A program made the translations under genes and the position numbers. The notes under the pieces are model-generated. The model did not search any database. It was not told the origin of the DNA and worked only from the letters and a program-made list of their open reading frames with translations. This document shows positions 1 to 64,000 of a DNA stretch of 64,000 nt, one piece after another; position 1 is the first letter of the stretch; each line of letters starts with the position of its first letter. This DNA is from Bacteroidales bacterium (GTDB lineage: Bacteria > Bacteroidota > Bacteroidia > Bacteroidales > P3): the NCBI GenBank assembly GCA_017559135.1, contig JAFYSZ010000006.1, positions 1-64,000 of the forward strand, in the 5' to 3' direction.

Positions 1-406
1 AGCTCCTAGAACAGCTCAGCTCAAGGTTGACGGATGCGAGGATCGCGAAGTGACCTACGTACAGTACCAGTTTAACCAGCAGATTGACGTAGAAGGTCAG
101 CCTACAGGTACAACTCGTGGTGGTGTAATCAATTTGAAAGTAAAGTCAACAGATGCAGGTAATACCGATTTGTTGGAATGGACTTGTGACTCTTACGGTG
201 CGAAGAACGGTACAATCACATGGCCTAACAAGCTTGGTGGTATAATGAAGACTCTCTCTTTTGTAGATGCTTATTGTGTAAGCTACGAGGAGGTGTATGA
301 CGATACAAACACTGACCGTATGTATGAGTCTATCACTATTACTTGCCGTCAGCTTACTGTTACCGGTAAGGGTAGCGTTGAATACGATAACCACTGGGCA
401 CTCTAA
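1..406 (+). CDS. tssD: TssD (Hcp-like) T6SS tube protein, 5'-partial
   Basis: Structural protein of the T6SS inner tube; Hcp hexamers stack into the tube that is expelled from the cell. The reading frame is open from the window edge (first full codon at base 2), so the true start is just outside; about 134 codons are visible, close to a full TssD. The visible N-terminus AQLKVDGCEDREV and the QYQFNQQIDVEGQPTG segment match the strand pattern of Bacteroidota TssD, and resemble the second copy downstream (ECEYEFYQSLDESGKPSSRP). Base composition is richer in G and C than in neighbouring genes, with codons such as cgt, ggt and aac, which fits a very highly expressed protein (inference). A strong hairpin follows its stop. 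Confidence 0.85.
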   Translation, partial: APRTAQLKVDGCEDREVTYVQYQFNQQIDVEGQPTGTTRGGVINLKVKSTDAGNTDLLEWTCDSYGAKNGTITWPNKLGGIMKTLSFVDAYCVSYEEVYDDTNTDRMYESITITCRQLTVTGKGSVEYDNHWAL

Positions 407-426
407 TAAGAACGAATACCCAATTT

Positions 427-458
427 ATGCGACTGTCTGTATTGACAGGCAGTCGCAT
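427..458 (+). terminator. Intercistronic hairpin between the two tssD genes
   Basis: A 14-bp stem (427-440 with 445-458; one G-T wobble) closes a 4-base loop, starting 21 bases after the tssD stop and ending 19 bases before the next gene. Only three T residues follow, so it is not a textbook intrinsic terminator. It could be a partial terminator or an mRNA-stabilising 3' end that sets a high ratio of the first Hcp over the downstream T6SS genes (inference). Confidence 0.7.
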
Positions 459-476
459 TTCAAGTTAAATTTAAGT

Positions 477-932
477 ATGGGATTTAAAGCGACATTGATA
501 ATTGGCGAAAGATTAACGTCTGCCGCTGAAGTTGAGGCATATGCCGATAAAAATAAATATGAATTAGTTGAATGTGAGTACGAGTTTTATCAGTCACTTG
601 ATGAAAGTGGTAAACCTTCATCAAGACCACAAAGCGGACTAATAAAATTTGTAATGCCAGCACAAGGTGATGATGACTTGTTTTTCTATAATTGGATGTT
701 TAATCGAGCAGATAAGCATGATGGTACTATCGAAATGCTCCTTTCAACAGATGACAATAAGAAAAAATATCTGCATTTATACTTTGAAGATGCTTATATG
801 GTTAATATGTACCAATATTTTAATAATAATAATAGCCTGTTAGTACGTACTAAAGTAACTTTAAGTGCCCGTAAATTTACTTTTGGAAGTGCAAAACCTG
901 CCGATTTTGAAAACGATTGGAAATCTCGATAA
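477..932 (+). CDS. tssD: Second TssD (Hcp-like) protein
   Basis: A 151-residue Hcp-family protein of the Bacteroidota T6SS. I chose the ATG at 477 (MGFKATLIIGERLTSA) because the upstream extension of the frame overlaps the first tssD and its hairpin. The segment ELVECEYEFYQSLDESGKPS and the RSGxI-like stretch SRPQSGLIKF are typical of TssD. It is clearly diverged from the first copy and has ordinary AT-rich codon use. It lies 18 bases before vgrG, so it is probably co-expressed with the spike genes. It may be a tube variant, a tip-proximal ring or an Hcp that carries cargo; the sequence does not say which. Confidence 0.85.
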   Translation: MGFKATLIIGERLTSAAEVEAYADKNKYELVECEYEFYQSLDESGKPSSRPQSGLIKFVMPAQGDDDLFFYNWMFNRADKHDGTIEMLLSTDDNKKKYLHLYFEDAYMVNMYQYFNNNNSLLVRTKVTLSARKFTFGSAKPADFENDWKSR

Positions 933-950
933 ATTCAATTTTATAGTCTT

Positions 951-3026
951 ATGAATATGGATGATTCCATGCAAAAAGCTAGTTTTGGAGAACTTACATG
1001 CCCATTAGGTATAGGTAGTTTCTCCGAAGCTCATATATCGAATGATACCCAATATTCAATGAATGATGAAAAAAGTAGCCTTTCTCCACAAGAATATTTA
1101 GATGCAAAAGGAGCACTTAAACTTTATAATAACAATAACGCATCCAATATTGGAAGTGGAGATGAAGAGTCTTGTAATAATCATTTCAAATTAGAAGATT
1201 TTAGTGCCGACATGATTAGTGAAATTAATGTCGTTCTCGATGGAAGTTCTTCCTCTTTAAATTCATCATGTATAATTAATGGAAAGACTTATAGACTTAG
1301 TAGTTACACTTTATCACAAGAACTACTACAGCCTATGTTATTATGTTTTTCTTTAGAAAAAGAAGATAAAACAGAAACTGATTCTGACGTTGTATTTAGT
1401 GACACGTCAAATATTATAGGCAAGTCTTTAGAAGTACACGTTTCAACAATAAAAACAAGTCTAAATGAAGAAGACTCTTCACCTCAAAATGCTTTTGTTT
1501 TCAAAGGGATGATAATAGATGTTTCTGCATCAAGAGCAACGGCAAGTTCACAATCTGCAAGCGTAACTGTTGCGACATGGGATGCGTTATTACAGAATGC
1601 TCCGCATTGTCGTTCATTTGAAAATATGACATTGAAAGATATAATAGATTCTGTACTTAAACCATATAGTGATATAAAGTCTAAAATATCACCAAGATTC
1701 AAGGATAAGATTCCATATATTGTACAATACAACCAAAGTGATTATGCATTCATCACTATGTTGGCAGTACGTTTTGGTGAATGGATGTACAACACTGGAG
1801 AATTATTTATTTTCGGAGAAATAGATGATTCTAATTTCTCTTCTGCTAACTTGGAATATCCAGGAGGAAGTTTGATGTCATATAATCTGCATCAAAGTAT
1901 GACTTCATTCTCGTTCAATCATTTGTTGCCGGACTATTATCAATATGGTAAGGGAAAAGCAATTTTGAAAGAATCTGCACAAGGAGTCGCAGATGGTGCT
2001 GTAAACAATTGGACAGATAAGGCATTCAATGCATCTATGCAAAGATTCAAGAATGAACAAATTGCAGCATTGAATACAGGTGGATTTGACTGTGGCAAAG
2101 AGGATGAAGGTGCAGATACTATTTTGGATTACTCATTAAAGATAGAGGCTGAAGGAAAGAAAACAGGAATAATGACTGTACATGGTCTATCCAAGCTGGC
2201 CATGTTGAAGGTTGGACAAACATTCTTAATTCGTGATAATGTTCAGAACAAATCGGGTGAAAGTAAGGATGTTGAACAGAAAGCGTTAAAGGTAGTCGGT
2301 ATAAACCATTCTTTTGACTATAGACAAGAGTATTCAAATAGCTTTACGGCTGTACCTGTAGCATGTAATTACCCATCATATTCTGATGCTGATATGTTCC
2401 CTTTCGCTCCACAACAAAGAGCAAAAGTTGTAGAGAACAAAGATGAACAGAAATTAGGACGTATTAGAGTACAATTTCCATGGCAAGAAATACAAAGTAA
2501 GGAAATGAAAACTCCTTGGTTACGTATTGCTGTTCCATATGCTGGAGCGAGTAAAGGACAACAATTTGTTCCAGAGATTGGTGAAGAGGTTATGGTCGGT
2601 TTTGAAATGAATAATGCTGAGCGTCCATATATCATTGGCTCATTCTATAATGGTGGAGATGGAAAACCTGATGAAAATTGGGCGGTATCAAAAGAAGAAG
2701 ATGGAACAAGCAACAATATAAAGGCTATTAGAACACGTAACGGTCACACAATCTTATTCAATGATAAGGGTGATGCCGGATTACTTGAAATCTATGACAA
2801 TAAGAACAATACTTATCATATAACACTGTCTGCTAATGATAAAAAAATAACAATATATTCTGCTGGAGAAATTGAGGTTGTTGCAGAAACTGACATAAAC
2901 ATCAAAGCTAAGGGTGATATAGGCGTTAATGCAGATGGCGACATAGGCATAAAAGCTAAAGGAAATATTTCTATGGAAGCTAAAAAAGAAGTTTCAATAC
3001 AGGCGTCCAAAGTCAAAGTTCGATAA
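951..3026 (+). CDS. tssI: VgrG (TssI) T6SS spike protein
   Basis: Forms the trimeric spike at the tip of the T6SS tube. The 691-residue length and layout fit VgrG: a gp27-like region up to about residue 470, a gp5 OB-fold near 483-570 with KLGRIRVQFPWQE and PEIGEEVMVGFE, then a C-terminal beta-helix near 631-691 with repeats such as DINIKAKGDIGVNADGDIG and QASKVKVR. There is no C-terminal toxin extension, so effectors must be loaded through the PAAR protein or adaptors. The N-terminal roughly 90 residues are Ser/Asn-rich and look poorly conserved. A second ATG at 957 is an alternative start. The PAAR gene follows 17 bases later. Confidence 0.93.
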   Translation: MNMDDSMQKASFGELTCPLGIGSFSEAHISNDTQYSMNDEKSSLSPQEYLDAKGALKLYNNNNASNIGSGDEESCNNHFKLEDFSADMISEINVVLDGSSSSLNSSCIINGKTYRLSSYTLSQELLQPMLLCFSLEKEDKTETDSDVVFSDTSNIIGKSLEVHVSTIKTSLNEEDSSPQNAFVFKGMIIDVSASRATASSQSASVTVATWDALLQNAPHCRSFENMTLKDIIDSVLKPYSDIKSKISPRFKDKIPYIVQYNQSDYAFITMLAVRFGEWMYNTGELFIFGEIDDSNFSSANLEYPGGSLMSYNLHQSMTSFSFNHLLPDYYQYGKGKAILKESAQGVADGAVNNWTDKAFNASMQRFKNEQIAALNTGGFDCGKEDEGADTILDYSLKIEAEGKKTGIMTVHGLSKLAMLKVGQTFLIRDNVQNKSGESKDVEQKALKVVGINHSFDYRQEYSNSFTAVPVACNYPSYSDADMFPFAPQQRAKVVENKDEQKLGRIRVQFPWQEIQSKEMKTPWLRIAVPYAGASKGQQFVPEIGEEVMVGFEMNNAERPYIIGSFYNGGDGKPDENWAVSKEEDGTSNNIKAIRTRNGHTILFNDKGDAGLLEIYDNKNNTYHITLSANDKKITIYSAGEIEVVAETDINIKAKGDIGVNADGDIGIKAKGNISMEAKKEVSIQASKVKVR

Positions 3027-3043
3027 TCGTAATTGGGTATAAT

Positions 3044-4225
3044 ATGGAATACGTTTGTACTGGAGCTACTCTGAAATGTACGATGGGAACCTCTTGCCCA
3101 AAGTTGAAGGCTACACCAAAGAATGTAACCTTAACAGGGAAAGACCAAGCGAATATTGCGGATTATGTTTCTATGAAAAATATTCCAAGTTTTGGGCGAT
3201 GCCGTTCTTTGGGTTATCCTCCTACTGCATCTGCAACAGCAGCTAATCATGGCAAACTCACGCCAATGCCTTGCGTTCCAGGAACTTGCCCTAAGTGGAA
3301 AGCAATAGATAAAGATAGTCTTATATGTGGTGAACCAGCTTTGTTAAAACCAGCAACATTAAAATGTATGTATGGTGGTACAATTTCAATTGTAGATCCT
3401 GGTCAGACATTAGAAATAAAAGTTCGTGCCGTTTCACCACAACCGAAAAATGAAAATAAACAAAAAGTAGAACAAGATATACCTGAAAAACTTATTCAAG
3501 AATTTAATGAACTTGATACGGAAGGACTGAACAAAGATTCTGTATTAGATGGTGTACAACTAGCATTGGATGCAGCAGGTATGGTTCCCGTATTAGGTGC
3601 TATTCCTGATTTAATCAATGCTTCTATATCTGTTCTAAGAGGAGATTGGGTAGGTGCAGGAATATCAATAGTTGCAGCTGTGCCCGGGGTTGGCGATGTT
3701 GTTGGAGGAGCAAAAATTGCGTATAAAGGGGCGAAAATTGCGTCAAAATCAACAAAGATAACAAAAGCAAAGAGTGTTACAAAAACTATAAAAGCACATA
3801 GTAACAATTCTCAAATTGATAATGTTTCTTCAATAAGAAAAAAACAGTCTAATGCATCTGATGATTTTAGCAAAGGTTCTCTTACAGATAAAGAAAGACA
3901 ACAACTACGAGAAATTAGAGCAAAAAGAGCTGGGGTAAAACCGGAGGAAATGCATAGTGAGATTTTGTATGATAAGTTACCTGATAGCGAAGTTAACAAC
4001 CCCAATTTATTGGATTTAACAAAGGCAGGAAAGATGAATTCAGGAATGGCGAAAACAGAAATCCCAGATTTTGAAATAAATCCTAATGCCCCTAATATAT
4101 TTATAACTTCTGCGGATGTTAAGCCTATAAATACAAATACATTGAAAGACTTTGAAATGACAAAAGATGCAATGAGAAATGCAGAGAATAAAGTTTCAGG
4201 TAAAAAATTAGACATTGAAGGATGA
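3044..4225 (+). CDS. DUF4280 PAAR-like protein with pre-toxin segment and unknown C-terminus (candidate effector)
   Basis: Residues 1 to about 130 form a DUF4280 PAAR-like domain, seen from paired cysteines (CTGATLKC, CVPGTC) and the closing motif CGEPALLKPATLKCMYGG; such proteins cap the VgrG spike. Residues about 169-238 (DGVQLALDAAGMVPVLG, AAVPGVGDVVGG) resemble pre-toxin segments of polymorphic toxins. The last 120 residues (about 275-393) are charged, have no family I recognise, and sit where a toxin domain would be. The stop overlaps the next start as ATGA, where an immunity gene is often found; here the neighbour is an exported M23 peptidase. Effector function is inference. Confidence 0.8.
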   Translation: MEYVCTGATLKCTMGTSCPKLKATPKNVTLTGKDQANIADYVSMKNIPSFGRCRSLGYPPTASATAANHGKLTPMPCVPGTCPKWKAIDKDSLICGEPALLKPATLKCMYGGTISIVDPGQTLEIKVRAVSPQPKNENKQKVEQDIPEKLIQEFNELDTEGLNKDSVLDGVQLALDAAGMVPVLGAIPDLINASISVLRGDWVGAGISIVAAVPGVGDVVGGAKIAYKGAKIASKSTKITKAKSVTKTIKAHSNNSQIDNVSSIRKKQSNASDDFSKGSLTDKERQQLREIRAKRAGVKPEEMHSEILYDKLPDSEVNNPNLLDLTKAGKMNSGMAKTEIPDFEINPNAPNIFITSADVKPINTNTLKDFEMTKDAMRNAENKVSGKKLDIEG

Positions 4226-4989
4226 AACGATTCTATATATTTCTCATTTTTATAGTAGCTGTTACATTTTGTGTAGATGTTAATGCTCAATCCAACGATA
4301 ATTTCAAAAAACTACAAGAAATATCGCTTGACCAAATCCATCAAAAGAAATCAAAATCGGGAACAAGTCAGCGACAAAATCAACAAGAAATAAGTGTAAA
4401 TGATTCTATATTCAAGTTATTTGATGTTGATATAGATTTGACATTGGGTGAAATTTCTCTTGATATGTCTTGGGGAGATCCAGTAAAGAATCCACAAATA
4501 AGAGGTAATAAAGCAAGTAATTTATATGGACGTGTAAGACATAATGCAGATGGTAGTCTTAGATGGCATAGAGGTTTCGATTATTACGCACCCAAGGGAA
4601 CTCCTGTCTATTCCGTAGGGAATGGAACGGTTTCATTGGTTCAAAATCACCCAGACTATGGACTTTGCATTTTGATAACCCATAAAAGACAGAAGAAAAC
4701 CTATTATTCTTTTTACGCACATCTAAGTTCTGTTTCTGTAAAATATGGGGATAAAGTACAAAAAGGAAAAGTGATAGGAAAAAGTGGTACAACAGGAAAT
4801 GCCTACAACCTAAAAGATCAAGAAGAACATTTGCATTTTGAATACAGAACAAGTCCTAAACATGGAGATAGAAAGCAAGAGAATCCAAATGCCATATTAA
4901 AAACCAAATTCTATAGTGCAGACCCTAAAAACAGCTGGCAAGCGAATGTCGGTGTAGTCAAGAAAGGCGGTCAAAGTTTATTTGAATAA
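4222..4989 (+). CDS. Exported M23-family metallopeptidase in the T6SS cluster
   Basis: A 255-residue protein with a Sec signal peptide (MKRFYIFLIFIVAVTFCVDV, cleavage near VNA-Q) and a LytM/M23 fold. The Zn ligands are visible: H116 and D120 in WHRGFDYYAP, H167 in YAHLSS and H203-x-H205 in HLHFEYR. M23 enzymes cut peptide cross-links in peptidoglycan. A Sec signal is unusual for a T6SS effector, so a local cell-wall opener for T6SS assembly, comparable in role to TagX of Acinetobacter, is at least as likely. Being the gene translationally coupled to the PAAR protein, a link with that effector is also possible. All catalytic residues are present. Confidence 0.85.
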   Translation: MKRFYIFLIFIVAVTFCVDVNAQSNDNFKKLQEISLDQIHQKKSKSGTSQRQNQQEISVNDSIFKLFDVDIDLTLGEISLDMSWGDPVKNPQIRGNKASNLYGRVRHNADGSLRWHRGFDYYAPKGTPVYSVGNGTVSLVQNHPDYGLCILITHKRQKKTYYSFYAHLSSVSVKYGDKVQKGKVIGKSGTTGNAYNLKDQEEHLHFEYRTSPKHGDRKQENPNAILKTKFYSADPKNSWQANVGVVKKGGQSLFE

Positions 4990-4990
4990 G

Positions 4991-5914
4991 ATGAAATTGT
5001 CGAAGCCAAATATTCCGAAAGAATTGGATGCAGATGTGGCAATGTCTGTAATCATTCCTCATGCCAATTCTATATCGGATAATGAACTCTCTTACAATTA
5101 TGAATTTAAGGGTGTTTCGGAACGTACTGCTTTAGGCGATGACCTTAGTATTGCAATCCGAAACAGACAAAACTCTACATCATCTATCAAATTCTCATTA
5201 AAAAGAGATAGTTTATATCACATTTTACCAGAATATCTGTTTCATCCATTAGACCATTATCTTGGAGCAGATGGTGATACTGAAGAGTTTGATAAACGAT
5301 ATAAGGAGCAAGAAGAGCAAAAGAATAAAGCTTTAACCTACTTCAAGACTTTTGACCAGCACTTCCAAAAGCTAAGGACTACTTATCAGCAATGGTTGAA
5401 CGATAATATATTCTCAGGAAATCAATTTCTTGCAGATTTTATAACAAGTGGATATGACATTAACCTGAATAATCCATTTATCAAAGCAGTTTATCCGTGT
5501 ATTCCTTGGCTGAGAGATTATCGAGGGAATGACGATATGATAAAAACGGCATTAGGATATGCTTTTATAGGTAATGCTATTATCAATAAAGAATATAAAG
5601 AGATTGATATTCCAATATCAGAGAATGTGCCTTCTCAAATAGGCAATTCGTTGGGTAATCTTTATTGTGGAGAAACTTTTAAAAGTTTCGTTTGTACTTG
5701 GAAAGTATTTTATCAAACAAAAATTGAAACTGAGCAAAATCTGGAATTGATAAAAATGCAGATAAAAGAATTTAAGGAGTTCTTTTCATCTTGGTTTTTG
5801 TCTTTGGAAGATGAACTTGTCATAGAATTTGGAGACAAATTAGCGCCCCCTGATTTATCTGAGAAGAAGGAATCAAAAGGTGTTTTCTTGAATTATAGTA
5901 CGCAATTGATATAA
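4991..5914 (+). CDS. tssG: Probable TssG-like T6SS baseplate subunit
   Basis: A 307-residue protein starting at the ATG at 4991, just after the M23 stop; an in-frame TTG at 4982 would overlap that stop. Hints of baseplate identity are SLKRDSLYHILPEYLFHPLD near the N-terminal third and a TssG-like turn IPISENVPSQIGNSLGNLY near residue 220. Its position directly before tssK-tssE-tssF also points to the missing TssG. No enzymatic motif, signal peptide or membrane segment is seen. The assignment is from context and weak motifs; a divergent T6SSiii-specific subunit is the alternative. Confidence 0.5.
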   Translation: MKLSKPNIPKELDADVAMSVIIPHANSISDNELSYNYEFKGVSERTALGDDLSIAIRNRQNSTSSIKFSLKRDSLYHILPEYLFHPLDHYLGADGDTEEFDKRYKEQEEQKNKALTYFKTFDQHFQKLRTTYQQWLNDNIFSGNQFLADFITSGYDINLNNPFIKAVYPCIPWLRDYRGNDDMIKTALGYAFIGNAIINKEYKEIDIPISENVPSQIGNSLGNLYCGETFKSFVCTWKVFYQTKIETEQNLELIKMQIKEFKEFFSSWFLSLEDELVIEFGDKLAPPDLSEKKESKGVFLNYSTQLI

Positions 5915-5925
5915 AGTAAATTGAT

Positions 5926-6909
5926 ATGAATAATAAATATCGTGTAGATTGGCAAGCAGGTATGCGTTTGACGGATGAAGCATTCCGTTCTGCCGATGAA
6001 TATTATCTTTCTTGTTTGCAGCCATTATATTCAGTTCTTGTAAATGGTGATTATGGTTTTTTGAGTCTGCCAATTTTTCGCTTTGAATTGTCAGAATCAA
6101 CATTATCTGTAACAGAGTTGGATGTAAATGCAATCTGTTATTCAGGAAAACTCATTCAATTGTCATTTACCCGTGAAGAAAGATCTTTGTTTCAAAATAT
6201 AAACCTGCCCAATACGACAGAGCCTATTGTTTTGTTCATAGACAAGACTTCTGATAAGACTATAAAGGTTTCGAATAATGACACTCCTGTTCCACTTTGT
6301 GATGCAGAGTATCAGATTTTGGTAAAATTGGAAAGCGAACATTATAGTAACCCCGATGCAGTACCATTTGCTAGATTCACATATAAGCATGGATGGAGTC
6401 AAGATCCTGCATTCATAGCTCCTTGCGTATCATTAAAAGCTAACGGTGCATTGACGCGCTCTGCAACTAGTTATGTAATAGAACTTAAGGCTCTCATAAA
6501 GGCTTTGAAAGAGGCTATTGATACAGATCAATATGTATTGATAATGTCGGCATTGCCATCGCTTGTTCGTATAGCTGTAGAAGTACAAAAGGAGTCAGAT
6601 AAGATGACACCACGTCATTTGATAACTCTGATGCAAGAAGGCGTACAAATTCTTTTGACTTTGTCGGAAATGGAAGTTGGTGTTATAGTTCCGGAAAAAG
6701 AACGATGTGTTTCATTTGTGGAATCGCATTACACTCCTTACGTCATTTCTGAAATGATAAATGAAGGGATTGACTTGACTCACATTATTATAAATCTAAC
6801 AAAATCGTTTGGTGGTGTCAGAGAAGTAAGAATGCCAGAGTCGGAAGTTGAAAGAGTGCGACCTCTAAGAAGAATTGCTACAGATAGTATCCGTAAAAAA
6901 CATCATTAA
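5926..6909 (+). CDS. tssK: TssK T6SS baseplate subunit
   Basis: TssK links the T6SS baseplate to the membrane complex. The N-terminus VDWQAGMRLTDEAFRSADEY matches the TssK signature of a Trp-x-x-Gly-Met followed by an aromatic/acidic helix. The length of 327 residues suits the shorter T6SSiii TssK, which docks on a membrane complex different from the TssJLM type. The stop overlaps the tssE start as TAATG, so translation is probably coupled. Confidence 0.8.
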   Translation: MNNKYRVDWQAGMRLTDEAFRSADEYYLSCLQPLYSVLVNGDYGFLSLPIFRFELSESTLSVTELDVNAICYSGKLIQLSFTREERSLFQNINLPNTTEPIVLFIDKTSDKTIKVSNNDTPVPLCDAEYQILVKLESEHYSNPDAVPFARFTYKHGWSQDPAFIAPCVSLKANGALTRSATSYVIELKALIKALKEAIDTDQYVLIMSALPSLVRIAVEVQKESDKMTPRHLITLMQEGVQILLTLSEMEVGVIVPEKERCVSFVESHYTPYVISEMINEGIDLTHIIINLTKSFGGVREVRMPESEVERVRPLRRIATDSIRKKHH

Positions 6910-7439
6910 TGCATTATAGCAATTCGCCCATACGGTTTGTAAATGACGAACAACTGAATCTTCAGATTGAGCGTCCACTAACTAATGTGTCTTCTGTAAT
7001 TGACAATTGGGTGGATACAGTAGTCTTTACAAGCATCCGCCGTTTCAAGGCTGATGAAGAATTTGGATTCAGTTTCTGGGATAACGAATTTATTGCGATG
7101 AATCTTGTGGACTTTAATCATGGTGCAGACTTTAAGATTGTTAAGCGTAAGAACAACCGTGAAGAAAAGGTTCAGATGTCAAGAGCTGGTATTAGACAAT
7201 GTGAAAAAAGTATCCGTGACAGTATCTCATACTACATTCCTTTTTTGAAGAATTTGGAAGTGGGAGTACAGCTCAGTATGGAGAAAAACAAATATTCACG
7301 CCGTGGGGAAAATAGCAAATATGTTGTGAGGGTATTGGTTAAAGGCCGATTGACTTACAATGAATATGTCGGTACTCGTGAGGGTGAATATCATCGTGAA
7401 GTAGAATTCTTTATGGACCCATTCTTAAATAACAAATAA
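6909..7439 (+). CDS. tssE: TssE (gp25-like) T6SS baseplate subunit
   Basis: A 176-residue gp25-like wedge protein of the sheath/baseplate junction. Recognisable parts are FKADEEFGFSFWDNEF and a C-terminal half with GIRQCEKSIRDSISYYIPFL followed by beta strands (VGVQLSM, YVVRVLVKGRLTYN), the usual gp25 order. It begins in a TAATG overlap with tssK and ends in a TAATG overlap with tssF. A clear EPR core motif is not visible, as in divergent T6SSiii homologues, so the call rests on fold pattern and position. Confidence 0.7.
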   Translation: MHYSNSPIRFVNDEQLNLQIERPLTNVSSVIDNWVDTVVFTSIRRFKADEEFGFSFWDNEFIAMNLVDFNHGADFKIVKRKNNREEKVQMSRAGIRQCEKSIRDSISYYIPFLKNLEVGVQLSMEKNKYSRRGENSKYVVRVLVKGRLTYNEYVGTREGEYHREVEFFMDPFLNNK

Positions 7440-9130
7440 TGGACATAAAAGTACGAAATAAAGTAGCAGAAATCCAGCGAGCATTAGAGCAGGACGAACA
7501 ACGTATATCATTGTCCGATCCTATTGCAAAAATGATACTTGTTGCAATGGCTCATCAGTCATGTGAAATTGAAAGAAAAATGGACCAAACGGTTACAAGA
7601 TTATCAGAACAATTTTGCGACCAAGTCCTGCAAAGAAATAATTTACAGGCTCAGCCTGCTGTTACTGTAGTAAATATTGGAAATGGACGTGAATATGCTC
7701 CATATTATATTGATGAGAATGATGTATTCACATACAAAACTGCAAAATGTAATTTCCGGCCGATATTCAAGTCTCGTATAATTCCGGGACGAATTGTAGC
7801 CTGTTTCATGAATAATACGCTATTGCAGCCCAATAGTACCCCATTGCAAGCAACATGGCCAGACAATAAACATAAGGATGAAATTTGGTTGGCTTTTGAT
7901 GCTGCAGGAGAAGTAAATACATTGGAAGATGCTATAATCGCGTTTTCTCATCCTTTACCATCCGATATGTTGATGGCGGAAGTCGGTGATGTGCAAATTC
8001 CGATGTCTTTGGTGATGGAAGATACCCCCAGAACCTTAAATTCCAATTTTATGTTAATGGAATTTTGGAAAAAGAGTCTGGTATATTATGGCTTATGGCT
8101 ATATCAATTCGGAAAATGTTCCAACAAACGCACACTACATCGTGGAGAGATTCCTGCGTGGATTATGGATTCATACGCACAAGAAATCATAGAACCATTT
8201 GTAGGCAATCGTTATTTATGGATTCGCATTAAGGCTGCAAAAGGTATCTCATTACCACTTAATACAGCAATTCTCCTTAATAGTATTCCGGTTGTAAATT
8301 ATGACATACACGATGTTAAACTAAGTTATAGTGAACCTATACAACGATTGGAGAATGACAAAACGAGTACATTCTTTTTGGATGTAGTACAAAACCAGGA
8401 GCAAGCACAAGAGTTCTTCATCAGAGATTTTGATGTATGCCAATATGATAATGAACGTATCCGTGAAGATATTACCAATCTATATCATCATTATGTGAAT
8501 GATTACTTTGCATTTGTAGATAGTAATTCTTTGCATGATGGAGCAACACTTCGTTCATTACGGCAATCTATGATGCTGGTCTATGATTCTTTGGATGAAT
8601 ATCGTTCTGGAAATACTCGCCCATACGGAGGTGCATATGCTATACGTAATCCACGGAATAATCAGCAGCCTATGGTTCTGACCTATTCCACAACAAATGG
8701 CGAGCGAGGAAATCTTCTTAGACGTGGAGGACGATTAACATCAACAAATGCTGCTGTTGGTGACATTGAGGCTTTGATAGATGCAACCGGAGGCCGAAAC
8801 AAGATAAGGGATATAAAAACACGCAAAGAATTAGCGAAGCATATTGTAAATAGTAACGATAGATTGTTTACTAAGATTGACCTATTGCAATATTGCAAAA
8901 TGGAATTTATGCGTGCCTTTGGTGAAGAAGCAATAGGATATTGCAATATTACACTTTCAGAAAGCAATATTCCTGTAGATGCCCATATTGAAAAGTGCAT
9001 CAACATACATTTCAATATTATTTCTGAGGTATTAAAAGAAGATGTAAACAACTCTGATTTCTTCAATTATTTGAAGATTAATATTGAGTTGAGAAAGAGC
9101 TTCAGTTCGCAAATAAAGTTTCAATTATGA
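7439..9130 (+). CDS. tssF: TssF T6SS baseplate subunit
   Basis: A 563-residue protein. The start resembles TssF, with a conserved early helix (SDPIAKMILVAMAHQSCEIE) like the DP..rLLeA.A segment of the family, followed by long beta-rich regions. TssF and TssG form the wedge around the VgrG hub. Its order after tssK and tssE supports this. The stop overlaps the next gene as ATGA. No signal peptide or membrane segment. Confidence 0.78.
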   Translation: MDIKVRNKVAEIQRALEQDEQRISLSDPIAKMILVAMAHQSCEIERKMDQTVTRLSEQFCDQVLQRNNLQAQPAVTVVNIGNGREYAPYYIDENDVFTYKTAKCNFRPIFKSRIIPGRIVACFMNNTLLQPNSTPLQATWPDNKHKDEIWLAFDAAGEVNTLEDAIIAFSHPLPSDMLMAEVGDVQIPMSLVMEDTPRTLNSNFMLMEFWKKSLVYYGLWLYQFGKCSNKRTLHRGEIPAWIMDSYAQEIIEPFVGNRYLWIRIKAAKGISLPLNTAILLNSIPVVNYDIHDVKLSYSEPIQRLENDKTSTFFLDVVQNQEQAQEFFIRDFDVCQYDNERIREDITNLYHHYVNDYFAFVDSNSLHDGATLRSLRQSMMLVYDSLDEYRSGNTRPYGGAYAIRNPRNNQQPMVLTYSTTNGERGNLLRRGGRLTSTNAAVGDIEALIDATGGRNKIRDIKTRKELAKHIVNSNDRLFTKIDLLQYCKMEFMRAFGEEAIGYCNITLSESNIPVDAHIEKCINIHFNIISEVLKEDVNNSDFFNYLKINIELRKSFSSQIKFQL

Positions 9131-10167
9131 GGAATAGCGGTACATATATAGATTATGAAGGTGCCACTGTAATATCAAATAATGGAAGTGTCATGCTTAT
9201 GACAGGATTTGATTATGAACCAGATGATTATCAAAATCCAGCTTTATTAGGTGATAATATTGTTCTTTCCTCATTAGAAGACGGTGGAAGTGGAAATCTA
9301 TTATCTAATATAAATGATATAATTTCTAATAAAGAACTTCAACCTTTGATTACTGAATTTATTGATAAACATCTTCCTTCATTATATTATCAACGGATAA
9401 AAGGCAGCATATTCTGTAAGGTTAGTTTCACAAAACAGCATGCATATAAAAAAATGCCATTCTATGATGTATCAACTAAAAATGGGCATATAGAAGGAGT
9501 TGCCACAAAGATTTCTAATTATGTTGACCCTGTAACTAATGTGATAAACCTTGCAACATTGCCTGTTAAATTTAAAGAGTTGAGAGAACATCAAAAGAAT
9601 GGGAAAGATACGATAAGGGAATATATAGATTTATCTATTGGAATATTAGAAGGATTTGTTTTTGTATTAGAAGGTGTAATCAATGGCTCAAAAAAAGTAT
9701 TAAACAGCAATTCTGCATTAATAAAGAATTGTTCACAGGCATTAAAATCTTGTATAACAGAAAAAGGTTTATTATGTACAACATCTAAAGCTTTAAGTCG
9801 ATTCTTAAATGTTGTTGGTTTGGGATTTCTCGCATTTGATACAGGTGCATGTATAGGTAACCTTTTGAGGAAAATACCCATTGCAGAGCATAATTTAGGA
9901 TATTTCATTGATAATGAAATTGACGAATTATTCAATCATCCATATAAATGGGCTTCCAAATCTGGTTTTTTGGGTGGAACTATTGTCATAGCTCTTTTAA
10001 TGGATGCATATAAGCATGGCATTGACATTTGTACAACATTACGATTTGAAATGAATAAAAAACCTCTTACATCTCATGAAAAATATAAGTTAGAAGCTTA
10101 TAAATTAAGAAATAAAGAAATGTATATTCAAGCTCCTTCACCTAAATATATAATAAAATCAAGATAA
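9127..10167 (+). CDS. Unrecognised T6SS-cluster protein with hydrophobic segments
   Basis: A 346-residue protein that I do not recognise. It is translationally coupled to tssF (ATGA), so it probably belongs to the T6SS. The first 110 residues are polar; an internal Gly/Ala-rich hydrophobic region follows (LSIGILEGFVFVLEGVI near 168-185, FLNVVGLGFLAFDTGACIG near 228-246, GFLGGTIVIALLMDA near 279-293). The end is basic. The alternation of amphipathic and Gly-rich hydrophobic stretches recalls toxin delivery or pore segments, but also a membrane accessory protein. Codon use is more AT-rich than in tssF. Effector and membrane-complex roles are both open. Confidence 0.6.
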   Translation: MRNSGTYIDYEGATVISNNGSVMLMTGFDYEPDDYQNPALLGDNIVLSSLEDGGSGNLLSNINDIISNKELQPLITEFIDKHLPSLYYQRIKGSIFCKVSFTKQHAYKKMPFYDVSTKNGHIEGVATKISNYVDPVTNVINLATLPVKFKELREHQKNGKDTIREYIDLSIGILEGFVFVLEGVINGSKKVLNSNSALIKNCSQALKSCITEKGLLCTTSKALSRFLNVVGLGFLAFDTGACIGNLLRKIPIAEHNLGYFIDNEIDELFNHPYKWASKSGFLGGTIVIALLMDAYKHGIDICTTLRFEMNKKPLTSHEKYKLEAYKLRNKEMYIQAPSPKYIIKSR

Positions 10168-10173
10168 TAATAT

Positions 10174-10614
10174 ATGATACAATGTAATAACTGTGGCTAT
10201 CCCGTAATAAACGGAATGCCCACTTGCCCGAATTGTTTGGCTGAAATGCCTGATGAAATTGTAGCAACAGTTCCCGTTGAAGAAGAAGTGTTTGACTACA
10301 ATGAAGATGAAATCCCATTCTGCACATTACGTCCTATAGCATTGCCCGGAGAGCGAGAAATGCCAGAAGAAGTGTATGAAGAAGGAGCAGAAGTTTATCT
10401 TTCTCGTCAAAACACAGTTCCCCATGACAGGTCTATTGATGAAGAAGAACAAGCTTGTTTCTTCTTCTCTGATGGCCATTGGTTCATTGAAGATCGCTCG
10501 CGTGATAACTCAACATACGTCCACGCAGGAGCAGGTATTAAGCTTGAACCAGGCGATAAGATTAAAATGGGCGACAGATTATTTGAGTTTAATATCAAAA
10601 CAAGAAAATTGTAA
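10174..10614 (+). CDS. Zinc-ribbon plus FHA-domain protein
   Basis: The 146 residues divide into an N-terminal zinc ribbon (CNNCGYPVINGMPTCPNC), an acidic linker and a C-terminal FHA domain (YLSRQNTVPHDRSIDEEEQ, WFIEDRSRDNSTYV, LEPGDKIKMGDRLFEF). FHA domains bind phosphothreonine. With the kinase genes downstream this resembles the threonine-phosphorylation switch of other T6SSs (PpkA-Fha), here built from different modules. It is the first gene of the signalling block. Confidence 0.82.
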   Translation: MIQCNNCGYPVINGMPTCPNCLAEMPDEIVATVPVEEEVFDYNEDEIPFCTLRPIALPGEREMPEEVYEEGAEVYLSRQNTVPHDRSIDEEEQACFFFSDGHWFIEDRSRDNSTYVHAGAGIKLEPGDKIKMGDRLFEFNIKTRKL

Positions 10615-10619
10615 TTAAT

Positions 10620-11015
10620 ATGGCTGATTATAATTATCTCAAAATATATTCTTTTGGGCGACTAACCATGTCTGAACGAATACAGCCCGTTGACAAGACT
10701 AGTCCAACGATACTTAATTTATTAAAAACTCCTGAATATGTTGCAAGTGTTAACTTGATTGATGCGATAGACCATTTCATTTGTGATGGATTAGAAAAGA
10801 ATCCTACATTAGCACATTTAGATAAGTTGATAGCTCTGGCATACCAAAGATATTCTTATGCTATTGCATTAAAATTAAACCTTCATTCAGAAAATCAATT
10901 TAAGGAGTTTTGCCAAAAGAGATACTATAATGAAGAGCAAAAGGTGAAAATAGCAGGAATCATCTTTAAATTGAAAAGAATAGGCATAAACCTACTTGGA
11001 GATAATCTCTTCTGA
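10620..11015 (+). CDS. Small unrecognised T6SS-cluster protein
   Basis: A 131-residue, predicted all-helical cytoplasmic protein (MADYNYLKIYSFGRLTMSER at the start; LDKLIALAYQRYSYAIALKL in the middle). I know no family for it. It starts five bases after the FHA gene and precedes the pseudokinase gene by 29 bases, so it is in the same transcript. It may be an adaptor or regulator in the phosphorylation block, or a T6SSiii-specific subunit; nothing in the sequence decides. Confidence 0.65.
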   Translation: MADYNYLKIYSFGRLTMSERIQPVDKTSPTILNLLKTPEYVASVNLIDAIDHFICDGLEKNPTLAHLDKLIALAYQRYSYAIALKLNLHSENQFKEFCQKRYYNEEQKVKIAGIIFKLKRIGINLLGDNLF

Positions 11016-11044
11016 TTAAAAAATAACATATTATCACTGTAAGA

Positions 11045-12340
11045 ATGAGAAACAATAACATTCAACGCTGCGATTTTCGTATGCACGATATGATTGATGG
11101 TAAGTTTAGAGTGGAACGAGTATTAAGTTCATCTCAAACTGACCAGAAGTTTAAAGTAAACGATACTTCAGGAAAGGAATATATATTAAAACTTCTCAAA
11201 CTCTGGGAAGTAGAACCACGACTACGTCAAAGTATGTTACTTTCCGCTGATAGTGAAATCAAAAGTTGTCAGATAAAGAGTAATTATCTTACGAATATAA
11301 TCCATACCGGAGTAGTAAATGGCAATCCTTATCTGTTGATGGAATATTGCAAATCTATGGATTTATCTCATTATGTCAGAAATCCAAGATTAAACCTTAT
11401 CAAGACAGTAAAGGAAATTTTGTATGGGCTACGTGATTTGCATAAATCTGGTAAAGTACATTGTCAATTGACACCAGATAATATCCTTATAGCAGATAAT
11501 GGTCATACCATGATTACCAACTATGTTATACTTGGAGGTCGTAGAAATTTATTGACAAGCAAAAACAAGACCTTGCGTTCAAGATTTATTGATAAATCCT
11601 TGGCTTATCAGGCACCAGAATTGTACCATTTGGAAAGATGTTCAACGATTTTGCCATCAGTTGATATATTCTCATTTGGTGTTATTCTCTTCCAACTTCT
11701 TACAGGTGAGTTTCCATTTGGACGATTAGCAACAGAATCAGACTGGATACACTACCAATCCCGTGCTAAAAATAATGACTGGAATAAGAACATCCTTTTA
11801 CGGAGCGAACAACGTGAGATGTGGATGAGCATTTTGGAAATATGTTTGTCTCCCGATGCTTACGGCCGAGCAAAAAATATTGATGAGATCCTTAGCAAAC
11901 TTCCTGAAGATGATAATCGCTATATGAGTGTGGCTGGAAGTAAGGTTGAAGCACCGCAATCAATATTGAATGGAGTGATGCTTCATGTAATGCAAGGTGA
12001 TGAGTTTGACAAGTATTATAGATTGCCGGAAATAATGCAATCGCCTAAAAGAATTATTACCATAGGTAGAGCTGATAATTCTGTATTCAATATGATACAA
12101 TTACCAGAACTAACTTCTGCTTATATATCGCGTCGCCATTGTACAATCGAATTGGATGATGAAAAGGAAGTATGGTATATTAGAGATGGACAGTGGGATA
12201 AAGAGACGAAAGAGAAATGGTCTCGTTCATTAAATGGTACTTATGTAAATAATATAAGAGTGACAGAAGAAGGCCATAAGATATTACCTGGTGATATTAT
12301 ATCAATTGGAGAAATAAAATTAAGAGTTGAAGCATACTAA
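11045..12340 (+). CDS. Pseudokinase-FHA fusion protein
   Basis: The 431 residues contain a protein-kinase-like domain (about 15-285) and a C-terminal FHA domain (about 335-431: IITIGRADNSVFNM, SAYISRRHCTIEL, LNGTYVNNIRV). The ATP-lysine is kept (K49 in YILKLL) and the APE and DxxSFG regions are recognisable (YQAPELYHL, VDIFSFGVILFQLLTGEFPF). The HRD motif is changed to H139-C-Q141 and the DFG motif to T158-N-Y160, so both catalytic and Mg-binding aspartates are missing. It is therefore likely a pseudokinase scaffold or allosteric partner of the active kinase encoded next. Confidence 0.85.
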   Translation: MRNNNIQRCDFRMHDMIDGKFRVERVLSSSQTDQKFKVNDTSGKEYILKLLKLWEVEPRLRQSMLLSADSEIKSCQIKSNYLTNIIHTGVVNGNPYLLMEYCKSMDLSHYVRNPRLNLIKTVKEILYGLRDLHKSGKVHCQLTPDNILIADNGHTMITNYVILGGRRNLLTSKNKTLRSRFIDKSLAYQAPELYHLERCSTILPSVDIFSFGVILFQLLTGEFPFGRLATESDWIHYQSRAKNNDWNKNILLRSEQREMWMSILEICLSPDAYGRAKNIDEILSKLPEDDNRYMSVAGSKVEAPQSILNGVMLHVMQGDEFDKYYRLPEIMQSPKRIITIGRADNSVFNMIQLPELTSAYISRRHCTIELDDEKEVWYIRDGQWDKETKEKWSRSLNGTYVNNIRVTEEGHKILPGDIISIGEIKLRVEAY

Positions 12341-12351
12341 AATTTATTATA

Positions 12352-14028
12352 ATGAGTATAATTAAACTTCAAAGTAAAGTTGAAAAGAAAATAGGTATAT
12401 ATTATGAATATGATGCAAGTTCCGTTCAATTGGGAGCTGGTGGTATGGGACGTGTATTTAAAGGTTATCGCGTTGTAGAAAGAACAGGAGAACGAACGCC
12501 AGTTGCTATTAAGGCTATTTATGAGAATATACCAGAACGTGTAGTTGAAAGAGCGAGAAGAGAAGCAAATATTCAGTTTGATAATGATAATTTGATCAAA
12601 ATGTATGGTTTCGTAGAAACTATAACTGATTTAAATGGTGGAACAAAAAATAAAGTGCACTATCATGTCATTATGGAATTGTTAGTAGGGGTTACGTTAG
12701 AAGATCTTTTGAATGGAGTTACTTCAGATCAAAATGGGATGACAATACCTTTTGCTGCAGAAATTTACAATCAATATAATCAAAATAGAGATATTGCAGT
12801 TTTAAGAATAATTAAACCTATACTTTTAGGTTTGATGGCCTTGCATGATAAGGGATATATTCACAGAGATATTGATCCTTCTAATATAATGTTAACAATA
12901 GATGGGAAAATTAAATTAATAGATTTTGGTATTTGTAAGCAGATAGTTTCTCTCGAAAGTCTTGATAATTCATTGACATCTGCAGGTGTTTTTATGGGTA
13001 AAGTAAATTATGCTGCTCCTGAATTGGTGTTAGGTGATATAAAAAATCAAAATTATACAACAGATATATATGCATTAGGTGTTCTCATTTATCAATTAGT
13101 CTCAGGGCATTTGCCTTTTACAGGAACAGATCAAGAAATTCTATCAGCTAATTTACAATGCCAAATGCCAATGAAAGATGTAAAAAGTAAAGAATTTAAA
13201 AAAATAATTCGTAAAGCAACAGAAAAAGTACAATTAAAAAGATATTCATCTGTAGCTGAATTGCGAGTTGATTTAGATCGTATTACTACTTTAAAAAAAG
13301 ATAAATTTGATTACAAAAAAAATGGTAAATATATATGGATAGCTGTAATTATTTTAATTTTGTTAATTGGAAGCATAATATTCTTTAAAAATGATAAAAC
13401 TGATACTATTTTGAATAAAGCGGAAAATTTACCTGAACAAATAACTTGTGTGGAGATGTATAATGAAGCATTAGTTATGTTAGATCAAAAAAATAGTATT
13501 GAAATTCAGAGTAAAGGAAGAAAGCAATTACGCATCTTAGCAGAGGATAGTTTGTATTTTCCAGCTAAGATAAAGTATTATACGATGTTGTTATATTCTA
13601 GAACTCCTCAAGATATGCAAAAAGGATTTACAGAATTGGAAAAGTTAGCTAATGATAAAAATGTAGACAATATAGTTATATATGAATTAGGATTAACCTA
13701 TTCTAAGGGAAATAAAACATTTGAAGAGCCAACAATTAGGCAAAAATTATTGGATATTGAAGTTGATTTGATTAAAGCGAATGATTGGTTGATGCAATCT
13801 ATAAATAAGGATAAAACAGATTATAAATCTGTCTATTGGCTTTTTAATAATCTAATTGAACTGAAAAATGCTGAAAAATTACCTTTGAATGAAGATAAAC
13901 GTATTGTAGAACTATATAAAGAATTTGAATATAGAGTAAGTAAATATAGTGATTCGGTCGCTAAAATATATAAAAATGCTGTTAAATCGGATAGTGAGAT
14001 ATTAAAAACTTGGGGGTTAATTAAATAA
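12352..14028 (+). CDS. Transmembrane Ser/Thr protein kinase
   Basis: Residues about 20-310 form an active-looking Hanks-type kinase: glycine loop LGAGGMGRVFKG (27-38), K54 in VAIK, H171-R-D173 in IHRDIDPSN, D191-F-G in LIDFG and YAAPEL. One membrane segment follows (about 327-346, YIWIAVIILILLIGSIIFF), then about 210 extracytoplasmic helical residues, probably TPR-like. The topology matches PpkA-type T6SS kinases, with an envelope sensor and a cytoplasmic kinase. It lies 11 bases after the pseudokinase gene. Likely substrates are FHA-binding partners in this cluster (inference). Confidence 0.88.
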   Translation: MSIIKLQSKVEKKIGIYYEYDASSVQLGAGGMGRVFKGYRVVERTGERTPVAIKAIYENIPERVVERARREANIQFDNDNLIKMYGFVETITDLNGGTKNKVHYHVIMELLVGVTLEDLLNGVTSDQNGMTIPFAAEIYNQYNQNRDIAVLRIIKPILLGLMALHDKGYIHRDIDPSNIMLTIDGKIKLIDFGICKQIVSLESLDNSLTSAGVFMGKVNYAAPELVLGDIKNQNYTTDIYALGVLIYQLVSGHLPFTGTDQEILSANLQCQMPMKDVKSKEFKKIIRKATEKVQLKRYSSVAELRVDLDRITTLKKDKFDYKKNGKYIWIAVIILILLIGSIIFFKNDKTDTILNKAENLPEQITCVEMYNEALVMLDQKNSIEIQSKGRKQLRILAEDSLYFPAKIKYYTMLLYSRTPQDMQKGFTELEKLANDKNVDNIVIYELGLTYSKGNKTFEEPTIRQKLLDIEVDLIKANDWLMQSINKDKTDYKSVYWLFNNLIELKNAEKLPLNEDKRIVELYKEFEYRVSKYSDSVAKIYKNAVKSDSEILKTWGLIK

Positions 14029-14037
14029 GAGAATATT

Positions 14038-15225
14038 ATGAAGAAAATTATTTTATTGATATTTATTGTGTGTTATTTTAGTTTTTGTAATGCACAGGGT
14101 TTTGAATATGATAGTAAAATTGATATAGGTAATGGTCTGTATAAAATTGAGAGTGGTGGATGTTTTGGAATTATAGATAAAAATGATAAAGTAGTAGTTT
14201 CTGTTGAATATCAAGATATTCTTTTTAAAGACGGAAAAGCATTATTAACAAAAAATGATACATTATATTACGTAGTTGATTCTATTGGAAAAACAAAGAA
14301 TATTATAAATCAGTATCGCTATCGAGTCCATCCAATATATAGATATGTTTATAATGGGTATATAATTGTTGGTAATAATGGTAAATGGGGGTTTGTTACA
14401 GTGGAGGGGGAACCTTTACATGTTGCTACATCACTTTTTAAGAAACGTAAATTACCAACTTTGTTTGATTCTGTTGCTCCTTTTGTTGATGGTATTGCTA
14501 CTGTTTTTTCAAGGAAAAATGGTTGGAAACATATAGATATTTTTGGAATAGAACGCTATGTATTATATGATGATAATGTAAATGTTACATTTCGTTCATC
14601 AGTATATAAAGGTGAGTGCATTATAGTGACGGAGAATGGAATAAAATTGTATCAAGAAAAAAATACACCGCAACATCAAGCCGTTGTAAAGAAAGTTTTA
14701 TCATCATCTGCAAAGTTTTGTAAAATAGAAACGGATTCTTCAATAACTAAATTGATTTTTAAAGAAGGTACATTAGTATTAGATTCTTTGATGCGTGCCT
14801 CGGAATTTAAATCTGAAAAAGATACAATTTTATTAATCAAAAAACCAAAGATTGAAAAGCCAAAGGTTGAAAAAAAATTACAAATAGACACAGTCTTGCC
14901 TAAAGAAAAGGTAAAAATAGAATTAGTCAAAAAAAATATAAATGCTAATAGAAATGGTGTTGCATACGCTAAAACAAAACTTATAAATTTATCAAATGAT
15001 GACATAGAAGATCTTTATGTTGTTATATCTTGTGATGGTAATATTATAAAAAAAGAAAAATTGACGCTATTAGGCAATGAATTAGAAGTCAAATTTGAAT
15101 TGCCAGCGAAATTTTCTACTAAAACAATTAAAAGGAATGTCCTTATTAAAATTGAACATAAGAATGAATTATTGATAGAAAAAGAATACACAATAACTAT
15201 TAATAGGTATAAACCTAGTAGATAG
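14038..15225 (+). CDS. Exported WG-repeat protein
   Basis: A 395-residue protein with a signal peptide (MKKIILLIFIVCYFSFCNAQ) and WG-type beta repeats (GCFGIIDKNDKVVVSVEYQ, NGKWGFVTVEGEPL, NGWKHIDIFGIE). A lysine-rich linker (KKPKIEKPKVEKK) leads to a C-terminal beta-sandwich-like domain of about 110 residues. It follows the membrane kinase by nine bases and is the last gene of the T6SS strand, so it may be an envelope ligand or regulator of the kinase sensor domain. No lipobox. Function unknown. Confidence 0.7.
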   Translation: MKKIILLIFIVCYFSFCNAQGFEYDSKIDIGNGLYKIESGGCFGIIDKNDKVVVSVEYQDILFKDGKALLTKNDTLYYVVDSIGKTKNIINQYRYRVHPIYRYVYNGYIIVGNNGKWGFVTVEGEPLHVATSLFKKRKLPTLFDSVAPFVDGIATVFSRKNGWKHIDIFGIERYVLYDDNVNVTFRSSVYKGECIIVTENGIKLYQEKNTPQHQAVVKKVLSSSAKFCKIETDSSITKLIFKEGTLVLDSLMRASEFKSEKDTILLIKKPKIEKPKVEKKLQIDTVLPKEKVKIELVKKNINANRNGVAYAKTKLINLSNDDIEDLYVVISCDGNIIKKEKLTLLGNELEVKFELPAKFSTKTIKRNVLIKIEHKNELLIEKEYTITINRYKPSR

Positions 15226-15389
15226 ATTAAAGAGAGGTTTGAAATTTGTAATTTTGATTGTAGTTTCTTTAATGGTGTTATGTAAGAAACAAAGATAAAA
15301 AAATATCGCAGACCAATATCAAATGGATAATATTAAGATTTTACACAAATTCTCAAACAGATTAGCTTGAAGATTCAGTGTGTATTCCA

Positions 15390-15580
15390 AATCAATCACA
15401 AACAATGCTGTATCTAAACTCTACAAATATAAGGGTTGAAAATCTTAACTTGCAAGCAAAAGTTTTGATAATCGACACACAAGGAAAATATTTAGAGTAG
15501 AAAAGATGAACAGGGGAGGCTATTACATAAAACTAAAAACCGATAAGGCTGTTAGTACACAAAAATTGATAGTTGAATAA
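15390..15580 (+). pseudogene. Decayed T9SS C-terminal sorting domain
   Basis: This stretch is homologous to the last part of the 2193-residue gene downstream (around 22070-22319), but its frame is broken. Frame one reads NQSQTMLYLNSTNIRVENLN then AKVLIIDTQGKYLE and stops at 15498-15500; the homology resumes in another frame from 15503 as KMNRGGYYIKLKTDKAVSTQ and ends KLIVE-stop at 15578-15580. About 15 codons are deleted after the NRG. The matching terminator also follows. The rest of 15226-15389 shows no ORF and no other recognisable feature. Confidence 0.88.
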
Positions 15581-15602
15581 AGACAACAAATCAATAAACT
15601 CA

Positions 15603-15638
15603 AAAGAGCGACTCAAACAAAGAGTCGCTCTTTTTTTT
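15603..15638 (+). terminator. Intrinsic terminator after the T9SS remnant
   Basis: A perfect 12-bp stem (15603-15614 with 15622-15633; core GAGCGACTC/GAGTCGCTC) with a 7-base loop and a T-run to 15638. It is nearly the same as the terminators at 22341, 23373 and 63283. It would end transcription coming from the T6SS genes. Confidence 0.92.
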
Positions 15639-15685
15639 CTTTGAATTAAAAAATTTTTTCTTTGAAATATTTTTGTGAAACAAAG
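15618..15685 (+). repeat. 21-bp-phased C-WWW-G array 1
   Basis: CAAAG at 15618 (inside the terminator loop), CTTTG at 15639, CTTTG at 15660 and CAAAG at 15681, each exactly 21 bases apart. Spacers are almost only A and T. The last units overlap the promoter of the next gene. Confidence 0.75.
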
Positions 15686-15702
15686 AATTATTTTTATATT
15701 TG
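15672..15702 (+). promoter_or_regulatory. Bacteroidota-type promoter for the 2193-residue T9SS gene
   Basis: The -33 box TTTG (15672-15675) and -7 box TATATTTG (15695-15702) are separated by 19 bases, matching the Bacteroides primary-sigma consensus TTTG-N19-TAnnTTTG. The ATG lies 35 bases downstream. Confidence 0.8.
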
Positions 15703-15737
15703 CCTCAAAAATATTCACTCTTTAAAATCATAGTATT

Positions 15738-18700
15738 ATGAAAAGGTTATTCTTTATTTTGTCGCTTTTATTTGCGATGCAAATTTCAGCACAGACAGAA
15801 ATTATTATTGGAGATATTGCTTCAAATCAAACATCGTCTAATTTGCCTATAAGTACTGATTATAAATATTCTTATTCGCAATCTATATATAAGCAAAGCG
15901 AATTGGTGGCAGGGGAGATTTCAAGCATAAGTTATTATCATGTTGGAGAAAATTACTCTGCCGGAACAATATCTATTTACTTTAAGGAAACAAGTGATTC
16001 AACCCTTAGCGGTTTTTCACCAGCTGATGGTTTTACACAAGTCTTTACAGGAGCCTTAAACCTAACTAATGGTTGGGTAACCTTTGTTTTTCCGGAAATT
16101 TTTGAGTATTCGGGGCAAAATAACTTAATAATAGCGGTTATAAAATCACATTCCGAGTATTCTTGGGGACATAATTTTATGACAATATCAGCAAATAGTA
16201 GTTCTATATATAGAAAGAGTGATTACGCTTCCTACACTCTAAGTACGACAAGCGGTTCTGGCGGAATAGAAAACAAAAAACCTATTGTGAAATTTGGAAT
16301 TTTCCCTTCCGAAGACTATTGTTATCCTCCGATTGATATATTCCCTAACACGATTACGCCAAATCAAGCAACAATTTCTTGGAATATTGAAGACGAATCT
16401 TCATCTGTTTTTGGCTTGGCTTATAAAACAGATGCAGATGAGGATTGGACTATTGCAAGTGATGTAATACAAGATACGTTTTATACATTAACAAATCTTA
16501 TCCCTTATACTAAATATCATTTTAGGCTTTGGACGATTTGCCCTGCAAGCAATAGTTTTGAGCGAAGTGGATATTTTATGACTACTCCAAACGAAAGTTG
16601 TTATATATCTTTGTCTTATGATGAGAATTTTGATGATGATGAAGATTTATGGCAGTGGCGTTACACCAACTATGGAGAAAACAGGTGGTATGTAGGGCCT
16701 GCGGTAAATAACACGCGAGATGAAGATGGTTATCTCACGCAAGGCAACGCTTTATATATAAGTAACAATGGCGGATTAAACAATACCTACAATAATACAG
16801 TGGCTTCTACTTCTTATTTTTCGACTTTGATACATATACAAGACAGTACTTATTATGGAATAGAGTTTGATTACAAAATGATAGGAGAAAGCTATCTTGA
16901 TAGGCTGACTGTATTTTTACTTCCTTTGTATGCAGAATTGACAACAAACATTTCTGGTGCTACAACACTTGGAACACTGCAAAATACTTCTAATACTTGG
17001 CGTAAATTTGAACAACCTTTTCCAGAAAACATATCTGAGGGAGATTATCAGTTGGTATTCTGTTGGGAAAACGACAATAACGCAGGACAAAATCCTCCCG
17101 CAGCAATAGATAACTTAAAAGTACATGCCTCACTTTGTGCAAGAGTAACCGATTTCACAGATACGATTGCGGATGTTGATGGAAATGCGAGTATGAGTGT
17201 TAATATAAATGACACAATCAATCAAACAGTATCATATATTGTAGAATATCGTCTTTCAGGAGAAAGTATATGGGATACAATTCAAGATCCAAATCCGGTA
17301 GAGATTCCATATTTGCCATATTCCTCTATAATAGAATACAGAGTCATTGCAAGTTGTGGCTCGGGAGGTAATTCTATGCCGTCAGATATTGTAAAAGTAG
17401 TTACACCATGTGGATTGACTCATCAATACCCTTATAAAGAATATTTTGAAACTGATATGTTTAATAGTTATTATGACATCTCGCAATATTGCTGGAAAAC
17501 AATAAATGAAGGCGACTCATGGATTAAATGGGGTTATTATAATTCCAATGGAATCAATGGAAGCGGAACGTTAAGTTATCAAAGCAGTAGTTATTCCAAT
17601 AATGTAGAATTTAATGATTGGATTATATCACCTGCTTTTGCCTTAGATGGAAATCAACGACTAAACTTTCAGTATAAAATACCGCAAGGCTATAATACAA
17701 ATACGCTTACTCCAAAAATAGATGTATATATTTACAATACAGATGTTGTAGATTACTCTTCGGCAGATGATACAATATTTTTTGAATACCTTACAACAAT
17801 TAACGATACGAACGTTAGAGTTGAACAATGGAAAATGGCAGAAATCCTTTTGGGCGATTACGTGGGTAATTTCCGCTTTGCACTTGTAGTAAAAGAAGCA
17901 AATCCTACATTTTTAGTTGATAATTTTGTTGTAAGTAATATCCCTGACTGTTTTGAAGTCTATGGTTTGGAAGTTGAAGCTTACTCTGGTACTTCTGTTT
18001 CTATCACATACGAAACTGCAAACGTCTCTGGAACGGGTGTTGCAATTGCTTACGCACAAGATATAGTAAATCAAAACTTTGATCCAGAAAGTGCAGATTG
18101 GCAAATAATCTCTGGTGATGAAGAATTGCCATATATTTTAGAGGGATTAGAACCTGGACAAACTTATATTTTCGCTGCTTCTCAAACATGTGGAGGTGAG
18201 TGGAGTGATACTGTGAAAGCAACATTGCCAATGCCTTATTCAACTCCATTTTCCTTTGATTTTAATTCTTCAAGCACTACTCCGGAAATGCAATTTACTG
18301 CTTCATCTGCTCAAAATATTTGGTTTATAGGAAATGTCTATAATAGCACTATTGAAAATCCTGATAGCACGCAAGGAGGAGCACTTTACATAACAAATGA
18401 TAATGGAGCATCTGCTTCATACACTCCTGGACATTATAATGCACGTGCTTACCTTAATGTAAACTTTGCTGGTGCGTCTGAATACCAACTTTCATTTGAT
18501 TGGATGTGCGAAGGGGCAGGAACAATTGATTATTTAAAAGTATATCTTATACCTTTCGGAGATACATTGAGTGAAAACTTTGCTATTACAGGACGTTTGA
18601 ATCAATCAATTCAGTGGCAAAGAGAAGAAATAATACTTCCTGCACATCTTTATGCAGGAGGTTATCAATTGGTTTTTGAGTTTAATATCGGTGGTTATTC

Positions 18701-21700
18701 AACTCAATATCATCTTTCTGCAATAATTGATAATATAACAATAGATACCAACGATTGTGCAAGGATTGTGGAGTTGGAATTAGAGTCTTTGGAAACAGAT
18801 AATGGAGCTAATTTGATTGTGGGACTCTTAGATCAATTCAATACAGAGGCTTCGTACGTTTTGCGTTACAAAAAATCTACCGATGACTACTATTCCGAAA
18901 TTACAGGCTTGACACGTGAGGCTTTTCCTTATACTTTGTCGAATGGAATAGAGTATCAAACAAATTATCAATTGCAAATAGGCGTTATTTGTCAGCAAGG
19001 AGATATGCCTTATTTCAATGAAGAAATTTTTTCTATCAATACACCTTGTATAACCCTGCAAACCCCTTGGCAAATGGAGTTTGATGAAAATATATTAGAG
19101 CCTCAATACTGTTGGCAACTCTATAATGGATTTCCTTCTATCTATGACACAACCTATACTGCGGATTTATCACCTAATTCTTCGTGGGCTGTTGGAAATG
19201 TAGAGCTTAACGGCATTGAAACAAGCTGTTTAAAAATAGAACTTTCACATTTAGAATCAAAAGAATGGGTTATAAGTCCTTCAATAAACATAGGAGATGG
19301 TTCGGTTACTAAACAAATTATATTTAATGCTGCTTTAAGAGCATTTAATTCAGATGCCTCAACCCAAGCGGGTGATGATGATAAATTGATCATTATGGTA
19401 TCGACCGATAACGGCGAAACTTGGAGTGTAAATAATAGAATCGTATTTAAAGATAACGATACTGACATTGAACACAATTTTTCAGATTTTATAAATCAAC
19501 CAACACCAATAAGTTATAAACTTGTAGATGAAGATAATCAACCTTTAACAGGACAAATCAAGATTGCATTTTATGCAGAAAGCACAACAGGTGGTACATA
19601 TAATGTTTTTTGTATTGATAACATTTCTGTTATAGATTGGAATGAGTGTCAATCTCCACAAAATCCAATGGTAGCACCAGCAGATATAAGACATAATTCA
19701 GCAATTGTTAATTTCACTACACTAAACAATAATGCAAATTATTTTGAATACGTATTAGTTGAAGGGGAATGCTCAAATTTTGATACACTCCCTACATTAA
19801 CAGCTTCAGAAACAAGTATTAGTTTGACCGAACTTTCAGATGCTACACTATATACTTTTGCAATAAGAAGCGTTTGCTCAGAAGATATGGTTTCTCCTTG
19901 GGCGGCTACAACATTTACTACATTAACCGAACCGATGTCAATACCTTTTGTTTCAACATTTAGCGATAGCGTTCAATGGTTTACAATTGACAATGCCATT
20001 GGAGCAAATGCTTGGAGTTTTGGCTCGGCTACTTCTGCGGATCCAAATGGTAGTTCGGCATATATTTCAAATGATGGCGGAAATACTTATGCAGCAGATT
20101 TAACTACAAGTAATACGATAGCATTTCTATGGCAGGATATAGACTTTGGTGAAACTGAAAATGCTTTTGAATTATCTTTTGATTGGAAATGCTTAGGTAA
20201 TGTAATTTCTGGACAAGTTTATGGAGGAATCTCAATTTATCTTTTAGATATTGCTCCATTGTCTGTTGCAAATCTTCCTTCTGATCCAATAATTACTCTT
20301 TCCGGTGCAGAGCAGTGGCAAAGCGAAAGATTATTCCTGGGTAATATCACAGGTAATAAACGATTGGTTATTGCAGCATACGGATACAGAACACAAAATG
20401 AATTAACAGTTCCTGCTGCTATTGATAATATAGAATTGATTACCTCTCCTTGTCCAATGGTTGAGTGGGTAACGGTGGAAAATATTTCAACTAATTCAAT
20501 AGATCTTTCTTGGACAGAAACAGGAGCAGATAATTATATCATTTCTTATAGAGATGATTTCTCTACACAAGAAATGACAATGACAACTACCGAGAGTAAT
20601 GCAACAATTCAAAATCTTTCAAGTGCAACTACTTATTATATCAAAATTAAAGGAGTGTGTGGTGGGGCAGAATCAATAGTTTCACAAGAGATTACTGTCA
20701 CAACACAGATAGAAGTTGCAACTTTACCGTATAGTTGTGATTTTGAAGGACAAGGAACTAACGGTTGGTTGATTAAAAATGGAACTTGTACAAATAAATG
20801 GTGGGTTGGAGATGTTAATTCTTCAACAAATTCTGCTTTGTTTGTAACAGGAGATAATGGAATTACATCTGCTTATGATAATATGTACTCATCTGTTGTA
20901 ATTGCAGAGAAACAAATCCAATTAGGACAGACAGACTCCATTAGAATAAGTTTTGATTTAAAGGTTGGAGGAGATGATTATAGCGATTATTTGAAAGTGT
21001 TCTTTGTTCCTGTGTCTACTAACTTTGAACCTGCGACGTATATAAATAACTTTGCATCTTCTAATTATTCGCAAGGAGTTATTATGAGTAATTCTGAATC
21101 TCCGGATATTCATACACTAAGTATGATTTCTCAAACACAGAATATGAGTGTTACAATACCAAATGAGTTGAATGAAGTAAGAAAACTTGTCTTTGTTTGG
21201 GTGAATAGATATTCAATTGCAGACAATCAAGGAGCGGTAATAGACAATGTATTGGTGGAAGGAGTAGGAGATATTATTACTTGTGTGCACCCTGTTGCTA
21301 ATTCTGTAACTGCTACAAATGTTTTGCAAACTACTGCCGAAATTTCTTGGCAAGACAACGATGAATCTCACAACGCTTGGAATGTTTACTACAAATCCGA
21401 ATATGAAACAGAATATAATGTTGTAACAGTGGCAAATCAAACCTCTGTAACCTTGACAGAACTTAGTATTTATACAAAATATAATGTTTTTGTAAAGACA
21501 AATTGCGGTGAAGACCTCTCTCGCTCAACTGATACAATTCAATTCCATACATTATGCGAACCAGTAACAGAATTTCCGTACTTTACAGGGTTTGAAAACT
21601 CCGACTTGGATTGTTGGATTGCAGAAGGAAACAGAGATTACGTTTGGAGATTAGAAAATAATGATGACTCGGATTATTCAACTCCTAATCCGTACGAAGG

Positions 21701-22319
21701 AAATCAATACGTATATTTTAAAGCGAATGAAGAATCTTACTCTACTTTTATCTCCCCAATTTTAAATATTGACTCAATGGCAAATCCTTATGTTAAATTC
21801 TCTTATTACACTAATTATGCTCAAAATTATGAGAATATTTTAGAAGTATTGTACAGAGAAAATCAAAGCAGTGAGTGGATACTATTAAGATCTTGTCAAA
21901 ATACCGGATCTGTTTGGAAAGTTGATTCGTTATCACTACCAAATCAAACATCAAGTTATCAAATTGCATTTAAAGCAGGAAATTATTATTCCTCAGGTGT
22001 GAGTCTTGATGCAATAAGTGTGTATGATGCAGAGGTAATTGACCAAGGTAGTTTAACAGATGTTGGAAACGCTAATCAATTACAAACAACGCTTTATCCA
22101 AACCCTGCAAACAATCAAGCGACTCTAAGAGTTGAAAACCTAAACTCTTCCGCAAAAGTCATAATAAGCGACACACAAGGAAGAATCCTTAGAGAAGAAA
22201 AGATGAACAGAGGTGAAAAAGAATTGCAACTAAATCTCAAAGGATTAAAAAGCGGAGTCTATTATATAAAACTAAAAACCGATAAGGCAGTAAGTACACA
22301 AAAATTGATAGTTGAATAA
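15738..22319 (+). CDS. Giant modular T9SS-secreted adhesin-like protein
   Basis: 2193 residues with a signal peptide (MKRLFFILSLLFAMQISAQ). Fibronectin III-like domains (first near 195-285) alternate with jelly-roll domains of the cleaved-adhesin/choice-of-anchor J type (YISNNGG, FNDWIISPAF, PPAAIDNLKV and similar lines recur six to seven times). It ends in a type A T9SS sorting domain: LYPNPANNQATLRVENLN, then KVIISDTQGRIL, GVYYIKLKTDKAVSTQKLIV. The domain directs secretion through the outer membrane and surface anchoring or release. No protease triad is visible, so binding or matrix functions are likelier. A well-formed promoter and terminator make it a single-gene unit. The giant gene at 57735 has the same architecture. 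Confidence 0.9.
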   Translation: MKRLFFILSLLFAMQISAQTEIIIGDIASNQTSSNLPISTDYKYSYSQSIYKQSELVAGEISSISYYHVGENYSAGTISIYFKETSDSTLSGFSPADGFTQVFTGALNLTNGWVTFVFPEIFEYSGQNNLIIAVIKSHSEYSWGHNFMTISANSSSIYRKSDYASYTLSTTSGSGGIENKKPIVKFGIFPSEDYCYPPIDIFPNTITPNQATISWNIEDESSSVFGLAYKTDADEDWTIASDVIQDTFYTLTNLIPYTKYHFRLWTICPASNSFERSGYFMTTPNESCYISLSYDENFDDDEDLWQWRYTNYGENRWYVGPAVNNTRDEDGYLTQGNALYISNNGGLNNTYNNTVASTSYFSTLIHIQDSTYYGIEFDYKMIGESYLDRLTVFLLPLYAELTTNISGATTLGTLQNTSNTWRKFEQPFPENISEGDYQLVFCWENDNNAGQNPPAAIDNLKVHASLCARVTDFTDTIADVDGNASMSVNINDTINQTVSYIVEYRLSGESIWDTIQDPNPVEIPYLPYSSIIEYRVIASCGSGGNSMPSDIVKVVTPCGLTHQYPYKEYFETDMFNSYYDISQYCWKTINEGDSWIKWGYYNSNGINGSGTLSYQSSSYSNNVEFNDWIISPAFALDGNQRLNFQYKIPQGYNTNTLTPKIDVYIYNTDVVDYSSADDTIFFEYLTTINDTNVRVEQWKMAEILLGDYVGNFRFALVVKEANPTFLVDNFVVSNIPDCFEVYGLEVEAYSGTSVSITYETANVSGTGVAIAYAQDIVNQNFDPESADWQIISGDEELPYILEGLEPGQTYIFAASQTCGGEWSDTVKATLPMPYSTPFSFDFNSSSTTPEMQFTASSAQNIWFIGNVYNSTIENPDSTQGGALYITNDNGASASYTPGHYNARAYLNVNFAGASEYQLSFDWMCEGAGTIDYLKVYLIPFGDTLSENFAITGRLNQSIQWQREEIILPAHLYAGGYQLVFEFNIGGYSTQYHLSAIIDNITIDTNDCARIVELELESLETDNGANLIVGLLDQFNTEASYVLRYKKSTDDYYSEITGLTREAFPYTLSNGIEYQTNYQLQIGVICQQGDMPYFNEEIFSINTPCITLQTPWQMEFDENILEPQYCWQLYNGFPSIYDTTYTADLSPNSSWAVGNVELNGIETSCLKIELSHLESKEWVISPSINIGDGSVTKQIIFNAALRAFNSDASTQAGDDDKLIIMVSTDNGETWSVNNRIVFKDNDTDIEHNFSDFINQPTPISYKLVDEDNQPLTGQIKIAFYAESTTGGTYNVFCIDNISVIDWNECQSPQNPMVAPADIRHNSAIVNFTTLNNNANYFEYVLVEGECSNFDTLPTLTASETSISLTELSDATLYTFAIRSVCSEDMVSPWAATTFTTLTEPMSIPFVSTFSDSVQWFTIDNAIGANAWSFGSATSADPNGSSAYISNDGGNTYAADLTTSNTIAFLWQDIDFGETENAFELSFDWKCLGNVISGQVYGGISIYLLDIAPLSVANLPSDPIITLSGAEQWQSERLFLGNITGNKRLVIAAYGYRTQNELTVPAAIDNIELITSPCPMVEWVTVENISTNSIDLSWTETGADNYIISYRDDFSTQEMTMTTTESNATIQNLSSATTYYIKIKGVCGGAESIVSQEITVTTQIEVATLPYSCDFEGQGTNGWLIKNGTCTNKWWVGDVNSSTNSALFVTGDNGITSAYDNMYSSVVIAEKQIQLGQTDSIRISFDLKVGGDDYSDYLKVFFVPVSTNFEPATYINNFASSNYSQGVIMSNSESPDIHTLSMISQTQNMSVTIPNELNEVRKLVFVWVNRYSIADNQGAVIDNVLVEGVGDIITCVHPVANSVTATNVLQTTAEISWQDNDESHNAWNVYYKSEYETEYNVVTVANQTSVTLTELSIYTKYNVFVKTNCGEDLSRSTDTIQFHTLCEPVTEFPYFTGFENSDLDCWIAEGNRDYVWRLENNDDSDYSTPNPYEGNQYVYFKANEESYSTFISPILNIDSMANPYVKFSYYTNYAQNYENILEVLYRENQSSEWILLRSCQNTGSVWKVDSLSLPNQTSSYQIAFKAGNYYSSGVSLDAISVYDAEVIDQGSLTDVGNANQLQTTLYPNPANNQATLRVENLNSSAKVIISDTQGRILREEKMNRGEKELQLNLKGLKSGVYYIKLKTDKAVSTQKLIVE

Positions 22320-22340
22320 CATTTAACAATCAAATAACAC

Positions 22341-22378
22341 AAAAGAGCGACTTAAATCAAAGAGTCGCTCTTTTTTTT
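22341..22378 (+). terminator. Intrinsic terminator of the giant T9SS gene
   Basis: A 12-bp stem (22341-22352 with 22363-22374; core AGAGCGACT/AGTCGCTCT), a 10-base loop containing CAAAG, and a T-run to 22378. Almost identical to the one after the upstream pseudogene. Confidence 0.92.
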
Positions 22379-22415
22379 CGCAAGAATTTTGTCCGAATCT
22401 TTTAATAAAAAAAGT

Positions 22416-22446
22416 TTTGTGCTTAGATAATTATTATATACCTTTG
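22416..22446 (+). promoter_or_regulatory. Bacteroidota-type promoter for the LRR protein gene
   Basis: TTTG (22416-22419), 19 bases, then TACCTTTG (22439-22446), matching TTTG-N19-TAnnTTTG; the gene starts 54 bases further on. Confidence 0.78.
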
Positions 22447-22500
22447 CAAGTGAGAATTTTACAATAGAAATAATTTAATTAACAATTAAAAATTAACAAA

Positions 22501-23367
22501 ATGAAAAGGACATTATCATTTCTTTGTACCCTATTATGTGCAAATATGCTTTTTGCACAAACAAGTTTTTGGGTTGATTCGTTACAATACGAAATATATC
22601 CTGAATTATTGCCTGGATTGGCACATCTCACTTGTGCTGATAATTCAATTACAACCGCAGATATTCCTGAAACTGTTAATTATAACGGAACGAATTATAG
22701 AGTTTGGCTTATAGCATATGGAGCATTTGCAAATTGTGATAGATTAACTTCTGTTACTGTGCCTAATAGTGTTGAAGAGTTTGGTAATAATGTTTTTGCA
22801 AATTGTTCTGCTTTAACCTCTGTTACTATTGGTAATGGTATTTTTTCTATTGGTGAGAATTTATTTGCTGATTGTATTATGTTACAAACAGTTACTTTGG
22901 GTTCCAATGTTAATTATATTGGCAGTGGCGCATTTGGTAATTCTGAATTGTTGAAAAACGTTACTTGTTTATCAACAACTCCTCCTGTAATAAGCGATGA
23001 CACTGCATTCCCTAACCCTAACGATGCAACATTAACCGTTCCTTGCGGTAGTTTGGTGGCTTATAGTTCTGCTAACTCCTTATGGAGCACTTTATTTGCC
23101 GATAGAATTGAGGAAGATTGCGCAACAGATAGTGGTTTAGAAGAAACAGAAGTTGAAAACCTTTCTTTCTTTCCTAATCCTACAAAAAGCAAAATTACTT
23201 TCAGTCAAACAATAGAGAATATAGAAGTAATAGATTTAACAGGAAAGACAATCCTTACCTTCTCTAATGCAAAAACAATAGATATTGACGCTTTGCCAAG
23301 TGGTGCGTATTATTTGCGATTAACAGATAATGAAAAGACCACGCTGCGAAAAGTGATTAAACAATAA
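22501..23367 (+). CDS. Leucine-rich-repeat (BspA-like) T9SS cargo protein
   Basis: 288 residues with a signal peptide (MKRTLSFLCTLLCANMLFAQ), then BspA/LRR_5-type repeats (LTSVTVPNSVEEFGNNVFAN, ALTSVTIGNGIFSIGENLFA, MLQTVTLGSNVNYIGSGAFG) up to about residue 160. A C-terminal T9SS sorting domain follows (LSFFPNPTKSKITFS, IEVIDLTGKTILTFS, GAYYLRLTDNEKTTLRKVI). BspA-like repeats are known in surface proteins that bind host or matrix proteins. It is short for the family, with only three to four repeats. It has its own promoter and a T9SS-type terminator. Confidence 0.87.
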   Translation: MKRTLSFLCTLLCANMLFAQTSFWVDSLQYEIYPELLPGLAHLTCADNSITTADIPETVNYNGTNYRVWLIAYGAFANCDRLTSVTVPNSVEEFGNNVFANCSALTSVTIGNGIFSIGENLFADCIMLQTVTLGSNVNYIGSGAFGNSELLKNVTCLSTTPPVISDDTAFPNPNDATLTVPCGSLVAYSSANSLWSTLFADRIEEDCATDSGLEETEVENLSFFPNPTKSKITFSQTIENIEVIDLTGKTILTFSNAKTIDIDALPSGAYYLRLTDNEKTTLRKVIKQ

Positions 23368-23372
23368 ACCTT

Positions 23373-23412
23373 AAAAGAGCGACTTTTTTTTCAAAGAGTC
23401 GCTATTTTTTTT
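23373..23412 (+). terminator. Intrinsic terminator after the LRR gene
   Basis: Stem 23373-23384 with 23397-23408 (AAAGAGCGACT/AGTCGCTATTT; one mismatch near the base), a loop of T residues plus CAAA, and a T-run to 23412. Same family as the terminators at 15603 and 22341. Confidence 0.85.
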
Positions 23413-23459
23413 CTTTGTTTTAGAAAAATAAATCAAAGAAATAATTTTCTAAAACAAAG
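23392..23459 (+). repeat. 21-bp-phased C-WWW-G array 2
   Basis: CAAAG at 23392 (terminator loop/arm), CTTTG at 23413, CAAAG at 23434 and CAAAG at 23455, each 21 bases apart. Bases 23434-23463 are identical over 30 positions to 48312-48341 in array 6. A -7-like box TATCTTTG (23466-23473) follows directly. Confidence 0.78.
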
Positions 23460-23493
23460 AAATATTATCTTTGCAAAAAAGAAATTTAAAATT

Positions 23494-24027
23494 ATGGTAG
23501 AAAATAGTGAAAGAATTGATAAGGTCTTGAATTTTTTGACTGAAAACAACATTGCTTTTTCGCATTATCTTCACCCTGAGGGAAAGACTATTGAGGAGGC
23601 AAAGCGTTGGTGGAAAGATGATGGTAGCATTCATTGCAAGAATCTCTTTTTTCGTAATCATAAAGGTAATAAACATTATTTGGTTTGTTTTCATTGTGAT
23701 TATGAATTAGATATTCACGACCTTGAACAAAGGCTTAAAGCAAGGCTTATTTCACAAGGATTGCCTTCTTGTGGTAAGTTATCGTTTGCTTCTGCGGAAA
23801 GAATGATGCGTTATTTGGGTTTGGAGCCGGGAAGTGTGTCTCCCTTTGGTTTGATTAACGATAGTGAACATCATGTTCATCTTTTTCTTGATGAAAAATT
23901 GCTTTCGGCAGACAAACTCTCTTTTCACCCAAATGATTGTCGTGGTACGGTGGTGATAGATAGGGGAGAGTTTGAGCGTTATCTTTCGATTGTGGGAAAT
24001 AGTTATGAGTATTTAACTTTATATTAA
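23494..24027 (+). CDS. YbaK/PrdX-type aminoacyl-tRNA deacylase
   Basis: A 177-residue protein of the YbaK/ProX superfamily, which hydrolyses tRNAs mischarged with the wrong amino acid in trans, for example Ala-tRNA(Pro). Typical parts are the Tyr/His-Pro-Glu region (FSHYLHPEGKTIEEAKRWW), CKNLFFRNHKGNKHYLVC, LSFASAERMMRYLGLEPGSV and FGLINDSEHHVHLFLDE. Size and motifs match PrdX-like proteins of Bacteroidota. It is a free-standing editing enzyme, not part of ProRS here. Substrate assignment is inference from the family. Confidence 0.88.
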   Translation: MVENSERIDKVLNFLTENNIAFSHYLHPEGKTIEEAKRWWKDDGSIHCKNLFFRNHKGNKHYLVCFHCDYELDIHDLEQRLKARLISQGLPSCGKLSFASAERMMRYLGLEPGSVSPFGLINDSEHHVHLFLDEKLLSADKLSFHPNDCRGTVVIDRGEFERYLSIVGNSYEYLTLY

Positions 24028-24036
24028 AGAGAAAAT

Positions 24037-24072
24037 AAAAAAGGCTACAACATTTAAGTTGCAGCCTTTTTT
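24037..24072. terminator. Bidirectional terminator between prdX-like gene and rny
   Basis: Inverted repeat GGCTACAAC (24043-24051) and GTTGCAGCC (24058-24066) with one A-C mismatch, flanked by an A-run on the left and a T-run on the right. It can serve both convergent genes. Confidence 0.85.
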
Positions 24073-24090
24073 GTTTGTTATTTGTTTTGT

Positions 24091-25632
24091 TTATTTTGCG
24101 TAATTTACTGAGCGTGTTTCTCTGATTACTGTTACTTTTATCATTCCTGGGAATACCATTTCGCTTTGGATTCTCTTTGATAAATCCATTGAGATTTGGT
24201 TTGCTTCTTGGTCTGATACTTTTTCTGCTGAGACAATTACTCTTAACTCTCTTCCGGCTTGTATTGCGTATGTCTTAACTACGCCATTGTAGCTCATAGC
24301 CATTTCTTCTAATTTGTTCAAACGGTTAATGTAGGCTTCAACTACTTCTCTTCTTGCACCAGGTCTTGCTCCTGAGATAGCATCACATACTTGTACGATT
24401 GGGGCGTAAAGACTTTCCATTTCTATTTCGTCATGGTGTGCTCCGATTGCGTTGCAGATTTCAGGTTTTTCTTTAAATTTCTCTGCCAACTTCATACCGT
24501 GAATTGCGTGTGGAAGTTCTGGTTCGTTATCTGGCACTTTTCCTATGTCATGAAGGAGACCTGCACGTTTTGCAATCTTAGGATTTAGTCCTAATTCGCT
24601 TGCCATTGTTGCACAAAGATTGGCTACTTCGCGTGAGTGTTGCAATAAGTTTTGTCCGTAAGAAGAACGGTATTTCATCTTACCAACAATTCTTATCAAT
24701 TCTGGGTGAAGATTCATTATTCCAAGGTCGATACAAGTGCGTTTACCTGTTTCTATTACTTCTTGTTCGATTTGTTTCTTTGTTTTTGCTACTACTTCTT
24801 CTATTCTTGCAGGGTGAATACGTCCGTCAGTAACTAATTTGTGTAATGAAAGTCTTGCGATTTCTCTTCTCACAGGATCGAAGCAAGAAAGTAAGATTGC
24901 GTCTGGTGAGTCGTCAATTATGACTTCTACTCCTGTAAGATTTTCAAGTGTACGAATGTTTCGACCTTCTCTTCCTATGATTCTTCCTTTTACTTCTTCG
25001 CTTTCAAGGTTGAAAACCGACACTGTGTTTTCTATTGCGTTTTCTGTGGCAGTACGTTGAATAGATTCTATAACGATTTTCTTTGCTTGTTGATTTGCAG
25101 TTAGCTTTGCTTCTTCAACAATGTCCATTATTTTACTCATAGCTTCATCTCTTGCCTCTTCGGTAAGTGTTTCTACTAATTGAGCCTTTGCTTCTTCTGC
25201 TGACAAACCTGCAATTTGTTCAAGTTTTGTAACGCTTTCTTTGTAGGTTTTTTCAACTTCTTGTTGTCTTTGTTGAAGTTTTTCTACTTGTTTGTTGAGA
25301 TTTTCTTTTGCTTGTAGAAATTCGTTACTCTTCTTTTGAAGTTCTTCTACTTTTTGATTAAGTGTTTGTTCTTTTTGTTTGATTTTGTTTTCGGCTTGCA
25401 TTACTTTGTTATTTCTTTCTTGAACTTGTTTTTCATGCTCGCCTTTTAGTTGCAAGAACTTTTCTTTTGCTTGCAACATTTTTTCTTTTTTAATGATTTC
25501 GGCCTTTTCTTCTGCTTCTTTAAGCAAAGCACGGCCTTCTTCTTCTAATTTTTTCTTTAAGCTTGTGTGAGATAGAAGTATTCCAACTCCCAATCCAACT
25601 ACTAAACTGATAATGATATATACAATTTCCAT
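24091..25632 (-). CDS. rny: Ribonuclease Y
   Basis: 513 residues. An N-terminal membrane anchor ([19 protein letters not shown]) is followed by a long coiled coil (about 25-190), a KH domain ([15 protein letters not shown]) and an HD phosphohydrolase domain ([22 protein letters not shown]). RNase Y is a membrane-bound endoribonuclease that starts mRNA decay; all expected domains and the HD metal ligands are present. It is the last gene on the minus strand after zapA and the candidate 6S RNA. Confidence 0.97.
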
Positions 25633-25696
25633 AGTTATTAAAGTTTGTTATTTATTAATATAGCAACCTTTTCGGAGAGAGAAGAAATCTTTTGCG

Positions 25697-25892
25697 AAAA
25701 AAACCGCATCTTTTCTTTAAATGGAGCGTGTAAACTCCTAATTGATAAGTTTTGAGTGCCTTTTGTTATCAAACTTCCACCGTCTCTAATGAGAATCCTT
25801 GCGAATTGAGGCCTGTTTTATCCAAAATGAGCGTTCTCGTTTAATTTTTTTACTGTTGAATTTACGTACTGATTTCAAGAATCGATGCGGTA
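25697..25892 (-). ncRNA. ssrS: Candidate 6S RNA
   Basis: A 262-base gap without an ORF between zapA and rny. On the minus strand, ACCGCATC (25891-25884) can pair with GATGCGGT (25710-25703), which is followed by seven T residues, giving a closing stem plus terminator and an RNA of about 195 nt. Inside it, TTCTTGAAAT pairs with ATTTAAAGAA (one mismatch), and further pairings are possible (TTGATAA/TTATCAA, GAGAA/TTCTC). Length, long hairpin with interruptions and location next to zapA fit 6S RNA, which binds RNA polymerase holoenzyme. It begins right after the zapA stop, so it may be processed from that transcript. Confidence 0.6.
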
Positions 25893-25894
25893 TA

Positions 25895-26191
25895 TCATTT
25901 GTTTAATATATCTGTAAGATATTTGTCTAATTCGGTTAATCTATTTTCTATTTTCTTATCTTGGGACTCGCTCATATTTTGTTGAATCCTTATATAAGAA
26001 GTCATATATTGTAAAAGCACCATTGCAAGTAGGTCTTGATTATCTTTGTATGAATACATACTTGCATATTTTTTTAGTGTTTCATTAACTATTTCAGAGG
26101 CTTTGTTAAAAATCTCCTTATCATTCTCCTTGATATTAACTTTATATTTTCTATTTGCAATATCTATTTCAATTCTAACGTCCTCTTCCAT
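25895..26191 (-). CDS. zapA: Cell division protein ZapA
   Basis: 98 residues: an N-terminal beta region (VRIEIDIANRKYKVNIKEND) and a long C-terminal helix (LLAMVLLQYMTSYIRIQQN), the layout of ZapA, which bundles FtsZ filaments at the division site. It lies three bases after a small coiled-coil gene, with the candidate 6S RNA downstream. Confidence 0.87.
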   Translation of the reverse strand: MEEDVRIEIDIANRKYKVNIKENDKEIFNKASEIVNETLKKYASMYSYKDNQDLLAMVLLQYMTSYIRIQQNMSESQDKKIENRLTELDKYLTDILNK

Positions 26192-26194
26192 AAT

Positions 26195-26479
26195 TTAGTT
26201 ATTATGATTTTCTGCTGAAATTAGTAAAGCCAAACTTTTTTCTACCTTACGCAACAATTCGTCTATTTTTGCTTTTAATTCTTCAGTCTCTTCTCGTTGC
26301 TTTGTTCTTTCCTTTGTGTCTAAATTTTCTATTTTTTTTATTAAACTTTGCTTTTCTTCTAACAACGCAATATTATTCTGTTTTAGTTTAAGGTTTTCGC
26401 TTTCTAATTTTTGAATTTTATCAACTAAAACGAAAACTTTGTTTTCAATTTCATCAATTATTGTTTGTAGTTTCTCCAT
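26195..26479 (-). CDS. Small coiled-coil protein upstream of zapA
   Basis: 94 residues, almost entirely coiled coil (LQTIIDEIENKVFVLVDKIQ; LESENLKLKQNNIALLEEKQ; ELKAKIDELLRKVEKSLALL). Coiled-coil partners are commonly encoded beside zapA and can bridge ZapA to other division factors (ZauP or ZapB-like). The direct match to either is not proven here. It is in an operon with zapA, three bases apart. Confidence 0.7.
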   Translation of the reverse strand: MEKLQTIIDEIENKVFVLVDKIQKLESENLKLKQNNIALLEEKQSLIKKIENLDTKERTKQREETEELKAKIDELLRKVEKSLALLISAENHNN

Positions 26480-26532
26480 GTTGTTAGAAGATTATCGAGT
26501 GCAAATATAACTTTTATTTTTTAATTAACGCA

Positions 26533-27741
26533 TTATTCAATAGGTAAATTATGTCCCATGCGTTCTTTTTTTGTTTTTAGGTAGCGTGCGTTATGCTTTG
26601 TAGGCTCTATCACAATCGGAACAGTCTCAACAATTTGTATTCCGTAGCCTTCCAAACCACTTCTCTTTTTAGGATTGTTTGAAATCAAGCGAATTTTTGT
26701 CGCACCCATATCTCTGATGATTTGAGCACCAATTCCGTAATCTCTTTCATCTGCTCTAAATCCTAAGGCAAGGTTTGCATCAACGGTATCCATACCTTGC
26801 TCTTGTAAATGATAAGCCTTTAACTTATTAACAAGACCAATACCTCTGCCTTCTTGACTCATATAAACCACCATACCCTTTCCTTCCTTGTCAATCATTT
26901 CCATAGCAGAGTGAAGTTGAGCACCGCAGTCGCATTTACAAGATCCAAAAATATCTCCCGTAGCACAAGAAGAATGAACTCTACATAAAATTGGTTCATC
27001 TTTTTCCCACTCACCTTTTTTCAAAACCATGTGAGTTGTTTCCTTATCCTTTTCGGTGTAAGCGATTAGTTTGAAATCACCCCACTGAGTTGGAAGCGAC
27101 ACTTCTTGCTCTCTATTGATAAGAGTTTCGTGTTTAACTCTATACGCTATTAAATCCTTAATAGTTATTATCTTTATACCAAACTCTTCTGCCTTTTTAA
27201 GAAGTTCAGGCATTCTTGCCATTGTGCCGTCCTCATTCATAATCTCTATAAGAGCAGCAGCAGGTTGCAAACCAGCCAAACGAGCAAGATCAATCGAAGC
27301 CTCAGTGTGTCCAGCTCTTTTTAGCACACCATTATCCTGTGCATAAAGAGGGTTAATGTGTCCCGGACGTCCAAAAGTTGCAGCAGTAGAATTAGGATCC
27401 GCCAAAGCCTTGATAGTTTCCGCTCTATCGTGAGTAGAAACCCCTGTTGAGCAACCCTCTAACTTATCAACTGTAACAGTAAAAGGCGTTCCAAGAATAG
27501 AAGTGTTGTTATTAACTTGTCTATCCAACTCTAATTCTTTGCAACGTTGCATAGTAATTGGAGCACACAAAACACCACGACCTTCTTTTAACATAAAATT
27601 AACCTTTTCAGGTGTTATTTTTTCAGCAGCAATGATGAAATCACCTTCATTCTCTCTGTCCTCATCATCAACCACTATAACAAATTTGCCTTCTTTAAAA
27701 TCAGCAATTGCTTCCTCTATTGTATTTAGTTTTATGTCCAT
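26533..27741 (-). CDS. ribBA: Bifunctional RibBA (DHBP synthase / GTP cyclohydrolase II)
   Basis: 402 residues. The N-terminal half is 3,4-dihydroxy-2-butanone-4-phosphate synthase ([43 protein letters not shown]). The C-terminal half is GTP cyclohydrolase II with Zn cysteines ([14 protein letters not shown]) and the GTP/catalytic region ([18 protein letters not shown]). Together they make both precursors of riboflavin. A -7-like box TATATTTG is present on the minus strand (27782 to 27775). No FMN riboswitch is visible in the short leader. Confidence 0.97.
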
Positions 27742-27864
27742 TTAGTTTTTCTATTTTAAAGTTGTTTTAGTTTGCAAATATACGTAATTTTATTTAAAAT
27801 CTACAATAAAGTGTATTCTTCTTCTAAGTTTTTGTATCTTTGCACCGAAAAAGGTAGAAAAATA

Positions 27865-28512
27865 ATGGGGTTTTTTCACGTAATAACACAAGGAATTTTG
27901 TTTGGCTTTACATTAAGTTTTATGGTAGGGCCAGCATTCTTCTCACTCTTACAAACAAGTATCACTCACGGCTTTAAAGCAGGAGCAAACCTTGCATTCG
28001 GCATCTCATGCTCAGACATAATAATGGTATTCATCTCTTGGTTTGGACTATCCTCACTCTTTGCCTCAGAAAAAGCACAATTAATTATAGGATTGATAGG
28101 AGGAGCAATCATAATTTTGTTTGGAATCTATAATTTCACTAAAAAACAAGTAGTACAACCAACAAGAGATATAGATAAAATCAAAACAAAATTCCATTTC
28201 AAGTTTTTTGCAAAAGGATTCGTCTTTAACGTAGCAAATCCCGGTGTTTGGATTTATTGGCTTTTGCCCATAAGCGTTGCAAGTAGTTATAGCACAAACG
28301 AACAAATACTTTTTTTAGCATTTATCCTAATAACAGTTTTGCTAATGGACATAGTGAAATGTGCAATCGCAAACGAACTGAAAAATTTCCTTACAATTAA
28401 GGTGGTAACCGTCATAAACAAAGTAGTAGGTGTTATTTTAATCCTTTTTGGCATTTATTTAGCAACCTCACCCTTCTTTCCAGACGTTAATTTGTTAGAT
28501 ATATCCAAATAA
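27865..28512 (+). CDS. LysE-family transporter
   Basis: 215 residues with about six membrane segments (TQGILFGFTLSFMVGPAFFS; GLIGGAIIILFGIYNF; VVGVILILFGIYLATSPFF). The early G-PxF motif (FMVGPAFFSLLQTS) and NPGVWIYW are typical of LysE/RhtB-like amino-acid exporters. I use the ATG at 27865; the upstream extension of the frame to 27772 has no hydrophobic or family features and overlaps the promoter region, where TATCTTTG lies at 27835-27842. Substrate unknown. Confidence 0.85.
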   Translation: MGFFHVITQGILFGFTLSFMVGPAFFSLLQTSITHGFKAGANLAFGISCSDIIMVFISWFGLSSLFASEKAQLIIGLIGGAIIILFGIYNFTKKQVVQPTRDIDKIKTKFHFKFFAKGFVFNVANPGVWIYWLLPISVASSYSTNEQILFLAFILITVLLMDIVKCAIANELKNFLTIKVVTVINKVVGVILILFGIYLATSPFFPDVNLLDISK

Positions 28513-28516
28513 GATT

Positions 28517-28723
28517 ATGAAAAAAATAAAAAAAACAACAATCCTACTGCTTATAGCAAGTTTATTTTTAAGCGTTCCTATGCTTTTTCAATCCTGCTCC
28601 TCAACTAACGAAGCAGTAATGATAGGAGTGCCACAACAAAACTTAAAGAAAAGCCACAAAATAGGCAATTACAAAGTAATCTCAGCAAAAGACAAAAAAC
28701 CAAAGACAAAAAAGAGAAAATAA
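28517..28723 (+). CDS. Small lipoprotein
   Basis: 68 residues with a lipoprotein signal (LLLIASLFLSVPMLFQSC; lipobox LFQSC) and a short basic mature part ending in KKPKTKKRK. It starts four bases after the LysE gene and is likely co-transcribed. Function unknown. Confidence 0.7.
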   Translation: MKKIKKTTILLLIASLFLSVPMLFQSCSSTNEAVMIGVPQQNLKKSHKIGNYKVISAKDKKPKTKKRK

Positions 28724-28725
28724 GT

Positions 28726-28793
28726 CTTTACTTTTTTCAAAAAAAGCAAAGAAAAAAATAAATAAAACAAAGAAATAATTTGAGATTTCTTTA
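28726..28793 (+). repeat. 21-bp-phased C-WWW-R array 3
   Basis: CTTTA at 28726, CAAAG at 28747, CAAAG at 28768 and CTTTA at 28789, each 21 bases apart, between two convergent genes. The first unit begins three bases after the lipoprotein stop; the last reaches the 3' end of the HsdR-N gene. Confidence 0.65.
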
Positions 28794-29246
28794 CATTTTT
28801 GGAAGGGTGTTTTGAAAGGCGTATGTGTCTGATTGTCTTGTTAAGATAAAGTGCGACAAGCCGTTTGTAAGAAAAATATTTGGGGCGTTGAGTGTGTGAT
28901 TGTAGGCAAGGACTTGGTCGATTGTTTTTTGGGTTATTTCAACCTCGGTGCGTTTGCACTCAACTAAAAGAAAGGGTTTAAGATTTTTGTCGTAAACTAA
29001 TATATCAAATCGTTTATTCATTCCGTTTACTTTTATGTTTCCTTCAACGGCTATGAGTTCTTTTGGATAGGTGTTTGCTAATAAGTGAAGGCAATGTTGT
29101 CTAACCCATTCTTCTGGTGTTAGGGCTACGTATTGCTTGCGTATTATGTCAAAAATTTCCTCTCCCGAAGAGGTTTGTCTTATCGAGAGAGGAAATTCTG
29201 GAAAATTTAACTTTGTTTTATTATTCTTCACCTTCGCCTCCGCCAC
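28791..29246 (-). CDS. HsdR-N-like (PD-(D/E)XK) single-domain protein
   Basis: About 151 residues matching the N-terminal nuclease-like domain of type I restriction HsdR proteins, found alone in many Bacteroidota. The motif is RFDILVYDKN followed by LLVECKR, the D...ExK of the PD-(D/E)XK fold. There is no helicase part and no HsdM/HsdS nearby. The start is uncertain: GTG at 29246 overlaps the end of the upstream gene, and GTG at 29231 is an alternative. Activity as a nuclease is possible but not shown. Confidence 0.75.
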   Translation of the reverse strand: MAEAKVKNNKTKLNFPEFPLSIRQTSSGEEIFDIIRKQYVALTPEEWVRQHCLHLLANTYPKELIAVEGNIKVNGMNKRFDILVYDKNLKPFLLVECKRTEVEITQKTIDQVLAYNHTLNAPNIFLTNGLSHFILTRQSDTYAFQNTLPKM

Positions 29247-31839
29247 CGGTTTCGCCTCCTGCTCCGTTGTCTAAGTGTTTCTTAGGCATTTTTTTCATTG
29301 GTTTTCCATCACCAAATCTATATGAGAAGTTCAAAGTGAGTGATTGACGATATGGTTTTCCGTTACGAATTGAGAAATAATCGTCTGTTATTGTATTTGA
29401 ACGGTGTCCTGCTGTACGGAATATGTCGGCATATCTCAATGATAGTGTGATTTTTTTGTTTATGTTCTTCTTTATTGCTATGTCGGAGAAGAATCGTGCT
29501 GCACTTTCGCCTTGTATTGTTTTTCTTGGTGCGAAATACATTGCTGAGGTTTGAATTGTCCATTCGTGAGGAAGGTTCATTGTGGAATTTAACTTTGCGT
29601 CCCAGTTGAATGACTTGATTTCGTTGTCGTTGATTATTGTTGCGTCTGTGTAGTTTCCAAAGAAGTTCGCACTAATGTTTACTTTCCACCATTTTGTTAT
29701 TTGTTGGTCGATGATAAGTTCTAATCCGTAGTTTACACTCTTGTCAATATTCAAACTTGTCATTGCAAGTTTTCCTTTATCTACTTCATCTCCTGCTACA
29801 TCAAGCACCCACTCAAAGCCATATTTTCTTGCGTTTTCTTCTGTCCAAAGGAAATTAAACCAAGATATTCTGTTGTTTGTTTGACGGTAATATGCAGATG
29901 TGAAAATCGTTGTTTTAGGTAGGATTATTGAATATCCTAATTCCACAGCGTCTGTATATTCGGGGTCAATGTTTGGATTACCGAAACGAATGTGTTCAGG
30001 GCTTGATAAATCCACATTCGGCATCATCGTAAACATATTAGGACGATTGATTCTTCTTGAATAAGAAAGTTGAGCCGATTGCATATCTGTTATTTGGTAA
30101 GAAAGGTGAAGGGTAGGGAAAGGAGAGATGTATTCTTTTGTGAAATGGTCATCTGCTTTGTTTAACATCTTTTTTGTTCCCTCAGAACTTGCAATCTCAC
30201 CTCTTAATCCTAATTGCCCACTCCATTTTCCATAAGAATATCCCAATGTTGCATAGATGGCGTTTATGTATTCGGTAGAGTAGAAATCATAACTCATTTC
30301 ATCATTTCTTACTTCACTGCCATTTAAATAGTATTCGTAAACAGATTGTCTGTCAGAATAATTAAGATTGTAACCAACTTCCATTTTTAATGTCTTAGAA
30401 AATGGGTGAGAGTAATTGATATTAACAACAGCTCTGTCATCGTTTGATTCGGATATATCTTTCTTTTCGTAATTTGGTATAGTTGGATTCCAATAATCTA
30501 ATATTTGCGAACTTTCTCTGTAAAAACCTCCCATATTCCAGTTAGCATCTATCATCAATTCTTGTTCTGGATTATTGAATTGTTTAGAGAAGTTTAAAGA
30601 AAAAGTATGGAATTTTCCATTGCTAACACCTGTTGTTATTTGATCCAAACTGCGAGCAGAATATAAAGATGTATCTTCTCCAAATCTTTGATCTAATAAG
30701 TTCTCATTTGCAATAGTTGCTTCGTCTGTTGGGTGTCCGTGTACTCTTCCGTTATAAGAAAGTGTCAAAGAAGTCTTGTCATTTATGTACCAATCAAATC
30801 CGATTTTTCCACCACCGCTTAAATTTGATGAATTTCCTGTTTGTTTGCTTCTCATCCAAGCATCGTATCCGTCTTTTGCTTGATTGAAAAGAAGTTTCAT
30901 ATTATCGCTTCTTCTTCCTCTTTCATTGAAACGTCCGTCCACAGAAGCAGAAAATCCCCATTTCTTTGTAGAATAACTAATCCCTGCACTACCATTTGTT
31001 CTTGGGAAGAATTTTTCAATAGCACTTCCCCCAGTTAAGTTAATGTTTCCACTCAATCCCTTATTTCCCTTTTCCTTTAACTTAATGTTGATAATACCGC
31101 TCATTCCCTCAGGATCGTATTTTGCAGAAGGATTTGTGATAACTTCAATGTTTGCAATAGTGGAAGCAGGTATTTGAGAAAGAACTGTTGCCAAATCATT
31201 ACCCAAAAGTTCCGAAGGTTTGCCATCGATTAACACCTTTACGTTGGAATTACCTCTTAAACTAACCGCTCCGTCTTCATCAACAGAAACAGAAGGCACA
31301 TTTTCCAAAACATCAGACGCATCACCACCGGCAGAAACCAAGTTTTTCTCAACGTTAATCACTCTCTTGTCAAGTTTATACTCCATCATCTGACGCTCAG
31401 CCACGATTTCAACCCCTTCAAGTATTTCACTATTTGTACTCATACTCATAATTCCAACGTTCAAAGGCTTATCCTTTAACTTGATATTGCGATAAACATC
31501 TTTGTAACCAATAAAACTCAACTTCAAAATAAAGTTGCTGTTTGGTTTTACGTTTTTCAATAGGAAAAATCCTTTTTCGTCAGTTACAGTACCATCAATC
31601 AAAGTTGAATCTTTTGCACTTAACAAAACAACATTTACGAAAGGTAAAACTTCTTCGGAATTTGCATCTATAACCTTTCCACTTACTGGAAGTTTTGAGC
31701 CTTTTGCAGGAGGATTTCCAGGAAAAGGCATTTGTCCTTGTGGAGGCATACCTTCAAAAGGCATTTCTTGTTGAGCCATACCTGCCAAAGGCAATAATAA
31801 ACATACTTGTAAAAGCAATAAAATCTTTAATTTTCTCAT
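29221..31839 (-). CDS. TonB-dependent-receptor-like outer-membrane beta-barrel protein
   Basis: 872 residues from the ATG at 31839 (MRKLKILLLLQVCLLLPLAG signal peptide; the upstream ATG at 31890 adds a non-signal leader). A carboxypeptidase-regulatory-like domain (SGKVIDANSEEVLPFVNVVL) is followed by a plug domain (ISLRGN-like VSLRGNSNVKVLIDGKPSEL, ITNPSAKYDPEGMSGIINIK) and a C-terminal barrel ending LTLNFSYRFG. After the barrel there is a short tail of Lys, Gly and Glu (GAGGETGGGGEGEE), which is unusual because the last strand is normally terminal. No SusD partner is adjacent, so the substrate cannot be inferred. Confidence 0.87.
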   Translation of the reverse strand: MRKLKILLLLQVCLLLPLAGMAQQEMPFEGMPPQGQMPFPGNPPAKGSKLPVSGKVIDANSEEVLPFVNVVLLSAKDSTLIDGTVTDEKGFFLLKNVKPNSNFILKLSFIGYKDVYRNIKLKDKPLNVGIMSMSTNSEILEGVEIVAERQMMEYKLDKRVINVEKNLVSAGGDASDVLENVPSVSVDEDGAVSLRGNSNVKVLIDGKPSELLGNDLATVLSQIPASTIANIEVITNPSAKYDPEGMSGIINIKLKEKGNKGLSGNINLTGGSAIEKFFPRTNGSAGISYSTKKWGFSASVDGRFNERGRRSDNMKLLFNQAKDGYDAWMRSKQTGNSSNLSGGGKIGFDWYINDKTSLTLSYNGRVHGHPTDEATIANENLLDQRFGEDTSLYSARSLDQITTGVSNGKFHTFSLNFSKQFNNPEQELMIDANWNMGGFYRESSQILDYWNPTIPNYEKKDISESNDDRAVVNINYSHPFSKTLKMEVGYNLNYSDRQSVYEYYLNGSEVRNDEMSYDFYSTEYINAIYATLGYSYGKWSGQLGLRGEIASSEGTKKMLNKADDHFTKEYISPFPTLHLSYQITDMQSAQLSYSRRINRPNMFTMMPNVDLSSPEHIRFGNPNIDPEYTDAVELGYSIILPKTTIFTSAYYRQTNNRISWFNFLWTEENARKYGFEWVLDVAGDEVDKGKLAMTSLNIDKSVNYGLELIIDQQITKWWKVNISANFFGNYTDATIINDNEIKSFNWDAKLNSTMNLPHEWTIQTSAMYFAPRKTIQGESAARFFSDIAIKKNINKKITLSLRYADIFRTAGHRSNTITDDYFSIRNGKPYRQSLTLNFSYRFGDGKPMKKMPKKHLDNGAGGETGGGGEGEE

Positions 31840-31963
31840 TATAATATTAAATTTAAGTTCATAAAAAACGGAAATTTGACAATAAAACACACATCAAGTT
31901 TAATTCTCTATGAAAAAAATTGTAACTTTGCCACCGAAAAAACACAAAATAAATAAAAAAGAT

Positions 31964-33547
31964 ATGAAAAAACTATTTTTAGCGATGATTTCGCTGTTTG
32001 CGATAATCAATCTAAATGCACAAAAAGACATAAAATGGGGAGAGAGATTTTATGACGTATTGGACGATTGTAAAGATGCCGAAATAGTAGCACAAGACAA
32101 TGACGGATTCTATATGTGGTATTGTTTGCAAGAGTACAAAGGAGAAGGAGAGTTTGAACTCAATTATTATTTTGCAAGAAGCGACCATAATTTAAATATA
32201 GACAAAATAGTAAAAATAGAATTTCCTCACCCAACCTTCAAAATAGAACAAACATGGAGAGCAGGCGATTGTGTAGGATTTATTCTAAGCCGAACAAAAG
32301 AAGATAAACCTGTTCAAACAAAAAGAGGTAACAGAAAAAAAGACGAAAATCCAGAAAAATCAGGAACAGCCAACCTTTACACACAATTTTTCCATCTAAG
32401 AGATATGCGATTGATGGATAAACCAGAAAAATTCAAAACATTCCGTTACTTTGCCAAAGAAGGAGAAAAGCCATACCTATTTAACTTTTCAGAAAATAAA
32501 ACAAAACTTGCATTTTGCTTCTTTGAAAAAGACACAGCAGGAGCAAAAGCAGCACAAATAGAAATCTTTGACGAAAGAATGAGAATGTTGTGGGAAAGAA
32601 AACAAATACTAAATATATCAAACCCTGAATATCAAATCCACGATATAAGCGTAAACAACGAAGGAACAGAAGCCCTATTAGGAATACGCTCATATACAAC
32701 AGGGAAAAAAGTACAACATACCGATTCTAAGTTACATTTAATATGGCTTACACAATATGAACAAAGACAATACGAACAACAATTAGAAAAAGCTTGGCCA
32801 ACAGATATAAAATGTGCATTTAATCTTGAAGGAGATTATTTGATTGCAGGATACTATGGAAAAAATGCAGATAAGCCAAAACTCTCACACGGAAGTTTCG
32901 CATTTAAATACGACCAAAGACGCGGACACCTAAAAAATAGTAGCACAAGAGACTTTAAACCATACGAAACAGATGAAATGGTAAAAGAAGGATTACCAAA
33001 ACCCTCAGATCAAGTCTCAAAAATCAAGACACTTGTTTCAATGATAGGAAGTAACCTTGTTATGGTAGGAGAACAAGAATTTAAATCAACTATAATACCA
33101 CCAAAACGCCGAGACGAAAAACCAACAGGCGAAGATGCAATGTATTATCGCGATATAATAATAACAAATATCGATAAAAACGGAAACGTAACAAGTAATT
33201 CGTACATACCAAAACGCCAAAAAGACTTTGAAGGTAAAGAATGTTACAATTCCTTTGCAATGGCAAGAGACCGTTATGGAATATATATAATGTTTAATGA
33301 CCACATAAAAAACTACGATAACAACGCTTTCACACCAGTAAAATGCTACAATGGCGACAAAATGCGAACACAAGTAAACTTTGTACAAGTCTTTTCTGAT
33401 GGCTCGTACAGATGGAGCAAAGCATTTGATACAAAACAAATGAAAATGCCATTTTTCAAAACCCTATACCTAACAACCACAAGCAAAATACTATTCTTCT
33501 CGCGCTTCCAAGACCACAACATCTTAGGCGAATTTGAAATAAGATAA
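31964..33547 (+). CDS. Exported protein of unknown function
   Basis: 527 residues from the ATG at 31964 (signal peptide MKKLFLAMISLFAIINLNAQ); the upstream ATG at 31910 lies before a -7-like TAACTTTG (31923-31930) and is unlikely. The mature protein is beta-rich with propeller-like repeats (DGFYMWYCLQEY, YLIAGYYGKN, NLVMVGEQEF) and is highly charged. I recognise no family. Codons are strikingly A-ending. The Fic gene starts seven bases after its stop. Confidence 0.65.
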   Translation: MKKLFLAMISLFAIINLNAQKDIKWGERFYDVLDDCKDAEIVAQDNDGFYMWYCLQEYKGEGEFELNYYFARSDHNLNIDKIVKIEFPHPTFKIEQTWRAGDCVGFILSRTKEDKPVQTKRGNRKKDENPEKSGTANLYTQFFHLRDMRLMDKPEKFKTFRYFAKEGEKPYLFNFSENKTKLAFCFFEKDTAGAKAAQIEIFDERMRMLWERKQILNISNPEYQIHDISVNNEGTEALLGIRSYTTGKKVQHTDSKLHLIWLTQYEQRQYEQQLEKAWPTDIKCAFNLEGDYLIAGYYGKNADKPKLSHGSFAFKYDQRRGHLKNSSTRDFKPYETDEMVKEGLPKPSDQVSKIKTLVSMIGSNLVMVGEQEFKSTIIPPKRRDEKPTGEDAMYYRDIIITNIDKNGNVTSNSYIPKRQKDFEGKECYNSFAMARDRYGIYIMFNDHIKNYDNNAFTPVKCYNGDKMRTQVNFVQVFSDGSYRWSKAFDTKQMKMPFFKTLYLTTTSKILFFSRFQDHNILGEFEIR

Positions 33548-33554
33548 AAACAAG

Positions 33555-34532
33555 ATGAAAAAGAAGAAGGGTAACACATATCAACCACCCTTTACCATAA
33601 ATGATGAGATAAGCACTCTTACTATTAAGATCGGAGAACAAATCGGTAGATTATCAGTAGGAGTGCTTGAACAGCCTACACCACAATTACGAAAACAAAA
33701 TCGTATAAGAACAATACAATCATCATTGGCAATAGAAAACAACTCTTTGTCAATAGAACAAGTAACAGATATTATAGAAGGTAAGCGAGTATTAGGAGCT
33801 CCAAATGAAATTAAAGAAGTAAAAAATGCAATAGATGCATACAACCTTTTACTTGAACTCAATCCATATAACGAAAAAGACTTACTTAAAGCACATAAAC
33901 TAATGACATCTGAATTAGTTTCAGAAAGTGGTATTTATAGAAAAGGAGGAGTAGGAGTGTTTAAAGACGATAGATGCTTGCACATAGCACCATCAGCCGA
34001 TAGAGTACCAACACTAATAAAAGAATTACTACAATGGGTTGAAACAACCACTACCCACCCTTTAATAAGTAGTTGTGTTTTTCATTATGAATTTGAATTT
34101 ATACATCCATTTGCAGATGGTAACGGACGAATGGGACGAATGTGGCAAACACTTCTGCTAATGCAATGGCAACCTATTTTCGCATGGTTACCAGTTGAAA
34201 CAATAGTAAAAGAACATCAACAACAATATTACCAAGCTATTGCACAAAGTGATGCAACTGCAAATAGCACTCCATTTATTACTTTTATGTTACAATGCTT
34301 ATTGAAAGCATTACAAGAAATAGAAAAAAGTAACCAGAAAAGTAACCAGAAAAGTAACCAGAAAATTCTTTCTGAAATCAGAAAAAAACCTAAAATTTCA
34401 ATCAAAGAACTACAAGAAATCACAAACCTATCAGAAAGCGGAGTAAAAAAAATAATTCGACAATTACGACAAGACAATCAAATACAAAGAATAGGCGGAG
34501 CAAAAGGCGGATATTGGCAAGTGTTAGAATAA
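33555..34532 (+). CDS. Fic-family AMP transferase with C-terminal winged helix
   Basis: 325 residues. The Fic motif HPFADGNGRMGR (H184-R195) is complete, as needed for AMP transfer to a target hydroxyl. An N-terminal inhibitory helix is visible as S57-x-x-x-E61-N62 (SLAIENNSLS), so the enzyme is a self-inhibited class with an N-terminal glutamate. After the Fic core comes a linker with KSNQ three times, then a winged helix (ISIKELQEITNLSESGVKKI, GGAKGGYWQVL). This layout is common for chromosomal Fic proteins; the target is unknown. Confidence 0.92.
   Translation: MKKKKGNTYQPPFTINDEISTLTIKIGEQIGRLSVGVLEQPTPQLRKQNRIRTIQSSLAIENNSLSIEQVTDIIEGKRVLGAPNEIKEVKNAIDAYNLLLELNPYNEKDLLKAHKLMTSELVSESGIYRKGGVGVFKDDRCLHIAPSADRVPTLIKELLQWVETTTTHPLISSCVFHYEFEFIHPFADGNGRMGRMWQTLLLMQWQPIFAWLPVETIVKEHQQQYYQAIAQSDATANSTPFITFMLQCLLKALQEIEKSNQKSNQKSNQKILSEIRKKPKISIKELQEITNLSESGVKKIIRQLRQDNQIQRIGGAKGGYWQVLE
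34326..34361 (+). repeat. 12-bp tandem repeat in the Fic linker
   Basis: Three perfect copies of AAAAGTAACCAG, in frame, coding for three KSNQ units between the Fic core and the winged helix. Such a repeat can expand or contract by slippage without breaking the frame. Confidence 0.9.
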
Positions 34533-34681
34533 AACTAAATCAATTCAAAATTTCGCGGCTGTTTTTTGGAAGTTTTTGACAATTGTTTTTTATAAAAAAA
34601 GCGTTTGTTCTTTTTTTATAATAATTCCAACAATATAAATTACATATACGTTATATATATGCTTACCAAAATGGTATAATT

Positions 34682-34702
34682 TATGTGCTTTTTTGGCACA
34701 TA
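34682..34702. other. Inverted repeat in the gap after the Fic gene
   Basis: TATGTGC (34682-34688) and GCACATA (34696-34702) form a 7-bp stem over a 7-base loop, in the 225-base gap between convergent genes. A run rich in T follows on the + strand, so it may terminate the Fic transcript. The rest of 34533-34757 is AT-rich with no other feature I can support. Confidence 0.4.
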
Positions 34703-34757
34703 TTTTCTTCCTTTTTGCGATTTTTTATATGCCTTTTTGGAGTAGAGTTTTTTTTAA

Positions 34758-35129
34758 CTAAAATGGAAGGTCTGCGTATTCGTCTTTGTACTCGTATTGT
34801 TCTACCAAAAATTTCAGGTTAAAGATTAGTGCGTTGTTTTCTTCTCTGAAAATGGTTGTTTGGTTATAGATGCTTTTTATTGTTTTTATTTTGTTAAGGT
34901 GTTTGCAAACTTGGTTTTCGCTCATATCAATTAATTCTCCTATTTTCTTGTATGTCCCAAAGAAGCCTCTTCTTCCGTAACCTTTTATGATGGAGATTAG
35001 AAGCAAATCGGCGTAAGATAGTTTTTTAATCTTATTTATCTCGGCTGATTTCTTTACAACTCTTTGTAATCTAATGACATCTTTCCAATTTATTTGCGTG
35101 AATCCGTAGTCTTTCTCTTCTTCGTACAT
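34758..35129 (-). CDS. Small winged-helix-like protein, copy 1
   Basis: 123 residues. The middle resembles a winged-helix DNA-binding domain: LSYADLLLISIIKGYG, then KKIGELIDMSENQVCKHLNK as helix-turn-helix. It is clearly paralogous to the protein at 63575-63922 (SYSELLIIFYIRGFG; SLGNLLGMSQEQISRSLKT). Length and lack of other domains suggest a small regulator or a replication-initiator-like fragment. A -7-like TATCTTTG lies on its strand (35165 to 35158). The CTATG-type 21-bp array lies directly upstream. Confidence 0.75.
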   Translation of the reverse strand: MYEEEKDYGFTQINWKDVIRLQRVVKKSAEINKIKKLSYADLLLISIIKGYGRRGFFGTYKKIGELIDMSENQVCKHLNKIKTIKSIYNQTTIFREENNALIFNLKFLVEQYEYKDEYADLPF

Positions 35130-35177
35130 AATTGTATATTTTTGTTGTTAATAAACGCAAAGATATGAAAAAAAACT

Positions 35178-35266
35178 CTATGAAAAAATCTTTTTTTTCT
35201 ATGTTTTAGAAAAATATTTCTATGATTTATTTTATTTTTTCATAGAAATATTTGGTGATTACTTTA
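35178..35266 (+). repeat. 21-bp-phased array 4, CTATG/CATAG type
   Basis: CTATG at 35178, 35199 and 35220, CATAG at 35241 and CTTTA at 35262, each exactly 21 bases apart, filling the divergent promoter region between the winged-helix gene and the fucosidase gene. Confidence 0.8.
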
Positions 35267-35309
35267 AGGTTTTGTTTTAATTAGATAACTTTGCAGTTTT
35301 TAATGGTAA

Positions 35310-37733
35310 ATGGCAATGAAGTCTTATTTTTTTGTTATTGTTTTTTGCTTAGTGGGCTTTTTTTCTTTGGCTCAAACAAGGGTTTGGTTTGATTCTCCGA
35401 CACGCTCTTGTGATACGCTTTCTTTATATGATTATTCTGCGGATTGGCAGTGGGAAAATCTTTCTTTGCCAATAGGAAATGGTTCGTTGGGAGCAAATGT
35501 TTTGGGTTCGGTTTCAATAGAACGCTTAACGCTTAATGAGAAATCGCTTTGGAGAGGAGGACCTAATGTGTCGGATTCGGCTTCTTATTATTGGAATGTG
35601 AACAAAAATTCTGCATATCTTTTGGATTCTATACGCAAAGCCTTTGTTGAGGGTGATTATTCAACGGCAGAAAAACTTACAAAGCAGAATTTCAATGGTT
35701 ATGCAGCGTATGAGGAATATAATGAAAAGCCTTTTCGCTTTGGTTCATATACAACGCTTGGCGAAATCAATATTTATACTTTCTTGAACGAGGATTTGAC
35801 AAAAAATTACTCTCGTTCGTTGTGTATTGATTCGGCTTTGGCAAAGGTAGAGTTTGAAAACAATGGAGTAAACTACACAAGGGAATATTTTGCATCTTAT
35901 CCCGATAGTGTGATTGTTTGCAGATTTTCGGCAAATCAAAAAGAAAAGCAAAATTTACGCTTAGTTTTTCGTCCAAATCCAGAGTCTTATATCGAGATAA
36001 AGCCGATTGAAAAAAATGAAGTCTTGTTTTCTGGTAGATTAAAGGACAATGAAATGGAGTTTGCATTGAGATTGAGGGTTGAGGCAAAGAATGGCAAGGT
36101 GGAAATAAATGAGAAAGGAGAAATTTCGGTGAAAGAAAGTGATGAGGTTGTTTTTCTTTTAGCAGGAGATACGGATTATTTTATGAATTTCACACCTGAT
36201 TTTTCTGATACAAAGACATACGTGGGCGTAAATCCCCTTGCAAATACTGAAAAGACGTTTGAGAGAATTGAAACCCTGAATTATCAAGATTTAAAACAAA
36301 GACATTTAGATGATTATTGTGAATTATTTGGTAGAGTAGAATTAAAACTCAATCCAAAAGAAAGCTTTGAAGACTTGCCAACAAACAAACGTCTTGAAAG
36401 GTATAGAAAAGGAAAAGCAGATTATGGCTTAGAAGAACTTTATTTTCAATTTGGAAGATATTTAACTATTGCCTCTTCACGAAAAGGCAATTTACCCTCA
36501 AACTTACAAGGAATTTGGGCAAGAGGTGTTGATGGTCCTTGGAGGGTTGATTATCACAACAACATAAATCTTCAAATGAATTATTGGCTTGCAAGTCCGG
36601 GAAATCTCTTGGAATGTAATCAACCTTTGATTGACTATATTCGCACACTTATTCTTCCGGGTAGAGAAACTGCAAAGGCGTATTACAACGCAAGAGGTTG
36701 GACTGCGTCAATTTCTTCAAATATTTTTGGTTTCACATCTCCGCTTGCAAGTCAGGAAATGAGTTGGAATTTTTCTCCAATGGCAGGTCCGTGGCTCGCT
36801 CTTCATCTTTGGGATTATTATGATTATAGTAGAGATAGACAATACTTAGAAAACATAGCATACGAGATAATAAAAGAAAGTGCAAACTTTACAGTGGATT
36901 TCCTATGGCAAAGACCTGATGGAATATACACTGCTTGCCCTTCAACATCTCCTGAACATGGACCAATAGATGAGGGAGCGACATTTTGTAATGCAGTAGC
37001 AAGAGAAATATTACTTTGTGCTATAAAGGCAAGTGAAACACTTGGCAAAGACAAAAGTCAAAGAAAAGAATGGAAAAAGGTGTTGAAAAATATAATGCCT
37101 TATAAAATTGGGCGTTATGGGCAACTTATGGAGTGGAGTGAAGATATTGATAATCCGAAAGATGAACACCGACACATAAATCATTTATTTGGACTTCACC
37201 CCGGCACAACTATTTCGCCAAGTCTTACACCCGATTTGGCAGAAGCCTCAAAAGTTGTGTTAAATCATAGAGGCGATGGAGCAACAGGTTGGAGTATGGG
37301 TTGGAAGCTTAATTTTTGGGCAAGGCTTTGCTATGGCGACAGGGCTTATCTTTTGTTTTATAATTTGCTTTCCGAAGGAACATTAGATAATCTTTGGGAT
37401 TCGCATCCTCCTTTTCAGATTGACGGAAATTTTGGAGCAAGTGCAGGAATTATAGAAATGCTTTTGCAGTCGCATCTTGGCTTTTTGAATATTTTACCAG
37501 CACTTCCAACTGCTTGGAACGAAGGAAACGTAAAAGGATTGCTTGCAAGAGGAGGATTTGTTGTTGATATATATTGGCAAAAAGGCGAATTGACACAAGT
37601 AAAAATCACATCTCTTCAAGGCGAGAAATGTAATATAAAATACAAAGACAAAGAACTATCTTTCAAAACAAAGAAAAATTGTTCTTATCTAATAAAATAC
37701 GAAAACGAAAGACTTATTGTATTGGATTATTAG
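35310..37733 (+). CDS. GH95 family alpha-L-fucosidase-like glycoside hydrolase
   Basis: 807 residues with a signal peptide (MKSYFFVIVFCLVGFFSLAQ). GH95 hallmarks are LPIGNGSLGANVLG, LNEKSLWRGGPN, HNNINLQMNYW, CPSTSPEHG (E549, expected catalytic acid), MGWKLNFWARL and IDGNFGASAGIIEML (D705). GH95 enzymes remove alpha-1,2-linked fucose or, in some members, galactose. There is no SusC/SusD pair beside it, so it is not in a standard polysaccharide-utilisation locus. A second ATG two codons later gives a more typical signal peptide start. A -7-like box TAACTTTG (35286-35293) precedes it. Confidence 0.93.
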   Translation: MAMKSYFFVIVFCLVGFFSLAQTRVWFDSPTRSCDTLSLYDYSADWQWENLSLPIGNGSLGANVLGSVSIERLTLNEKSLWRGGPNVSDSASYYWNVNKNSAYLLDSIRKAFVEGDYSTAEKLTKQNFNGYAAYEEYNEKPFRFGSYTTLGEINIYTFLNEDLTKNYSRSLCIDSALAKVEFENNGVNYTREYFASYPDSVIVCRFSANQKEKQNLRLVFRPNPESYIEIKPIEKNEVLFSGRLKDNEMEFALRLRVEAKNGKVEINEKGEISVKESDEVVFLLAGDTDYFMNFTPDFSDTKTYVGVNPLANTEKTFERIETLNYQDLKQRHLDDYCELFGRVELKLNPKESFEDLPTNKRLERYRKGKADYGLEELYFQFGRYLTIASSRKGNLPSNLQGIWARGVDGPWRVDYHNNINLQMNYWLASPGNLLECNQPLIDYIRTLILPGRETAKAYYNARGWTASISSNIFGFTSPLASQEMSWNFSPMAGPWLALHLWDYYDYSRDRQYLENIAYEIIKESANFTVDFLWQRPDGIYTACPSTSPEHGPIDEGATFCNAVAREILLCAIKASETLGKDKSQRKEWKKVLKNIMPYKIGRYGQLMEWSEDIDNPKDEHRHINHLFGLHPGTTISPSLTPDLAEASKVVLNHRGDGATGWSMGWKLNFWARLCYGDRAYLLFYNLLSEGTLDNLWDSHPPFQIDGNFGASAGIIEMLLQSHLGFLNILPALPTAWNEGNVKGLLARGGFVVDIYWQKGELTQVKITSLQGEKCNIKYKDKELSFKTKKNCSYLIKYENERLIVLDY

Positions 37734-37902
37734 GAATAACTAATGCACAAATTATATAAAACAATAATCCAGCACCGCCACATAGTGTGAAGAGAATAAG
37801 TAATAATCTTGCAATTGTAGGATCAAAATCAAAATATTCAGCGAATCCGCCACATACTCCGCAGAGTTTTCTGTTTATATTAGAGCGATATAATTTTTTC
37901 AT
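37714..37902 (-). CDS. PspC-domain membrane protein
   Basis: 62 residues: KKLYRSNINRKLCGVCGGFA, then DFDPTIARLLLILFTLCGGA and a final membrane segment (LLFYIICALVIP). This is the whole PspC domain, a small inner-membrane protein linked to envelope stress in other bacteria. It overlaps the 3' end of the convergent fucosidase gene by 20 bases. Confidence 0.88.
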   Translation of the reverse strand: MKKLYRSNINRKLCGVCGGFAEYFDFDPTIARLLLILFTLCGGAGLLFYIICALVIPNNPIQ

Positions 37903-37984
37903 GGTCTTTTATTTTTTGTTTGTGCAAATATAGAGAAAATTTTTTTGTTGTATATTTGCCAAAGTAAAGTTTTGTGAAATTTTT

Positions 37985-38500
37985 ATGGAGAAAAGAAGTC
38001 TTGTTTTTAGAAAACCAACTCTTGAAGAAGTTGATAATGTAGTGGAAATCATAAATTGTGCAATAAAAAGACTTGGCGATGCAGGTATTTCGCAGTGGCA
38101 AAATGGTTATCCTAATAAAGAAGTCGTTTTACAAGACATTGAAAATGGTGTAGCAAGGGTTTTGTGCGAGAAAGAAAAGATTTTGGCATACGGAGCATTG
38201 GTTTTTATGGGTGAAAAGGCGTATGATGACCTTAAAGGAGGAGAGTGGATTTTGCAAACGCAGAATTATGCAACTATTCATAGGGCTTGCGTTAGTGATA
38301 CTTGCGTAGGAGAGGGGTATGGTAAGTTATTTATGATTTTTGCAGAGAATGAGGCAAAGCAAACCTCAGATAGCATAAGAATTGACACGCACCCCGACAA
38401 TAAAATAATGCAAGAACTTGTCGCTTCCTTGCGTTATGAATATTGTGGTAAGGTTATGTACGAGAGTGTAAGGTTAGCCTACGAGAAGGTTTTGAAGTAG
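37985..38500 (+). CDS. GNAT-family N-acetyltransferase
   Basis: 171 residues with the acetyl-CoA binding segment IHRACVSDTCVGEGYGKLFM and the C-terminal part IRIDTHPDNKIMQELVASL. The N-terminus (LVFRKPTLEEVDNVVEIINC) is a standard GNAT helix. Substrate not predictable. A -7-like TATATTTG (37951-37958) precedes it. The 3' end overlaps the convergent phosphatase gene by 27 bases. Confidence 0.87.
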   Translation: MEKRSLVFRKPTLEEVDNVVEIINCAIKRLGDAGISQWQNGYPNKEVVLQDIENGVARVLCEKEKILAYGALVFMGEKAYDDLKGGEWILQTQNYATIHRACVSDTCVGEGYGKLFMIFAENEAKQTSDSIRIDTHPDNKIMQELVASLRYEYCGKVMYESVRLAYEKVLK

Positions 38501-38935
38501 AGCGGTGCAGGCTTTGAAAATATCTTGCCAAGTGGCTTCAAAATCCCCAGTGTACCACGGATCTGCCACGTCTTTATGCTCTTGGCAATGACTCATCATA
38601 AGAGAAATTTTGTTTTCTTTGTCTTCTTTCACAAAAGGAGTGAGATTTCTTAGGTTATTGCGATCCATTGCAATTATGTAGTCGTAATAATTATAGTCTT
38701 CTTTGGTAAATTGACGTGCAGTTTTGCCTTCGCAAGATATATTATGTTCTGCAAGTTTTCTTTTTGCAGGAGGATAAACGCTATTGCCGATTTCTTCGCG
38801 ACTTGTTGCACATGAGGCAATTTCAAAGCGAGATTCTACGCCATTTTTCTTGACTAAATCTTTCATTATAAACTCTGCCATAGGGCTTCTGCAAATATTG
38901 CCGTGGCAAACAAATAGTATTTTGATTTTTTCCAT
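38474..38935 (-). CDS. Low-molecular-weight protein tyrosine phosphatase
   Basis: 153 residues. The P-loop CHGNICRS (C10 to S17) and the acid loop DPWYTGDF are both present, so the enzyme should be active. Members of the family act on tyrosine kinases of capsule synthesis or on other phosphotyrosines. No capsule genes are nearby. It lies six bases downstream of the DUF456 gene on the same strand. Confidence 0.93.
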   Translation of the reverse strand: MEKIKILFVCHGNICRSPMAEFIMKDLVKKNGVESRFEIASCATSREEIGNSVYPPAKRKLAEHNISCEGKTARQFTKEDYNYYDYIIAMDRNNLRNLTPFVKEDKENKISLMMSHCQEHKDVADPWYTGDFEATWQDIFKACTALLQNLLVG

Positions 38936-38941
38936 TTTTTA

Positions 38942-39457
38942 CTAAAATAAATAAGTCCAACAGTCTTTTATTATAAATATAAAGGCAATTATTCCAAAGA
39001 TAATTTTGAGGAAAGTGCCTGCAATAAATCCTATAAATGAACCAAAGGCAGAGCGTAAAGCGTTTTGGTCGTTGTGAGCAATCATTTCGCCAAAATATGC
39101 TCCAAGAAATGGTCCTAAAATGATTCCAAAAATTCCAAAAGGCCCTATTGTTATTCCTAAAATTGGCAGAACGAAAATGCTAACTATAAGACCTATTGTG
39201 CTACCTCTTACACCTGCTTTTGTGCCTCCAAACTTTTTTGTTCCAATTATTGGAATTACATAATCAAGTATTGTAATTGCAATAGTGATTATGCCCATAA
39301 CGATAAGATAAGTAAGGTCGATAGGATAATTTGGTAAAAAAATCAAGGCTAATATGCCAAGATAACTCAGCGGAGTGCCAGGTAATCCGGGCATAATAGC
39401 ACCTATGATTCCTATTACACCAAGAAGTATTGCTAATATTATAATAAGATATGTCAT
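38942..39457 (-). CDS. DUF456 membrane protein
   Basis: 171 residues, hydrophobic with about five membrane segments and the Gly-rich pattern of DUF456 (IIGAIMPGLPGTPLSYLGIL; GTKKFGGTKAGVRGSTIGLI; FLGAYFGEMI). Function unknown. It precedes the phosphatase gene by six bases. Confidence 0.88.
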   Translation of the reverse strand: MTYLIIILAILLGVIGIIGAIMPGLPGTPLSYLGILALIFLPNYPIDLTYLIVMGIITIAITILDYVIPIIGTKKFGGTKAGVRGSTIGLIVSIFVLPILGITIGPFGIFGIILGPFLGAYFGEMIAHNDQNALRSAFGSFIGFIAGTFLKIIFGIIAFIFIIKDCWTYLF

Positions 39458-39490
39458 AGTTTTGTTTTATTTTGCTACTTACTTTAATTT

Positions 39491-40552
39491 TTAATATAAT
39501 TTATTTTGCAAATGTTCTAATATTTTAGGTATGTATTTGCTTCCTGTAAACATTCTTTGTTTTCTGTTGTTCCAATCAGATATGTTTTCGTTTATATAGT
39601 TTATTAATTGTTTGTTGTCTAGATTTTTAATATTTTGATTTTTTTCTTCATTCAAAATATAATCTATTGTTGATAGTAATTCTAATGAATAGTTTGTATA
39701 AAATCCTCGTAGAAAGTCTTTTGTTTTGTTGGAAATGTTTTTGTAAGTTATATTATTAGGCTCGCTAAAAAATTCATTGACATATTGTATTGTGTCATCT
39801 AATAGCCAAATTGGTTCAAAAGGTTTTTTCTGCATACCTACCATTCCTTTGATATAACTACCATTTAAATAATACATTACATGTGCAATTTTACCACCAG
39901 AGTATGGCCCATAATAACCTCTGTCGAATTTTATATTAAATTCCTTTTGTGCTCCAAATCGTTGTAAGAAATAAACAACCTTTTCTGCTGTAAATATCGA
40001 AATAAATTCACCATACGAAACAATATCGCTTAAAACATCAAGAAGCATTGCTCTTGCCGGTGTTAGTTTTACTCGCTCTGATTTTATGCGTTCAACGATT
40101 GCCTCAGAAGGTTCATATATTCTTATGTCGCATTCAATATCATTAAGCTCGTTTAATATCATTTGCTTTACACGACTCCAATCTAATCCTCCGTTATGAG
40201 AGCCTAAGGGAGGTATTGCTATGGATTTTATTTCAAGTTCTATTATTTTTTTCTTTAATTCAATAAGTCCTTTTTCTATATATTCGTATTCTGAGGGTTT
40301 TTTCCATGTTGTTTTTGTCGGAAAATTAATAATGAACTTATCTTCATGAATAAGATTACATTTTGTAATTAATAATTGTCCAATATTAAATTTTCCTTCT
40401 TTGCATAATTTTCTATATATATTATAATTGTCTGGAAATTTTTCTTTGAACTGCAAAGCAATACCTTTACCCATAACACCTACCGTATTTACCGTATTTA
40501 CTAATGCGTGGGCATCATCATTAAGCAAGTCTCCTTTAATAAATGTAAACAT
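39491..40552 (-). CDS. darG: DarG antitoxin (macro domain plus C-terminal domain)
   Basis: 353 residues. The N-terminal macro domain (about 1-155) shows FIKGDLLNDDAHALVNTVNT, VGVMGKGIALQFKEKFP and IPPLGSHNGGLDW, the ADP-ribose-binding and hydrolase signature of DarG. The C-terminal half (about 165-353; LTPARAMLLDVLSDIVSYGE, RGYYGPYSGGKIAHVMYYLN) is the DarT-neutralising domain of the family. It is encoded three bases after darT on the same strand. DarG removes ADP-ribose from DNA and binds the toxin directly. Confidence 0.93.
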   Translation of the reverse strand: MFTFIKGDLLNDDAHALVNTVNTVGVMGKGIALQFKEKFPDNYNIYRKLCKEGKFNIGQLLITKCNLIHEDKFIINFPTKTTWKKPSEYEYIEKGLIELKKKIIELEIKSIAIPPLGSHNGGLDWSRVKQMILNELNDIECDIRIYEPSEAIVERIKSERVKLTPARAMLLDVLSDIVSYGEFISIFTAEKVVYFLQRFGAQKEFNIKFDRGYYGPYSGGKIAHVMYYLNGSYIKGMVGMQKKPFEPIWLLDDTIQYVNEFFSEPNNITYKNISNKTKDFLRGFYTNYSLELLSTIDYILNEEKNQNIKNLDNKQLINYINENISDWNNRKQRMFTGSKYIPKILEHLQNKLY

Positions 40553-40555
40553 AAC

Positions 40556-41176
40556 TTAAAAATAATAATTAGGTTTTATTATTATCATATTTTCATTTAT
40601 GCCAAATTTTACTAATTTTAATTTAGCATTCTCGTTGTATACAACGTATCCACAAATATATTTACTGTCTAATTTATCTTTTATTAGTAATTCTGCCTCT
40701 TTACGTCTTTTTAAATCTATGTCAGATTCGCTATTCCAATAATGTGTATAAATATCATCATAATTTATTAATTCATTTATATCACATAATTTTTCTTGTG
40801 TGTAAAAATCTGTTAGATTAGCTAAGGCATGACCATCAGAAAATATACATTCTATCTTATCTTTTATAATGTCTTCTATTTTTATTACGCAATATACAAT
40901 ATCTTCCGCTAATTGTTTTTCTACTCTATAACCATTTTGTATAACAAAAAGCATAGGTGTACGTGGTCCTAAATAGAAAGGAATGTATTGATTAAGTGAT
41001 ATTCCGGCTATTATTTTTTCTTTTCTTTTGTTAATAATGCTACTATCACCAATAGGTTTGTACGATTTAGAAGCATTAGATGAAGAATAAAGAATAAAAC
41101 CATATTCTTTAATATGAGGTATATTGTCAATATGTACCATTCTAAAACCGTACTTTATATTTTTATTTGAAGACAT
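40556..41176 (-). CDS. darT: DarT toxin (DNA ADP-ribosyltransferase)
   Basis: 206 residues of the DarT (DUF4433) family, which attaches ADP-ribose to bases of single-stranded DNA, classically thymidine. Motifs: MVHIDNIPHI (His/Asp/Asn region), YIPFYLGPRTPMLFVI, FSDGHALANLTDFY, and the catalytic glutamate E160 in LKRRKEAELLI. Full length, with no inactivating change visible. It is first in the pair with darG. Such modules act in phage defence and stress. Both genes are AT-rich and could be an acquired cassette, but no repeats or integrase border them. Confidence 0.93.
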   Translation of the reverse strand: MSSNKNIKYGFRMVHIDNIPHIKEYGFILYSSSNASKSYKPIGDSSIINKRKEKIIAGISLNQYIPFYLGPRTPMLFVIQNGYRVEKQLAEDIVYCVIKIEDIIKDKIECIFSDGHALANLTDFYTQEKLCDINELINYDDIYTHYWNSESDIDLKRRKEAELLIKDKLDSKYICGYVVYNENAKLKLVKFGINENMIIIKPNYYF

Positions 41177-41193
41177 TTTAATGTATGTCGCTT

Positions 41194-42891
41194 TTATTTT
41201 ACTACTTTAAGTACTTCGCCGTTGTCTTTAACGATTACTTTATACCATTTTGCAGGATATTGTGGTTGATCAGGCATTACGCATTGTCCTTTGCGATATG
41301 GACTTTCTAAAAACTTGCCGTCTTTTTCTTTTTTAATATTTCCGTCAATGTATTTAACCAATAAATAGTGTTTTAGTTTTGTCCAAGCGTTAAAAGTTGT
41401 TTTAACTTTCTCGTTAGAAAAAGATGTTATCGCCTCTTTTATGTCTTTGCCTTGTTGAGAAAGTGAAAGAATTTGTTTATCAAAAGCATTTGCTTGACTA
41501 ACAAAAGAGTCTTCTAAGTGTTTTTGTTCTTTGCGAATGTCTTTTATCATATCAGAGTAGCGTGTGTAGGCGAAATTTGTTACGAAATTAAATAACCAAA
41601 ACATTGAAGTCTCGCTATATTCTATCATTGCTCCGTTTCCTTCTCTTAGGTGTTCACTTACTTCTTGCAATCCTGTGTAAATCGGCATATAAACTGTTGA
41701 ATAAGTGTCATCAACTCCAAACCACATTAGTCCTTTTGCTTCTTTTGGCATGTGTTCTCTTGATTCTATAACCATTGAGAAGCCTGTTTGTTGTGTGGAA
41801 ATTGCTCTTTCGTGAACGTATTCTTGACCTCCAACTTTGAAATCCATTGGTCTCCAACGGTAAGGGCACTTAAACGGACCTGCTCCTAAGTCTTGTGTCA
41901 TATCCATCTTTGTTCCTTGAAAGTGATCACGCATTAGCTCCATTACGTCTTGAACTGAGAGTTGTTTGTCAGGCTTTATCCAAAGTGGCATACGGTTTTG
42001 TAGGTTTAATCCCATAGCATAATCTTCGTATTGTTGCATTTGGGAATTGCAACGGCGGAAAATTGACCATACTCTCGACTCACAGCCTCTTGCAGCAGAG
42101 AAATTGATTGGTGCGTATGTGTCTGAGAACGAAAATTCTTCGTCTTTGCCGTTGAAATAGCCTTTTTTGCGTGCGAATGTAATGACATCGTGGCTATAAA
42201 CTACTTCTACTTCTGGACGAAATATGTTTTTAAGTGATTTTGAACTTATACTTTTGTAGGATTTCATTGTTTGAAGAGGGAAAGTTGTGATTCGAGCGTG
42301 ATTTGCGTGTGCAGAAATGTAGCCTTCTGGTATTTTCATCGCTACCCACACTGCTCCTTTTTCTTCTCCCTTTCCAATAATTTCCATTATCCAAACTTCC
42401 TTGTCGTCTGCTATTGAAAAACTTTCGCCAGATGAACAATAACCGTAAGTTTCTGTTAATTCGGCAATCACTTTTATTGCTTCTCTTGCATTAGATGCTC
42501 TTTGCAGTGCAAGTCTTATAAGGCTTCCGTAGTCGATTGCAGGAGTTTTGCTTTCTAATTCAGCACGTCCGCCAAAGGTTGTTTCGGTTATGCCTAAGCC
42601 TACTTCGTTTGCATTACGAATAATGGTGAATGTGCGTTCTACTTGTGGAATTTGAATTAGCGGTCTGCCATCTCCGTAGTCAAAAATCTGTATCATTTCG
42701 CCCGGTTTATGTACTCCACCAGGTAAATAGTACAAATCGCCATAACGAGTGTGTGAATCGGCAGCATAAGTTATCATTGTAGAGCCATTTTTTGAGGCTT
42801 TACGCGTTACTAATATGCTTGTGCAAGCGAAAGATTGGCTGAAAAATGCTGTAATTGCCAATATAAAAATACTTAATCTTAGTTTTTTCAT
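41194..42891 (-). CDS. C69-family dipeptidase, exported
   Basis: 565 residues. After a signal peptide (KLRLSIFILAITAFFSQSFA) comes C23, the N-terminal nucleophile of the family, in CTSILVTRKASKNGSTMITY. Further signs are ADSHTRYGDLYYLPGGVH, GLGITETTFGG, and GESFSIADDKEVWIMEIIG. C69 enzymes hydrolyse dipeptides released from host or dietary protein, which suits an amino-acid-using member of this phylum. It ends 17 bases before darT, on the same strand, but a functional link is unlikely. Confidence 0.92.
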   Translation of the reverse strand: MKKLRLSIFILAITAFFSQSFACTSILVTRKASKNGSTMITYAADSHTRYGDLYYLPGGVHKPGEMIQIFDYGDGRPLIQIPQVERTFTIIRNANEVGLGITETTFGGRAELESKTPAIDYGSLIRLALQRASNAREAIKVIAELTETYGYCSSGESFSIADDKEVWIMEIIGKGEEKGAVWVAMKIPEGYISAHANHARITTFPLQTMKSYKSISSKSLKNIFRPEVEVVYSHDVITFARKKGYFNGKDEEFSFSDTYAPINFSAARGCESRVWSIFRRCNSQMQQYEDYAMGLNLQNRMPLWIKPDKQLSVQDVMELMRDHFQGTKMDMTQDLGAGPFKCPYRWRPMDFKVGGQEYVHERAISTQQTGFSMVIESREHMPKEAKGLMWFGVDDTYSTVYMPIYTGLQEVSEHLREGNGAMIEYSETSMFWLFNFVTNFAYTRYSDMIKDIRKEQKHLEDSFVSQANAFDKQILSLSQQGKDIKEAITSFSNEKVKTTFNAWTKLKHYLLVKYIDGNIKKEKDGKFLESPYRKGQCVMPDQPQYPAKWYKVIVKDNGEVLKVVK

Positions 42892-42914
42892 TGCATTTAA
42901 AAGTTTAATTTCTG

Positions 42915-42944
42915 CAAAGATAAGAATAAAAAAAATAAAGCAAA
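42915..42944 (-). promoter_or_regulatory. Promoter of the C69 dipeptidase gene
   Basis: On the minus strand, TTTG (42944 to 42941) and TATCTTTG (42922 to 42915) are 18 bases apart, close to the TTTG-N19-TAnnTTTG consensus. The -33 box lies inside the first CAAAG unit of array 5. Confidence 0.7.
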
Positions 42945-43008
42945 GAATTAAAAAATTATTTCTTTGCTTTATTAAATTATTTCTTTGTTTTATTTATCTG
43001 ATTCTTTC
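42941..43008 (+). repeat. 21-bp-phased C-WWW-G array 5
   Basis: CAAAG at 42941, CTTTG at 42962, CTTTG at 42983 and a degenerate CTTTC at 43004, each 21 bases apart. The array fills the gap between the DUF4293 gene and the dipeptidase gene; the last, weakest unit lies in the DUF4293 3' end and may be chance. Confidence 0.65.
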
Positions 43009-43482
43009 AGAATCTCTAACGAGTTTTTCGTCTTTTTTAATTGCTCTTTGTGCTAAGATAAATAATAACACTTGTGCCATTGGTAAATAAGTGGAAACTC
43101 CGTAGATTGTTTTGGTTACTTGAATTTGTTGTGAGGCAAGTGCGGTTTCTTGTGCGGAAATTATCCATAAAAGAAGCATTCCTACGTAAATTGTTGCAAA
43201 TAAAAATCCGAAAGCGGTGATTCGCATTTGTAAAGGACGATTTTTGTAAAGGAAAATAGCAACTAAGGCTAATATTCCGCTTGCAACGGGAAAGAAAATT
43301 GCATTCCACGCAATTGTGTTTTGAGGTAATTCTGTTGTGTCGGCTGGTAGGTTTTCTGGAAGAAGGTTATACTCACTTGGAGCATACTTATCGGTTTCAA
43401 AAACAGCCAATGGAAAACAGAAACTTAAAATTGAAAGTACTAAAACTCCAACTAAGTATAATGTTTGTATTCTTTGTATCAT
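42994..43482 (-). CDS. DUF4293 membrane protein
   Basis: 162 residues with about four membrane segments (IQTLYLVGVLVLSILSFCFP; WNAIFFPVASGILALVAIFL; ITAFGFLFATIYVGMLLLWI; LPMAQVLLFILAQRAIK). The start MIQRIQTLYLV is typical of DUF4293 of Bacteroidota. Function unknown. The groL terminator lies 10 bases upstream of it. Confidence 0.87.
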   Translation of the reverse strand: MIQRIQTLYLVGVLVLSILSFCFPLAVFETDKYAPSEYNLLPENLPADTTELPQNTIAWNAIFFPVASGILALVAIFLYKNRPLQMRITAFGFLFATIYVGMLLLWIISAQETALASQQIQVTKTIYGVSTYLPMAQVLLFILAQRAIKKDEKLVRDSERIR

Positions 43483-43492
43483 AATATCTTGT

Positions 43493-43531
43493 TTTTAAAA
43501 AACAATAAGCCCAAGAGAAACTCTTGAGCTT
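43493..43531 (-). terminator. groSL operon terminator
   Basis: On the minus strand an 11-bp stem (43531-43521 with 43517-43507; one G-T wobble) with a 3-base loop and a following T-rich run (down to 43493). It lies 16 bases after the groL stop. Confidence 0.88.
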
Positions 43532-43546
43532 ACTGATTTATTATTT

Positions 43547-45187
<1,641 letters not shown>

Positions 45188-45466
45188 TTAGATTATTGCA
45201 TAAATATCGTTTTCTCTCATTATAAGAAAATCAACTCCGTCAATAGCGATTTCTGTTCCTGAATACTTGCCGTAAAGCACTTGATCGCCAACTTTAACTG
45301 TCATTGGCTCATCTTTTTTTCCTGGTCCAACAGCAACAACTTCGCCTCTCATTGGTTTTTCCTTTGCAGTGTCAGGTATAATTATGCCCGAAGCAGTTTT
45401 TTGTTCCATTTCCGCAGGTTTAATCAAAACTCTGTCAGATAAAGGTCTAACGTTTACTTTTGTCAT
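45188..45466 (-). CDS. groS: GroES co-chaperonin
   Basis: 92 residues, complete: [20 protein letters not shown], the mobile loop ([20 protein letters not shown]) and [10 protein letters not shown]. It caps the GroEL ring. First gene of groSL; the leader has a purine-rich site (GGAGATTAACGA before ATG). No CIRCE-type inverted repeat is visible in the 108 bases upstream. Confidence 0.97.
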
Positions 45467-45574
45467 TTCGTTAATCTCCTATGTTATTTTAAAAGTTTAT
45501 AAATTTATTCTTTGCTTTGTTTAAAGGAATTTTTGTTCCAAAAAGATTTTTCTGCCAAATTGTCATAGAAAATC

Positions 45575-48205
45575 CTACAAAAATGCCTTTAATTGTTCGT
45601 TTAGTGTTTCTATTTTTTGTTCTGCGTCTGAAAGTTTCTTTCTTTCCATTGCTACAACTTGTTCTGGTGCTTTACTAACAAAGTTTTCGTTTGAAAGTTT
45701 TTTCATTACAGAATTTTTAAAGCCTTCGTAGTATTCTATATCGGCTTTTATCTTCTTTATTTCTTCTTCTTTGTTTACGTTATCTGTCAAAGGAACAAAG
45801 AATTCAAGTGTACGAACCATTTTTGCAATCGCTTTTTCAATCTTTTCTTCGCAAGAAGTAAGTGTTTCAAGATTGCAAAGTTTGCAAACAATGTCTGAGT
45901 ATTTTTCTATAATGTTTCCTTCTTCTGAACGAGTGAAATAAACTTGTAAAGCAACTTTTTGAGCGATGTTTTTCTCATTTCTTACACTTCTGATTGCAGT
46001 AATAAATTCTTCAATGAAATCAAATTCGCTCAAAAGTGTAGAATTTACTTCTTTTATTGCAGGAAGTTGAGCCTGCATTATGAAATCGTTTTCTTTTCTC
46101 TCTTTTATGATATGATAAACCTCTTCGCTGACAAACGGCATAAAAGGATGAAGAATTTTCATTACATCTTCAAATATGTCAAGCGTTGCTTCGTAAGTTT
46201 TTCTATCGATTGGAGCTTGATAAGCAGGTTTAATAATTTCCAAATACCAAGAACAAAGATCGTCCCATACGAATTTGTAAACGCTCATCAAAGATTCAGA
46301 CAAACGATACTTTGAAAAATCATCTTCCAAATCGCAAAGCGTTTTATTCATCTTTTCTTTGAACCACTCAATTGCAAGAGCCGAACTTGCAGGTTGCTCA
46401 ATGTCTTCAACCTTCCAAGATTTTATCAAACGCAAAGCATTCCAAATCTTATTAGAGAAGTTTCTTCCTTGTTCGCAATAACTTTCATCAAAAGGTAAAT
46501 CGTTACCAGCAGGAGAGGCAAGCAACATTCCCATTCTTACACCGTCTGCTCCGTATTTCTCAATCAATTCAATAGGGTCAGGACTGTTTCCAAGACTTTT
46601 GCTCATCTTTCTTCCGAGTTTGTCTCTTACGATTCCAGTGAAGTAAACATTCTTAAACGGAACTTCTTTCTTGTATTCCAATCCGGCAATAATCATTCTT
46701 GCAACCCAAAAGAATATAATTTCAGGTGCAGTGATTAAATCGTTTGTAGGATAGTAGTAATTGATTTCTTCGTTGTTTGGATTTCTGATGCCATCAAAGA
46801 CACTCATAGGCCAAAGCCAAGAAGAAAACCAAGTATCTAAAACATCTTCATCTTGTTTTAAGTCATTGAGTGTGTAATTCTCTGTTGGGAAAAGTTCTTG
46901 TGCTTTTTTCAACGCTTCTTCTGCTGATTTTGCAACAACAAATTCCCTATTTGGTAAATGATATGCAGGAATTCTTTGTCCCCACCATAGTTGTCGAGAA
47001 ATACACCAGTCTTTTACGTTTTCCATCCAATAACGGTAAGTATTTTTGAACTTAGAAGGGTGGAATTTTATTTCATCGCTCATTACAACTTCAAGAGCAG
47101 GTTTTGCTAAGTCTTGCATTTTCAAAAACCATTGAAGAGATAATTTTGGTTCTATTACAGCTCCTGTTCTTTCTGAGCAACCTATTTTATTATTATAGTC
47201 TTCTATTTTGTGCATTAAGTCTGCTGCTTGAAGATCTTTTGCAATTTGTTTTCTGCATTCAAATCTATCTAATCCAGCGTACTGTTTTCCATTTTCGTTT
47301 AGGCTTCCGTTGTCGTTGAATATGTCAATTGAGTCAAGTTTGTGCTTGATTCCTAAATTATAGTCGTTAATATCGTGAGCAGGTGTTATTTTTAATGCTC
47401 CTGTACCAAATTCTCTATCTACATATTCATCAAATATCACAGGAATGCTTCGTCCTACGATTGGAATTATTACTTTTTTTCCTTTTAAATGAGAATATCT
47501 CTCATCTTCTGGGTGAACGCAAACTGCTGTGTCTCCTAAAATCGTTTCTGGACGTGTGGTTGCTACAATTATATATTCGTCTGAGTTTTCTATTTTGTAT
47601 TTTAAGTAATATAATTTAGAGTTTTGTTCTTTGAAAATTACTTCTTCATCACTCAAAGCAGTCAATGCGACAGGATCCCAGTTTACCATACGAACGCCTC
47701 TGTAAATAAGACCTTTTTCATATAAGTCTACAAAGACGTCAATCACTGATTCGTATAAAGCATCTTCCATTGTAAAACGTGTTCTGTCCCAATCGCAAGA
47801 TGCACCGAGTTTTTTAAGTTGTTCGAGTATGATTCCGCCGTGTTTTTCTTTCCATTGCCAAGCGTGAGACAAAAATTCCTCTCTACTAAGGTCTTTTTTG
47901 TCAATTCCTTCTGCCTTTAATTTTGCGACAACCTTTGCTTCGGTTGCAATAGAAGCGTGATCGGTGCCAGGAACCCAACAAGCGTTAAATCCTTTCATTC
48001 TTGCACGGCGTACAAGCACGTCTTGAATTGTGTTATTAAGCATGTGTCCCATGTGAAGTACTCCCGTAACATTAGGAGGGGGGATTACGATTGTAAAAGC
48101 CTTACGATTATCAGGTTTAGAACTAAAACATTTGTTTTCTAACCAAGCAGAATACCATTTATCTTCAACTATTGCTGGATTATATTTGCTTTCTATTTCT
48201 ATCAT
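45575..48205 (-). CDS. valS: Valyl-tRNA synthetase
   Basis: 876 residues. Class I motifs HMGH (VLHMGHMLN) and KMSKS ([10 protein letters not shown]) are both present, as are the editing domain ([19 protein letters not shown]) and the C-terminal coiled coil of ValS (about 805-876). It charges tRNA-Val. The promoter region is shared with rnr and filled by array 6; a -7-like box TATCTTTG lies on the minus strand (48245 to 48238). Confidence 0.98.
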
Positions 48206-48248
48206 AGTTAAAATTATTTTAGTGAATTATGAATTGGCAAAGATAAAA

Positions 48249-48358
48249 CAAAAAAAGCAATTATTAAATCAAAGAAATAAGAAAATAAAACAAAGAAATA
48301 TTTTTTTAAAACAAAGAAATAATTTTCTAAAACAAAGAAATTATTTATTTTTGCAAAG
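48249..48358 (+). repeat. 21-bp-phased CAAAG array 6
   Basis: CAAAGAAAT at 48270, 48291, 48312, 48333 and 48354, exactly 21 bases apart, with a degenerate CAAAA unit in phase at 48249. This is the longest and most regular array of the window and fills the divergent valS/rnr promoter region. Confidence 0.88.
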
Positions 48359-48372
48359 AAATATCTTTTGTT

Positions 48373-50520
48373 ATGGCAGAAAAAAAAGAACAAAACTCTG
48401 AATTTAAGACTTCAATACTTAAAATATTTGCTTTAAACCCAAATTCTCTTTTCAATTATAAACAAATATCATCTCGACTTGGTTATTCAGATAAAGCAAC
48501 CAAACAAATGGTGCAAAATTATTTGAAAACTATGAGCCAAGAGAATATAATTTCAGAAGAAAAACAAGGAAAATATAAGTTAAATCCTGTTTACATAACA
48601 AGCAATGTGCTTCCTAAACATTACATTGTAGGAACTGTTGATATGAAACAAACAGGTAAAGCATATGTTCTTGTAGATGAAGGTGAGGATATATACATTT
48701 CTCATAATAATACAAATCACGCCCTTCACGGAGATAAGGTAAAGGTTTATCTTTTCCCACAACGTAAAAATAGAAAACGAGAAGGACAAATTATTGAAAT
48801 AATAGAAAGGGCTAAAACCTCGTTTGTGGGAATTTTGGAAATGCACAGTAGATACGCTTTCGTAATTCCTGATTCTTCTTTTATGCCTGTTGATATTTTT
48901 ATACCAATAGACAGCGTTTCTTCTGCAAAAAATGGAGATAAAGTATTGGCAGAAATCACAGAATGGCCAGAAAGTGCAAACAATCCTTTTGGAAAAGTTA
49001 TCAAAGTGCTTGGTAAGCCTGGTGATAATGACGTTGAAATGCAGTCAATACTCTCTGAATTTGATTTTCCTTTGTTTTTCTCTGCCGAAGTAGAGAAAGA
49101 GGCAGCGGAAATAGACACAAAACTTCCGATTTCAGAGATTAAGAAACGTAAAGATTTCAGAGATAGAATCACTTTTACGATAGATCCAGACGATGCAAAG
49201 GATTTTGATGATGCACTCTCTGTATTGCAACTTTCAAATGGTAATTATGAAGTAGGAGTTCATATTGCAGATGTGAGTTATTATGTAAAACAAGGAGGAG
49301 AGATAGACAAACAAGCCTTTGAGAGAGGAACGTCAGTTTATTTAGTAGATAGAACAATACCGATGTTGCCAGAAAAATTATGCAATGGCGTTTGTTCGCT
49401 ACGACAAGGTGAAGAAAAATTTTGCTTCTCGGTAGTTTTTGAAATGACTCCAAAGGCTGAGATAGTAAATCAATGGATTGGAAAAACCGTTATAGAATCT
49501 AACAGACGATTTACCTATCAAGAAGCACAGAAAGTAATAGAAGAACAAGGCGGAGAAATGAGTGAATATATTCTTCCTTTGTGGTCGCTTGCCGAAATAA
49601 TGAGAAAAAAACGATTTAAAGCAGGTGCGATAAATTTTGAAAGCGAAGAAGTCAAATTTCATTTAGATGAAAAAGCTAAACCAATAGGAGTGTATGTCAA
49701 AGAATCAAAAGAAGCCAATTGGTTAATAGAAGAATTTATGCTTTTGGCCAATAAGAAAGTTGCGGAGTTTATTGGTAAACAAAAACAAAAGAATAAAGCC
49801 AAGACATTTGTGTATAGAGTTCACGATGAGCCAAATCAAGAAAAATTAAACATATTTAAAGAATTGATTGGAAAGTTTGGCTACACCTTAAACGATAAAA
49901 GCCGAAGTTCATTGGCTAAAAGTTTTAACTCATTGTTTGAAAAAATAAACGGAAAAGGCGAACAAACAATGATAAGTATGATTGCCCTTCGCACAATGAG
50001 TAAAGCAATCTACACAACAGATAATATAGGACACTATGGCTTAGGATTTCCATATTATACTCACTTTACCTCACCAATTAGACGCTATCCCGATTTAATG
50101 GTTCATAGACTTTTAGAATTATATCTTGAAGACAAGCCAAGCGTTAATAAAGAAGTGTTTGAGCAAAGATGCGAACATTGTTCTAATATGGAGAAAAAAG
50201 CTGCCGAAGCAGAAAGAATGAGTGTGAAATACAAGCAAGCAGAATTTCTTTTAGATAAAGTAGGAAAAGTTTTTGAAGGAGTGATTTCAGGAGTGAGTAA
50301 ATGGGGAATATATGTCTTGTTAGATGAAAGCAAATGCGAAGGATTAGTGCCGATAAAGACAATAAACGATGATTTTTACGCCTTAGATGAAGACAATTTC
50401 CGCTATGTAGGAAAAGATTCTGGTAAAGTATATCAATTAGGAATGAGAATAAAAATAAAAATAGAGAAAGTAAATATGATGAAAAAGCAAATGGATTTCT
50501 CTATTGTAAATAATGAATAA
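48373..50520 (+). CDS. rnr: Ribonuclease R
   Basis: 715 residues. An N-terminal winged helix (NPNSLFNYKQISSRLGYSDK) is followed by cold-shock OB domains (ISHNNTNHALHGDKVKVYLF), the RNB catalytic domain (TIDPDDAKDFDDALS with the metal aspartates; GLGFPYYTHFTSPIRRYPDL) and an S1 domain (GVISGVSKWGIYVLLDESK). It is a 3'-5' exoribonuclease for structured RNA. The ATG at 48373 lies 20 bases after the -7-like TATTTTTG (48346-48353), giving a short leader. First gene of an rnr-purD-thyA-folA run. Confidence 0.96.
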   Translation: MAEKKEQNSEFKTSILKIFALNPNSLFNYKQISSRLGYSDKATKQMVQNYLKTMSQENIISEEKQGKYKLNPVYITSNVLPKHYIVGTVDMKQTGKAYVLVDEGEDIYISHNNTNHALHGDKVKVYLFPQRKNRKREGQIIEIIERAKTSFVGILEMHSRYAFVIPDSSFMPVDIFIPIDSVSSAKNGDKVLAEITEWPESANNPFGKVIKVLGKPGDNDVEMQSILSEFDFPLFFSAEVEKEAAEIDTKLPISEIKKRKDFRDRITFTIDPDDAKDFDDALSVLQLSNGNYEVGVHIADVSYYVKQGGEIDKQAFERGTSVYLVDRTIPMLPEKLCNGVCSLRQGEEKFCFSVVFEMTPKAEIVNQWIGKTVIESNRRFTYQEAQKVIEEQGGEMSEYILPLWSLAEIMRKKRFKAGAINFESEEVKFHLDEKAKPIGVYVKESKEANWLIEEFMLLANKKVAEFIGKQKQKNKAKTFVYRVHDEPNQEKLNIFKELIGKFGYTLNDKSRSSLAKSFNSLFEKINGKGEQTMISMIALRTMSKAIYTTDNIGHYGLGFPYYTHFTSPIRRYPDLMVHRLLELYLEDKPSVNKEVFEQRCEHCSNMEKKAAEAERMSVKYKQAEFLLDKVGKVFEGVISGVSKWGIYVLLDESKCEGLVPIKTINDDFYALDEDNFRYVGKDSGKVYQLGMRIKIKIEKVNMMKKQMDFSIVNNE

Positions 50521-50534
50521 TAAATATTAAAGAT

Positions 50535-51821
50535 ATGAAAATACTATTATTAGGTTCAGGAGCAAGAGAACACGCAATAGCAAAGAAAATCGCAGAAAGC
50601 AAAAAGACAAGTCAGTTAATAGTTTCACCGGGCAATGTTGGAATTAGTCAAATTGCAAAATGCGAAAATATTTCTTCGGACAATGAGGCAATAAAACAAT
50701 ACATTATAGAAAACAATGTTGATATGCTTGTTGTAGGTAATGAACAACCGCTTGCAGATGGCATAGCCGATTGTTTATTTGAAGATGAAAGAACTCGCAA
50801 CCTTATGGTTATTGGTCCAAAACAAAAAGGTGCAGCATTGGAATCAAGTAAAGATTTCGCAAAAGACTTTATGGTAAGACACAATATACCGACAGCAAAA
50901 TATCAATCTTTTGGAAAAGAAGAATTGAATCAAGCAATAGATTTCTTAAAGACACTTTCTGCACCATACGTCTTAAAGGCAGACGGATTAGCAGCAGGAA
51001 AAGGGGTCGTAATTAGCGAAACCTTAGAGGAAGCAGAAGAAGAATTAAAACAAATGCTCAATAACTCAAAATTTGGCAAAGCATCAGAAAAAGTAGTTAT
51101 TGAACAATTCCTTAAAGGTATTGAATGCAGTGTTTTTGTTTTGACAGACGGAGAACATTACTGCGTTTTGCCAGAAGCAAAAGACTATAAAAGAATAGGA
51201 GAGGGCGATACAGGTCTAAATACCGGCGGAATGGGAAGTGTTTCTCCTGTAAATTTTGCCTCAAAAGAGTTTTTAGAAAAAGTAGAAAATAAAATCATAA
51301 AGCCAACTATAAAAGGATTGAAGCAAGATGCAATAGAATACAAAGGATTCATCTTTATAGGTCTTATGAATGTTGAAGGAGAACCATACGTGATTGAATA
51401 CAACGTGAGAATGGGCGATCCGGAAACAGAAAGCGTTTTTCCAAGAATAGAATCCGATATAGTAGAAGCATTTGAACTTGTTGCAAAAGGTAGATTGAAC
51501 GAATACGAACTTAAAGTTTCTGAAAAAGTTTGTACAACTGTTTTTTTAGTTTCAAAAGGCTATCCGGAAAATTACGAAAAAGGTAAATTGATGACAGGAC
51601 TTGACTCGGTTAGCGATTGTAATCTTTTCCACGCAGGAACAAAAGCAGGAGAAGGTTCTCAAATACTTACTTCTGGTGGTAGAGTAATTGCGGTTTCTTG
51701 TTTTGGAACAACAATGCAAGATGCTTTAAGCAAGTGTTACGAAAATATTGAAAAGATAGATTTTGAAGGAAAGACGTTTAGAAGAGATATTGGTAAGGAT
51801 TTAATGAATTTGGAGGCTTAA
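50535..51821 (+). CDS. purD: Phosphoribosylamine-glycine ligase
   Basis: 428 residues with the ATP-grasp architecture of PurD: MKILLLGSGAREHAIAKKIA at the start, KADGLAAGKGVVI, GEGDTGLNTGGMGSVSP and EYNVRMGDPETESVFPR. It makes glycinamide ribonucleotide in purine synthesis. It follows rnr by 14 bases and precedes thyA by three, so these are probably one transcript. Confidence 0.97.
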   Translation: MKILLLGSGAREHAIAKKIAESKKTSQLIVSPGNVGISQIAKCENISSDNEAIKQYIIENNVDMLVVGNEQPLADGIADCLFEDERTRNLMVIGPKQKGAALESSKDFAKDFMVRHNIPTAKYQSFGKEELNQAIDFLKTLSAPYVLKADGLAAGKGVVISETLEEAEEELKQMLNNSKFGKASEKVVIEQFLKGIECSVFVLTDGEHYCVLPEAKDYKRIGEGDTGLNTGGMGSVSPVNFASKEFLEKVENKIIKPTIKGLKQDAIEYKGFIFIGLMNVEGEPYVIEYNVRMGDPETESVFPRIESDIVEAFELVAKGRLNEYELKVSEKVCTTVFLVSKGYPENYEKGKLMTGLDSVSDCNLFHAGTKAGEGSQILTSGGRVIAVSCFGTTMQDALSKCYENIEKIDFEGKTFRRDIGKDLMNLEA

Positions 51822-51824
51822 AAA

Positions 51825-52619
51825 ATGAAACAATACTTAGATTTACTTTCGCATATCTTAGAAAACGGAAACGAAAAAACTGATAGAACAGGAACAGGAA
51901 CAAAATCTGTTTTTGGTTATCAAATGCGTTTTGATTTACAAAAGGGATTTCCTTTGCTTACAACAAAGAAATTACACACTCGTTCAATCTTTTATGAATT
52001 GCTTTGGTTCTTAAAAGGAGATACAAACATTAAATATCTTCACGATAACAAAGTAACAATTTGGGACGAATGGGCAGATGAAAACGGAGACTTAGGTCCT
52101 GTGTATGGAAAGCAATGGAGAGCATGGCAAGGTGCTGATGGAAAAATCACAGACCAAATTTCGCAGGTTGTAAATCAAATAAAAAATTCACCAGATAGCA
52201 GAAGAATGCTTGTAAGTGCTTGGAACGTTGGTGAAGTTGAACAAATGGCATTGCCTCCTTGTCATATAGTTTTCCAATTCTATGTTGCAAACAATAAACT
52301 CTCTTGTCAACTTTATCAAAGAAGTGCAGATGTTTTTTTAGGCGTACCTTTTAATATAGCATCTTATGCTTTGCTTACAGAAATGCTTGCACAGGTTTGT
52401 GGTTTAGAGGCAGGAGAATTTATTCATACGCTTGGAGATGCTCATCTTTATTTGAATCATATTGATCAAGCAAAACTTCAATTAAGCAGAACACCATACG
52501 AATTACCAAAATTAAAACTTAATCCTGAAATAAAAGATATTTTTGATTTTAAATACGAAGATATTACAATTGAAGACTATGTTTCACATCCACATATTAA
52601 AGCGGAGGTAGCTGTATGA
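51825..52619 (+). CDS. thyA: Thymidylate synthase
   Basis: 264 residues with the classic ThyA motifs: [19 protein letters not shown], the catalytic cysteine in [12 protein letters not shown], and [20 protein letters not shown]. It makes dTMP from dUMP with methylene-tetrahydrofolate. The stop overlaps the folA start as ATGA, coupling it to the enzyme that regenerates its folate cofactor. Confidence 0.98.
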
Positions 52620-53110
52620 TTAGTTTAATTGTAGCAATTGCTCAAAATAATGCAATAGGTAAAGATAACGATTTGCTATGGCATTTAAGTGAGGATTTAA
52701 AATACTTTAAAAAAACAACGAATGAAAGAACGGTTTTGATGGGTAGAAAAACTTGGGAAAGTTTACCTTTTAAACCATTAAAAAATCGTAGAAATATAGT
52801 TGTGTCTTCACAAAAAGATTATAAAATTGAAGGGGCTGAGTTGTTTGATAGTGTAGAAAAAGCAGTTGAGTCTTTTAAATCTCAAAATGATGAGGTGTTT
52901 TGTATTGGTGGAGCAAGTCTTTATAAAGCCTTATTGCCTGAGGCAGAAAAATTATACGTTACTCGTGTTTATAAAGACTTTGAAGCAGATGTGTTTTTCC
53001 CTGAAATTGATGAAAATATTTGGGAAGTAAAGCGTCTTTCTCCTATGTTGTATGAGGCAAAGGCGGATTTGAAGTTTAGATTTGAAGTTTGGGAGAGAAA
53101 AAATTCTTAA
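52616..53110 (+). CDS. folA: Dihydrofolate reductase
   Basis: 164 residues: [40 protein letters not shown] and [20 protein letters not shown], all typical of FolA. It reduces dihydrofolate made by ThyA. Starts in the thyA stop (ATGA). The 3' end overlaps the convergent hemW by four bases. Confidence 0.97.
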
Positions 53111-54186
53111 ATCATAAGTTCAAGAGCAATTCTGTCGCTCAAAAGCCAAGGGGTATTGAAATATTCTTTGGCTTTTTCTTTTTGTTTGTTGAAATGCTCA
53201 AAATATTGTGGGAAGTTTTCTTCGATATACTTTGAGTTAATTCCTTCTTTTGTGCGAAGAGAAAGCATAATGTATTCATTATATTTGTCTTTTTCTGAAA
53301 GAATTTCTGTAAATGGTGAGGTGTTGTTTTCAATGTTTGAAATATATTCTTCAATGCTTTCGGGGTTCCAAGAACGTGAAGAAATATTGAAAGAATGTGC
53401 TGCTGCACCAAGTCCAAGGTATTCTTCCGCTCTCCAATATGCAGAATTGTGTTTGCTTTTGAATCCTTGTTTGCAATAGTTTGAGATTTCGTAATGTTCA
53501 AATCCTGCTTGCTCTAAAAAACTCTTTGTTTTATTAAATTGAATGACTGAATTATTTTCTGGAATCAAAGAAATAATTTTTTTTTTGACTAACTTATCAA
53601 GCATAGTTCCTTCTTCAAGTGTGAGAGAGTAACAAGAAAGGTGTTCAGGGTTTAATTCAATGGCTTTTTCTAAGTTTTTTTCCCATTTTTCGCAAGTCAT
53701 ATTTGGTAGATTGAACATAAGGTCGAAACTAATGTTTGAAAAACCTACTTTTCTTGAAAGTTCAATTGCTTCAATTGCTGTTTTTGAATTGTGTTTTCGG
53801 TTAAGTAATCGTAAATCTTGGTCATCGAAACTTTGGATTCCATAAGATATTCTGTTGAATCCTTGTTTTAGAAGAAATTCTAAAAGGTTTGAGTTCGCAT
53901 CTTCTGGATTAGCCTCTATTGTCGCTTCTTCTAAGTGCGATAAATCAAAGTTTTGTTTTAATGCTATAATGATTTCTTCAATTTGTTCTTTGTTTAGGCA
54001 AGTAGGAGTGCCACCTCCAAAGTATAATGTCTTGATTGGGGTAGATAAATAGTTGTTTCTTTTTTCTATTTCTTTAACTAAGGCTTGTATGTAATTGTCT
54101 TTGCTTTTTTTTGTAGCAATAGAATAAAAATTACAATAGATACATTTCTGTTTGCAGTAAGGAATATGAACGTAAATGCCTGACAT
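53107..54186 (-). CDS. hemW: HemW-like radical SAM haem chaperone
   Basis: 359 residues. The radical SAM cluster motif is C11-x3-C15-x2-C18 in YCKQKCIYCNF, followed by TLYFGGGTPTCLN and GIQSFDDQDLRLLNRKH, which mark the HemN/HemW family. The length and lack of the longer HemN extension favour HemW, which handles haem instead of coproporphyrinogen oxidation. The start overlaps the stop of the histidine kinase (TAATG). Confidence 0.92.
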   Translation of the reverse strand: MSGIYVHIPYCKQKCIYCNFYSIATKKSKDNYIQALVKEIEKRNNYLSTPIKTLYFGGGTPTCLNKEQIEEIIIALKQNFDLSHLEEATIEANPEDANSNLLEFLLKQGFNRISYGIQSFDDQDLRLLNRKHNSKTAIEAIELSRKVGFSNISFDLMFNLPNMTCEKWEKNLEKAIELNPEHLSCYSLTLEEGTMLDKLVKKKIISLIPENNSVIQFNKTKSFLEQAGFEHYEISNYCKQGFKSKHNSAYWRAEEYLGLGAAAHSFNISSRSWNPESIEEYISNIENNTSPFTEILSEKDKYNEYIMLSLRTKEGINSKYIEENFPQYFEHFNKQKEKAKEYFNTPWLLSDRIALELMI

Positions 54187-55688
54187 TACTTTTGCTTTTT
54201 AAGAATTATTCTAAATGTTGAGCCTTTTCCAATAGAGGATTGTTTGAGAAAAACTTTTCCTTTGTGATATTCTTCAATTATTCTTTTGACAAGAGATAGT
54301 CCCATGCCCCAACCGCGTTCTTTTGTGGTGAATCCGGGATAAAATATCTTCTTAAAATCTCGCTTATGTACTCCTTTTCCTGTGTCGGAAATGTCAATCA
54401 ATATTTTTTTGCTTTCATTTTTTACTTCTATTGTTAAATCGCCCACTCCGTTCATTGCATCTATGGCATTTTTTATGAGGTTTTCCAAAGCCCATTCAAA
54501 CAAATGCTGATTTAATTCTATGTTTATGCAATCTTCTTCTGGTAAAATTATGTTGTAATTAACCTTTTTTGAGGTTCGACTCTTGATATAATCCACCGAG
54601 TTTTTGATTACGCTTATCAAATCAAGTTCTATTTTCTTTGGAGTTTTGCCTACTTGTGAGAAACGTTGAGTTATGACATTTAACTTATTGATGTCTTTTG
54701 TCAGTTCTTGACAAACCATTTCGTTTTCGGGATTAAGTTTTAAGTATTCTACCCATGCGACTAAGGAAGAAATAGGAGTGCCGAGCTGATGTGCGGTTTC
54801 TTTGTTCATTCCTATCCAAATGGAGTTTTGTTCTGACTTTCGGGTGATTTTAAGCAGTTGAATAATTAAAATTGCAAATAAAATAATTAGTAAACTGAAT
54901 ATTGGAGGATAGTATTTCAAAAAAGTAAGAAATTTAGGAGTTTCAAAAAAAATCTTAGCATTAGGATAGTTTGGTAAATTTATATTTATAAAGTTGTTAG
55001 ATGACTCCATTTCGGCAATAATTTGGTCGAAAAAAGGTTTTTTTAAAAGTTTCTTATCAATATTTCCATAAGCGATTATTGTATTTCGGCTGCTATCTGT
55101 AATAATTACAGGAATAGAGATAGAGTTATTAACGATTTCGGACAAAAAATCATTGGTTAAATAATATAAGGTGTTTTTTAAGTTTGAATAAACAATGCTT
55201 TCGGTGTAGTATAGTTTGAATTTTATGTCGCTTGCGGTGTATTCAATAGGTGGATTAAGAGAAAAATCCTCTAATAGTTTGCCTGATAATATTGTTTGAT
55301 TGTTTGGTATGTTTATATTTTGAGATAGTAGTATGTTGTTAAACTCATCGGTAATTATTACAGGGATTGTTCTGTTGTTTGAAATAAATTCATAATAGAA
55401 ATTAAGTTCACTATCCAAGGGTTGAGAAAGAATGTATTTGTGAGCAGTGATAAATTGTTGTACTTTATTGTGTTCATCTATCGCAAGATTATCAAAGAAC
55501 GTTTTTACATTGTCTAAGACTTCAAATTTACGACTTACGGCATTTGCCCAAATCTTTATTTTTTTTATTTCTTCGTTTCTTAGTTGCGTAACGGTGTTGT
55601 GAATAAAGAAAAGGAAGACTGTCATTAAGATAATACCTAAAGAGAGCAATATCCAAGTGATTCGGTAATTGTAACTTCTGAATTTCAT
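54186..55688 (-). CDS. Membrane sensor histidine kinase (orphan)
   Basis: 500 residues. Two membrane segments (about 12-32 and 263-287) flank a large periplasmic sensor region. The H-box is KETAHQLGTPISSLVAW; the ATPase part has ALENLIKNAIDAM (N box), DISDTGKGV (G1) and WGMGLSLVKRI (G2). There is no response regulator gene nearby, so the partner is elsewhere. It is translationally coupled to hemW by TAATG overlap, which may be only economical packing. Confidence 0.92.
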   Translation of the reverse strand: MKFRSYNYRITWILLSLGIILMTVFLFFIHNTVTQLRNEEIKKIKIWANAVSRKFEVLDNVKTFFDNLAIDEHNKVQQFITAHKYILSQPLDSELNFYYEFISNNRTIPVIITDEFNNILLSQNINIPNNQTILSGKLLEDFSLNPPIEYTASDIKFKLYYTESIVYSNLKNTLYYLTNDFLSEIVNNSISIPVIITDSSRNTIIAYGNIDKKLLKKPFFDQIIAEMESSNNFININLPNYPNAKIFFETPKFLTFLKYYPPIFSLLIILFAILIIQLLKITRKSEQNSIWIGMNKETAHQLGTPISSLVAWVEYLKLNPENEMVCQELTKDINKLNVITQRFSQVGKTPKKIELDLISVIKNSVDYIKSRTSKKVNYNIILPEEDCINIELNQHLFEWALENLIKNAIDAMNGVGDLTIEVKNESKKILIDISDTGKGVHKRDFKKIFYPGFTTKERGWGMGLSLVKRIIEEYHKGKVFLKQSSIGKGSTFRIILKKQK

Positions 55689-55747
55689 TTTCGTAATATA
55701 ATTTGGTGCAAATATAGTTATAGTTTTTTGATTTTTATCGCTATTTC

Positions 55748-55778
55748 TTTGTTTTAAATTATTATTTGTCTAATTTTG
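55748..55778 (+). promoter_or_regulatory. Promoter of dapA
   Basis: TTTG (55748-55751), 19 bases, then TAATTTTG (55771-55778), matching TTTG-N19-TAnnTTTG; the dapA ATG follows 25 bases later. Confidence 0.82.
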
Positions 55779-55803
55779 CAGGCTATTTATTAGAAATAAA
55801 CCT

Positions 55804-56706
55804 ATGAAAAAATTTGATATACAAGGAACAGGCGTAGCTCTTGTAACGCCTTTTCATAAGCAAGGAAACGTAGATTTTACTTCCTATGAGAAATTGATTG
55901 AACATGTAATAAATGGTGGTGTGGATTATTTAGTTTGTATGGGTACAACTTCGGAATATCCTACCTTAAATCATCAAGAAATTTTAGCATGCTTAGAGTT
56001 TGCAATCGAAACTACGGCAAATAGAGTGCCTATTGTTTTGGGAATGGGCGGAAATGATACAAGAACATTGGTAAATCATATAAAAAAGACAGATTTTACT
56101 AATGTTTCAGCAATTTTATCAGTATGTCCTTATTATAATAAGCCAAATCAAAAAGGAATTTATGCACATTACAAAGCAGTAGCAGAAGCTTCGCCTGTGC
56201 CTGTGATACTTTATAATGTACCGGGAAGAACAGGTGTGAATATAACAGCAGAAACCTGCTTGCAATTAGCAAATGATTTTCCTAATATAATAGGTATAAA
56301 GGAGGCATCTGGTAATATAATGCAGTGTATGGACATTTTGGCGAATAAACCTCAAAACTTTACAGTTGTTTCTGGCGAAGACGCTTTGGTAATGCCTCTT
56401 ATGTCGCTTGGAATGCAAGGAGTAATTTCTGTAACTGCTAATGCTTTGCCTCAACAGATGAGCGAAATGGTTAATTTCTGTTTAAAATCAAATTACAAAA
56501 AAGCAAAAGTACTTCACGAAGAACTCTTACCATTCTCAAAGGCTATATTTGAAGAGGGGAATCCTGTCGGAATAAAAGCAGCCTTAGAAATACTTAATAT
56601 ATGCCAAAACAATGTTCGTTTACCTTTGGTTAAAAGTTCAAAGCAGTTGTACAGTAAGATTCAAACGATAATCAATAATATCCAATCGAATAATAATCAA
56701 AAATAA
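55804..56706 (+). CDS. dapA: 4-hydroxy-tetrahydrodipicolinate synthase
   Basis: 300 residues of the DapA family: GTGVALVTPFHKQGNVDF, MGTTSEYPTLNHQE, the tyrosine/YNVPGRTG region and the Schiff-base lysine in IGIKEASGNI. It condenses pyruvate with aspartate semialdehyde in the lysine and diaminopimelate pathway. The fba gene follows eight bases later. Confidence 0.96.
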   Translation: MKKFDIQGTGVALVTPFHKQGNVDFTSYEKLIEHVINGGVDYLVCMGTTSEYPTLNHQEILACLEFAIETTANRVPIVLGMGGNDTRTLVNHIKKTDFTNVSAILSVCPYYNKPNQKGIYAHYKAVAEASPVPVILYNVPGRTGVNITAETCLQLANDFPNIIGIKEASGNIMQCMDILANKPQNFTVVSGEDALVMPLMSLGMQGVISVTANALPQQMSEMVNFCLKSNYKKAKVLHEELLPFSKAIFEEGNPVGIKAALEILNICQNNVRLPLVKSSKQLYSKIQTIINNIQSNNNQK

Positions 56707-56714
56707 TAGCACAA

Positions 56715-57707
56715 ATGGTTAGTTACAAAGATTTAGGTTTGGTAAATTCAAGAGAGATATTTGCCAAGGCAATGCAAGGAGGCTATGCTATTCCTGCATT
56801 TAACTTTAATAATATGGAGCAATTGCAAGCAATTATCCAAGCTTGTGTTGCACAAAAAAGTCCTGTGATTCTTCAAGTCTCAGCAGGAGCAAGAAAATAT
56901 GCGAATCAAACTCTTCTTCGCTATATGGCACAAGGAGCAGTTGAGTATGCAAAAGAATTAGGCTATGAAATACCTATTGTTTTGCACTTAGATCATGGCG
57001 ATAGCTTTGAAATTTGTAAATCTTGTATTGAATACGGATTTTCTTCTGTAATGATAGATGGTTCACATCTTCCTTATGAAGAAAATGTTGCTCTTACAAA
57101 AAAAGTTGTTGATTACGCACATCAATATGACGTAACAGTAGAAGGAGAATTAGGTGTGTTGGCAGGAGTAGAAGATGAGGTGTCTGCTGAAAACAGTACT
57201 TACACAAGAGCAGAAGACGTAGAAGATTTCGTAAAGAAAACAGGAGTTGATTCTTTGGCAATATCAATAGGTACATCTCACGGAGCAAATAAATTCCGTC
57301 CTGAACAATGTACAAGAAATTCAGATGGTATTTTGATTCCGCCACCATTGCGTTTTGATATTTTAGCAGAAATAGAAAAGAGAATACCAGGATTCCCTAT
57401 TGTTTTACACGGTTCTTCATCTGTTCCACAAGATCAAGTTGCAATAGTTAATAAATATGGTGGTGCGATGAAAGATGCAATAGGTATTCCAGAAGAACAA
57501 TTGCGTCAAGCAGCAAAATCAGCAGTTTGTAAAGTGAATATTGACTCTGATGGACGTATAGTAATGACTGCTGCTGTAAGACAAGTTTTGGCAGAAAAGC
57601 CTGCTGAATTTGATCCAAGAAAATATCTTGGTCCTGCAAGAGATAATCTTAAAGCATTATACGAACACAAAATTGTAAATGTGTTAGGTTCTGCTCAAAA
57701 AGCATAA
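56715..57707 (+). CDS. fba: Class II fructose-bisphosphate aldolase
   Basis: 330 residues. Class II signatures: IPAFNFNNMEQLQAIIQAC, the Zn ligands in VLHLDHGDSFEICKSCIEYG, VEGELGVLAGVEDEVSAE and VLHGSSSVPQ. It splits fructose 1,6-bisphosphate in glycolysis. It lies between dapA and the giant T9SS gene with short gaps (eight and 27 bases) and no terminator, so read-through into the latter is possible. Confidence 0.96.
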   Translation: MVSYKDLGLVNSREIFAKAMQGGYAIPAFNFNNMEQLQAIIQACVAQKSPVILQVSAGARKYANQTLLRYMAQGAVEYAKELGYEIPIVLHLDHGDSFEICKSCIEYGFSSVMIDGSHLPYEENVALTKKVVDYAHQYDVTVEGELGVLAGVEDEVSAENSTYTRAEDVEDFVKKTGVDSLAISIGTSHGANKFRPEQCTRNSDGILIPPPLRFDILAEIEKRIPGFPIVLHGSSSVPQDQVAIVNKYGGAMKDAIGIPEEQLRQAAKSAVCKVNIDSDGRIVMTAAVRQVLAEKPAEFDPRKYLGPARDNLKALYEHKIVNVLGSAQKA

Positions 57708-57734
57708 TGTTTTGTAAATTTAAATAATCAAAAA

Positions 57735-60700
57735 ATGAAAAAAGTATTATCAATTTTGGTTTTAATGTTTTTCATTACAACCAATGTATTCTCTCAGGCA
57801 ATAAATGAGAGTTTTGAAAGTGGAACCTTTCCTCCGACAGGCTGGACAAGCACAGGGGATTGGACAACACTTACAAGTACAGCTCACGACGGTACTACAT
57901 CAGCTTATGTGAGCGACATAGAAGATGGAGGTAGATTAGTTCTTCCTCTTTACACAGCAGACGAGACAACAATGCTTTCATTTTGGCTTGCTTGTACGTA
58001 TGCGAGTTATAGTGACCAAACAACTCTTACCGTAGATGTAGCATATTCATCGGAAGAAGAGTTGGCTTGGACAACTGTTCAAACAATAACTTACCCTCAA
58101 ATAGCAAGTTTGTTTGAATATCACGAAATAAGTTTGGCGGCTTATGATGGAGAAGAAATCTATGTTAGTTTTAATGTTATAAATCTTAATGGTTCAGGAA
58201 CTATAATAGATGAAGTTTCTTTATTTAACTTGACTTGTCCTCGTCCAATGAACATATCGCATCTTGCAACTATGACAAGCGTTGATTTAACTTGGGACGA
58301 AGTGTCAGCAGCGAACTCTTATAACGTTCAAATCGCACAAGCAAATCAAACTTGGGAACAAGGTCAAACATTAACATCAACTACTGCTTCAATAGAAATA
58401 ACAGATTTGCAACCAGCAACAAGTTATAAAGTAAGAGTAGCTTCTGCTTGTGAAGGAGAAGATGTAAGTAATTGGTCAGATGTTTATACATTTAACACCC
58501 TTTGTGCTGAATCTATCAGTGAATTACCATACGTAGAAAACTTTGATCATCTAAATTGCTGGACAGCTTTGCAAACATATACAGATCCTTATTACGGAAC
58601 ATATCCGTTAATTAACGATAATGTATTTGTTACTGGTTTTTCGCAAACAATGATTGCAAATAGTTCTGCTCTTGATTTAGACCTTTCAACAGTAGAAGCA
58701 AGATTTTTAGCATTCTCTTATTATTATTATGCACCACCAACTCTTACAATAGGATACACAACAAGTTTGACAGATATATCAACATTTGTTGGAATGAATA
58801 CTATTACAATTGATGCTTCTGATTATGAAGAGTTCACAGTGCCTTTTACTGAATGGGAATTAGAAGAAGGAACAGATTATTATCTTGCAATTAAATTTAA
58901 TCCTAATAGTGAATATGATCAAATTTATTTAGAAAACTTTGTATTGACAACTATACCAGATTGTCCTGCTCCTGAAAGGACAAGCGTGTCAGTTGTTGTA
59001 AATGCAGAAAATGCAATTGTTTCTTGGGTTGATAATAACGAAGAACACGAAGCATGGATTGTTTATTACAGACAACAAGGTGAAGAAGAATGGCAAACAG
59101 CAGATGCTTCTGAAACATCTGTTACAATAACAGAACTTTTGCCAGAAACAACATACGAAGTATATGTAATGACAGATTGTGGTACAGCAGATAATACCGA
59201 TCAAACTTATCCTGTAACATTTACAACCACAAGACTGCCTATTGAATTACCATATTTCCAAGATTTTGAAAATGCAGAAACTGTAACAGAGTTCTCTTAT
59301 TATCATGATTATGCTATAAATAAATGGACAATAGGAACAGCAACAGCATTTATAGACGAAGAAAGCGAAGAAACAACAGGTGGTTCTATGTATATCTCAA
59401 ATGATAACGGAGTTACAAATGCTTACACACATACTTATGATAACTCAACAGCAGGATTGTTGGTTTACTTTGCACCAGGAATGGAATACTCTCTAAGTTT
59501 TAATTATAAAGTTGGAGGAGAAAGCTCATGTGATTATTTAAGAGTTTATGCTTTGGACGCAACAACACCGCTTGTAGAATACTACAATGGAACTCCTATA
59601 AGTGATATGTTGTCTAATACTGGCACTTGGGCAGAGTTTACTTATAATATTCCAGAATCTTGGATTGGAACAACAAAACAAATAGCATTCTTTTGGAGAA
59701 ACGATGGCTCTGATGGAGATCAACCAGCTGCTGCAATAGACAACTTAAAAATAACAGCAACTGCTTGTACAAGACCTACCCAAGTTACTATTTCAGATGT
59801 AACTGAAAGTAGTGCAACAATAACTTGGGAAGGAGAAGCAGATTCTTATTTACTTTCTTATTATCTTATATCAGACCCAGCATCTGCAATCGTAGAAGAA
59901 GTTACAGGTAATACAGTAACATTATCAGAATTGACAATGGCAACTTCTTACGGATTTACTTTACAATCTGTTTGTGGCGACGACTATTCTCCTGTTACAG
60001 CTCAATTCACTTTCAATACATCTTGTGGTTTAATAGAAGGACCTAACTGGTTTGAAAATTTTGAAAGCGTATCAGGCAATCAAGAAGCAGCAAATCAACT
60101 ATTCTCTTGTTGGTCTGTACTTCAATCAACAGGAGGTTGGTATAATGGATCATTCCCTCGTATATACCACGAAGGATACCAACCATCTGCACACTCAGGA
60201 GAAGTAACCCTTGAATTTAAAGGCAACGGATTCCTTGCATTACCTGAATTTGCAACACCGCTTAATGAATTACAACTTTCTTTCTATGCAAACACAACAG
60301 CAGCAACTGTTGAAGATGCAGGAATAATGGAAGTGGGATATTTAACAAACGTAACCGATACAAGTTCATTCGTAGTTGTTGCAACAGTTACACCTGTTGG
60401 ATTACAAAGAAACGGATCTCATTTATCAGGACCATATTTATTTGATGAAATAGAAGACACAGAAGGAAGAATAGCATTGCGTTATAGAGCAGCTGTTTCA
60501 AGTGAGTCTTGGAATTTAGATGACTTCACAGTAGAACCTATTCCTACATGTCCTTCTCCTGTTGCATCAAGTGTAACTGTTACAAATATTACAGAAGATG
60601 AAGCAACAATTTCTTGGGTTGATAACGATGAAACACATAGTGCTTGGATTGTTTACTACAAAGCATCAACAGACGAAGAATATTCAAGTGTTTCAGCAAC

Positions 60701-63260
60701 AGAACAAACCGTAACACTTACAGGATTGGAAATGGTAACAGAATATACAGTTTACGTACAAACTGATTGTGGAATAGAAGACAACTATTCTCAAACATCA
60801 CCTGTTACATTCAGAACATCAACCACACCTATTGAAGATTTCCCTTACGTTCAAGACTTTGAAGATTTAGAAACAACACCATTTAATGCAGAATTCTTCG
60901 GAACAGGAGATAATCAATGGCATTTTGGTACAGCAACAGCAGTTCCAACAGATGAAGAAACCGCTACTTCAATGTATATTTCAAATGATAACGGAACATC
61001 ATACTTCTATAATTCTTCATCATCATCTTATGCTTATGCAGTAGTTCCTATTGTGTTTGGAGATGACTTGGAATACACTATCACATTTGATTACAAAGTA
61101 ATGGGAGAACCTTCTAATTGGGATATATTTTCTGTTGTATTGGCAGACACTGTTCCAACTTCAGGAAATGCACCAAGCGGAATATCAATTTTAAGTGGAG
61201 TTACCAATGTTACAAACTGGACAACAGTAAATTATTCTTCATCATCTTTATCAAATACAACTAAGAGTTTGATTTTCTATTGGAAGAATGATGACTATGG
61301 TTATGGCGGTAGCGCTCCAATGCCTGCTGCAATAGATAACTTCTCTATTACATCTTCATCTTGTTCATCACCTACAGAATTTGCATTAGTTTCTTCAGCA
61401 GAAACAGAAGCAACATTCTCTTGGGCAGAATCAGATGCATCTGCTTGGATTCTTTACTACAAAGCAGAAACAGAAGCAGAATACACAGCGGTTGAAGTAA
61501 CTGAAAATCCTTATATAGTTACAGGTTTAATCCCTGCAACTTCATACAATGCATACCTTGTTGCAGATTGTTCAGGAGAACTTTCAGGAGCTTCGTCTTC
61601 TGTATCATTTAGAACACAATGTGCAGCTGTTGACGAATATCCATACTTCCAAAGTTTTGAAACTTCATCTTTCACAGACATTTGTTGGTCTACTGCAGTT
61701 GAAAGTGGTTATGATAATTGGGGAATCTCATCATGGCCAATAGGAGATCAAGTTTATCCAATTGATGGAACTAAAATGGCAAAAATTACATATACTTCTG
61801 CTGTAACAAGACTTATGACACCAAAATTTGACTTGACAGAATTATCAAATCCATATCTTAAATTCTCTTATCTAAATCCTCAATATGGTGGTGTTGGTGA
61901 ACACATAATAGTTCAATACAAAGCTTCTGAGGAATCAACTTGGACAGATTTGATGTCAATCACTACACCGCATGAAAATTGGGTTACAGACTCTGTTGCA
62001 TTGCCTAATGTATCAGAAACTTATCAAATAGCATTTAAATTAGTTGGTCAATATGCAAACGGAGCAGCTATTGATGCAGTATATGTTTACAATTCAGAAG
62101 GAGAACCAGGCGGAAACCCAGATCCAGACCCTGAACCAGAACCTTGCGATGCACCAACAGCCCTTTCAGCAAACAATATCACACAAACAAGTGCAGATAT
62201 TACTTGGAACGGAACAGCATCAACATACGAATTTAAGTTGAATGGTGGCACAGCAGAAACACTTACAACTACAACAAAAGCATTGACAGGTTTAACAGCA
62301 AATACAGCTTACACAGTAGAAGTAAGAGCAATATGTGAAGACCAACAATCAGCATGGGTAACAACAACCTTCACAACCCTTGAAGAAGTTCCAGAAATCG
62401 TAGCACCAGTTGTAACAACAACAGAAGCAACATCAGTAACTCACGAAAGTGCAATCCTAAACGGAACAATCACAGCAGGCAGTGAAGAAATTACAGCACA
62501 AGGATTCCGTTACAAAACAGCAACAGCAAGCGAATGGATTGAAGTTTCAGCAACAGGCACAACAATTTCTGCAACAGTAAACAACCTAACAGCAGAAACA
62601 GCTTACGTATTCAAAGCCTTTGCAACAACAGCAAGCGGCACAGTTGAAGGAACAGAAATGACCTTCACAACAATAGCAGCACCAATCGTGATAGTATTAG
62701 GAGAAGTAAGCACACAACCAGCAACAGAAATAGGAAACACATCAGCAACCTTGAATGGAGCATTGGTAAGTGCAGGCGAATCTGAAAACTACACAGTAGG
62801 ATTTGCATTAGCAACCGTAGCAGAATTTGCATTAGAAGATGCAGGAGTACAAAACATTACTGCAACTCTAACAGACAACACATTTGCTGCAACAGTTAAT
62901 GACTTAATAGAAGGACAAACATATTTCTATCGTGCATACATCACAAACGAAGCAGGCACAGCATACGGAACAGTAGAAACCTTCACACTATTAGGCTTAA
63001 CTGATGCCGTAGCAAACCAAATAGCAGTTCAACTTTACCCTAATCCAGTAAGCGACAACGCAACATTAGACATCAACGGATTGAACCAAGATGCTAAGAT
63101 AGTAATCAGCGACTTACAAGGAAGAATCCTAAGTCAAGACAACATCAACGCAGGCACAACACGTTACACATTAAATGTTAGCGAAATGGCAAGCGGAGTT
63201 TACTACATCAGAATCATCACTGACAATGTAGTAAATACACAAAAATTGATAGTAGAATAA
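57735..63260 (+). CDS. Giant modular T9SS-secreted adhesin-like protein 2
   Basis: 1841 residues with a signal peptide (KKVLSILVLMFFITTNVFSQ). The N-terminal jelly roll (INESFESGTFPPTGWTSTGD) is followed by alternating fibronectin III-like domains (SVDLTWDEVSAANSYNVQIA; ATISWVDNDETHSAWIVYYK) and choice-of-anchor/cleaved-adhesin jelly rolls (YISNDNG, AAIDNLKITA). A short Asp/Pro/Glu linker (NPDPDPEPEP) leads into three more Fn3-like domains and a T9SS sorting domain (LYPNPVSDNATLDINGLNQD, GVYYIRIITDNVVNTQKLIV). Same architecture as the gene at 15738. Codons shift from mixed to A/C-ending in about the last 1.1 kb. Confidence 0.9.
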   Translation: MKKVLSILVLMFFITTNVFSQAINESFESGTFPPTGWTSTGDWTTLTSTAHDGTTSAYVSDIEDGGRLVLPLYTADETTMLSFWLACTYASYSDQTTLTVDVAYSSEEELAWTTVQTITYPQIASLFEYHEISLAAYDGEEIYVSFNVINLNGSGTIIDEVSLFNLTCPRPMNISHLATMTSVDLTWDEVSAANSYNVQIAQANQTWEQGQTLTSTTASIEITDLQPATSYKVRVASACEGEDVSNWSDVYTFNTLCAESISELPYVENFDHLNCWTALQTYTDPYYGTYPLINDNVFVTGFSQTMIANSSALDLDLSTVEARFLAFSYYYYAPPTLTIGYTTSLTDISTFVGMNTITIDASDYEEFTVPFTEWELEEGTDYYLAIKFNPNSEYDQIYLENFVLTTIPDCPAPERTSVSVVVNAENAIVSWVDNNEEHEAWIVYYRQQGEEEWQTADASETSVTITELLPETTYEVYVMTDCGTADNTDQTYPVTFTTTRLPIELPYFQDFENAETVTEFSYYHDYAINKWTIGTATAFIDEESEETTGGSMYISNDNGVTNAYTHTYDNSTAGLLVYFAPGMEYSLSFNYKVGGESSCDYLRVYALDATTPLVEYYNGTPISDMLSNTGTWAEFTYNIPESWIGTTKQIAFFWRNDGSDGDQPAAAIDNLKITATACTRPTQVTISDVTESSATITWEGEADSYLLSYYLISDPASAIVEEVTGNTVTLSELTMATSYGFTLQSVCGDDYSPVTAQFTFNTSCGLIEGPNWFENFESVSGNQEAANQLFSCWSVLQSTGGWYNGSFPRIYHEGYQPSAHSGEVTLEFKGNGFLALPEFATPLNELQLSFYANTTAATVEDAGIMEVGYLTNVTDTSSFVVVATVTPVGLQRNGSHLSGPYLFDEIEDTEGRIALRYRAAVSSESWNLDDFTVEPIPTCPSPVASSVTVTNITEDEATISWVDNDETHSAWIVYYKASTDEEYSSVSATEQTVTLTGLEMVTEYTVYVQTDCGIEDNYSQTSPVTFRTSTTPIEDFPYVQDFEDLETTPFNAEFFGTGDNQWHFGTATAVPTDEETATSMYISNDNGTSYFYNSSSSSYAYAVVPIVFGDDLEYTITFDYKVMGEPSNWDIFSVVLADTVPTSGNAPSGISILSGVTNVTNWTTVNYSSSSLSNTTKSLIFYWKNDDYGYGGSAPMPAAIDNFSITSSSCSSPTEFALVSSAETEATFSWAESDASAWILYYKAETEAEYTAVEVTENPYIVTGLIPATSYNAYLVADCSGELSGASSSVSFRTQCAAVDEYPYFQSFETSSFTDICWSTAVESGYDNWGISSWPIGDQVYPIDGTKMAKITYTSAVTRLMTPKFDLTELSNPYLKFSYLNPQYGGVGEHIIVQYKASEESTWTDLMSITTPHENWVTDSVALPNVSETYQIAFKLVGQYANGAAIDAVYVYNSEGEPGGNPDPDPEPEPCDAPTALSANNITQTSADITWNGTASTYEFKLNGGTAETLTTTTKALTGLTANTAYTVEVRAICEDQQSAWVTTTFTTLEEVPEIVAPVVTTTEATSVTHESAILNGTITAGSEEITAQGFRYKTATASEWIEVSATGTTISATVNNLTAETAYVFKAFATTASGTVEGTEMTFTTIAAPIVIVLGEVSTQPATEIGNTSATLNGALVSAGESENYTVGFALATVAEFALEDAGVQNITATLTDNTFAATVNDLIEGQTYFYRAYITNEAGTAYGTVETFTLLGLTDAVANQIAVQLYPNPVSDNATLDINGLNQDAKIVISDLQGRILSQDNINAGTTRYTLNVSEMASGVYYIRIITDNVVNTQKLIVE

Positions 63261-63282
63261 AGATTCTAAAATCAAAATAACC

Positions 63283-63319
63283 AAAAGGGCGGCTCAAACA
63301 AAGGGCCGCCCTTTTTTTT
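63283..63319 (+). terminator. Intrinsic terminator of the second giant T9SS gene
   Basis: An 11-bp stem (63283-63293 with 63305-63315; core GGGCGGC/GCCGCCC), an 11-base loop containing CAAAG and a T-run to 63319. It is the GC-richer version of the terminators at 15603 and 22341, with compensating changes in both arms. Confidence 0.92.
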
Positions 63320-63387
63320 CTATGATTTACAGAAATATTTCATAGAGTTAGAAAATTATTTCATAGAGTAAAAAAAATATTTCTTTG
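63299..63387 (+). repeat. 21-bp-phased array 7, CTATG/CATAG type
   Basis: CAAAG at 63299 (terminator loop), CTATG at 63320, CATAG at 63341 and 63362, and CTTTG at 63383, each 21 bases apart, in the 314-base gap between the T9SS gene and the winged-helix gene. The rest of this gap (63388-63473) is AT-rich without other features. Confidence 0.82.
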
Positions 63388-63473
63388 ATTTTTTAAAAAA
63401 TTCAAAAAATGTATAATCCTATTATATTATCTATTTTTATTTATTACTATATTATAATTTATTATTATATAAC

Positions 63474-63527
63474 AAAATGTTAAGTGAAATTAACAAAATG
63501 TTAAGTTTGCTTGATAAAATGTTAAGT
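63474..63527 (+). repeat. Three 12-bp direct repeats at 21-bp period
   Basis: AAAATGTTAAGT at 63474-63485, 63495-63506 and 63516-63527: three perfect copies, each 21 bases apart, 47 bases past the 3' end of the winged-helix gene. The motif differs from the C-WWW-G arrays but has the same period. It looks like an iteron or operator set. Confidence 0.88.
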
Positions 63528-63574
63528 TTTTTTCTACATTGTGGAGGGTTTAGATACACTTGTTCAATGGGTTT

Positions 63575-63922
63575 TTACAATGATGGTTTTTGTTCTACAA
63601 AGGAGTAGTCAAGGAAGCTATCGTTGAAATAGATTGTATTGTCGTGTTTGTAGAGTATAGGTAGATATGTTCGGCAGTGTATGGTATCAAATATTGTTTT
63701 GAGACTTCTGCTGATTTGTTCTTGACTCATGCCTAATAGATTGCCTAATGAGACTTGGCTTCCGTAGTATCCTTGCTCGCCAAAGCCTCTTATGTAAAAG
63801 ATTATTAGTAATTCGGAATAAGATGGCTTTCTATTTAAATCTTTTCCTGAGCGGGCAAATGATTTAATGTATTGAAAGACTTCCCAATCGATTATTGTAA
63901 AGTTTTTGTTTTTCTTGTCCAT
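63575..63922 (-). CDS. Small winged-helix-like protein, copy 2
   Basis: 115 residues, paralogous to the protein at 34758-35129: both share an aromatic start (FTIIDWEVFQYIKSFARSG), then PSYSELLIIFYIRGFGEQGY and a helix-turn-helix-like SLGNLLGMSQEQISRSLKT. No known family comes to mind. A -7-like TATCTTTG is on its strand (63961 to 63954). Two phased repeat sets lie directly 3' of it. A DNA-binding role is inference. Confidence 0.72.
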   Translation of the reverse strand: MDKKNKNFTIIDWEVFQYIKSFARSGKDLNRKPSYSELLIIFYIRGFGEQGYYGSQVSLGNLLGMSQEQISRSLKTIFDTIHCRTYLPILYKHDNTIYFNDSFLDYSFVEQKPSL

Positions 63923-64000
63923 AAATGATTTTTTTAAATTGGTTAGATGTTACAAAGATACAAAAAATATATTACATTGATTGCTCTATGTAGAATTGCA

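What the first reader, a model, noticed from the sequence alone, without database searches (positions are those of the whole stretch)
48249..48358. Five perfect CAAAGAAAT units at exact 21-bp period between valS and rnr
Units begin at 48270, 48291, 48312, 48333 and 48354, with a weaker in-phase one at 48249. The period equals two helical turns, so all sites face the same side of DNA, as expected for cooperative binding of a protein. The array fills a divergent promoter region of two housekeeping genes. It is neither CRISPR (no unique spacers of CRISPR size) nor a coding repeat. I know no described element with this form.
Basis: seen in the sequence. Interest (0 to 1): 0.85.

Follow-up and report, generated by a model that had tools for sequence, protein, structure and literature searches.

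The report
Genome-wide 21-bp-phased intergenic site arrays
The five repeats are one of hundreds of short arrays that fill gaps between genes in this bacterial family, always spaced exactly two DNA turns apart although the repeated letters differ between species, which suggests docking rows for a DNA-packaging or regulatory protein, possibly an HU-like one.

Summary
In detail: five exact CAAAGAAAT units at 21-bp spacing between valS and rnr (48270-48362). They belong to a genome-wide system. In intergenic DNA of this genome identical 6-mers recur at lag 21 about 25 times above background, with peaks at 42, 63 and 84. The underlying unit is a 15-bp dyad, TA-N3-C-N3-G-N3-TA, plus a 6-bp linker. 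Adjacent pairs number 154 in this genome, 304 and 489 in two relatives, and 0 or 1 in the control pattern. Congeners use other unit sequences but keep the 21-bp (sometimes 22-bp) period. Between orthologous arrays, indels are mostly multiples of 21, cores are conserved and linkers are not. Units share one helical face relative to the TAnnTTTG promoter box. Curvature, LytTR, Lrp, RAYT/REP and CRISPR explanations were tested and rejected. Array-bearing genera are the ones carrying HU-HIG proteins (HU/IHF superfamily). HU-HIG genes are preceded by mostly palindromic 22-bp arrays (10 of 17 versus 11 of 162 length-matched controls, p = 6e-7). Best explanation: phased binding arrays for an oligomerising dimeric protein, plausibly HU-HIG. 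Binding is inferred, and the window's own alphabet is not yet tied to a particular gene. Main rival: a non-functional minisatellite like Porphyromonas BrickBuilt.

The parts
48244..48258 (+). degenerate first slot, TAAAACAAAAAAAGC (central G lost)
   Evidence: in register with the array
48265..48279 (+). dyad unit 1, TAAATCAAAGAAATA (TA-N3-C-N3-G-N3-TA)
   Evidence: exact match to the genome-wide 15-mer
48286..48300 (+). dyad unit 2, TAAAACAAAGAAATA
   Evidence: exact match, 21 bp from unit 1
48307..48321 (+). dyad unit 3, TAAAACAAAGAAATA
   Evidence: exact match, 21 bp from unit 2
48328..48342 (+). dyad unit 4, TAAAACAAAGAAATT (last TA degenerate); C is 17 bp upstream of the TTTG of the rnr -7 box
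48349..48363 (+). unit 5, TTTTGCAAAGAAATA; overlaps and follows the rnr -7 box
48346..48353 (+). putative rnr promoter -7 box TATTTTTG (Bacteroidetes TAnnTTTG)
   Evidence: TAnnTTTG found near 115 of 171 gene starts against 10 for the reversed control; also present in the G004 orthologue
48238..48245 (-). putative valS promoter -7 box TATCTTTG
45575..48205 (-). valS, valyl-tRNA synthetase
   Evidence: Pfam PF00133, PF08264, PF10458
48373..50520 (+). rnr, ribonuclease R (RNB domain)
   Evidence: Pfam PF00773, PF08206, PF00575
15634..15690 (.). another 21-bp array, upstream of the gene at 15738
23387..23464 (+). another 21-bp array with one inverted unit (CTTTG) in the same register
28747..28775 (+). 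two-unit array near the 3' end of the minus-strand ORF 28791-29246
35167..35241 (.). 21-bp array of CTATG/CATAG cores between divergent genes
42922..42992 (-). 21-bp array with direct and inverted units upstream of the peptidase C69 gene; nearly identical in relative G004 although flanking coding DNA is about 83 percent identical
63336..63383 (+). 21-bp array, ATTTCATAGAGT alphabet
63470..63529 (+). 21-bp array with a different alphabet, TAACAAAATGTTAAGTTTAAT

Best explanation
The repeats are one of a few hundred intergenic arrays of a 15-bp two-fold-symmetric site (TA-N3-C-N3-G-N3-TA in this species) with 6-bp linkers, which places a site every two helical turns on one face of the DNA. The most likely mechanism is that a dimeric, oligomerising DNA-binding protein docks side by side along each array and forms a short nucleoprotein filament in the gap between genes; where an array reaches a promoter it would restrict or tune RNA polymerase access. 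The array geometry, genome-wide spread, core conservation and promoter-face lock are shown by computation. Protein binding and its effect are inferred. The leading candidate binder is the HU-HIG group of the HU/IHF superfamily: its paralogues occur in the array-bearing genera, and their genes often carry their own private, mostly palindromic 21-23-bp arrays upstream, which suggests autoregulation. In this reading different paralogues read different alphabets, which would explain why period is kept while sequence changes.
For: Lag-21 peak in intergenic DNA (502 against roughly 10-55) with harmonics, and single-base C-C autocorrelation peaking at 21, 42, 63, 84 and 105. The 15-mer occurs 84 times against 5 expected, with inter-site distances of only 21, 42 and 63 apart from one 22. 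Dyad outline with C...G in register in both orientations, and array edges that keep the outer TA. Orthologous indels mostly multiples of 21; core identity 0.83 (C and G 0.94) against linker 0.68 and other intergenic 0.75. Same helical face relative to the -7 box (Rayleigh p 2.7e-4 in G000; G004 p 0.085 with the same mean phase), with 11 of 34 promoters placing the nearest unit at exactly phase 18. Period set to 21 or 22 whatever the sequence, and near-perfect intergenic duplications essentially only at 21-22. HU-HIG in genera g1, g2, g4, g10, g12 and only canonical HU in g3, g5-g9, g11, matching the array distribution. 22-bp arrays upstream of 10 of 17 HU-HIG genes against 11 of 162 length-matched controls, p 6e-7. 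One HU-HIG-linked palindrome, GATGTACATC, recurs elsewhere in its genome and in no other held genome. HU-HIG matches HU and IHF structures by sequence.
Against: No binding data exist. Arrays are as dense in convergent gaps as near promoters, so promoter control cannot be the only role. The dominant CAAAG alphabet of this species has not been found at a HU-HIG gene; the HU-HIG-linked arrays are mostly 22 bp, and the HU-HIG gene at C1:192786 has no upstream array. The genera are related, so the co-occurrence is not a set of independent events. G059, another family with HU-HIG, shows only a weak 21-23 signal, and G066 has 23-bp arrays with only a weak, canonical-HU-level match. Exact dyad symmetry of unit consensus is not above shuffled units at period 21 in general. 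G014 arrays are not at promoters.
Confidence: 0.5

Rival explanations
1. The arrays are a non-functional or selfish minisatellite: a repeat family that expands and spreads in intergenic DNA by slippage, recombination and template switching, with 21 bp imposed by the copying mechanism rather than by a bound protein (BrickBuilt-like).
For: Unit-wise gain and loss between species, concerted change of unit sequence within an array, dispersed identical cassettes in G014, presence in every kind of gap, several unrelated alphabets per genome, and a 23-bp intergenic minisatellite known in Porphyromonas gingivalis (PMC4596501).
Against: Core conserved while linkers drift; helical-face lock to promoters; ordinary slippage in coding DNA gives 9 and 12 bp; array edges end on a complete dyad; association with HU-HIG genes.
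Confidence: 0.3
2. The arrays are operators for a sequence-specific dimeric regulator other than HU-HIG, for example a helix-turn-helix repressor acting cooperatively as at lambda OR.
For: 15-bp dyad with a 6-bp gap resembles tandem phage operators in general layout (own knowledge); the last unit often lies between the -33 and -7 regions.
Against: Hundreds of arrays in all gap types; alphabets replaced wholesale between congeners; LytTR absent from G000, G003, G004, G005 and Lrp/AsnC absent from all family members tested.
Confidence: 0.15
3. REP/BIME-type repeats mobilised by a RAYT (Y1) transposase.
For: Intergenic, dispersed, palindromic, with direct and inverted units.
Against: PF01797 is absent from the array-rich genomes tested apart from one weak hit in G033, and is present mainly in array-poor genera.
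Confidence: 0.02
4. Intrinsically curved DNA made by phased A-tracts upstream of promoters.
For: AT-rich, two-turn period, same face as the promoter.
Against: Wedge-model curvature of arrays equals dinucleotide shuffles (mean z -0.04 and 0.18) and is below that of non-array gaps (0.69 and 0.43); no 10-11-bp lag.
Confidence: 0.02

Closest known systems
BrickBuilt minisatellite/MITE of Porphyromonas gingivalis (PMC4596501)
   Same: Order Bacteroidales; tandem short units of nearly the same length, intergenic, dispersed, no spacer of CRISPR kind.
   Different: 23 bp rather than 21; 19 elements per genome with leader, tail and inverted-repeat ends; one unit family. Here there are hundreds of loci, no common flank, several alphabets and a dyad core.
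REP/BIME/REPIN elements with RAYT transposase
   Same: Dispersed intergenic palindromic units in direct and inverted orientation.
   Different: No Y1 transposase in the array-rich genomes apart from one weak hit; fixed 21-bp helical register; units of 15 bp without strong hairpins.
Tandem cooperative operators such as lambda OR/OL (own knowledge)
   Same: Dyad sites with a short gap, repeated about every two turns, last site next to the promoter.
   Different: Hundreds of arrays per genome, up to 8 or more units, also in convergent gaps; binder unknown.
HU/IHF superfamily, HU-HIG clade (PF18291)
   Same: Candidate binder; dimeric architectural DNA proteins; paralogues expanded in array-bearing genera.
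   Different: No sequence-specific phased arrays or autoregulatory palindrome arrays are described for HU-HIG in the papers searched.
LytTR response-regulator sites (9-bp direct repeats, 12-bp spacer, 21-bp period; own knowledge)
   Same: Identical 9 + 12 spacing to CAAAGAAAT.
   Different: No LytTR protein in this species or in G003, G004, G005.

Membership tests
BrickBuilt MITE | 23-nt tandem unit | tested here: not met
   Period histogram 21:106, 22:16, 23:3
BrickBuilt MITE | conserved leader and tail with terminal inverted repeats | tested here: not met
   Base composition returns to background outside the outer TA of the arrays
REP/BIME/REPIN | RAYT (Y1_Tnp PF01797) in the genome | tested here: not met
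   No match in G000-G005, G014, G016, G026, G029, G035, G038, G047; one weak match in G033
LytTR operator | a LytTR-domain protein (PF04397) in the genome | tested here: not met
   0 matches in G000, G003, G004, G005
Lrp/AsnC (FFRP) arrays | an AsnC-type regulator (PF01037) | tested here: not met
   0 of the 30 family-f1 genomes searched
Curved-DNA element | curvature above composition-matched shuffles | tested here: not met
   mean z -0.04 and 0.18
CRISPR array | repeats of 20 bp or more with unique spacers of 25-50 bp | tested here: not met
   15-bp units with 6-bp linkers
Rfam RNA element | match to a described RNA family | tested here: not met
   no match in the window
HU-HIG target array | HU-HIG gene in the same genome | tested here: met
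   strong matches in G000, at C1:192786, C1:281250 and C16:374704
HU-HIG target array | the same alphabet upstream of a HU-HIG gene | tested here: inconclusive
   The array at C1:281250 uses CATCGGACC at 21 bp, not CAAAG; the flank of C16:374704 was not read
HU-HIG target array | HU-HIG protein binds the array | not testable with these tools
   needs EMSA, DAP-seq or ChIP

The most novel reading that the evidence does not exclude
A clade of HU/IHF-superfamily paralogues (HU-HIG) has become a set of sequence-specific, filament-forming nucleoid proteins. Each reads its own palindromic alphabet in 21-23-bp-phased intergenic arrays, regulates its own gene through such an array, and in some species one alphabet has spread to hundreds of intergenic sites. 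Alphabets are replaced between congeners while geometry stays fixed.
Probability: 0.38. Interest if true: 0.93.

Novelty: new variant of a known kind. Interest (0 to 1): 0.82.

Why it matters
A fixed 21-bp period kept across species while the repeated sequence changes completely is unusual for any bacterial repeat or operator. It points to selection on protein-protein geometry along DNA rather than on one motif. If HU-HIG proteins are the binders, a large uncharacterised paralogue family of Bacteroidales (up to 50 matches per genome here) gains a testable function, and bacterial chromatin gains a sequence-encoded, rapidly evolving system.

Tried and rejected
LytTR sites (9 + 12 = 21 spacing fits, but no LytTR protein). 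Lrp/AsnC (absent). RAYT/REP (absent apart from one weak hit). Static curvature. CRISPR (geometry). Rfam elements (none). Intrinsic terminators: some arrays hold AT-rich inverted pairs (75253-75371), but most units are direct and arrays also fill divergent gaps. Spread by viruses: the triple pattern had 10 hits in 2.9 million IMG/VR contigs, background-like from their appearance. Generic slippage: coding duplications are 9 and 12 bp. Each unit as a -33 or -7 promoter element: the -33 to -7 distance here is about 27 bp, not 21, although CTTTG units sometimes coincide with the -33 position. A raw control using fixed 700-bp upstream windows gave OR 24 but is biased by gap length; the length-matched result is the one to use. 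Paper searches found no prior description. No structure prediction was run.

Full report
Observation. The window sequence holds CAAAGAAAT at 48270, 48291, 48312, 48333 and 48354, between valS on the minus strand and rnr on the plus strand. In 4000 simulated 167-bp intergenic sequences no 7-mer (at least 2 G/C) occurred three times at any exact period from 15 to 30.

Genome-wide extent. CAAAGAAA-N13-CAAAGAAA occurs 87 times in the 2.04-Mb genome against 4 for the reversed control. In about 35 kb of intergenic DNA, identical 6-mers at lag 21 number 502 against roughly 10-55 at other lags, with harmonics at 42, 63 and 84. In all, 48 of 164 intergenic regions carry lag-21/42 signal against 0-11 at the other lags tested. 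At single-base level the C-C autocorrelation peaks exactly at 21, 42, 63, 84 and 105, and C to G peaks at 4, 25 and 46, so the register is C-N3-G every 21 bp. Intergenic regions were defined by a simple ORF caller written here, not by a trained gene finder, so some short genes and RNAs are counted as intergenic and some arrays fall inside spurious ORFs.

The unit. Averaging phased units gives TA-N3-C-N3-G-N3-TA. This 15-mer occurs 84 times in the sampled intergenic DNA against 5.0 expected; distances between sites are 21 (36 times), 42 (16), 63 (5) and 22 (1). Direct and inverted units (CAAAG, CTTTG, CTATG, CATAG) are mixed in the same register. Array edges keep their outer TA, so the 15-mer, not the linker-centred sequence, is the unit. 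Other alphabets coexist in the genome, such as TTTTCATCGGACC and TAACAAAATGTTAAG.

Relatives. The two-unit 15-mer pattern occurs 154 times in this genome, 489 in G014, 304 in G038, 72 in G004 and 65 in G003; the control is 0 or 1 in these, and other families of the order have 0-2. Congeners G001, G002 and G005 lack or nearly lack this pattern but have 21-bp-spaced units of other sequence at the same valS-rnr position. G035 uses AT-N3-G-N3-C-N3-AT. Over 28 sampled genomes, three-unit intergenic arrays have period 21 in 106 cases, 22 in 16, 23 in 3, and any other in at most 4. Array-free genera of the family are mostly, but not only, G+C-rich.

Evolution. Among 42 orthologous gaps of this genome and G004, larger indels include -21, 20, 22, 22, 43, 63, -63 and 167. 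Within arrays the 15-bp core is 83 percent identical (C and G 94), the linker 68, and non-array intergenic DNA 75. The array at 42892-42993 is nearly invariant although flanking coding DNA is about 83 percent identical. At valS-rnr the unit sequence has changed in concert while the period stayed. Near-perfect intergenic duplications are essentially only 21-22 bp, whereas coding ones are mostly 9 and 12.

Promoters. A TAnnTTTG box lies near 115 of 171 starts against 10 for the reversed control; it is the consensus used in the Bacteroides literature (papers holding the term listed; the consensus itself from own knowledge). In this genome 11 of 34 promoters with sites have the nearest unit at phase 18. 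The helical phase of the nearest unit is non-uniform at 10.5 bp (p 2.7e-4); G004 shows the same mean phase at p 0.085. Yet arrays are equally dense in convergent, co-directional and divergent gaps, and in G014 none of the 27 sampled promoters has a site nearby. Promoter control is therefore at most part of the role.

Search for the binder. LytTR, Lrp/AsnC and RAYT were excluded by gene content; curvature was excluded by a wedge model. HU-HIG (PF18291) matches at E below 1e-14 occur in genera g1, g2, g4, g10 and g12, while g3, g5, g6, g7, g8, g9 and g11 show only canonical-HU-level matches. This agrees with the array distribution by genus, but the genera may form one clade, so it is not independent evidence. 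A profile of the HU-HIG proteins matches HU and IHF structures.

Cis association. Upstream gaps of HU-HIG genes often hold arrays with private units, such as GATGTACATC, AAGTGCCACTT, ATAAGTCAGACTTAT, ATAATGGCATTAT and TTAAACGGCGTTTAA. With gap length matched (at least 250 bp), any 20-23-bp array is found at 13 of 17 HU-HIG genes against 58 of 162 controls (p 0.0015), and a 22-bp array at 10 of 17 against 11 of 162 (p 6e-7). Controls are from largely the same genomes, but G000, G036, G044 and G045 contribute HU-HIG genes and no controls. An earlier unmatched comparison overstates the effect. One such palindrome, GATGTACATC, recurs elsewhere in its genome and not in 1.4 Mb of others. In G059, of another family, one HU-HIG gene has a 23-bp array upstream (CACGCAGCGTG), but the overall 21-23 signal is weak.

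Interpretation. The data fit rows of dyad sites for a dimeric protein that packs side by side, two turns per dimer. HU-HIG is the best candidate, at about 0.4, because of genus co-occurrence and the arrays at its own genes. The gap in the argument is that the window's CAAAG alphabet has not been found at a HU-HIG gene and HU-HIG-linked arrays are mostly 22 bp. A minisatellite without function remains the main rival, at about 0.3. Binding, filament formation and any effect on transcription are inferred, not shown.

Noticed in passing
G000 C1:106807-107003 (outside the window): CAAAGAAAC(T/A)AA(G/A)CCTGCAAG repeats at 21 bp fall in a predicted coding region and look like a 7-codon repeat, so they probably do not belong to the intergenic arrays; the reading frame was not confirmed.
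   Followed up: partly
G004 fetched contigs (L166-L167, L211-L230): A very strong repeat lag of 76-77 bp (1138 identical 6-mer pairs at 77), which may be a CRISPR array.
   Followed up: no
G066, L262 8139-8337 and 9601-9842: 23-bp intergenic arrays CTCACAAGTTTGTCAGTTTTTAC in another family whose genome has only one weak, canonical-HU-level HU-HIG match.
   Followed up: partly
G047, L249-L250: Strong 51-bp and 15-bp repeat lags in regions called intergenic; possibly uncalled repetitive coding sequence.
   Followed up: no
G006, G017, G027, G036, G042, G024: Large HU-HIG paralogue sets (23 to 50 matches per genome), in G036 often two or three in tandem.
   Followed up: partly
window 34326-34365: A perfect 12-bp tandem repeat AAAAGTAACCAG, 3.3 copies, in coding sequence.
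   Followed up: no
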